DNA from: a virus
IMG/VR virus record: IMGVR_UViG_3300036768_000228
Coordinates: 1 to 29,539 of that record
Length of the DNA stretch: 29,539 bases
Direction: 5' to 3' (one strand)
The position numbers and the translations under genes are program-made. Under the pieces are notes generated by a model, which saw nothing but the letters and a program-made list of their open reading frames with translations, had not been told where the DNA came from and searched no databases. Positions 1-29,539 of this stretch are shown piece after piece. Every line of letters begins with the position of its first letter. The first letter of the stretch is position 1.

Positions 1-1
1 A

Positions 2-718
2 AATATACTGCCTTCTGGTTCTATTGACGCACAAAATGATTATATACCAATAATTCATGCTGGTGATAATTATAGAATACCTATTCAAGTATTTGCAAGA
101 ACATATGTTCCCAACTTTTTTACTCAATTTCAAACTATCTCTGGAAGTTTAATTACTACTGGTAGTGTTCTTGTAACTGGTAGTGTTATTACAGATAAAT
201 TCCAGATGAAATCTGGTGCTGTAAGTGGATATGTATTTACTTCGGATTCAAATGGGAATGCATACTGGTCAACTGGAAGTATTACAAAATATCAATTATC
301 GCTTAAAAGAAGTTCTGGTTTTGCAGTGAATTCAAGTACAATAGATAACCCACAAACATTTATTTATGACGTAATTGATTTCTCTACATTCCCAACTGCT
401 GGAAGTGAGTATAATACTACAACTGGTGTATTTACTGCTCCTCTTACAGGTGTATACCTTGTGCACTATAATGTACTTGTATTAAATACGGGTGTTGCTC
501 AACTGTTTAGAATTACGAATAGTAAAAATGGTAGAGGTAGGGAAGATAGAAACTTTGGTTTAACTAATGCAAATATGCATTTAAGTACTAATTTTAGTGT
601 TAGATTAAGTGCTGATGAAACTATGACATTAAGAATAGAAAATAATTCATCGCAAGTAAACGCTACACCTGACCAAAGGTGGACTTGGGCTACAATAACA
701 TATCTTGGAAATGGTTAA
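2..718 (+). CDS. Tail fibre protein, C-terminal part, with C1q-like tip domain (5' end outside window)
   Basis: The reading frame is open from base 2 to the TAA at 716-718, so this is the last 238 residues of a longer fibre. The ATG at 206 is internal, because the frame continues upstream with fibre-type sequence. The segment encoded by 161-268 (TGSV..TGSVITDKFQM, then SGYVFTSD) is a module repeated four times in the 1249-residue fibre at 19227. From about base 280 the sequence is a beta-rich domain containing YNTTTGVFTAPLTGVYLVHY, the signature strand pair of C1q/TNF-like domains, and later LSADETMTLRIENN, which fits the following strands. C1q-like domains form compact trimers at fibre tips and bind ligands, so I infer a receptor-binding tip. 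The fibre identity is firm; the receptor is unknown. Confidence 0.85.
   Translation, partial: NILPSGSIDAQNDYIPIIHAGDNYRIPIQVFARTYVPNFFTQFQTISGSLITTGSVLVTGSVITDKFQMKSGAVSGYVFTSDSNGNAYWSTGSITKYQLSLKRSSGFAVNSSTIDNPQTFIYDVIDFSTFPTAGSEYNTTTGVFTAPLTGVYLVHYNVLVLNTGVAQLFRITNSKNGRGREDRNFGLTNANMHLSTNFSVRLSADETMTLRIENNSSQVNATPDQRWTWATITYLGNG
120..162 (+). repeat. Direct repeat shared with 19981-20023
   Basis: These 43 bases match 19981-20023 almost perfectly (two differences by eye) in the same orientation. They encode the TQ-QTISGSLITTG joint in both fibres. They lie just before the 161-268 module here, but just after the second tandem module in the large fibre gene. This suggests past exchange or duplication between the two fibre genes. 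Confidence 0.8.
161..268 (+). repeat. Fibre module repeat, copy in upstream fibre gene
   Basis: This 108-base segment encodes the TGSV-TGSVITDKFQM-SGAVSGYV-TSD-NGNAYW module. The same module occurs at 19524, 19764, 21438 and 22425 in the large fibre gene. It probably forms a repeated trimeric shaft or joint element. Confidence 0.85.
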
Positions 719-733
719 AGGTGAATATAAAAC

Positions 734-1189
734 ATGAATACTACAGGTATAATACTTTTATCTATTCTTTCATTAATTATTTTAATAATTTTTTATATAA
801 TAATAAGAGGAACCGATAAAAGTAAACAATGGTTGAATAATCAATTTGAATGGTTTAAAGGATTTTTTGAAGAAAATAACGGTCAGCCAAATAAACCAAG
901 TCATAAAAATCTATTATCTTTAGCAGTAGTATCTTTATTTATAATAGCATATGTTAGAGTATTAGTAGCTACATCTTCGTTACAGTTAATAGATATACCA
1001 AATAATTGGCAGCAATTACTTTTAGGTATATTATTAATACGTTCTATTCAATCTATTTTTGAGAAAAGGTCTTCTATTAATACAAATAATAATATTACTC
1101 CTAATAATATAAATAATTTTATAGATACTAATACTAATACTAATACTACCTCTAATAATGTAAATAATACCACAAATAATAATATATAA
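734..1189 (+). CDS. Small membrane protein, holin-like by shape
   Basis: This 151-residue protein has a strongly hydrophobic N-terminal helix (about residues 5-25), an amphipathic stretch rich in Trp and Phe (33-47), a second membrane helix (about 60-80) and a possible third (91-108). It ends in a low-complexity Asn/Thr tail from about residue 115. The start has a good ribosome site (AAGGTGA, 9 bases upstream). The size, the two or three membrane helices and a polar tail fit a holin or another lysis or membrane-anchoring protein, but no family motif is visible. Its position between a fibre and neck-type genes does not settle the role. Holin is therefore a guess; membrane location is well supported. 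Confidence 0.6.
   Translation: MNTTGIILLSILSLIILIIFYIIIRGTDKSKQWLNNQFEWFKGFFEENNGQPNKPSHKNLLSLAVVSLFIIAYVRVLVATSSLQLIDIPNNWQQLLLGILLIRSIQSIFEKRSSINTNNNITPNNINNFIDTNTNTNTTSNNVNNTTNNNI
1125..1148 (+). repeat. Hexanucleotide tandem repeat (ATACTA x4)
   Basis: Four exact copies of ATACTA encode the DTNTNTNT part of the Asn/Thr-rich tail of the membrane protein. Such runs are prone to length change by slippage, and the unit preserves the frame. Confidence 0.8.
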
Positions 1190-1192
1190 TAA

Positions 1193-2056
1193 ATGATAAC
1201 ACCAAGAAATTTTTCATTTGGTTACGATGCGTATCTTGGTATTGACCCTTTACATATTCAATATATTAAGGATACGTATCTTGTATTGCAGAGAATATCT
1301 CACACGCCAATGTATCTTTTACAAAGAGCTACTGGCGGTGTTCCAGTAGGCTATTCTGGAGCACAAATCTCTCCACTACCAAATCAATTTGAATTTATAG
1401 ACAATAGGTATTATTTAACTTTATGGTCTGGTGGTAGTAATCATCCAGATACTAGACCATATGTTAATGATGGAAAAGGTAACATATTTATATATAGTAA
1501 TAATAATTTATTAACACGTGTATTAACTGTAGATGATATTACGAATGATAATGAAATAGCCGTTATTGAAAAAAAAGATGTACAACCAAACAAAGTTCAA
1601 GTTGTATTTAATAAAGGATTCAATAATATAAATTCTATAACATACCATTATACTACATGGGAAGAAGGTGTAGAAGATTTAACTGTAAAACGTGGAGATT
1701 CAAATAATCAATCGATATTCGGATGGAAACAATATATAAGTAATTACAATGATTTTGTTCAAAAACCAAATCAAGTTCTTGTTAGATTACCTATTAACAT
1801 TCAAGATATTGTTATAAGTGACGAAGGTAAAGTTATAATTGAAAATAGAGAATCACATATGGCATGGACACCATATGTAAATGATTTTGATATATTAATA
1901 TTAGCAGCAGAAGATAGTCCAGATGGATTAGAATATAGATATGAAATAGTAAATTCAACTGATTCAATTATACAAAGACAATTAGTTTCACAACGATTTA
2001 AATTAAATTTATTAGAATTCTCAGACGATAGATATAACATACCATACATAAAATAA
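1193..2056 (+). CDS. Virion structural protein, probable neck or connector component
   Basis: This 287-residue soluble protein is beta-rich, with many aromatic and Asn/Asp residues, and has no signal peptide or membrane helix. I do not recognise the family. It starts three bases after the preceding stop and is followed one base after its own stop by the 359-residue gene that precedes the sheath. Phages with this layout commonly put head completion, neck and tail-terminator genes just before the sheath, so a neck or connector role is a positional inference. No strong Shine-Dalgarno site is present, so translation may be coupled to the upstream gene. Confidence 0.55.
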   Translation: MITPRNFSFGYDAYLGIDPLHIQYIKDTYLVLQRISHTPMYLLQRATGGVPVGYSGAQISPLPNQFEFIDNRYYLTLWSGGSNHPDTRPYVNDGKGNIFIYSNNNLLTRVLTVDDITNDNEIAVIEKKDVQPNKVQVVFNKGFNNINSITYHYTTWEEGVEDLTVKRGDSNNQSIFGWKQYISNYNDFVQKPNQVLVRLPINIQDIVISDEGKVIIENRESHMAWTPYVNDFDILILAAEDSPDGLEYRYEIVNSTDSIIQRQLVSQRFKLNLLEFSDDRYNIPYIK

Positions 2057-2057
2057 T

Positions 2058-3137
2058 ATGAATCTATATTATAGAATGGAAAAAACTGGCCGTGAAGTAT
2101 TCGTAGAATACTTACGCCGAGTTTTTCTTTATAGTGGACCCTGGTCTAATAAAGAACTTGAAATAATTAGTGTAGATAAACCAGAACAAGAATTGGTATT
2201 TGAACAATTTTTTGAAGAACCAGAAAAATATCCTATTATAACAGTAGGTACTACTGGTGGAACTCATGTTTCAATGAGTTTTAATAATCAAGTAGAAAAT
2301 ATATATGATTTTTTATTTCCATTAGGTAATCGTTCATTATCACTGGTGGAGTTTTCAACAAATTCACCATTCGCATTTAAAATACCAAATAATTTTTCTG
2401 GTTCTTTAGGAGGATTTGAATCTGATTTGATTTGGAAAAATGGCGCAAATACAGATGATATTTCTATTAAATTGTACTCTAATTATTTTTCTCCTACTGG
2501 TTCTACTTTACTTTCGTCTGGAAGTATAAGAAATTTTGATGATATTAATGTACTTAAAACGTATTTTGGCGCTTTTTATCCACATACAAATATACATAAA
2601 AATATAGATTATTGGATTGAATTAACTCCATTAAGTGGTTCTGTTTATAAAATAGCAATTGACCCTAATTATAATGGATTATATTCAAAAGTTAATTATT
2701 CTGGGAGTATACCATACGGTACTATATATAGTGGAAGTATATATGGTGGGTTAAGGTATTCTCCGTTTATGAGAATGGGAGGAGCACATGAATTTTCTCT
2801 TGTAGTTAAATGTTCTGCAAAAAATTCTATAGAAAAAGTACAAAATTTAGCGGATTTAATAGAAATATATACAAAGATTAGTCAATATGGTAATTTAAAT
2901 AGATTACTTAACAGTGATACAAAAATAGATTTATCTATGTTATCAAATGATAATGTATCTTTTCTGACAAAACGTGGATTATTTATAAAAAATATAAATA
3001 AAGGTGGGATAGAAAATAGAAAACGTGGAGATAACGATGTTATATTCACAATTTCGTTAACTATTGAGGTTCGTTCAGAATGGTATATGGATTTTGATGA
3101 GAAATATATAAAAGAAATTTTTGTAAATGTATGTTAA
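2058..3137 (+). CDS. Virion structural protein, possible tail terminator/completion protein
   Basis: A 359-residue protein directly upstream of the sheath leader. The N-terminal ~60 residues look helical and acidic. The middle is beta-rich with several SGSI/SGSV motifs. The C-terminal ~130 residues have a helix-rich part (SIEKVQNLADLIEIYTKIS) followed by strands ending in ISLTIEVRSEW. Tail terminators often end in such an alternating hydrophobic strand, and their genes often sit immediately before the sheath, so that is the best positional guess. An alternative start is Met7. The gene ends the first structural block; a 147-base non-coding leader follows. Confidence 0.5.
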   Translation: MNLYYRMEKTGREVFVEYLRRVFLYSGPWSNKELEIISVDKPEQELVFEQFFEEPEKYPIITVGTTGGTHVSMSFNNQVENIYDFLFPLGNRSLSLVEFSTNSPFAFKIPNNFSGSLGGFESDLIWKNGANTDDISIKLYSNYFSPTGSTLLSSGSIRNFDDINVLKTYFGAFYPHTNIHKNIDYWIELTPLSGSVYKIAIDPNYNGLYSKVNYSGSIPYGTIYSGSIYGGLRYSPFMRMGGAHEFSLVVKCSAKNSIEKVQNLADLIEIYTKISQYGNLNRLLNSDTKIDLSMLSNDNVSFLTKRGLFIKNINKGGIENRKRGDNDVIFTISLTIEVRSEWYMDFDEKYIKEIFVNVC

Positions 3138-3284
3138 TAATACTATAAATTTTAATATAATTATGTTAAATATAGTATGGTAGTTAACGTATATATATAC
3201 TATTTTAATTTAATTGAATATTTATTCGACTATTGACTTAATAATGTCACATAAGTTGAAACAATTAAAAAGGAAAATAACAAT
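3138..3284. promoter_or_regulatory. Intergenic leader before the sheath gene
   Basis: This is the longest non-coding gap within the structural region. It is very AT-rich and holds TATAAAT at 3144-3150, which differs from the T4-type late promoter TATAAATA at its last position. It also has alternating TA runs and, near the sheath start, AAGGA with about 10 bases to the ATG. A promoter for the sheath and tube genes is expected here, since both are made in large amounts, but I cannot assign one firmly. Confidence 0.3.
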
Positions 3285-4817
3285 ATGAGTTTGTATTCTC
3301 CGCCTAAAGTTGACGTTAATGTTGTACCTAATCCCAGAATTATCAATATAGCTGGAGAAGCAAGGTTGCCAGCGATAGTTGGTGTAGGTCCAACAGTAAA
3401 ATATGTAACAGACGAAGCAGTTCAAAGAGGATTAACAAATATAGATACTTTATCTGTTTACCCTACTTCAAATGTAATTATTACAAAAATATCTAAAAGA
3501 GCTGGTTTAAATTATGTTTCTGGTTCTTCTAGTAATGACCCAGATGCTGTTCCTGGATTAAATGGAAGTTTATATCTTGTATCTGGTTCCATTGTTAATG
3601 GTGTACCTATACCTGGATATTTTGGTAGTAATGGATTTTATAATAACGGTATAATTTCTTGGAATCAAGAATCATCTGCTGTTACTAACGGATATGTTCC
3701 AGCAACTGGTTCAGTTTATTATGTATCTTATATTTATGATGTCGATAGTACACAATTTGAACCAAAAGTGTTTTCAGATAAACAATCGTTAATAAATACA
3801 TATGGAGAAGAAAACAATACCACTGGTAGCTTGACCACTGCTGCATCAATTATACTTGAAAATGGTTCTCCAGCAGTAATTGTTTGCCAAGTAAGTGGTT
3901 CATTATCAAACTACTCCGTTTCATCTTATCGTGATGCTATTGATAAACTCCGTAAAAAAAGTGCAGTAGAAGAAATAATTGCTATATTCCCAAGTGGAAG
4001 TTTGCCAACGTCAACATTTAGAGATGATGTTCATACGTATTTATTTCAGCATGTACAACTCATGAATTCCGTTGGTAGATGGAGAGGTATGTATTATGGT
4101 GTTCCTTCTCCAAAGTATAATCCAAATGGATTTGACTTAATAGGCGATGCTACCATTTCAAATTCTTATGTAGGTAAAGCAAGTACGTACTCCGATTCAG
4201 ATGTTATATTAGTTGCTCCATCGGTAGTTTGGAGAACCAACAATAAAAACGAAAGAATTGAACTTGATGGTTCTTATGCTGCTTGCGCTGTAGCTGGAGT
4301 TCATGCTGCTCAAACATTAAGGTCTACACCTATTACTGGATTTGCTGTTACTGGAATAAATATTGAGGAAGATAAATGGGATATGTTCCAGATGAATACA
4401 CTTGGTGCTGGTGGTGTACTTGTACTACAAAACGTTGCTGGTCTTATAACTATAAGAGATGCTATTACTACTGACAGTACTAGTGCGGATACACAGGAAA
4501 TTAACGTTGTTTCTCAGCGTAGGCTTGTTCAACGTACTCTATCACAAAAATTATTTGAGACTTATACTAATAAGGGTAAAACAATTAACCCACAAACAGT
4601 ACGAGATGTTGAGGCTACGACTAGGTCCATACTTAATTCATTAAGACAATCTGGAGAAATTTTCGGGTATGGAACCAAAGATGACCCAAATACTGGAGAA
4701 ACAAAAATAACAGCTATTCAAGATTCAAACGAACCTCGTAGAATTAACGTAACATGCTCTGTTAAATTCTTGTATCCTATGAAATTCATTAGTGTAACAG
4801 TATCCACATTTGTATAA
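3285..4817 (+). CDS. Contractile tail sheath protein
   Basis: This 510-residue protein has typical sheath features: an N-terminus with a short extended arm then IAGEARLPAIVGVGPT, and a C-terminal third with a long helix-rich region (QRRLVQRTLSQKLFETYTNK) and a final strand PRRINVTCSVKFLYPMKFIS. These match the conserved C-terminal domain of myovirus sheath proteins, which donates strands to neighbouring subunits. Residues about 60-240 form a beta-rich insertion with several SGS motifs, probably the outward-facing domain. The sheath contracts to drive the tube through the cell envelope. The start has AAGGA upstream, and the tail tube gene follows 12 bases after the stop. Identification is strong. 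Confidence 0.92.
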   Translation: MSLYSPPKVDVNVVPNPRIINIAGEARLPAIVGVGPTVKYVTDEAVQRGLTNIDTLSVYPTSNVIITKISKRAGLNYVSGSSSNDPDAVPGLNGSLYLVSGSIVNGVPIPGYFGSNGFYNNGIISWNQESSAVTNGYVPATGSVYYVSYIYDVDSTQFEPKVFSDKQSLINTYGEENNTTGSLTTAASIILENGSPAVIVCQVSGSLSNYSVSSYRDAIDKLRKKSAVEEIIAIFPSGSLPTSTFRDDVHTYLFQHVQLMNSVGRWRGMYYGVPSPKYNPNGFDLIGDATISNSYVGKASTYSDSDVILVAPSVVWRTNNKNERIELDGSYAACAVAGVHAAQTLRSTPITGFAVTGINIEEDKWDMFQMNTLGAGGVLVLQNVAGLITIRDAITTDSTSADTQEINVVSQRRLVQRTLSQKLFETYTNKGKTINPQTVRDVEATTRSILNSLRQSGEIFGYGTKDDPNTGETKITAIQDSNEPRRINVTCSVKFLYPMKFISVTVSTFV

Positions 4818-4829
4818 GGTTTAAAAATT

Positions 4830-5285
4830 ATGCTTAATCATACTGTAATTCCAAATACTCAATCTGTTGTTTCTTATGCTTATACAATAAAAGCTAATGG
4901 GGTTGAAATCGGAACATTACAAGGTTTCAATCCATCAGCAAACAGACCTGTTGAACGAGTTAGAGAGATTCTTAATACTATAGAAGATACATTTGAAATA
5001 GTTCCAGGCAGGTCAGAGTTTCGTATAACAATTGACCGTATAGAAACATATAACAAAAACGTTATTAAGGCTTTAGGGTATAATATATTTGGAGAATCTA
5101 TAGCCCAAATTCGTGACCCTATAACTATAGTAGAACAGATAACTGGACCTAATGGAGAATCTAGACAGATAGTTTATGACCGTTGCTGGATAACATCGTG
5201 GTCTAAAACTGTTCAAGAAGGTCAAATTACTACGAAAGAAAACGTAACATTAGAGGTTGAACGTATATTTATGAGCAATACATAA
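4830..5285 (+). CDS. Tail tube protein
   Basis: This 151-residue protein directly downstream of the sheath is the classic position and size for the inner tube subunit of contractile tails. The sequence is a compact alternating beta fold: an N-terminal strand with ANGVEIGTLQGFNPSANRPV, a helix-containing EILNT region, then EFRITIDRIETYNKNVIKALG and a C-terminal ENVTLEVERIFM strand. This fits tube proteins that stack as hexameric rings to form the DNA channel. A strong hairpin lies 38 bases after its stop and may limit read-through, which would help keep tube transcripts in excess over the chaperone and tape-measure genes. Confidence 0.88.
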   Translation: MLNHTVIPNTQSVVSYAYTIKANGVEIGTLQGFNPSANRPVERVREILNTIEDTFEIVPGRSEFRITIDRIETYNKNVIKALGYNIFGESIAQIRDPITIVEQITGPNGESRQIVYDRCWITSWSKTVQEGQITTKENVTLEVERIFMSNT

Positions 5286-5322
5286 AATTTTCTTTTCTAC
5301 CAAACCACTGTTTTATCACTTC

Positions 5323-5344
5323 AGCGGCAAATTATTTTGCCGCT
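5323..5344 (+). terminator. Strong hairpin after the tube gene (attenuator or weak terminator)
   Basis: A perfect 9-bp stem (5323-5331 with 5336-5344, AGCGGCAAA/TTTGCCGCT) with a TTAT loop stands out in an AT-rich gap. It is followed by AAATTA and not by a clear U tract, so full rho-independent termination is uncertain. It could act as a partial terminator or as a 3' end protector for the sheath-tube mRNA. The next gene begins 23 bases downstream with GAGG before the ATG. Confidence 0.65.
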
Positions 5345-5367
5345 AAATTACCTTTCTTGAGGATACT

Positions 5368-6135
5368 ATGGCATCGATATTAAAAGTATTAACAGAATTA
5401 ACTGCGTTAAGTCCAAACGGGATAGTAGTTTTAAAACCATTCCGTTCATGGTTTGGAATTCCTGAATGGAGAAATAGACTAGTTGGAATACGATTGCTTA
5501 ATGCTAAAGAAATAGAACAAGCATTAGAAGTTATTAATACGTATTCTGATACATCAAAGGAGCAAGCATTAAAAAGAGAGATTGTCGCTAGAGCTTTATG
5601 GTCTATAGACGGAGCTTATGTTGTTCCAAAAGAAGAACTAGAGCAATATAATAAAGAACATAAAACTGAATTATCAGATTTGGAATACAAACGGATATTT
5701 GTAGGTGATTTTGAACAATATGTTGTAGATTATTTATATAACGTGTATTCTGAATTACAACAGAAACAGACTAGAAAGATATTTGGAATATACATGTGTG
5801 CAGTATGCAGAAATACAGTTTCCTCTCCTCCTCCAAAAGAAAATAAAATTAAATTCCATACTGCTGAATATATTTGTGATAGTTGTAAAAGCACTATAAC
5901 AGAAAATGATATGTTTGATTTTGAAGTACAAAACAATAATTTCACAAATATTGAAAATAATTCTACTAATGTAGATAATAACTCTACTAATGTAGATAAT
6001 AATTCTACTAATGTAGATAATAATTCTAAATCTAATAAAATAAAAACAGTAGCTGATTTTGAATCATTAGAAGATTATAGAAATTATTTAATAGAAAAGG
6101 CTACTTCTAATTATGAAGAAAATGAAAAAATATAA
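5368..6135 (+). CDS. Probable tail assembly chaperone with zinc ribbon
   Basis: This 255-residue gene lies between tail tube and tape measure, where tail assembly chaperones sit in most long-tailed phages. The N-terminal ~135 residues are mainly helical. Two CxxC pairs follow (C144/C147 and C170/C173), a zinc-ribbon spacing. Next comes a low-complexity Asn-rich linker with three near-perfect NNSTNVD repeats (about 197-220), then a short acidic helical tail. The 3' end overlaps the next gene by 23 bases in the +1 frame, across a run of six A, which recalls the G/GT arrangement of lambda-type chaperones. The zinc ribbon is seen directly; chaperone function is a positional inference. Confidence 0.6.
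   Translation: MASILKVLTELTALSPNGIVVLKPFRSWFGIPEWRNRLVGIRLLNAKEIEQALEVINTYSDTSKEQALKREIVARALWSIDGAYVVPKEELEQYNKEHKTELSDLEYKRIFVGDFEQYVVDYLYNVYSELQQKQTRKIFGIYMCAVCRNTVSSPPPKENKIKFHTAEYICDSCKSTITENDMFDFEVQNNNFTNIENNSTNVDNNSTNVDNNSTNVDNNSKSNKIKTVADFESLEDYRNYLIEKATSNYEENEKI
5956..6027 (+). repeat. 21-bp in-frame tandem repeat
   Basis: Units at 5956-5976, 5977-5997 and 5998-6018, plus a partial copy to 6027, differ by about one base. They encode the NNSTNVD linker of the chaperone-like protein. Copy-number change would keep the frame and alter linker length. Confidence 0.9.
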
Positions 6136-6826
6136 CGATTATGATATAGAACAATGTTTATTCTATAATAAACCGCCAGAAGTGATTATTTATCCCTTCT
6201 GGCGTTCTTGTAATGAAGAAATAAAAAATATTTATTTTAGTATCGAATTAAATTCTAGAATAATAGGGGCAATTCAAGAGAATGAATACAAACAATTATC
6301 AAAGGTAATAAAAAAAATAAAAAATATACCAATAAAAGAAGATATATTGCTTGATTTTTTATCAAAAAGTTCAATTTCATTAAATAACACTATTTATTTT
6401 GAAACATTTAACGAATTTATAAAATGGAAAAATTATTTTTATAAAACTATACCAGAATATACTAAATCAACAATATCTAGATTTCAATGGGAATTAGTTA
6501 AATCAATAGGAATAACTTCAGTAATGAATATTCCTCTTTCTATGGAACAACAACTATGGGTTGCATATGCAAGTGCTTATTTTAGACAAGATGAAAAAAA
6601 TTTTATAATAGAACTTGTTAATTCTCTTCATCCATGGTTAAATTATGAACTATTTCAACATGTTAAACAGATAGAAAAAAACAAAAAAACAAATGTAAAA
6701 TATGAAGAACACATAAAAAAGATGTATAGTGGTACATTTGGACTTTCTGAAAATGATGAAAAAATTATTAAACAATTAGAAAGACAAACTAATTATGATG
6801 ATAATGATTTAGACATAATTAAATAA
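6113..6826 (+). CDS. Second probable tail assembly chaperone
   Basis: A 237-residue, Lys- and aromatic-rich, mostly helical protein immediately before the tape measure gene. The start at 6113 or 6122 lies inside the end of the upstream gene, so translation is by reinitiation or coupling, or the product may be made as a +1 fusion with the zinc-ribbon protein. The protein contains PLSMEQQLWVAYASAYFRQDE around residues 140-160, followed by a charged C-terminus. I do not recognise a family motif. The place between tube and tape measure and the overlap suggest a partner in coating the tape measure during assembly. Confidence 0.5.
   Translation: MKKMKKYNDYDIEQCLFYNKPPEVIIYPFWRSCNEEIKNIYFSIELNSRIIGAIQENEYKQLSKVIKKIKNIPIKEDILLDFLSKSSISLNNTIYFETFNEFIKWKNYFYKTIPEYTKSTISRFQWELVKSIGITSVMNIPLSMEQQLWVAYASAYFRQDEKNFIIELVNSLHPWLNYELFQHVKQIEKNKKTNVKYEEHIKKMYSGTFGLSENDEKIIKQLERQTNYDDNDLDIIK
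6125..6135 (+). other. Candidate +1 frameshift/slippage site between the two chaperone-like genes
   Basis: The upstream frame reads GAA AAA ATA then TAA. A +1 slip of the tRNA on AAA (6127-6129 to 6128-6130) keeps perfect pairing and continues TAT AAC GAT in the downstream frame. Two ATGs in the downstream frame (6113 and 6122) offer simple coupled initiation as the alternative. No stimulatory structure is obvious. Confidence 0.3.
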
Positions 6827-6832
6827 AAAAAT

Positions 6833-8926
6833 ATGGCTAATGAAAAAGAAAATATAGACTTAAACGATGCACTAAAACTAGAAACAACTAGTATTACTAC
6901 TTTATCCACTGCTGTAGGATTACTATCCCAAATAAAGGGATTAGTTTACGAAATAGCTCGTAATCCAATAGCTGCACCACTTGCTGTATCATCAATAGAG
7001 CATCAAATAGTAAATTTTATCAATAATTTAAAAAAGACACGTGAAGAACTCCAAAAAATAAATAGAGAGATGTCTATTTTTAAAGACCCTAGAACTTGGA
7101 CAGGAATTGGTTCTGCTGCTTTAGCTGTAGGATTTAGAATACAATATATTAAAGATGAATTAGAAAAAACTAGACTATCTTTATATAAAATAGGTGGAGA
7201 AAAACCTGGTGGTGCATTCGGCACTGGTATGGCTAATGCACTTGGATTTACTAAAGAACAAGCAAGAATGCAAGAGATGTATGGTAAACAATTTGTAGAA
7301 ACTTATATACGTACTGTTTCTACTTTACAAGAAAGATTAAGAAGAGAAAATATGCATCCAGATAAACAAAAAGCAATGTTTGAAGCAATTACTGGATTAT
7401 CTGAAGCAAGCGGAGCTGATTTTGCTAAAGCAATTGAACTTATTCAAGATAAATTAGGTGCATTTAATACAAATTCAGTAGAAGTTCTTACATCGTTAAA
7501 AATGATTGAAGAGGCTTGGTTAAATCAAAAAACAGCAATTGGTTCTTTAAATGAGAATATTGAAGCTGGAACAGAACTAATAAGCGAATTTATTAGACAA
7601 GGGATGCGTCTTCCAGAAGCAACGATTAAGATGTTGGAATTAAATGAAGCAGCTAATCATCTTCATTTAACAACTAACGCAATGTTAGATTTATTTAGAA
7701 ATGCTTCAGTACTTCAAGAATTTGGTGCATCTGGTGTTCAAGCTAGACTTAAAATTACTGGTGGTTTACAAACTATACCAGGTGGTTATCCAAAAGAAAT
7801 AAAAGATATATTACAAAAATATAAAGGATTAAGACCAGAAGAAGCCCTATTTGCAATGAAATATACTGAAGGTGGAACTAAAGATTATCTTACTTTTATG
7901 CAGGCTTATCTTAGAGCTATTTTACCTATGAAAGAAGGTAAAGTAGATACTTTAACATTAGCTAAAAATGCAAGACAAATAGAAAAAGAATTCTTCTTAC
8001 CACCTGGTGGATTAGACACAGCAATTAAATTAGCAGAAGCTGAAGATGTATCAAAACTAAAAGATGAAAAATCTATAGAAGAATTCAGTAAAAAACTAAA
8101 TGAAATAAATAGAGACCCAATGAATGCTTTTAATGATTTATTAAAAGAAATTGTAAATGCTGCTGGAACATGGCAAGATTCTATGGAAGCATTATTAAAA
8201 CAAATACAATTACTTGTTCCTCAAGTAGGAAAATTAGCTGATGCTATAGAAATAGCTGCATTTACTATAGGCGGAGTGTCATTATTAAAAGGTGGAAAAA
8301 ATTGGATAAAATTTATAAGAGATTTATTATCTGGAACAAAAACTACTCCTACAGGTGGTCCTACATGGGGTGGTGGTTGGACTACTACTACTACAGGCGA
8401 ATGGGGTGGCGGTTGGAGCGGCGGATGGGGTACACCACCTCAACCTCCAGTGGGTGGAGGAATAGGTAAAACAACATTACGTTTAGCAAAACAAGCTGTT
8501 AAGTTCGCACCAGCAATTTTAAGTGCATATGATGCAACACAAGCTGAAGAACGTGGAGATACAGGCACTTCTGCATTATTAGGTGTTAAATCTGCTGCCG
8601 AAGGAGCACTATCCTTTGTTCCAGGGGGATTTGCTGTTAGCGCTGCTGCTGAAGCAGTACAGAGATTTATTCCAGCAATCATGCAACAATTCAAAAAACC
8701 AGATATGTCTATGTGGACTAGAGAGCAAATAGAAGATTATGAAAAAAGGTATGGATTTTGGAATATATTTAAAAGTGGAAGAGTTGAAGGTAGAGAAGAA
8801 GAAAAATCAAAAATACAAAATAATGTAAATATTGAAGCTAAAGTATTTATTGATTCTGAACAAATAGCTAGTCGTGTAGAACAAAAAATAAATCAATCAA
8901 AATCAACAACCTCATCTAAACCGTAA
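6833..8926 (+). CDS. Tail tape measure protein
   Basis: This 697-residue protein follows the chaperone-like genes. It is dominated by long helices and coiled-coil-like stretches (about residues 35-130 and 215-460), as expected for a tape measure that spans the tube lumen and sets tail length. A hydrophobic patch occurs around 460-485, and Ala/Gly-rich hydrophobic helices around 550-625 could insert in membrane during DNA delivery. Between them, residues 507-545 form an unusual Gly/Trp/Thr-rich linker. With about 0.15 nm per residue (general rule), the length would fit a tail near 100 nm; this is an estimate only. The start follows an A-rich stretch without a clear ribosome site, so coupling is likely. 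Confidence 0.82.
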   Translation: MANEKENIDLNDALKLETTSITTLSTAVGLLSQIKGLVYEIARNPIAAPLAVSSIEHQIVNFINNLKKTREELQKINREMSIFKDPRTWTGIGSAALAVGFRIQYIKDELEKTRLSLYKIGGEKPGGAFGTGMANALGFTKEQARMQEMYGKQFVETYIRTVSTLQERLRRENMHPDKQKAMFEAITGLSEASGADFAKAIELIQDKLGAFNTNSVEVLTSLKMIEEAWLNQKTAIGSLNENIEAGTELISEFIRQGMRLPEATIKMLELNEAANHLHLTTNAMLDLFRNASVLQEFGASGVQARLKITGGLQTIPGGYPKEIKDILQKYKGLRPEEALFAMKYTEGGTKDYLTFMQAYLRAILPMKEGKVDTLTLAKNARQIEKEFFLPPGGLDTAIKLAEAEDVSKLKDEKSIEEFSKKLNEINRDPMNAFNDLLKEIVNAAGTWQDSMEALLKQIQLLVPQVGKLADAIEIAAFTIGGVSLLKGGKNWIKFIRDLLSGTKTTPTGGPTWGGGWTTTTTGEWGGGWSGGWGTPPQPPVGGGIGKTTLRLAKQAVKFAPAILSAYDATQAEERGDTGTSALLGVKSAAEGALSFVPGGFAVSAAAEAVQRFIPAIMQQFKKPDMSMWTREQIEDYEKRYGFWNIFKSGRVEGREEEKSKIQNNVNIEAKVFIDSEQIASRVEQKINQSKSTTSSKP

Positions 8927-9783
8927 TGCCATCTCGTGTTCCTATAAAAATATTTAAATTACAACAAATAAAACCTGGTGTTTTTGACTTATCTCCAACA
9001 AGATTTTTACAGGGATTTACTACTAAAGATATTATAATAAATAGTGATGGTTCTGAAGTAATTAACATAGGTCAAAAACCATCAAACCAACCATTAGCTG
9101 AAACTACTTCAACACGTGTTTATACTGACCAGTTTGGTAAATTTGTAATTCTTGATGGTGCTAATAAATTTTATATTAGAAATCCAGAAAAGCCACAGCA
9201 AGAATCCATAGATGTTTTTGAATTTTATGTAAATCCTCAAAGATTAACTTTAAATTATCAAAAAAAAGTTTCTGAAATACGAACTAGAGGTGGATGGGAA
9301 ATTCAACATTGGGGTGATGAATTAACTGAAATACGAGTTGAAGGTAAGTCTGGAGGAGCACATAGAAAAGGTATTTTAAAAAATATTAATAGAGATGTTA
9401 CAGTAAGTGCATTAGAACAAGAATCCTCTAGACAACAAAGTGATGGTGGTGATGGATTGAGAATTAACGAGGATGTTACACATTCATTAGCATGGCAAAG
9501 ACTTTTAGCATTAAAAAAATTATATGATATAGACCATGCTGTTAGAAATCAAGAAGAATTAACTTTGTTAGGCATAGCTGTTTATGATTCATTTTATGTT
9601 GGATATTTTACCAATTTTACTGGACCAAATCATGACGCAAACGACCCATATCAATTTTCATATGGGTTTACATTTAAAGTTTTATATGAAACTAATGTAT
9701 CTACGTTTAACCCATCAGTTAAGGCTGCTGTAACTGCTGGAACTACATTTTCGTTTTTAAAAATAAAAGATTTGAATCTTTAA
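8926..9783 (+). CDS. Baseplate/tube-end protein, probable tube initiator
   Basis: A 285-residue protein whose ATG overlaps the tape measure stop by one base (TAATG). The centre contains FEFYVNPQRLTLNYQKKVSE followed by TRGGW and HWGDEL. This pattern is common in phage proteins at the junction of tube and baseplate, which bear a tube-like fold, and the C-terminal half (YQFSYGFTFKVLYETN) looks like a further beta layer. In contractile systems with this gene order, the gene after the tape measure usually encodes the adaptor that nucleates tube on the hub. Role is inferred from position and motif pattern. Confidence 0.6.
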   Translation: MPSRVPIKIFKLQQIKPGVFDLSPTRFLQGFTTKDIIINSDGSEVINIGQKPSNQPLAETTSTRVYTDQFGKFVILDGANKFYIRNPEKPQQESIDVFEFYVNPQRLTLNYQKKVSEIRTRGGWEIQHWGDELTEIRVEGKSGGAHRKGILKNINRDVTVSALEQESSRQQSDGGDGLRINEDVTHSLAWQRLLALKKLYDIDHAVRNQEELTLLGIAVYDSFYVGYFTNFTGPNHDANDPYQFSYGFTFKVLYETNVSTFNPSVKAAVTAGTTFSFLKIKDLNL

Positions 9784-9786
9784 TTT

Positions 9787-11931
9787 ATGGCTAATGTTAT
9801 ACATTATTATCCAGACGCTTTAGTTGTATTTGTTAAGGGTTTTAGAGAAGTAGAAAATGTATCTCGTGAAGACCTATTAATGATACAAACTAAAGAAATT
9901 ATGTCTGCAAATATAACACTAACGGTTGCTAATAGTGCTAGCACATTTTCATTAACTATTAACGATACAGCTAATAAATTTTTTCAATCAGATAATCCAG
10001 AATTAGAAGTACGTAATCTACGTGCTAACTCTGAATTTCAAGTAAAAAGAGATGTCTCGCAACGTGGATTTAAATCACAAAAAAAAGGAGGTTTATCCTA
10101 TTATGAATTTAATGGATTTAGAGGAGCACCAGAAGATATTAATAAATGGTTCGATTTTGAATGGGGTACATTAGTTGCAGTAGACAATAATAGTTTTAGA
10201 ACAATTGTTTTTTATAGAAGAAATCCAGCTGGAGATATTGTGGAACGATGGGCATTTGATGAAAAAGGTGATATTATAAGAGTTGTACCGCACTCTATCT
10301 CAGAAAAAGAATTTAGAAGTCCTAATAGTAATGGTAAAACATTTTTATTAAAAGTAGAAAATGATAAAAAAAGAATATCTACTAGATATTTTACACTATT
10401 AAAAACTAAAAATTCAGATTTCATGTTAAAATATCAAAATGAAGTTAATAATCCATTAAAATTAGGAAGATTAAAAATAGAACCAATGGATAGAGTTGCT
10501 ATATTTTTATCTAAAAGATATGAAAAAACAAATGATGGTTCTTGGCAAATAGTACAATCTCCAAAAACAGAATTAATTAGAACATTTACTGGTTTAGTTA
10601 ATACAGTTCAAGCTGAATATTCTCCAGATGCTGGTAATATAATTACTGTATCTGGCGAAGATGTAACAAAGTGGTTAAAATTATCAGTTGTTCCAGTAAA
10701 TCCAGCACTATTAACAGACCAAACAGGAGATGCATTAAGATTTTCCTATTCAGATACATCTGATTTAAATTTTTATACAAATATATTTCAAGGTATGAAA
10801 ACACCAGATTTAATTAAATTATTAACAGTTGGTTATGAGGGGCTAGAAGATGATGATAAATCAAAAATTTCTGGAAATTTTAAAAAAGTAAGGGGTGTAG
10901 ATACATATTCTGTAGCAAGAAATGCAACAACAAATCCTGAAAATATAGTTTACGACCAGAAACTCAATGCATTTAGAATAGAACGTAATAATAAACATGT
11001 AAAAACTGTATCAACAGTTAATATACGTGACATGATGGGTAGTCTTTTTACAAAAAGTTCTGTTCATGTCATTGACCCAACAAAAAGTAAATTAGACGCG
11101 TATTTGGCTTATAATGAGAATTTTCAATTACCAGCAGAATTTCAAACAGAATATCAAAATAGACGTGATATATGCTATAAAGCTGCTGAAGATTCTAATT
11201 TTAATTTTTATGCAGATAGAAATGGTCATATATGGTTTCATCCTCCAAGATATTCAAATGCTTGGATATTATTAGAAGAAAATGATAAGTTAAGAATAAT
11301 AGACGAAAATTCTATTATTAATTATGCTTTTGTTGAAGATGATTCAAACGTATATAGTACTTGTATAGTATCATCAGAACCAGATTTACGTAAAAAGGTA
11401 GTACCTGGAACTGAAATGTTTAACAGAGGCTCATATACAGATGAATTATTAACATATAAGTATGGAAATAAGATATTAACAGTTTCAAACCCATTTGTTG
11501 CTAAAATGGGTGGAAGTTCAGTTCCATTTGCTTCTGAATCAGCTACTTTTTATGCAAAAGCTATGTTAATGAAATTGTTAGCTAATAAATCTCAAGGACA
11601 AATTACAATAACTGGAAGAGCAGAAATAGACCCAGGATTTCCTATTTATATACCATTTAGAAATATGATTTATTGGGTTGAAACAGTTGACCATTCCTTT
11701 AGTTTTGGAGGACAGTTCACTACAACATTACATTTAGCTTATGGTCGTAAGCCATGGGAAACTATAGCAGAAGTTATTACTCAATCATTTGATATGATAC
11801 ATTCTACAGATGGTCACATAAGTATTGTAAGAGAACCACAAAAAAATCAACCTTCTATTGATGGTGAAGGAAAAAGAAAATCTAAACCTATTTCTGATGA
11901 TAAATTAAATCCAGATATTAAAAAAGTATAA
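9787..11931 (+). CDS. Baseplate hub protein (gpD/gp27-like)
   Basis: This 714-residue protein begins with beta-rich sequence containing NITLTVANSASTFSLTINDT, continues with a GLVNTVQAEYSPDAGNIITVSG segment, and ends with FPIYIPFRNMIYWVETVDHSFSFGGQFTTTLHLAYGR. The segments on placing functions in a local frame, and a final strand pair before an HxFxxGG-type turn, are usual in hub proteins of the gpD/gp27 class, which trimerise, hold the spike and open for DNA. The unstructured Lys/Pro-rich tail fits a linker. Position before a lysin and an OB-fold spike agrees. It is longer than gp27 (about 390 residues), with extra inserted domains. Confidence 0.72.
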   Translation: MANVIHYYPDALVVFVKGFREVENVSREDLLMIQTKEIMSANITLTVANSASTFSLTINDTANKFFQSDNPELEVRNLRANSEFQVKRDVSQRGFKSQKKGGLSYYEFNGFRGAPEDINKWFDFEWGTLVAVDNNSFRTIVFYRRNPAGDIVERWAFDEKGDIIRVVPHSISEKEFRSPNSNGKTFLLKVENDKKRISTRYFTLLKTKNSDFMLKYQNEVNNPLKLGRLKIEPMDRVAIFLSKRYEKTNDGSWQIVQSPKTELIRTFTGLVNTVQAEYSPDAGNIITVSGEDVTKWLKLSVVPVNPALLTDQTGDALRFSYSDTSDLNFYTNIFQGMKTPDLIKLLTVGYEGLEDDDKSKISGNFKKVRGVDTYSVARNATTNPENIVYDQKLNAFRIERNNKHVKTVSTVNIRDMMGSLFTKSSVHVIDPTKSKLDAYLAYNENFQLPAEFQTEYQNRRDICYKAAEDSNFNFYADRNGHIWFHPPRYSNAWILLEENDKLRIIDENSIINYAFVEDDSNVYSTCIVSSEPDLRKKVVPGTEMFNRGSYTDELLTYKYGNKILTVSNPFVAKMGGSSVPFASESATFYAKAMLMKLLANKSQGQITITGRAEIDPGFPIYIPFRNMIYWVETVDHSFSFGGQFTTTLHLAYGRKPWETIAEVITQSFDMIHSTDGHISIVREPQKNQPSIDGEGKRKSKPISDDKLNPDIKKV

Positions 11932-11936
11932 AAATT

Positions 11937-13826
11937 ATGCCTATTAATAAAAATATAAGAAAAAATTCAGATTTAAAATTTATTATGATTCATCATTCTG
12001 AACATTATAATAAAATACGTGGTAAAGATATTAATATATCATTTGTTCAAGAAGGTCAATTTGGAATTCCATTTGATATTATAATTAATGTAGACGGTAA
12101 AGTAGATTTAGGACCAAGATGGATTAGAGCAGAAAATCCATTACACTATGAAGAAAATGTTCCATTATATTCTGTATTTAATTATACATTACATGATATT
12201 TCTGATGCTTGTCCACAACAACAGATGAATTATCAAGCAATTCATATATTATTAATAGGTAATTTTGATGAAGACTTGCCGTCTATAATTCAAATAAATG
12301 TATTAGAAAAATTAATCAATTTAATAAGAAAAAATGTTCCAACTATAAAAGATATTTTATATCACAGTGATATAGTATCAATATCTTGTCCAGGTATAAG
12401 ACTAAATGATATAATACGTAAAGATAAATTAAGAAAAATATTATTACCAGATACAAAAGATACTCATGAATTTAAAATTCAAGGAAGTATTATTCCAGTT
12501 CTTTATTTAATTGATAATACATCTCCAGACGTAAATATTGGATGGAATGATGTAGCAACACAAGCTAATGTATCTGTTAGTTATTATAATATTTATCGTA
12601 TAGATGTTACAAGTAATGGTACTATTACAAAAATAGGAACTTCAACTGGACTTACTTTTGATGATTTTAATGTTATTGTTGGAAATACATATACGTATTA
12701 TGTATCTGCTGTTTTATCTAATGGTATTGAGAGTCAATTATCAAATGCAGTAACCACCACTGTTTCAGGAGTAATTCCATTAAAATATTTATATGTATTT
12801 ACAAATACTGGAAAAATTGTAGTATTTGATATTTCTACACCAACAAGTCCTATATATTTGGGAATAGCTTATAATGCTGGTGGAATATCGGTTGGTTTAG
12901 AGCCAGTAAGAATGATTCAAAGTGATACATACATATATACTATATACAATAGAAATATTAGAGTATTTAATTGGGTATCAAATCCGACATCTTTATCACT
13001 AATAGGTACATTTTTTGGAGACTCTTTTATAAATGATTTGAAAGGTCAATTTATAAGAGTTTCACAAAATAGATTAATTGCTAATTTAGGAAGTACAAGT
13101 TCAGGTATAAGAGAATTTGATATTACAGACCCATCAAATATAATAGCAGGAGTGTCATCCACTGTGGGTGGACCAGGTAAATTTAGCGGATGTATAGATT
13201 CAAATGGTATATGGTGGGGAGGATGTTTTAGATTTGCATCAAATGGATTATACAAAGCTCCAGTTATTCCTACAATGGGTGCTGGTTCATTTATGATTAA
13301 TAATATTGATTTAGCTGAAAACCCATCAGCTATTGTAGGTAACCACTTGTATATTGGGTTACAACCAGGACCAAGTACAATAAATATTTATAATATTTCT
13401 TCTGGAACACCATCATTTGTAGGTTCATTCAGTATCGGTAGTGGTGGAATAAACTATATTGGGTTAAACAATAATTATTTATTTGTATTAATAAATGATG
13501 CAACAACAAAAATTCATGTTAAAATATACGATGTTAGTAACCCAGCTTCACCCATATTTGTTGGTCAAACTCCTGCCGTTAGTGGTAGAGATGGTGCTGG
13601 TTCTTTATCACAAATAGTAGTTAAGAATAATTATCTATATACAATAGCAAGAGTTACTAGCGTTAACGCAATAAGATTATTAGTATTTGATATATCAAAT
13701 AAAGTATCACCTAATTTAGTTGCAGATGTGGATATTCCAACTGGAGATAATCCAATATCAGGACTTACTATGACTGGTTATCCAAATGAATTACAAAATC
13801 AAGGTGGTAATATAAGTCTAATATAA
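11937..13826 (+). CDS. Tail-associated amidase fused to FN3-like and beta-propeller-like domains
   Basis: Residues ~10-165 form an Amidase_2/PGRP-type N-acetylmuramoyl-L-alanine amidase, which cuts the peptide from MurNAc. The expected zinc ligands are visible: H19 (IHHS), H143 (YHSD) and C151 (SCPG), with IINVDGKVDLGPRW and ILLIGNF core strands. The Tyr of T7 lysozyme appears as Phe, and its Lys near the Cys is absent, so activity may differ. Residues ~188-277 look like one fibronectin type III domain. Residues 280-629 carry repeated units with YLYVFTN, VVFDIST and PTSPIYLG patterns, resembling LVIVD-type propeller blades. The gene lies between hub and spike, so the enzyme probably rides on the baseplate. 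Confidence 0.8.
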   Translation: MPINKNIRKNSDLKFIMIHHSEHYNKIRGKDINISFVQEGQFGIPFDIIINVDGKVDLGPRWIRAENPLHYEENVPLYSVFNYTLHDISDACPQQQMNYQAIHILLIGNFDEDLPSIIQINVLEKLINLIRKNVPTIKDILYHSDIVSISCPGIRLNDIIRKDKLRKILLPDTKDTHEFKIQGSIIPVLYLIDNTSPDVNIGWNDVATQANVSVSYYNIYRIDVTSNGTITKIGTSTGLTFDDFNVIVGNTYTYYVSAVLSNGIESQLSNAVTTTVSGVIPLKYLYVFTNTGKIVVFDISTPTSPIYLGIAYNAGGISVGLEPVRMIQSDTYIYTIYNRNIRVFNWVSNPTSLSLIGTFFGDSFINDLKGQFIRVSQNRLIANLGSTSSGIREFDITDPSNIIAGVSSTVGGPGKFSGCIDSNGIWWGGCFRFASNGLYKAPVIPTMGAGSFMINNIDLAENPSAIVGNHLYIGLQPGPSTINIYNISSGTPSFVGSFSIGSGGINYIGLNNNYLFVLINDATTKIHVKIYDVSNPASPIFVGQTPAVSGRDGAGSLSQIVVKNNYLYTIARVTSVNAIRLLVFDISNKVSPNLVADVDIPTGDNPISGLTMTGYPNELQNQGGNISLI

Positions 13827-13828
13827 TT

Positions 13829-14878
13829 ATGGCTATTATTAAAAGAAGAAAAATATTTTACAATAACGCATATAATCCTCAAGAACAATTATTTTCTTAT
13901 AACAGACCTGCTGTTATAACAAATGTTGATACCGAACGAGGAGTTTGTTCTTTAAATTGGTTGGATAATCCAGGAGGTAGAGTAGATGTTTTGCTTACAC
14001 AGGGTAGTTGGGGCGAGTATAATATGCCTGTTCAAGGTGCTATTGTTTTAGTTCAATTTGATAAACATGAACAAGCACGAATAGTTAGATATGTTAATCT
14101 TAATCAGGCTGCAAGACAAAAACCTACGTCTGAAGGAGGTTATGGAGATTTACCAAAGTTAAAACCAGGAGAGAAATTTTGGGAAAGTTCTGGTGGTGCA
14201 TTTATATATATGACAAGCGATGGTAGAATACTTTTATCATCTCCTTTCGATGATACTTTTGAAATAGACCCAAATATAAATTTAATAAAAGGAAAAACTG
14301 TTAATTGGAAAATTGTAAATGCTGCTGGAAATGAATATAGTGGTCAAGTAAAAAGATATATACAAGAAGGAAATACTGCGACTAATAAAATAATAACAGA
14401 TAACGTTCCTACTAGTAAATTTCCAGACGGCACTCCTCTTACAGAGTATAATTTAATAATTAATGATAAATATCAATCAGATAGCCCAATATGCAAAATT
14501 ATAATAGGTAGTGTTGTTGATAATGAAGGAAAAGTTAAAGATAAAGATGGTAATGTTGTAAATCCAAATAGTAGTTCTGCACTAGCCTTAAAGTTAGATA
14601 TAAATTCAAATTATGGTTCGCTATCTATAGTTATAGATAAATCTGGTAAATTCTATATAACTTCACCAAAAATAGTATTAGGAAGTAATGATGCTACTGA
14701 AAAGGCAGTGTTGGGCAATAAACTTAAAGAAAAATTAGAAGATTTGATAGATAGTATTACAAATTTGACTGTACCAACTGCATTTGGACCATCTGGAACT
14801 CCAATTAATTCAGCATCTTTTATTAGTATAAAAAACGAATTATCACAAATTTTAAGCGAAAAAGTTATTTTAAAATAA
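13829..14878 (+). CDS. Baseplate spike protein with OB fold (gpV/gp5-like)
   Basis: A 349-residue protein. The N-terminal ~110 residues form an OB-fold-like barrel (PAVITNVDTERGVCSLNW; MPVQGAIVLVQFDKHEQARI), typical of spike proteins in the gpV/gp5 class. The C-terminal part has SLSIVIDKSGKFYITSPKIV, then VLGNKLKEKLEDLIDSITNL, TVPTAFGPSGTPIN and a final helix, a tail seen widely in phage spike and puncturing proteins. The middle (about 120-270) is less typical. The trimer would cap the hub and pierce the outer surface. It starts two bases after the amidase stop. Identification is good; the membrane-piercing tip itself is not obvious. Confidence 0.78.
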   Translation: MAIIKRRKIFYNNAYNPQEQLFSYNRPAVITNVDTERGVCSLNWLDNPGGRVDVLLTQGSWGEYNMPVQGAIVLVQFDKHEQARIVRYVNLNQAARQKPTSEGGYGDLPKLKPGEKFWESSGGAFIYMTSDGRILLSSPFDDTFEIDPNINLIKGKTVNWKIVNAAGNEYSGQVKRYIQEGNTATNKIITDNVPTSKFPDGTPLTEYNLIINDKYQSDSPICKIIIGSVVDNEGKVKDKDGNVVNPNSSSALALKLDINSNYGSLSIVIDKSGKFYITSPKIVLGSNDATEKAVLGNKLKEKLEDLIDSITNLTVPTAFGPSGTPINSASFISIKNELSQILSEKVILK

Positions 14879-14880
14879 AA

Positions 14881-15345
14881 ATGTCACTTAATTTATCTAC
14901 AATAATTACAGAATTAAAAAAAATTTTTGATAAAAAATATATTGGATTTGAAGGATTTCCATCTTCAATAGAAGATGCATCTACTAGATGGGCTGCCGCC
15001 ATAGATACATATGCTGGTATAAATATAATACCTTCTAGTAATTCTTATAATCAAGCTAAAAATTCATTTAAAAATATTTTACTTACATTATCATTAAATA
15101 CTAATGGTGAAAATATCATAAAAAATGCATTTGATAATTATGCTTCTGTAATAGCGTCTGGTATGACTGGATATATTAGTGTACCACCTCCAGTACAAAT
15201 AGATTTTACTCAAGCATTTTTAATTGGTAAAAATGGTGGAAGTAGTAATGATGTTGCTAATTCAATGGGCAATATAATACATAATTGGTTTAAAACTGGT
15301 ACGGCTACACCAATTGGAGGTGGACCTACAATAAATTGGTCCTAA
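14881..15345 (+). CDS. Small baseplate-region structural protein
   Basis: A 154-residue soluble protein with helical N-terminal sequence (STIITELKKIFDKKY), a TRWAAAIDTYA segment, a hydrophobic SGMTGYISVPPP stretch and a Gly-rich C-terminus. I do not recognise a family by name. It sits between the spike and gp25-like genes with gaps of two and nine bases, so it is probably co-translated and part of the baseplate or its assembly. Function is unknown. Confidence 0.5.
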   Translation: MSLNLSTIITELKKIFDKKYIGFEGFPSSIEDASTRWAAAIDTYAGINIIPSSNSYNQAKNSFKNILLTLSLNTNGENIIKNAFDNYASVIASGMTGYISVPPPVQIDFTQAFLIGKNGGSSNDVANSMGNIIHNWFKTGTATPIGGGPTINWS

Positions 15346-15354
15346 AAAAACAAT

Positions 15355-15915
15355 ATGGCGAATAATATTGTTGACAAAATAGTGGAAGAAACTGGTTATG
15401 ATAAATGTATTGTATCTGCAATAGTAGGTTTATCATATCCATTAAGACAATTATTAATAACATTTTTAAATACATATAAAGCTAAATTTATTGCTGAAAA
15501 ATCAAAAATGATAGGGAAAGCTAAACAAGCTGATATTGTATCGGAACAAGTGGGAAATGTATTAACGGCTGCACGTGCCGCTCTTGCTCCAGTAGATTCT
15601 ATAATAAATACTATTCCAATTGAACAAATAGTTAAATCGTGTCCTACTGTATTAGAAGAACTAAAAACTATATTTGATAATAGTCCAGCTGCAATACCTT
15701 CAAATACAGTTACTCAAGCATTAAATATAGATGAATTTGATATTTTTTCTGGAGTAACTAACTATAAAAGTCTTAGAAATAAAATAGATGAATTATCTTT
15801 TAGATTACAAAGGTCATTAAGTATTTCCGATAAAGCAAATAAACTATCATCTGATATAGATAGGTCTATATCTATAATAGACAAGTATTTAACTATATTA
15901 TCTAAAGCTCAATAA
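15355..15915 (+). CDS. Small helical structural protein of the baseplate region
   Basis: This 186-residue protein is mostly helical, with Ala/Lys-rich helices in the N-terminal half, a SCPTVLEELKTIF segment and a C-terminal coiled-coil-like region (RNKIDELSFRLQRSL, DIDRSISIIDKYL). No family motif is visible. The gene lies one base before the gp25-like gene. A structural or assembly role in the baseplate is inferred from location only. Confidence 0.5.
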   Translation: MANNIVDKIVEETGYDKCIVSAIVGLSYPLRQLLITFLNTYKAKFIAEKSKMIGKAKQADIVSEQVGNVLTAARAALAPVDSIINTIPIEQIVKSCPTVLEELKTIFDNSPAAIPSNTVTQALNIDEFDIFSGVTNYKSLRNKIDELSFRLQRSLSISDKANKLSSDIDRSISIIDKYLTILSKAQ

Positions 15916-15916
15916 T

Positions 15917-16411
15917 ATGGATGCATTATTTAAAGTAAAATGTGACCATTTAATAGGTATACCTCCACAGCAATTTACATTAACATCTTGTGCTAGATGT
16001 TTAGGTAAAGGTTATTACAATGGAGTACAATTTGGACCAGATGGTAGAATTATAACTGTTACTGGTGTTGATAAATTATCTCAACAAATTGTTAAAATTC
16101 TAACAGAAAAGAAAAGACCATCTGGTTATGGGTTTGATACAAATATTCTATCTGGAGTAATTACGCCAAGTACTTTAACTGCTGTAAAATCAGAAGTAAT
16201 CAGATGTATAGAATATTTAAAATCTTTACAACAAAAAGAAAAATCAGAAGGATTTATATATTTACCTACTGAAGAAATAGCTAATGGATTTCCTATAACA
16301 ACTATAGATGCTTTTATAAATCCTAGTGACCCTCGTGGAGTATTCGTAAATGTGTCGATTTTAACTGTTTCTGGTTTAATTGCTGAAGTATCAACGCAAA
16401 TTAGAAGGTAA
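15917..16411 (+). CDS. gp25-like baseplate wedge protein with CxxCxGxG motif
   Basis: A 164-residue protein. The second half contains DKLSQQIVKILTEKKRPSG followed by YGFDTN and later a VSILTVSGLIAEV strand, fitting the gp25/W family that initiates sheath assembly at the baseplate. The N-terminus has C9, H11 and then CARCLGKG (C25 and C28), a single CxxCxGxG motif of the type repeated in DnaJ zinc fingers, so a bound zinc is possible. The gene is directly upstream of the Baseplate_J-like gene, the standard partner order. The family call is moderate; the cysteine motif is directly seen. Confidence 0.65.
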   Translation: MDALFKVKCDHLIGIPPQQFTLTSCARCLGKGYYNGVQFGPDGRIITVTGVDKLSQQIVKILTEKKRPSGYGFDTNILSGVITPSTLTAVKSEVIRCIEYLKSLQQKEKSEGFIYLPTEEIANGFPITTIDAFINPSDPRGVFVNVSILTVSGLIAEVSTQIRR

Positions 16412-16417
16412 TTCAAT

Positions 16418-17821
16418 ATGGCTAGAAATTTTTTAACAATAGTACAAGCATTTAAAGATTTTATTAGAAGTAGAAATTCAAAAGTTGAATTAAGTGAAGG
16501 AACTTTTACAAGAGATGTTGTAATAGACGCTCCAGCTAAAGAATTTGAATTATTGTACACAAGAATTGACCAAGTTTCAGATGAACAAAGTATTAATACT
16601 GCTAGTGAAGCTGGGTTAGAAAAAACACTTTTAAATTTTTCAAAAGTAATTAGAGGTGCTAGGAGAGCAAGAACTATTGTACGATTTTTCCGAAATCAAG
16701 CACCACAATCAGACATTGTTATACCATCAGGAACATTAGTATCCACACCACTATCAAATACTAATACCGCAATAAGATTTAGAACAATTCAATCAGCAAC
16801 CATGGTTGCTTCACTGGCTTTAAGTTATTTCAATACACAAAATGGAAAATATGAAATAGCTGTAGAAGTAGAGGCTGTTAACGGTGGGTCTGATGGTAAT
16901 GTTGGTGCAGGAACTATAACGAATATCAATGGAGCAATAGCTGGAATAGATGGGGTATATAATCCATTCGCAGCAACTGGTGGTTTAGATAAAGAAACTA
17001 CTGCCGAAATGAGGTCAAGATTAAGTGCTGCATTAGCAGGTACAGCGTTAGGTTCAGCTAGCGGATTTTTATCTTTTATTTTAGATAAAGACTTTGTAGA
17101 AGATGCTGTTGTAGTTGGAAAAGGACAAACTGGAAGAGCAGACATAGGAGCCGTTGATATTTATATCAAAGGTAAATTATTCAGAGATTTTAAAGATGAA
17201 TTTTTTAGTCCATTTGAACCGTATCCAGATTTTGTGTTCAGTAAACAACCTGTGATAAAATCTTCAATTAATACAGTTGTATCTAGTATAAGTGGAAATT
17301 TATCAAATTCTTCATGGATTATTCAAAAAGATTCTGGAGCATATGGTGGTTCTATTTTAGCTCAAGATAAATTACATTGGTTGTCGTCTATTCCAATTTC
17401 ATCTGGCTCAATAATAGTTAATTATCAATATAATGGATTGATTGAAGATTTGCAGTCCTTACTTAAAAAAGAAAATCAAAACGTTATTAATTCTGATACA
17501 TTAATTAAATGGGCTAATGAGATACCAATTGATGTTACCGTGAGTATTCGTGTTATGCAAGGTTTTTCTGGTTCTGATGTTATATCGCTTGTATCTTCTG
17601 CTATAAATACATTCTTATCAAATTTAAAAATAGGTCAAGAAATTCAACAAGCAGATATAGCAAGAGAAGTATTGAATGTTGCTGGTGTTGATGATGTATT
17701 ATTACCATTTACTGTTTTTAAATCTCAAGATAATACTATATTACCAAATAGTTTTAATAATTTAACAATACCTAAAAATTCATATGGTTCTCCAGGTACA
17801 ATAACAGTTAACATATTTTAA
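16418..17821 (+). CDS. Baseplate_J-like wedge protein
   Basis: This 467-residue protein has an N-terminal helical part (TIVQAFKDFIRSR, then EFELLYTRIDQVSDEQSI) and EAGLEKTLLNFSKVIRGARRA. Strand-rich IVIPSGTLVSTPLSNTNTAI and NGGSDGNVGAGTITN follow. These are typical of Baseplate_J (P2 gpJ, T4 gp6-type core), which form the inner wedge ring. The TGGLDKETTAEMRSRLSAAL segment is the expected helix after that domain. The C-terminal third, with VTVSIRVMQGFSGSDVI and VAGVDDVLLPF, also fits the family. It follows the gp25-like gene by six bases and precedes the I-like gene by three. Confidence 0.85.
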   Translation: MARNFLTIVQAFKDFIRSRNSKVELSEGTFTRDVVIDAPAKEFELLYTRIDQVSDEQSINTASEAGLEKTLLNFSKVIRGARRARTIVRFFRNQAPQSDIVIPSGTLVSTPLSNTNTAIRFRTIQSATMVASLALSYFNTQNGKYEIAVEVEAVNGGSDGNVGAGTITNINGAIAGIDGVYNPFAATGGLDKETTAEMRSRLSAALAGTALGSASGFLSFILDKDFVEDAVVVGKGQTGRADIGAVDIYIKGKLFRDFKDEFFSPFEPYPDFVFSKQPVIKSSINTVVSSISGNLSNSSWIIQKDSGAYGGSILAQDKLHWLSSIPISSGSIIVNYQYNGLIEDLQSLLKKENQNVINSDTLIKWANEIPIDVTVSIRVMQGFSGSDVISLVSSAINTFLSNLKIGQEIQQADIAREVLNVAGVDDVLLPFTVFKSQDNTILPNSFNNLTIPKNSYGSPGTITVNIF

Positions 17822-17824
17822 TAT

Positions 17825-18790
17825 ATGTCTATATATCTTAAATGGCAAAATACTGAACCAGATACAAAAGAAAGATTTATTGCAAATCTTTTTTCAAATT
17901 TATCTTTATGGTATCCTGTAAATATACAAGGATACTATGATTTATATAATATTTTAGAAATGTATGGTTCAGAGTTTAGTTCTGGTTCTTCACAAATAAC
18001 ACAAACATTTAATGATTTGTTTATTGAAAATGTAAGAACTGGAGTAATAAATGATAGAAATGTTAGCAAGATGTATGATAACTTTGGAGTAATGGTTGGT
18101 ATAAACAAAACTCCATATCAAGAATATGACCAATTTAATACTAATTCATTATTAAATAGTTATAGACAAGAATTAAAATTATTATATTTGTCGTATATAG
18201 AAGCAACTACTCAAGATTCATTAAATAGAATCGGACATGCTATAAATTGCATAGGACCAGTAATTATAGAACCTATATTAAATTATCCAGGTTGGGTATT
18301 AATGGATTATTCTGGTTCAGTATTAAATGTTGCTTATAATCAACAATCCAGACAATTTTATGCAATGGTTTATCCTCCATTTGGACGTTATGGAAGTATA
18401 TTACCAATACTGAAACCAGTAATTAATACTGGTAGTGTTATATCTATGAGTTACAGTATTTTAGGATTAAATACAATATTGATGGATGAATATTCCTTAA
18501 ATGCTGGAGTAATACTATATTTCTTTATACCTTCTGGCTCAATAAATCAAATAAACGATACACAAAATATAATTAAAACTGCTGTAGACAATGTTTTACC
18601 AGCATATATTAAACCACATATATTTTATTCATACGATTTCATTTCATGGAGACCAGTTCAACCAGCATCAGATATTATGGTTTCTGGTTCAAATATATTT
18701 GCAATAAGCAAACATGGTTGGATATATAATGCTAATCCAACACATGTTACTGGTTCTATATTTATTACAGACGTAATTGAAATACCATGA
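17825..18790 (+). CDS. Baseplate protein in the gpI position
   Basis: A 321-residue protein after the J-like gene. The N-terminal half is helical, with NLSLWYPVNIQGYYDLYNIL, then NDRNVSKMYDNFGVMVG and LNSYRQELKLLYLSYIEATT, a pattern like the tail protein I or other baseplate proteins that link wedges to fibres. The C-terminal half is beta-rich with SGSV/SGSI motifs. It ends in TGA overlapping the next start by four bases (ATGA). The I-like call rests mainly on gene order. Confidence 0.55.
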   Translation: MSIYLKWQNTEPDTKERFIANLFSNLSLWYPVNIQGYYDLYNILEMYGSEFSSGSSQITQTFNDLFIENVRTGVINDRNVSKMYDNFGVMVGINKTPYQEYDQFNTNSLLNSYRQELKLLYLSYIEATTQDSLNRIGHAINCIGPVIIEPILNYPGWVLMDYSGSVLNVAYNQQSRQFYAMVYPPFGRYGSILPILKPVINTGSVISMSYSILGLNTILMDEYSLNAGVILYFFIPSGSINQINDTQNIIKTAVDNVLPAYIKPHIFYSYDFISWRPVQPASDIMVSGSNIFAISKHGWIYNANPTHVTGSIFITDVIEIP

Positions 18791-19203
18791 TTTCTGGTTC
18801 ATTTGACATATCACCTTCTAATGTTGGATTTAACGGAGAACTATGCAAATTTACATGGTATTCAAATAATGCTACTTATGCTTTTATTCCAGAATTTGGA
18901 ATTTTACCTCCAGAAGGTTCAAGGTATTTATATGTATATGAACCAAAAACTTTTACAATTACATTTAGTAATACAGTAGAACAAATACAAATTAATAAAT
19001 CTGTTACAGTAGATAGTGACCCATCATGTAATATAAGATTTTCAAAAGATAATACAACTCAAATATGTGTTGTTAGAAATGTTCAAGAACATATATTTAA
19101 TAAACATAGACCACCATACAATGGAACAGCATTTTATATTATAAGTAGTACTCATTTCGTACCTATTTTAACATTAAGTGACGAAGACTTTGCTGTACTA
19201 TAA
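18787..19203 (+). CDS. Small beta-rich structural protein
   Basis: This 138-residue protein starts within the preceding stop (ATGA overlap), indicating coupled translation. It is beta-rich with a possible Ig-like first half (CKFTWYSNNATYAF, FTITFSNTVEQIQINKSVTV) and a Cys/Asp-containing second half. No family is recognised. Being tied to the I-like gene and followed by the fibre gene suggests a fibre-attachment or baseplate accessory part. Confidence 0.5.
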   Translation: MISGSFDISPSNVGFNGELCKFTWYSNNATYAFIPEFGILPPEGSRYLYVYEPKTFTITFSNTVEQIQINKSVTVDSDPSCNIRFSKDNTTQICVVRNVQEHIFNKHRPPYNGTAFYIISSTHFVPILTLSDEDFAVL

Positions 19204-19226
19204 AAATTTTATAAGGTGTAACAAAA

Positions 19227-22200
19227 ATGAGAAAATTAACAAAAGTACTTTTAAAATTAAATAATGGAAATTATCAACCAGATAGTGGACAATCTTTATC
19301 TATAAAGACAGATGAACCAACTCCTGTAATTGTTGCTAATGCAATAGAAAATCCACCAAATAGTGGAAATTATGAAATTACTTGGAATGAAATTCCAAAA
19401 TATGGATTTTGGTATGTAAATAACATAATTAAAGAAGAATGGGGTAGATTATGGTTAGGTTCTGTTGTAGGTAATATAAATTATGTAAATGATTTTTTAG
19501 TTGATGGTGATTTAAGTGTTAATGGTAGTGTTATTGTAACAGGAAGTGTTATTACAGATAAATTCCAGATGACATCTGGAGCGGTAAGTGGATATGTATT
19601 AACATCAGATGCAAATGGTAATGCATATTGGTCAAGTGGTAGTGGAGGTGGAGGTACTACTAATCATGCTGCTTTAACTAATCTTGATTATTCTTCATCA
19701 GGTCACACTGGATTTGCTGGAACTGGAGTAGTAAATCAATTTTCACAAAATCAAATTATTACAGGTAGTGTTATTGTAACAGGAAGTGTTATTACAGATA
19801 AATTCCAGATGACATCTGGAGCGGTAAGTGGATATGTATTAACATCAGATGCAAATGGAAATGCAAGTTGGATGCCTTCGGGTAGTGGAGGAGGTACAAC
19901 TGACCACGCTGCTTTAACTAATCTTGATTATTCTGTATCAGGACATACTGGATTTGCAGGCACTCAAGTTTCCAACCTTTTTACTCAACCTCAAACTATC
20001 TCTGGAAGTTTAATTACTACTGGAAGTTTGAGATTAAAAAATCCTGAGAGCTTTAACACAAATATAGTATTTACTGGCACTGGTCTTAACGATTTAAGTG
20101 CGAGTGGTAGTTTTAGAGGTAGGCTTGATAGCAATTTTGTAGTAATAAAAATTGATAGTACTTCTCCTTCCAATGGTTTGCCTGTAGATACATTTTCTGT
20201 ACAAAATCAAGGTGAATTTGTAGTACCGCAAAATCAAATAACACCAGGACTACCACAAGAGGTGTCTGACGGTATATTTATCACATTTACAAATGGTACA
20301 GGTCATACACTTAATGATACATGGACAATAAACCGTCAAGTTAATAGTGTTATTATTGTTGATAAACAAGATGGAGCTAAGTCTATAGAGGTAGCTCCAT
20401 CTGGAAAAATGAGATGGTACGACCAAACAGGAACTTCAGTACAACCATTTCCTGCTTATGGTCACGTTATGACTACACGTGGAACTATATCAACTGCTGG
20501 TCGTGCTATAGGCCTTCAGATTGTAAATCACACTGATATTGCTGGTGATTTACTTGTAGGTGCATTTTTTGATTGTAGAGTAAACTCTGGAGCAAGAAGA
20601 GCTACATGGACTACGCCTAATATGCTTGGGTTTGGTATTCCATTACGACTTAATACTGTAATGAGATATGGAACAATGGTTGGATTTGAACTTCAACCTC
20701 AAATAAATGTTACTGGCGGTCACGTTGATACAGTAATTAATGTTAGAAATCAAGTGTTCCCAAATAATGGTACAGTGGGCAGATGGTATGGAATTGCAAA
20801 TTTTAGTGGTGAAGCTAATCTTAATAATATTAGTGAAGGATATGGAATATTCCAAAGTGCAGATAAAGTATTAAATGTTTTTGGTCATAAATCTATATTT
20901 GGAAATACTAATCCTCCTATTCATAATGCCGATTATACATTAGATATTTCAAAGAATATCTTTATAGCAGATAAAACTCAATTAGGTAGTGAACTTGTTG
21001 TCAATGGAGATTTTTCAAGTGGTAGTGGGTGGGATTCTACTGGATGGACAATATCTGGTGGAATAGCAACACATAATACAGGAAATACTAATCCACTTAC
21101 ACAATCTGTACCTATTACTATAGGTAATGCATATGTTGTTTCATATCAACAACTTATGCCTTCAACTTCAAGTGCTGGTACTGTTACTGTAAGTATTGGT
21201 GGGCAAACATTCCAGACAAGTAATTATAATAGTACATTTACAAAAACATTTATTGCTACTACACAGGACCCACTACAAATTACTCCTTCCAGTAATTTTG
21301 ATGGTAGTATCGACAATGTTAGTGTAAAACAAATACTTACACCAAACAGTGTAAAATTAGTTAATCTTGGTAGTACTGCGCTTGGTAAAACATCGGCAAA
21401 TAATACTCTTGATGTTTTAGGTACTGTATCTGTAACTGGTAGTGTTATTGTAACAGGAAGTGTTATTACAGATAAATTCCAGATGACATCTGGTGCTGTA
21501 AATGGATATGTACTTACTTCGGATTCAAATGGTAATGCATATTGGTCAAGTGGTAGTGGAGGAGGTACTACTAATCATGCTGCTTTAACAAACTTAGATT
21601 ATTCTGTATCAGGTCACACTGGATTTGCGGGAACTGAAGTAGTAAACCATTTCACACAAAATCAAGTAATAACTGGTTCTATTTATACTCTAAGTCCTAT
21701 TTTTATTTCAGGGTCACTTGCATCTAATGCTATAACAAGTGAACCATTTCTTATGGTACATAGACCATTTAATAGTGGAGTATCTTTCCCTGAAATTGTT
21801 CAATTCAATATAGGCTCTTATGCGACAGGTATAGGTTCTGAGTCGAAATTTGAAATATACTTGAAATCTATATCTGATGGAGTAATTAGTGCAGATAACC
21901 TCGTAGCAAGTTTTCAAGCCAATAATGTATTAGATTTACCAAATGGTATAATTCAATCTCTTACGAAAATTGGAGTAAATATAGGAGCCTCTGTATTACC
22001 TGATATACCTTTACAAGTTAATAGTCGTAATGATGCTTTACGCGGGAATTATTCTGTTACAAACTGGAATTCATCTGGACAAGCTGTTCCAGCAATGTTT
22101 AATACTCCTACTAATAATGGTGGTAATTCTCCTGAACCACTATTTCCAGCAATTGTACTTGCTAGAGAGGGTGTAGGTGGTCAAAAATATAATAATTATG

Positions 22201-22976
22201 TCGATTTTAGAATAGGAAGTTATCAAAGTGGTTTATCTCCAGCAACAGCATTAGCTATTGGATTATACAATATCCAAACAGATGCTACTACTAATGTTGT
22301 ACAAGTAATGTTCTCTGATGGAAGAGTTGCAGTTGGTAATGTAAATTCGATTACAACAAATAATGTTCAGAATAATTTTGAAGTATTTGGAAAATCAAGA
22401 TTCAATAACAATGTACAAGTTACAGGTAGTGTTATTGTAACAGGAAGTATTATTACAAATAAGTTCCAGATGACATCTGGAGCGGTAAATGGATATATAT
22501 TATCATCAGATGCTGTTGGAAATGCTAAATGGATTGCTTCAAGTACTATAGGTACTACTAATCATGCTGCTTTAACTAATCTTGCTTATTCTTCATCAGG
22601 TCACACTGGATTTGCGGGAACTGGAGTTTCTAATACATTCACTAAAACTCAAATTGTTTCAGGTGGTATTGTTGTAACTGGTAGTTTGAGTATAGAACCT
22701 ACTTTTATTAGTTCACCAGGTTTATATACAGTTCTTAGTAAAGATTATGTTATTTTTGCAAGTGCGTCTTTAGGAGACATTCATATTCAATTACCTCCTA
22801 TCAATATTTCTGTTGGTAGACATATCAAAATTAAAAAAATAGATTCATCGTCTAATAATGTACATGTATCTGGGTCATCTGGACAATTAATTGACGCTAA
22901 TGCTGTGAAAAGTCTAACTACTCAATACGCCAGTTTAAGTATTATTGGTACTAGTACTCAATGGTATATTATATGA
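19227..22976 (+). CDS. Large tail fibre protein with repeated modules and CBM-like domain
   Basis: This 1249-residue fibre has an N-terminal baseplate-anchoring part (1-95), then four copies of a TGSV-TGSVITDKFQM-NGNAYW module (starting near residues 100, 180, 738 and 1067). Each is followed by a TNHAALTNLDYSSSGHTGFAG-like element. Between copies 2 and 3 lie a beta-rich region (about 260-580) and a jelly-roll/CBM-like domain from about 587 (ELVVNGDFSSG to DGSIDNVSVKQI). A further beta domain lies between copies 3 and 4. The C-terminus (YTVLSKDYVIFA, IQLPPI, IKIKKIDSSS, WYII) matches a terminal domain common in phage fibres. A good ribosome site (AAGGTG) precedes the ATG. It probably binds host surface glycans. 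Confidence 0.85.
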   Translation: MRKLTKVLLKLNNGNYQPDSGQSLSIKTDEPTPVIVANAIENPPNSGNYEITWNEIPKYGFWYVNNIIKEEWGRLWLGSVVGNINYVNDFLVDGDLSVNGSVIVTGSVITDKFQMTSGAVSGYVLTSDANGNAYWSSGSGGGGTTNHAALTNLDYSSSGHTGFAGTGVVNQFSQNQIITGSVIVTGSVITDKFQMTSGAVSGYVLTSDANGNASWMPSGSGGGTTDHAALTNLDYSVSGHTGFAGTQVSNLFTQPQTISGSLITTGSLRLKNPESFNTNIVFTGTGLNDLSASGSFRGRLDSNFVVIKIDSTSPSNGLPVDTFSVQNQGEFVVPQNQITPGLPQEVSDGIFITFTNGTGHTLNDTWTINRQVNSVIIVDKQDGAKSIEVAPSGKMRWYDQTGTSVQPFPAYGHVMTTRGTISTAGRAIGLQIVNHTDIAGDLLVGAFFDCRVNSGARRATWTTPNMLGFGIPLRLNTVMRYGTMVGFELQPQINVTGGHVDTVINVRNQVFPNNGTVGRWYGIANFSGEANLNNISEGYGIFQSADKVLNVFGHKSIFGNTNPPIHNADYTLDISKNIFIADKTQLGSELVVNGDFSSGSGWDSTGWTISGGIATHNTGNTNPLTQSVPITIGNAYVVSYQQLMPSTSSAGTVTVSIGGQTFQTSNYNSTFTKTFIATTQDPLQITPSSNFDGSIDNVSVKQILTPNSVKLVNLGSTALGKTSANNTLDVLGTVSVTGSVIVTGSVITDKFQMTSGAVNGYVLTSDSNGNAYWSSGSGGGTTNHAALTNLDYSVSGHTGFAGTEVVNHFTQNQVITGSIYTLSPIFISGSLASNAITSEPFLMVHRPFNSGVSFPEIVQFNIGSYATGIGSESKFEIYLKSISDGVISADNLVASFQANNVLDLPNGIIQSLTKIGVNIGASVLPDIPLQVNSRNDALRGNYSVTNWNSSGQAVPAMFNTPTNNGGNSPEPLFPAIVLAREGVGGQKYNNYVDFRIGSYQSGLSPATALAIGLYNIQTDATTNVVQVMFSDGRVAVGNVNSITTNNVQNNFEVFGKSRFNNNVQVTGSVIVTGSIITNKFQMTSGAVNGYILSSDAVGNAKWIASSTIGTTNHAALTNLAYSSSGHTGFAGTGVSNTFTKTQIVSGGIVVTGSLSIEPTFISSPGLYTVLSKDYVIFASASLGDIHIQLPPINISVGRHIKIKKIDSSSNNVHVSGSSGQLIDANAVKSLTTQYASLSIIGTSTQWYII
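19524..19980 (+). repeat. Tandem 240-base module repeat in fibre gene (two copies)
   Basis: The modules beginning at 19524 and 19764 are exactly 240 bases apart. Their first 108 bases (19524-19631 and 19764-19871) are almost identical at the nucleotide level. The second parts have diverged but share the ALTNLDYS-SGHTGFAG coding core. This points to a fairly recent duplication or gene conversion. Confidence 0.88.
19981..20023 (+). repeat. Direct repeat partner of 120-162
   Basis: These bases match 120-162 in the upstream fibre gene nearly perfectly in the same orientation, about 19.86 kb apart. The intervening DNA holds all the tail core genes. Confidence 0.8.
21438..21545 (+). repeat. Fibre module repeat, copy 3
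   Basis: A 108-base copy of the fibre module. Its end (TCTGGTGCTGTA, then TTCGGATTCAAATGG) is closer in wording to the copy at 161-268 than to the neighbouring copies at 19524 and 19764. Confidence 0.85.
22425..22532 (+). repeat. Fibre module repeat, copy 4 (most diverged)
   Basis: A 108-base copy encoding TGSVIVTGSIITNKFQM and SSDAVGNAKW, again followed by a TNHAALTNLAYSSSGHTGFAG element. Confidence 0.85.
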
Positions 22977-22983
22977 GGTTTTT

Positions 22984-24039
22984 ATGGCAGCATTTAATTG
23001 GTTTTATGATTGGTGTGCGATAGCAAAAAACGATGCTTTTTATACAGTAGAATTTAGACAATACAATAGTCAATCGATACCAGACTCATTACCATGGAAA
23101 AGATATGACCCTATATTTCCAATACCTTTATTGAATCTTTCAACTGATGGTTCAGTAAAAGGTCATTGGACATTCGCAGTAACTCATCCAACTCAATCTG
23201 TATATGATATATCTGGAAATAAAGCTAATTTAATTAATTCAAAAATTACTGTAGAAAATAATAATTTATGGGTTTCAAGACGAGACCAAACAAAGTATAT
23301 GATATTAGGTGGTGGCAGTACTGGATACAATTTATCAACTACAGCACCGTCTTTAGCCTTCAATGATAGTTTTTCGTGGGAAACATATATTTATGGAATA
23401 GATGCAACTACAAATGCATCATATTTATCTTTTATTAGAACTGGTTCTATTGCAGACAGTGGATATTCTATAGAATTTGACTTTTTAGGAAAATATGTTA
23501 AATTTACTGTTGGTTCAGCATCTATATCACAAAATGTAACTGCTTCTATTTCTAATATACTATCTGAATCTGGTTATCCTCAAAATTATCATTATTTTGC
23601 TGGTTCATATGTAAAAAATTATGGTTTATATTTATTTATAGATGGAGCACAAGTAAGTTTTAAACCATATACTGGAAGTATAGCATCACAAAGTGTACCA
23701 TTTAATATAAGAAATGGTCAAAATTTATTTATAGATGAATTTGTAATATATAGTGGTAATTTAAATGCACAAAAAGCATATTATAATTATAATTTAACAA
23801 AAGAACGTATTAGATATTTAGGGCTTCCGTCTGGTTCATATCATAAATTTCATCAAGCCAAATTTACTGTATGGGCATCTGGAAGCAATGAATTTGAATT
23901 ACATGCTTTTTCATTAAAGGGTTTACAAAATGTTTCTGCATCTATTATTGACCCAAGAATTGCAGATTTATATTCTTTACCAATATTTATGAGTACATCA
24001 GGTAGTTCTGGTCAACAAATAGGAAACCCACAATCATAG
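22984..24039 (+). CDS. LamG/concanavalin A-like tail protein
   Basis: The start at 22984 is preferred over the upstream in-frame ATG at 22945, because it has GAGG just upstream and avoids a 32-base overlap with the fibre gene. The 351-residue protein begins MAAFNWFYDWC. It contains GHWTFAVTHPTQSVYDISGN, SFSWETYIYG, then NYGLYLFIDGAQV and LFIDEFVIYSGNLNAQKA. These are the strand patterns of a LamG-type lectin domain (about residues 55-280), where the last motif closes the jelly roll. Such domains bind sugars. The C-terminus is Ser/Gly-rich. It lies between two fibre-type genes, so it is probably an adsorption protein or fibre accessory. Stop is TAG. Confidence 0.7.
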   Translation: MAAFNWFYDWCAIAKNDAFYTVEFRQYNSQSIPDSLPWKRYDPIFPIPLLNLSTDGSVKGHWTFAVTHPTQSVYDISGNKANLINSKITVENNNLWVSRRDQTKYMILGGGSTGYNLSTTAPSLAFNDSFSWETYIYGIDATTNASYLSFIRTGSIADSGYSIEFDFLGKYVKFTVGSASISQNVTASISNILSESGYPQNYHYFAGSYVKNYGLYLFIDGAQVSFKPYTGSIASQSVPFNIRNGQNLFIDEFVIYSGNLNAQKAYYNYNLTKERIRYLGLPSGSYHKFHQAKFTVWASGSNEFELHAFSLKGLQNVSASIIDPRIADLYSLPIFMSTSGSSGQQIGNPQS

Positions 24040-24055
24040 GAGTATAATATTTGTT

Positions 24056-25786
24056 ATGAATAAATCATTTTTCTTTCCGTTTCAAAGAGTTACCGATGCT
24101 GATTTAAATTTTATTGAGACTTCTAAAGAAGAAGCTATAAAACAACAAACAGCATTTATTTTAGCTAAATTTAATCATCAATTTAGTGGTTCTATTCCTG
24201 TTAATCTTAGACAATCCATACAAGATACATTTATAAACCCCAATACATACAGAGGCATAGGTGGCGGATATGGTTCTGATTATTTAAAACCAGTCACAGG
24301 GTCTGTTTCATCTATATCTATTAACCGTGGTTGGGCTATAACAGATGGAATGGATATAATAATATTATCTAATCCTGTAACAATAAACCAAGGTGATAAT
24401 ACATTTAATAAATCATGGGGTACGTTAGTAAATGGCAATATTGCATATGTAACTATAGAATATCAACAATCGTCTTCATCTGTAGGAAATGATGCACAAG
24501 GCAATACTTATTATAAAAGATACTTTGGAGATTACAAAGTTGTTGTATCTTCTGTTTATCCATCTGGTTCTAATCAAGTACCTCTAGCAACATTTATAGC
24601 TAATGGTAATTTAATAACACCAGACACATTTCAGGACGTAAGAGAATGGGCACGACCTTGGGGTATATCTAATAGTATTTATGATATAAATCCAATAGTT
24701 CAAAGTTTAGCTACATTATACGACCATACACATGCAGTAGGAACTGGAAACCCGACCGCAACAAATCCTCATGGGTTATCTTTAAATGATTTAGGTTTTG
24801 TTGATTCAGTATCATTCCATAGGAAATTAGAACATGGAAATGGTATAATAATATTTGATAAATCTAATACAAACGCTTTTCTTAGCTATAGTGGTTCAAT
24901 TGTTAGCCCAACGTCTAACGCATATATAGCATTTAATCCACCATTCGCTGCAACAGCATCTATAAATGGAGTATTATTTTCTGGCTCAATACCTTCACTA
25001 TCTAGTTCTGGATTTCAAAATGGAGATTATTGGGTAGTAGCAAATCAAGCTGGACAACCAACTTTTATAGCTACTTCATCTATTAATTTTGATGATAACA
25101 ATATTTTAATAAATTCTCCTTATCTTCTTTTAGGTAAAGCAAATATAGCAGATAATGGAGATGATATTACTTCATATCAAGATTTAAGAAGATTTTATAC
25201 AATGCAACAGACAATTGTGGGTGCTGATGTAGATGAAAATATACAAAACCCATCTTTGCCATTATATAGATATAATACATTAAGAGATAATTTAGATAGA
25301 TTGCGTTATCAAATAAAAAGTGTAACTGGAAATTCTAATTGGAAAACTACTCCAGAAACAAACTTACATGTTTTACGTGAAGTTATTGGTAAGATAAGTA
25401 CTGGAAGTGTGTCATTTTGGAATGGAGCAGATGTTGCTACTTTAGATATTGGTATTGGAGATAGAGTACATGGTTTATGGAATCAATTTAGTTACACTGA
25501 TGGTAATATTTCTATTAATACTGGTATAAATTATCAAAATATGACTGGTAGAACTATGTATGTAAGTATACGTGTAACAAAACTTTTTGGAAGTCCAGAA
25601 GATTCACTTTTTAAGTTAATTATTGGAGGATTCATCGTAGATTTATACAATGGACACTTTGCTACTTCAGGTGCAACACAAGAGATTACATTAAAAGGAT
25701 TTGTAGCTCCAGGTGCATTCTTTCGTGTTGATATAACTGGTGGTAATAATTCAAATTTTAGTTATCTTTTATATTATACTAATTAG
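24056..25786 (+). CDS. Tail fibre/collar-type structural protein
   Basis: A 576-residue protein. The N-terminus (FFFPFQRVTDADLNFIETSK) looks like a baseplate-attachment segment, followed by beta-rich regions with SGS motifs. Around residue 222-247, DHTHAVGTGNPTATNPHGLS resembles the histidine-containing knots found in fibre and collar proteins. A helical segment (PLYRYNTLRDNLDRLRYQIKS) follows, and the C-terminus is a beta domain ending in VDITGGNNSNFSYLLYYTN. AGGAG overlaps the previous stop with a long 13-base gap to the ATG. The structural role is clear from context; exact placement in the virion is not. Stop is TAG. Confidence 0.62.
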   Translation: MNKSFFFPFQRVTDADLNFIETSKEEAIKQQTAFILAKFNHQFSGSIPVNLRQSIQDTFINPNTYRGIGGGYGSDYLKPVTGSVSSISINRGWAITDGMDIIILSNPVTINQGDNTFNKSWGTLVNGNIAYVTIEYQQSSSSVGNDAQGNTYYKRYFGDYKVVVSSVYPSGSNQVPLATFIANGNLITPDTFQDVREWARPWGISNSIYDINPIVQSLATLYDHTHAVGTGNPTATNPHGLSLNDLGFVDSVSFHRKLEHGNGIIIFDKSNTNAFLSYSGSIVSPTSNAYIAFNPPFAATASINGVLFSGSIPSLSSSGFQNGDYWVVANQAGQPTFIATSSINFDDNNILINSPYLLLGKANIADNGDDITSYQDLRRFYTMQQTIVGADVDENIQNPSLPLYRYNTLRDNLDRLRYQIKSVTGNSNWKTTPETNLHVLREVIGKISTGSVSFWNGADVATLDIGIGDRVHGLWNQFSYTDGNISINTGINYQNMTGRTMYVSIRVTKLFGSPEDSLFKLIIGGFIVDLYNGHFATSGATQEITLKGFVAPGAFFRVDITGGNNSNFSYLLYYTN

Positions 25787-25794
25787 AAGTCATT

Positions 25795-26187
25795 ATGTTT
25801 AAATTTTATAGACCTTATGTAGGTAGTCTAATAGGAATATTACTTAGACTATTATATTTAGGAAAATATCAATTTAGATTTGCTAAATTTGATGATAGAT
25901 ATTATGCATATGTATATGAAGTAGAATGGTTATTTCCATTCTGGATGAAAGTTATAGGACAATCACATGGAGAAATAATTTTTATTCATCAAGATATTGT
26001 ATCCAATAAGGATAAATTTGTAAAAGCATTATTACATGAATACACACATGTACAACAAACACGTAGATATGGATGGTGGGGATTAGGATTTATTATTAAA
26101 TATATATGGTATACTATTAAATATGGATATAAAAATAATCCATTGGAAATAGAAGCAAGAGAAGCAGAAAATACCACTACTCCTTAA
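25795..26187 (+). CDS. Small HEXXH zincin-like protein
   Basis: A 130-residue protein with H81-E82-Y83-T84-H85 followed by VQQ, the zinc-binding HEXXH helix of zincin metalloproteases. NPLEIEAREAE (about 115-125) offers a third acidic ligand (E118 or E120). A hydrophobic N-terminal stretch (about 8-22) and an aromatic hydrophobic patch (about 93-112) suggest membrane contact. HE-x-x-HVQQ with a downstream E-x-x-A resembles DUF4157-type and related putative peptidases. Substrate is unknown. The gene ends 11 bases inside the convergent RNA ligase gene. It may be the last gene of the tail operon or an early gene of its own; no strong ribosome site or terminator is seen. Confidence 0.62.
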   Translation: MFKFYRPYVGSLIGILLRLLYLGKYQFRFAKFDDRYYAYVYEVEWLFPFWMKVIGQSHGEIIFIHQDIVSNKDKFVKALLHEYTHVQQTRRYGWWGLGFIIKYIWYTIKYGYKNNPLEIEAREAENTTTP

Positions 26188-27256
26188 ATGATTCTAACAA
26201 AATATTACGTATAATATCATTATTATTTTCTTTTCCAGAGAAAAGATTCATTATTAATGAAAATTTTTTACTTTTGCCATAAATATTCATCATATTTATT
26301 GCAAAATCTTTTCTATTCATTTTATTATTTAATGCATTTTTTACAATATTTTTTATATTATTTATGTCATTGTTCAATTCGTTTATTTTTTCAAACATTT
26401 TTAAAATTAATGGCATAGCCCACAAAGTTATTTCTTCATCATATGTTTCTTTAAAATAATTAATAAAGTCATTAATTGATGAACATCCGTTATCAATCCA
26501 CATATCAATAAGATACTCAATATTTACGTTATTTTTTAATCTATGTTTAAGTAAATAAGCGTCACATTTTACTTTTACAAGTGTTTGTTCATTATGAATT
26601 CTTATAACCCAACCTTCTACAGTAGAATCTGTTTTGGTTTTTTCAATAAGATTATTAAATCCTTCATTATCAAGAACAAAAAATTCAGTGTGTTTAACAT
26701 TTAATACTTTTGAAATTTGAATTATTTCATCCATTTTTGCATATTTCATAGTATCATGATACACTGCTCCAATAAGAATAAGCTCAGGCTCTTCATAATT
26801 AATAATTATCTTATTATTTGGGGATACCCACTCAAATAATAAACTCATATTATTATATAAATTTATATCCCAAATCAATGGATATTTATATTTAAAAATA
26901 GAATCAACTTCCCATGAATTTTCTAATCCTTTATAGTCAAAGGAGCCACGAGTTCTAAGAATAATATCATTATTATAAACAGAACGTATAAGTAATGAGC
27001 CGTCTATTTTTAGAGTAGCTATAGCGTCATTATTCTTTATAGCTTCTATTACATCTGAAGTTGTTACAGTTAAATCATTACAATATTGATTTAAATTTAC
27101 AAATTTACCGAATCCTTGAGAAACAGTTTTTCCATCTAATGTTTCTATTCTGGACCGATTCCACATGTTAGCTTTTGTCCAGGATTCATTAGTAATAGCT
27201 GTAACCTTTTGAGGGTAAATTAATCTAATATTTCCTTGTTCTATAATATTAAACAT
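26177..27256 (-). CDS. rnlA: RNA ligase, T4 Rnl1 family
   Basis: A 359-residue protein close to the length of T4 RNA ligase 1 (374). It shows the nucleotidyltransferase motifs in order: motif I K83-IDGS (adenylated lysine), GFGKFVNLNQ upstream matching the Rnl1 segment before motif I, motif III LFEWVSPNN (about 140-148), motif IV VEGWVIR (213-219) and motif V VKVKCDAY (about 227-234). A Lys/Asn-rich helical C-terminal domain follows, as in Rnl1. Rnl1 joins 5'-phosphate to 3'-hydroxyl RNA ends with ATP and in T4 repairs cleaved tRNA. No polynucleotide kinase is in this window. A promoter candidate at 27290-27318 would give a ~27-base leader. Stop is TAG; the 3' end overlaps the convergent zincin gene. 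Confidence 0.9.
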   Translation of the reverse strand: MFNIIEQGNIRLIYPQKVTAITNESWTKANMWNRSRIETLDGKTVSQGFGKFVNLNQYCNDLTVTTSDVIEAIKNNDAIATLKIDGSLLIRSVYNNDIILRTRGSFDYKGLENSWEVDSIFKYKYPLIWDINLYNNMSLLFEWVSPNNKIIINYEEPELILIGAVYHDTMKYAKMDEIIQISKVLNVKHTEFFVLDNEGFNNLIEKTKTDSTVEGWVIRIHNEQTLVKVKCDAYLLKHRLKNNVNIEYLIDMWIDNGCSSINDFINYFKETYDEEITLWAMPLILKMFEKINELNNDINNIKNIVKNALNNKMNRKDFAINMMNIYGKSKKFSLIMNLFSGKENNNDIIRNILLESFKE

Positions 27257-27275
27257 AAAATTCTATCGTTTTGAT

Positions 27276-27304
27276 TTGACATTTTCCATAATATACTTTA
27301 TATT
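27276..27304 (+). promoter_or_regulatory. Plus-strand promoter A
   Basis: TTGACA (27276-27281) and TATATT (27299-27304) with a 17-base spacer. It overlaps the divergent ligase promoter. Expected transcripts start near 27311 and run toward the structured RNA region. Confidence 0.65.
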
Positions 27305-27318
27305 AAGTATAAAGTCAA
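27290..27318 (-). promoter_or_regulatory. Promoter for the RNA ligase gene
   Basis: On the minus strand, TTGACT (27313-27318) and TATATT (27290-27295) are separated by exactly 17 bases, with an expected start near 27283 and the ligase ATG at 27256. The spacer contains a perfect 7-bp inverted repeat, CTTTATA/TATAAAG (27296-27302 and 27308-27314), a possible operator. The -10 lies inside the spacer of the plus-strand promoter at 27276, so the two cannot be occupied together. Confidence 0.7.
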
Positions 27319-27350
27319 ATTAATAAAATTTGATTTTTTTAATTAAAAAT

Positions 27351-27379
27351 TTGACATTTATGATAAAATATCGTATATT
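27351..27379 (+). promoter_or_regulatory. Plus-strand promoter B, for the structured RNA
   Basis: TTGACA (27351-27356) and TATATT (27374-27379) with a 17-base spacer, 75 bases after promoter A and similar in much of its spacer. The expected start falls near 27386-27388, at the first base of the P1-like pairing of the RNA. Confidence 0.7.
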
Positions 27380-27386
27380 ATGTATT

Positions 27387-27636
27387 AATTTATGAGGTAA
27401 AAATATGCAGTAAATTTTAACATTTTGCCATAAAAAAGCTGTAGGCAGAATCAGCGAAACTTTGGTTCAGATTGACCATTGGAACAGGCAACGTGTGTTT
27501 TGGCGGTAAGAGAAACCGCTGTGGAATTATTTCAGTTTTCCACGATGTTTTAAAACAAACTGAAAACTTAATATAGCGATGACAGCTATTAAAAATGGTC
27601 AGGTTGGGGAGGGAGGGAATAGGACTCTATTCATAT
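27387..27636 (+). ncRNA. Candidate structured RNA, compact group I-like ribozyme or relative
   Basis: No gene fits here, and GC rises to about 38% by hand count (27421-27600). Pairings seen: 27387-27393 with 27410-27416 (ending in a U.G pair, P1-like); 27425-27429 with 27487-27491 (P3-like); GCTG 27438-27441 with CAGC 27452-27455 (P4-like); GAA/TTC 27456-27458 with 27466-27468 (P6-like); TGACCATT 27473-27480 with AATGGTCA 27594-27601 (P7-like, 8 bp, pseudoknotted with P3); GAATAG/CTATTC 27617-27632 (P9-like). GTTCAGATTGACC resembles the group I R element, and TCAGCGAAAC the Q element. Also seen are a hairpin at 27501-27521 and GTGGAA/TTCCAC at 27521-27543. Missing or weak: P5, a clear P8, and a terminal omega-G. 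An alternative helix, AGCTGT/ACAGCT (27437-27442 with 27582-27587), competes with P4. RNA is likely; group I is tentative. Confidence 0.5.
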
Positions 27637-27660
27637 CATAAAAATAAATAAAATAATTTT

Positions 27661-27677
27661 TCATACCTTCGGTATGA
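27661..27677 (+). other. Short hairpin
   Basis: TCATACC (27661-27667) and GGTATGA (27671-27677) pair perfectly around a TTC loop. It lies between the structured RNA and the longer hairpin and may belong to the 3' end of the same transcript. Confidence 0.6.
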
Positions 27678-27684
27678 CACTCAT

Positions 27685-27717
27685 ATCTGTGAACCGTAAA
27701 AAACACGGTTCACAGAT
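27685..27717 (+). terminator. 13-bp hairpin, probable terminator of the structured RNA transcript
   Basis: ATCTGTGAACCGT (27685-27697) and its exact complement (27705-27717) enclose a seven-base A-rich loop. TTAATT follows, a modest U tract, so termination on the plus strand is plausible. No T run exists on the other side, so it does not look bidirectional. Confidence 0.65.
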
Positions 27718-27796
27718 TTAATTGTAGAATTAAATACCTAAATAATACATTATTCTTACCATAAAAGAAATAAAATCCCTGGCAAAAGAATACCCT

Positions 27797-28543
27797 ATGA
27801 ATGATTTTTATAGAAATTTTATCAAAAAAGAATTTCCTAATGTAAAAATTAAATATAAAGATAAATCTTTTATCTATAATTTAAATAAATTTAATTCAAA
27901 TACTATTACATGTTATCGTAATACTATCTATTTTCCATCTAAAAAATTCTTTAAAGAAAATTCTTATGAAATAATAAATGAAATTTTATCACATGAATAT
28001 GTTCATCTTCATCAATTTAAAAACAATAAATTTCATTTATTATTAACATCCTTACCAGAGTCTATAGGTAATTTGTTAATATTTTTATCTTCTATTTTAA
28101 TGATATTGAATTATTTTCCAAATATATGTATATTGTTTTTAATTATAGGATTTTCTATAATATTATTTCCAATTTATCCATATTTTAGAATAAAATCTGA
28201 ATTCGATGCATATAAAATGACTATTTTAGTAAGAATAACTCAATGGAATAATAAATTTAATTTACCCAAATCTCATTATAATTTATTAACTTTATCTGAT
28301 GATATGTTAAGAAGAATAATAGATACTTTATTTTCATATCATTACAATACTGCATTTGTACCCTCAGTTATTAAAAATTATTATTTTAAGAAAATGAAAA
28401 TATGGAGAAATGCATGTAATAAAATATACTTTCAAGAAAGATTTGCATTTGAAAATGGAAAAATGTATATTTATTCTAGGAATATTTATTTACGTGTGCT
28501 TCGGTATTTTATCTACAATAATATAAAACCTCATGTATCCTAA
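27797..28543 (+). CDS. Membrane-associated HEXXH zincin-like protein
   Basis: This 248-residue protein has H66-E67-Y68-V69-H70 in an ILSHEYVHLHQ helix and a downstream E135 in SEFDAYK, a possible third zinc ligand. Between them are two adjacent hydrophobic segments (about 88-107 and 109-128), forming a membrane hairpin. The C-terminal ~100 residues are basic and aromatic. The order of strand, HEYxH helix and E-x-x-A resembles the 130-residue protein at 25795, so the two may be relatives, with the hairpin inserted here. No ribosome site is clear. The last 11 bases overlap the dNMP kinase gene, so the two are probably co-expressed. Substrate is unknown. Confidence 0.62.
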   Translation: MNDFYRNFIKKEFPNVKIKYKDKSFIYNLNKFNSNTITCYRNTIYFPSKKFFKENSYEIINEILSHEYVHLHQFKNNKFHLLLTSLPESIGNLLIFLSSILMILNYFPNICILFLIIGFSIILFPIYPYFRIKSEFDAYKMTILVRITQWNNKFNLPKSHYNLLTLSDDMLRRIIDTLFSYHYNTAFVPSVIKNYYFKKMKIWRNACNKIYFQERFAFENGKMYIYSRNIYLRVLRYFIYNNIKPHVS

Positions 28544-29177
28544 TATTTGTTTTGCAGGTAAAATGGGTAGTGGTAAAACTACTCTATCAAATTATCTCAT
28601 TAATAAATATGGTTATACAAGATTATCATTCGCAGAGTCCTTAAAGAACATAGTAAATGTTCTTAATATTACTCATTCTCCTTTTATTACACTTCTTTAT
28701 GTTATTTTTAAATATTCACTTCCTATAAAATATTATACTTCATTCTATGAAATATTACGTACTACTTTAAAATTACCTTCTGATAATAAAAACCGTATAA
28801 AATTACAATATGCTGGACATAAAGTGAGAGAACTTATTGATGAAAACTTTTGGGTAAATATAGTTCTTAAAAAAATGTTATCTAATAAATATTTACATTA
28901 TGTTATTGATGATGTTCGTTATCCTAATGAATTAGACTTGTTAAAACAATATGGGTTTTTAGATATAAAAATTGAATGTCCAGACGATATAAGATTAGAG
29001 AGATTGCGTAAACTTTATGGTATTGAGAGTTTATCAGATGAACGTCTTCATGCAGATTCAGAAAAATATATTGATTCAATGATTTGTTCTTATAAATTAA
29101 CCAATGTGGGTTATCCTTATCATCAATTAATAAATATTATTTATAATTTTATAATGGAGCGTTATGAAAAGAATTAA
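28533..29177 (+). CDS. Deoxynucleoside monophosphate kinase (P-loop)
   Basis: A 214-residue protein with a Walker A loop near the N-terminus (GKMGSGKTTLS, Lys15), then YGYTRLSFAESLKNIV, where the FAxxLK segment is usual in phage dNMP kinases of the T4 gp1 type. YVIDDVRYPNELDLL follows, and IKIECPDDIRLERLR toward the C-terminus, the latter resembling the lid or base region. Such enzymes phosphorylate dNMPs to dNDPs to feed phage DNA synthesis. The start overlaps the upstream zincin gene by 11 bases, and the end overlaps the glycosyltransferase start by 14, so the three genes form a coupled set. Confidence 0.82.
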   Translation: MYPNICFAGKMGSGKTTLSNYLINKYGYTRLSFAESLKNIVNVLNITHSPFITLLYVIFKYSLPIKYYTSFYEILRTTLKLPSDNKNRIKLQYAGHKVRELIDENFWVNIVLKKMLSNKYLHYVIDDVRYPNELDLLKQYGFLDIKIECPDDIRLERLRKLYGIESLSDERLHADSEKYIDSMICSYKLTNVGYPYHQLINIIYNFIMERYEKN

Positions 29178-29539
29178 AGTATTGTTTGTAACTGATGACA
29201 TTAGACTTAAATCTGGAGTTGGTATTCAGGCATATCTACTTATGAAGGGTTTGTTAAGAACTGGTGATTATGAACTCGTTTCTATAGCTGGTTCTTTGAT
29301 TCAACAAAATCCAAATCCAGTAAATTTTGAAGGTGTTAGATTGTATCCAACTTGGGATGGATATGGAAACCCTCAATTGTTACGTGCAGTTATACAAAAA
29401 GAACGTCCAGACATTACTGTGCTTTTCTCTGACCCACGATTTTTTATATATGCTTTTACAATGGATAATGAAATAAGACAAGTTACTAAACTTGTTTTTT
29501 ATCACACATGGGATAATGAACCATTTCCCAAATTTAACT
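29164..29539 (+). CDS. Glycosyltransferase, N-terminal part (GT-B type; 3' end outside window)
   Basis: The frame is open from the ATG at 29164 to the window end (125 codons). GGAG at 29156-29159 gives a proper ribosome site, within the end of the dNMP kinase gene. The protein starts MKRIKVLFVTDD with LKSGVGIQAYLLMKGLL, the N-terminal Rossmann strand and Gly-rich loop of GT-B glycosyltransferases (GT4-like), followed by ERPDITVLFSDPR. Phage enzymes of this type modify DNA bases, virion proteins or host surface sugars; the target cannot be told. The catalytic C-terminal domain lies beyond the window. Confidence 0.72.
   Translation, partial: MKRIKVLFVTDDIRLKSGVGIQAYLLMKGLLRTGDYELVSIAGSLIQQNPNPVNFEGVRLYPTWDGYGNPQLLRAVIQKERPDITVLFSDPRFFIYAFTMDNEIRQVTKLVFYHTWDNEPFPKFN

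Follow-up and report, generated by a model that had tools for sequence, protein, structure and literature searches.

Phages can encode structured RNAs that act in trans, such as the pRNA of phi29, and an association with phages is known for the non-coding RNAs GOLLD and ROOL. To our knowledge, few phage non-coding RNAs of the size described below possess a near-invariant core, and those that do mostly have no known role. Phage RNA biology also includes tRNA repair, a pathway whose ligase in phage T4 is Rnl1. With such repair enzymes, phages oppose the action of anticodon nucleases (PMC2610378). Here, we describe an RNA encoded beside an Rnl1-type ligase gene in a 29.5-kb IMG/VR fragment from a contractile-tailed phage; this whole stretch of 29,539 nucleotides is called the window. 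The RNA matches no Rfam family but recurs in related and unrelated viruses, and it is therefore probably a real, uncharacterised piece of viral RNA machinery.

The sheath protein of the window phage has a distant relative in Bacillus phage G (29% identity). Contig IMGVR 3300035183_000373 matches positions 1-23583 at 99.8% identity, and a second contig of sample 3300035183 carries an RNA region identical to the window's. Elsewhere in the window (158-280 and 19520-22685), repeats of 76-270 bases that are 82-92% alike lie within and between tail-fibre-like ORFs. The RNA is located in a gap of 540 bases without a gene, flanked by divergent ORFs (26177-27256 on the minus strand and 27797-28543 on the plus strand). 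GC content in this gap is 35-39%, versus 14-28% in the surroundings. An earlier, sequence-only reading had noticed the raised GC, the absence of a gene and the RNA-ligase neighbour, and had proposed that the segment has its own promoter. The GC values, the gap and the ligase assignment bear out the first three, and a near-consensus predicted site supports the fourth. The neighbours, promoter-like sites and possible 3′ end are as follows.

26177-27256, minus strand: neighbour, a T4 Rnl1-type RNA ligase (phrog_562, E 2.8e-40); only a candidate member of the RNA's system.
27276-27304, plus strand: upstream promoter-like site, TTGACA-17-TATATT; in contig L005, the insertion of a 530-aa ORF parts it from the RNA.
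27290-27318, minus strand: divergent promoter-like site for the RNA-ligase gene, TTGACT-17-TATATT, a sequence match.
27351-27379, plus strand: near-consensus promoter-like site, TTGACA-17-TATATT; stays with the RNA in copy L016; predicted start near 27386.
27661-27717, plus strand: another two hairpins, of which the 13-bp second one (27685-27717) resembles a terminator with a weak U tail; a possible 3′ end of the RNA.
27797-28543, plus strand: downstream neighbour, a SprT-like putative metallopeptidase (weak Pfam match, below cut-off); also the neighbour in G002.

When the window was scanned more loosely from end to end, the only TTGAC...TATATT sites were these three, all inside the 540-base gap. 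The separate 3′ end is only a candidate because no terminator-like site with a U tail was found in the G002 copy described below. Just inside the predicted transcript (27394-27411), a GAGG is spaced ahead of the two-codon ORF AUG CAG UAA, and L016 retains a Shine-Dalgarno-like GGAG despite changed letters. General Shine-Dalgarno usage was not found in the window phage, and the mini-ORF was for that reason set aside.

Homologous copies were reached by three routes. A search with the ligase led to L016, on the same contig as L005, whose RNA is 94% identical to the window's. There, a 530-aa ORF without a Pfam match (L005:1477-3069, plus strand), absent from the window, separates the ligase from the RNA and the distal from the proximal promoter; the proximal promoter is kept beside the RNA. 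A search with the sheath led to G002, a 172-kb phage contig whose ligase is 49% identical to the window's. A 26-nt match adjoins this ligase, and a divergent RNA copy lies between the ligase and the SprT-like gene, as in the window. A degenerate pattern of the shared motif led to a third copy in L060, a 40-kb phage whose proteins are almost without relation to those of the window or G002; its terminase, portal and Sak4-like gene are unrelated. A comparison of the L060 phage with G002 for shared proteins yielded just a metallophosphoesterase-like protein and some weak structural matches, which were uninformative. A 37-nt match (E 3.5e-8) links the L060 and G002 RNAs to each other. Since L060 came from a motif search, its homology was tested with the motif removed: model R2, built from the region downstream of the 5′ motif in the window, L016 and G002 without L060, ranked the L060 RNA first in its 40-kb contig (31.3 bits, E 1.4e-7; runner-up 9.0 bits). 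The known set thus comprises four sequences from three lineages (window and L016, G002, L060).

All copies share GCC-N14-GGCAGA-N1-2-UCAGC-R-AAAC, followed by three back-to-back hairpins and a GGU-rich purine tract. The elements of the RNA in the window are listed here.

27427-27460, plus strand: invariant 5′ motif, GCC-N14-GGCAGA-A-UCAGC-G-AAAC; 100% conservation over all three lineages (four sequences).
27474-27480, plus strand: strand GACCAUU directly 5′ of hairpin A; pairs with 27594-27600 in the window lineage, the aligned strand pairing with the hairpin-C loop in G002 and L060.
27481-27501, plus strand: hairpin A, GGAACA / UGUUUU, from the four-way alignment.
27502-27520, plus strand: hairpin B, GGCGGU / ACCGCU, loop AAGAGAA (AGAA conserved); four compensatory pairs, 100% of cells paired.
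27521-27543, plus strand: hairpin C, GUGGA / UCCAC; 95% of cells paired, with U-A replaced by A-U at one pair in L060.
27530-27565, plus strand: candidate loop-C pseudoknot read from the sequence, window lineage only; UUUCAGUUU (27530-27538) with AAACUGAAA (27557-27565).
27594-27600, plus strand: AAUGGUC, partner of 27474-27480; C-G to U.G in L016, the adjoining GAUU/GGUU becoming GACC/GGUU.
27602-27615, plus strand: purine tract GGUUGGGGAGGGAG; counterparts GGUAGGGGGG in G002 and GGUAGAGGGG in L060.
27617-27632, plus strand: hairpin D, GAAUAG / CUAUUC; G-C to A-U in L016, but also one A.C mismatch.

Taken alone, the window segment folds no better than expected by chance: its minimum free energy is -55.8 kcal/mol (z -1.44), a value reached by 18 of 200 shuffled sequences. 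With so ordinary a fold and Rfam silent, a single sequence is insufficient as proof of a structured RNA. The evidence is instead comparative. On the four-way alignment, the named structure pairs 89.7% of cells, against 31-52% after sliding the partners. Seven pairs change on both sides, four of them in hairpin B, and none of 500 shuffles reached seven, although with four sequences such controls are only indicative. The covarying stem of hairpin B occurs as GCGGU/ACCGC, AUGAU/AUCAU and GUAGU/ACUAC. Likewise, the strand preceding hairpin A pairs with the hairpin-C loop in the same register as UGGGU/ACCCA in G002 and GCGGU/ACCGC in L060. Over these helices, 14 G.U pairs versus one A.C on the plus strand mark it as the structured strand, as RNA. 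Covariation is thin, the known copies being just four sequences in three lineages. Nonetheless, the compensatory changes indicate that the segment is a real structured RNA. The comparison further shows a folded core of ∼120 nt (27427-27544), an invariant 5′ motif plus three hairpins, in unrelated phages with different neighbours.

Pairings outside the hairpins are less certain. The 5′ motif may form a pseudoknot in which GCC (27427-27429) pairs with GGC (27444-27446) and GCUG (27438-27441) with CAGC (27452-27455); this pairing is a candidate because nothing in the motif varies. The loop-C pseudoknot has the same standing, as the window and L016 show no variation there. Beside the helix 27474-27480/27594-27600, two adjoining U.G pairs have turned into C-G in L016. 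The purine tract, GGUUGGGGAGGGAG or GGUAGRGGGG, follows the hairpins in all copies, in a 3′ part where the four-way alignment is unreliable and the comparison was made partly by eye. It is the best anti-Shine-Dalgarno match of each copy, at a level that is not significant (4, 4, 9 and 15 of 60 shuffles as good).

Searches of reference collections returned no described relative. None of the 4227 families of Rfam 15 matched the window RNA at the gathering score, and at E<=10 there was no credible match for the window, G002 or L060 copies. Nucleotide searches with these three RNAs in 50,697 phage records, and with the L060 RNA in plasmids, gave no homologue. Model R1 found nothing at E<=1e-3 in 395 Bacteroidota and 398 Pseudomonadota genomes; in 398 Bacillota genomes it gave six matches, five in tRNA-Cys genes and one inside an ORF. 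As there was no positive control among these 1,191 bacterial genomes, the result is not proof of absence from bacteria. Several candidates were discarded. The pattern CAGAATCAGCGAAACT returned both known close copies and chance coding matches; GCTGTAGGCAGAN{1,4}CAGCNAA had 22 matches in bacterial genomes, none RNA-like beyond the pattern. Two further degenerate viral patterns gave no new member (a match in L113 sits inside a gene), and a 19-bit match in phage G is located inside gp542. As far as these collections show (Rfam 15, 50,697 phage records, 1,191 bacterial genomes), the copies would constitute an undescribed family of phage RNA.

The first identity to be weighed is that of a group I-like ribozyme or derivative, the main proposal of the sequence-only reading. 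Its six pairings are each present in the window letters, where long-range pseudoknotted pairings can indeed be drawn as in group I introns, but the conserved helices are different ones. With an ordinary single-sequence fold and a silent Rfam, such pairings are not trustworthy without homologues, and the homologues disagree with them. The P1-like helix, said to end in a U.G pair as at a 5′ splice site, loses one pair in L016, which has AATTCAT for AATTTAT. The helix 27425/27487 is absent from G002 and L060, whose hairpin-A loops have no GGC. The P3-like helix 27438/27582 finds no partner in L060, and in G002 just a wobble match at a distance of ∼220 nt. The P7-like helix 27473/27594 fares better: L016 preserves it, one C-G having become U.G (27474-27480/27594-27600), but G002 and L060 form other pairings. 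Strand order is also wrong: ∼100 nt of hairpins lie between the P7 5′ strand (27474-27480) and the P3 3′ strand (27582), which adjoin in group I, and no helix that could be P8 lies between 27587 and 27594. The group I covariance model RF00028, the check that the earlier reading had itself proposed, gave no match at the gathering score or at E<=10. All copies are intergenic, with no interrupted gene, as that reading had said, and without exons or known splice sites. We therefore reject the group I identity as extremely improbable. Its fallback, another undescribed phage RNA, fits the homologues, the compensatory changes, the predicted promoter and the absence of an Rfam match. A DNA-level element, a replication or packaging site folding as a single strand, would suit an intergenic position between divergent promoters, but the excess of G.U over A.C pairs on the plus strand and the strong predicted promoter directly upstream make it very improbable.

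Resemblance to tRNA raises another reading, in which anticodon nucleases and the Rnl1-type repair ligase would meet the RNA as a tRNA-like decoy or substrate. The 5′ motif resembles Bacillota tRNA-Cys(GCA) from the D-loop to the anticodon loop (L134-L139; window 27427-27460); in letters, L060 has AAGCUGUA-GGCAGAGGUCAGCGAAAC against AAGCGGUAAGGCAGAGGUCUGCAAAAC. The six R1 matches included five tRNA-Cys genes (E 2e-5 to 8e-4 per genome), which should be regarded as a single event. G002 carries 35 tRNA genes for most amino acids within ∼17 kb (L122, G002:C1:120001-140000, and the start of L123); the same cluster includes a tmRNA whose tag peptide is unusual. This cargo, together with the opposition of phage tRNA repair to anticodon nucleases, makes the likeness worth noting. 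A tRNA-Lys(UUU) gene also lies ∼130 bases upstream of an Rnl1-type ligase in L036 (3799-3874, plus strand), where other members carry the RNA or nothing. However, the phage RNA forms none of the tRNA stems: acceptor stem, D-stem and T-arm are missing, the 3′ strand of the anticodon stem is absent by inspection, and ARAGORN found no tRNA. Against the G002 tRNA set, shuffled motifs scored as well in 581 of 2000 cases for the window (29%, not significant), 17 of 2000 for G002 (0.9%) and 220 of 2000 for L060 (11%). Most relatives of the ligase come without the RNA: it is missing upstream of the ligase gene in five of them at 43-48% identity, and R1 found no RNA above 20 bits in the seventeen other ligase-bearing records searched. 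In a protein comparison, the L060 phage showed no protein related to the window's ligase. Adjacency is thus common only to the window lineage and G002, and the link between RNA and ligase is weak. A decoy or substrate role appears improbable, and the tRNA-Cys likeness of the 5′ motif is a resemblance still lacking explanation.

The main rival is a cis-acting leader or attenuator of the downstream gene, since in each of the three lineages the RNA is oriented like the gene that follows it. The window and G002 share the SprT-like gene in the same orientation (no relatives of it were found in the phage collection), and a terminator-like hairpin separates RNA and gene in the window. In L060, the next gene and its neighbourhood differ, which counts against a fixed cis target; the invariant core is far larger than a simple attenuator, and no alternative terminator/antiterminator pairing was identified. 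On balance, a leader seems unlikely, though distinctly less so than a decoy. We favour, with roughly even confidence, an undescribed family of structured phage non-coding RNA made as a stand-alone, trans-acting transcript, an explanation supported by the proximal predicted promoter, unmatched in strength within the window and kept despite the upstream gene insertion in L005. Transcription would begin at the predicted promoter (27351-27379) and could reach the hairpins at 27661-27717, giving about 240-340 nt. The folded RNA would then act in trans during infection, binding a protein or, via its purine tract, the host translation machinery. That the RNA occurs both in a phage-G-like virus and in an unrelated 40-kb phage suggests a mobile module meeting a conserved partner. 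More tentatively, and with somewhat less than even confidence, these RNAs may form a new trans-acting class that spread horizontally among unrelated phages and whose target is a conserved host component, for example the ribosome, the tRNA machinery or an RNA-binding protein.

With the alignment, the model and the coordinates, the RNA is now directly searchable and testable. Among known systems, phi29 pRNA resembles it as a phage-encoded structured RNA with trans action, which for the present RNA is proposed; the architecture differs, and no Rfam match links the two. GOLLD, ROOL and OLE (PMC12286853, PMC2864571) are stand-alone structured non-coding RNAs of unknown role, a description that would also fit the phage RNA, but they are much longer, and the window, G002 and L060 RNAs match none of the 4227 Rfam families.
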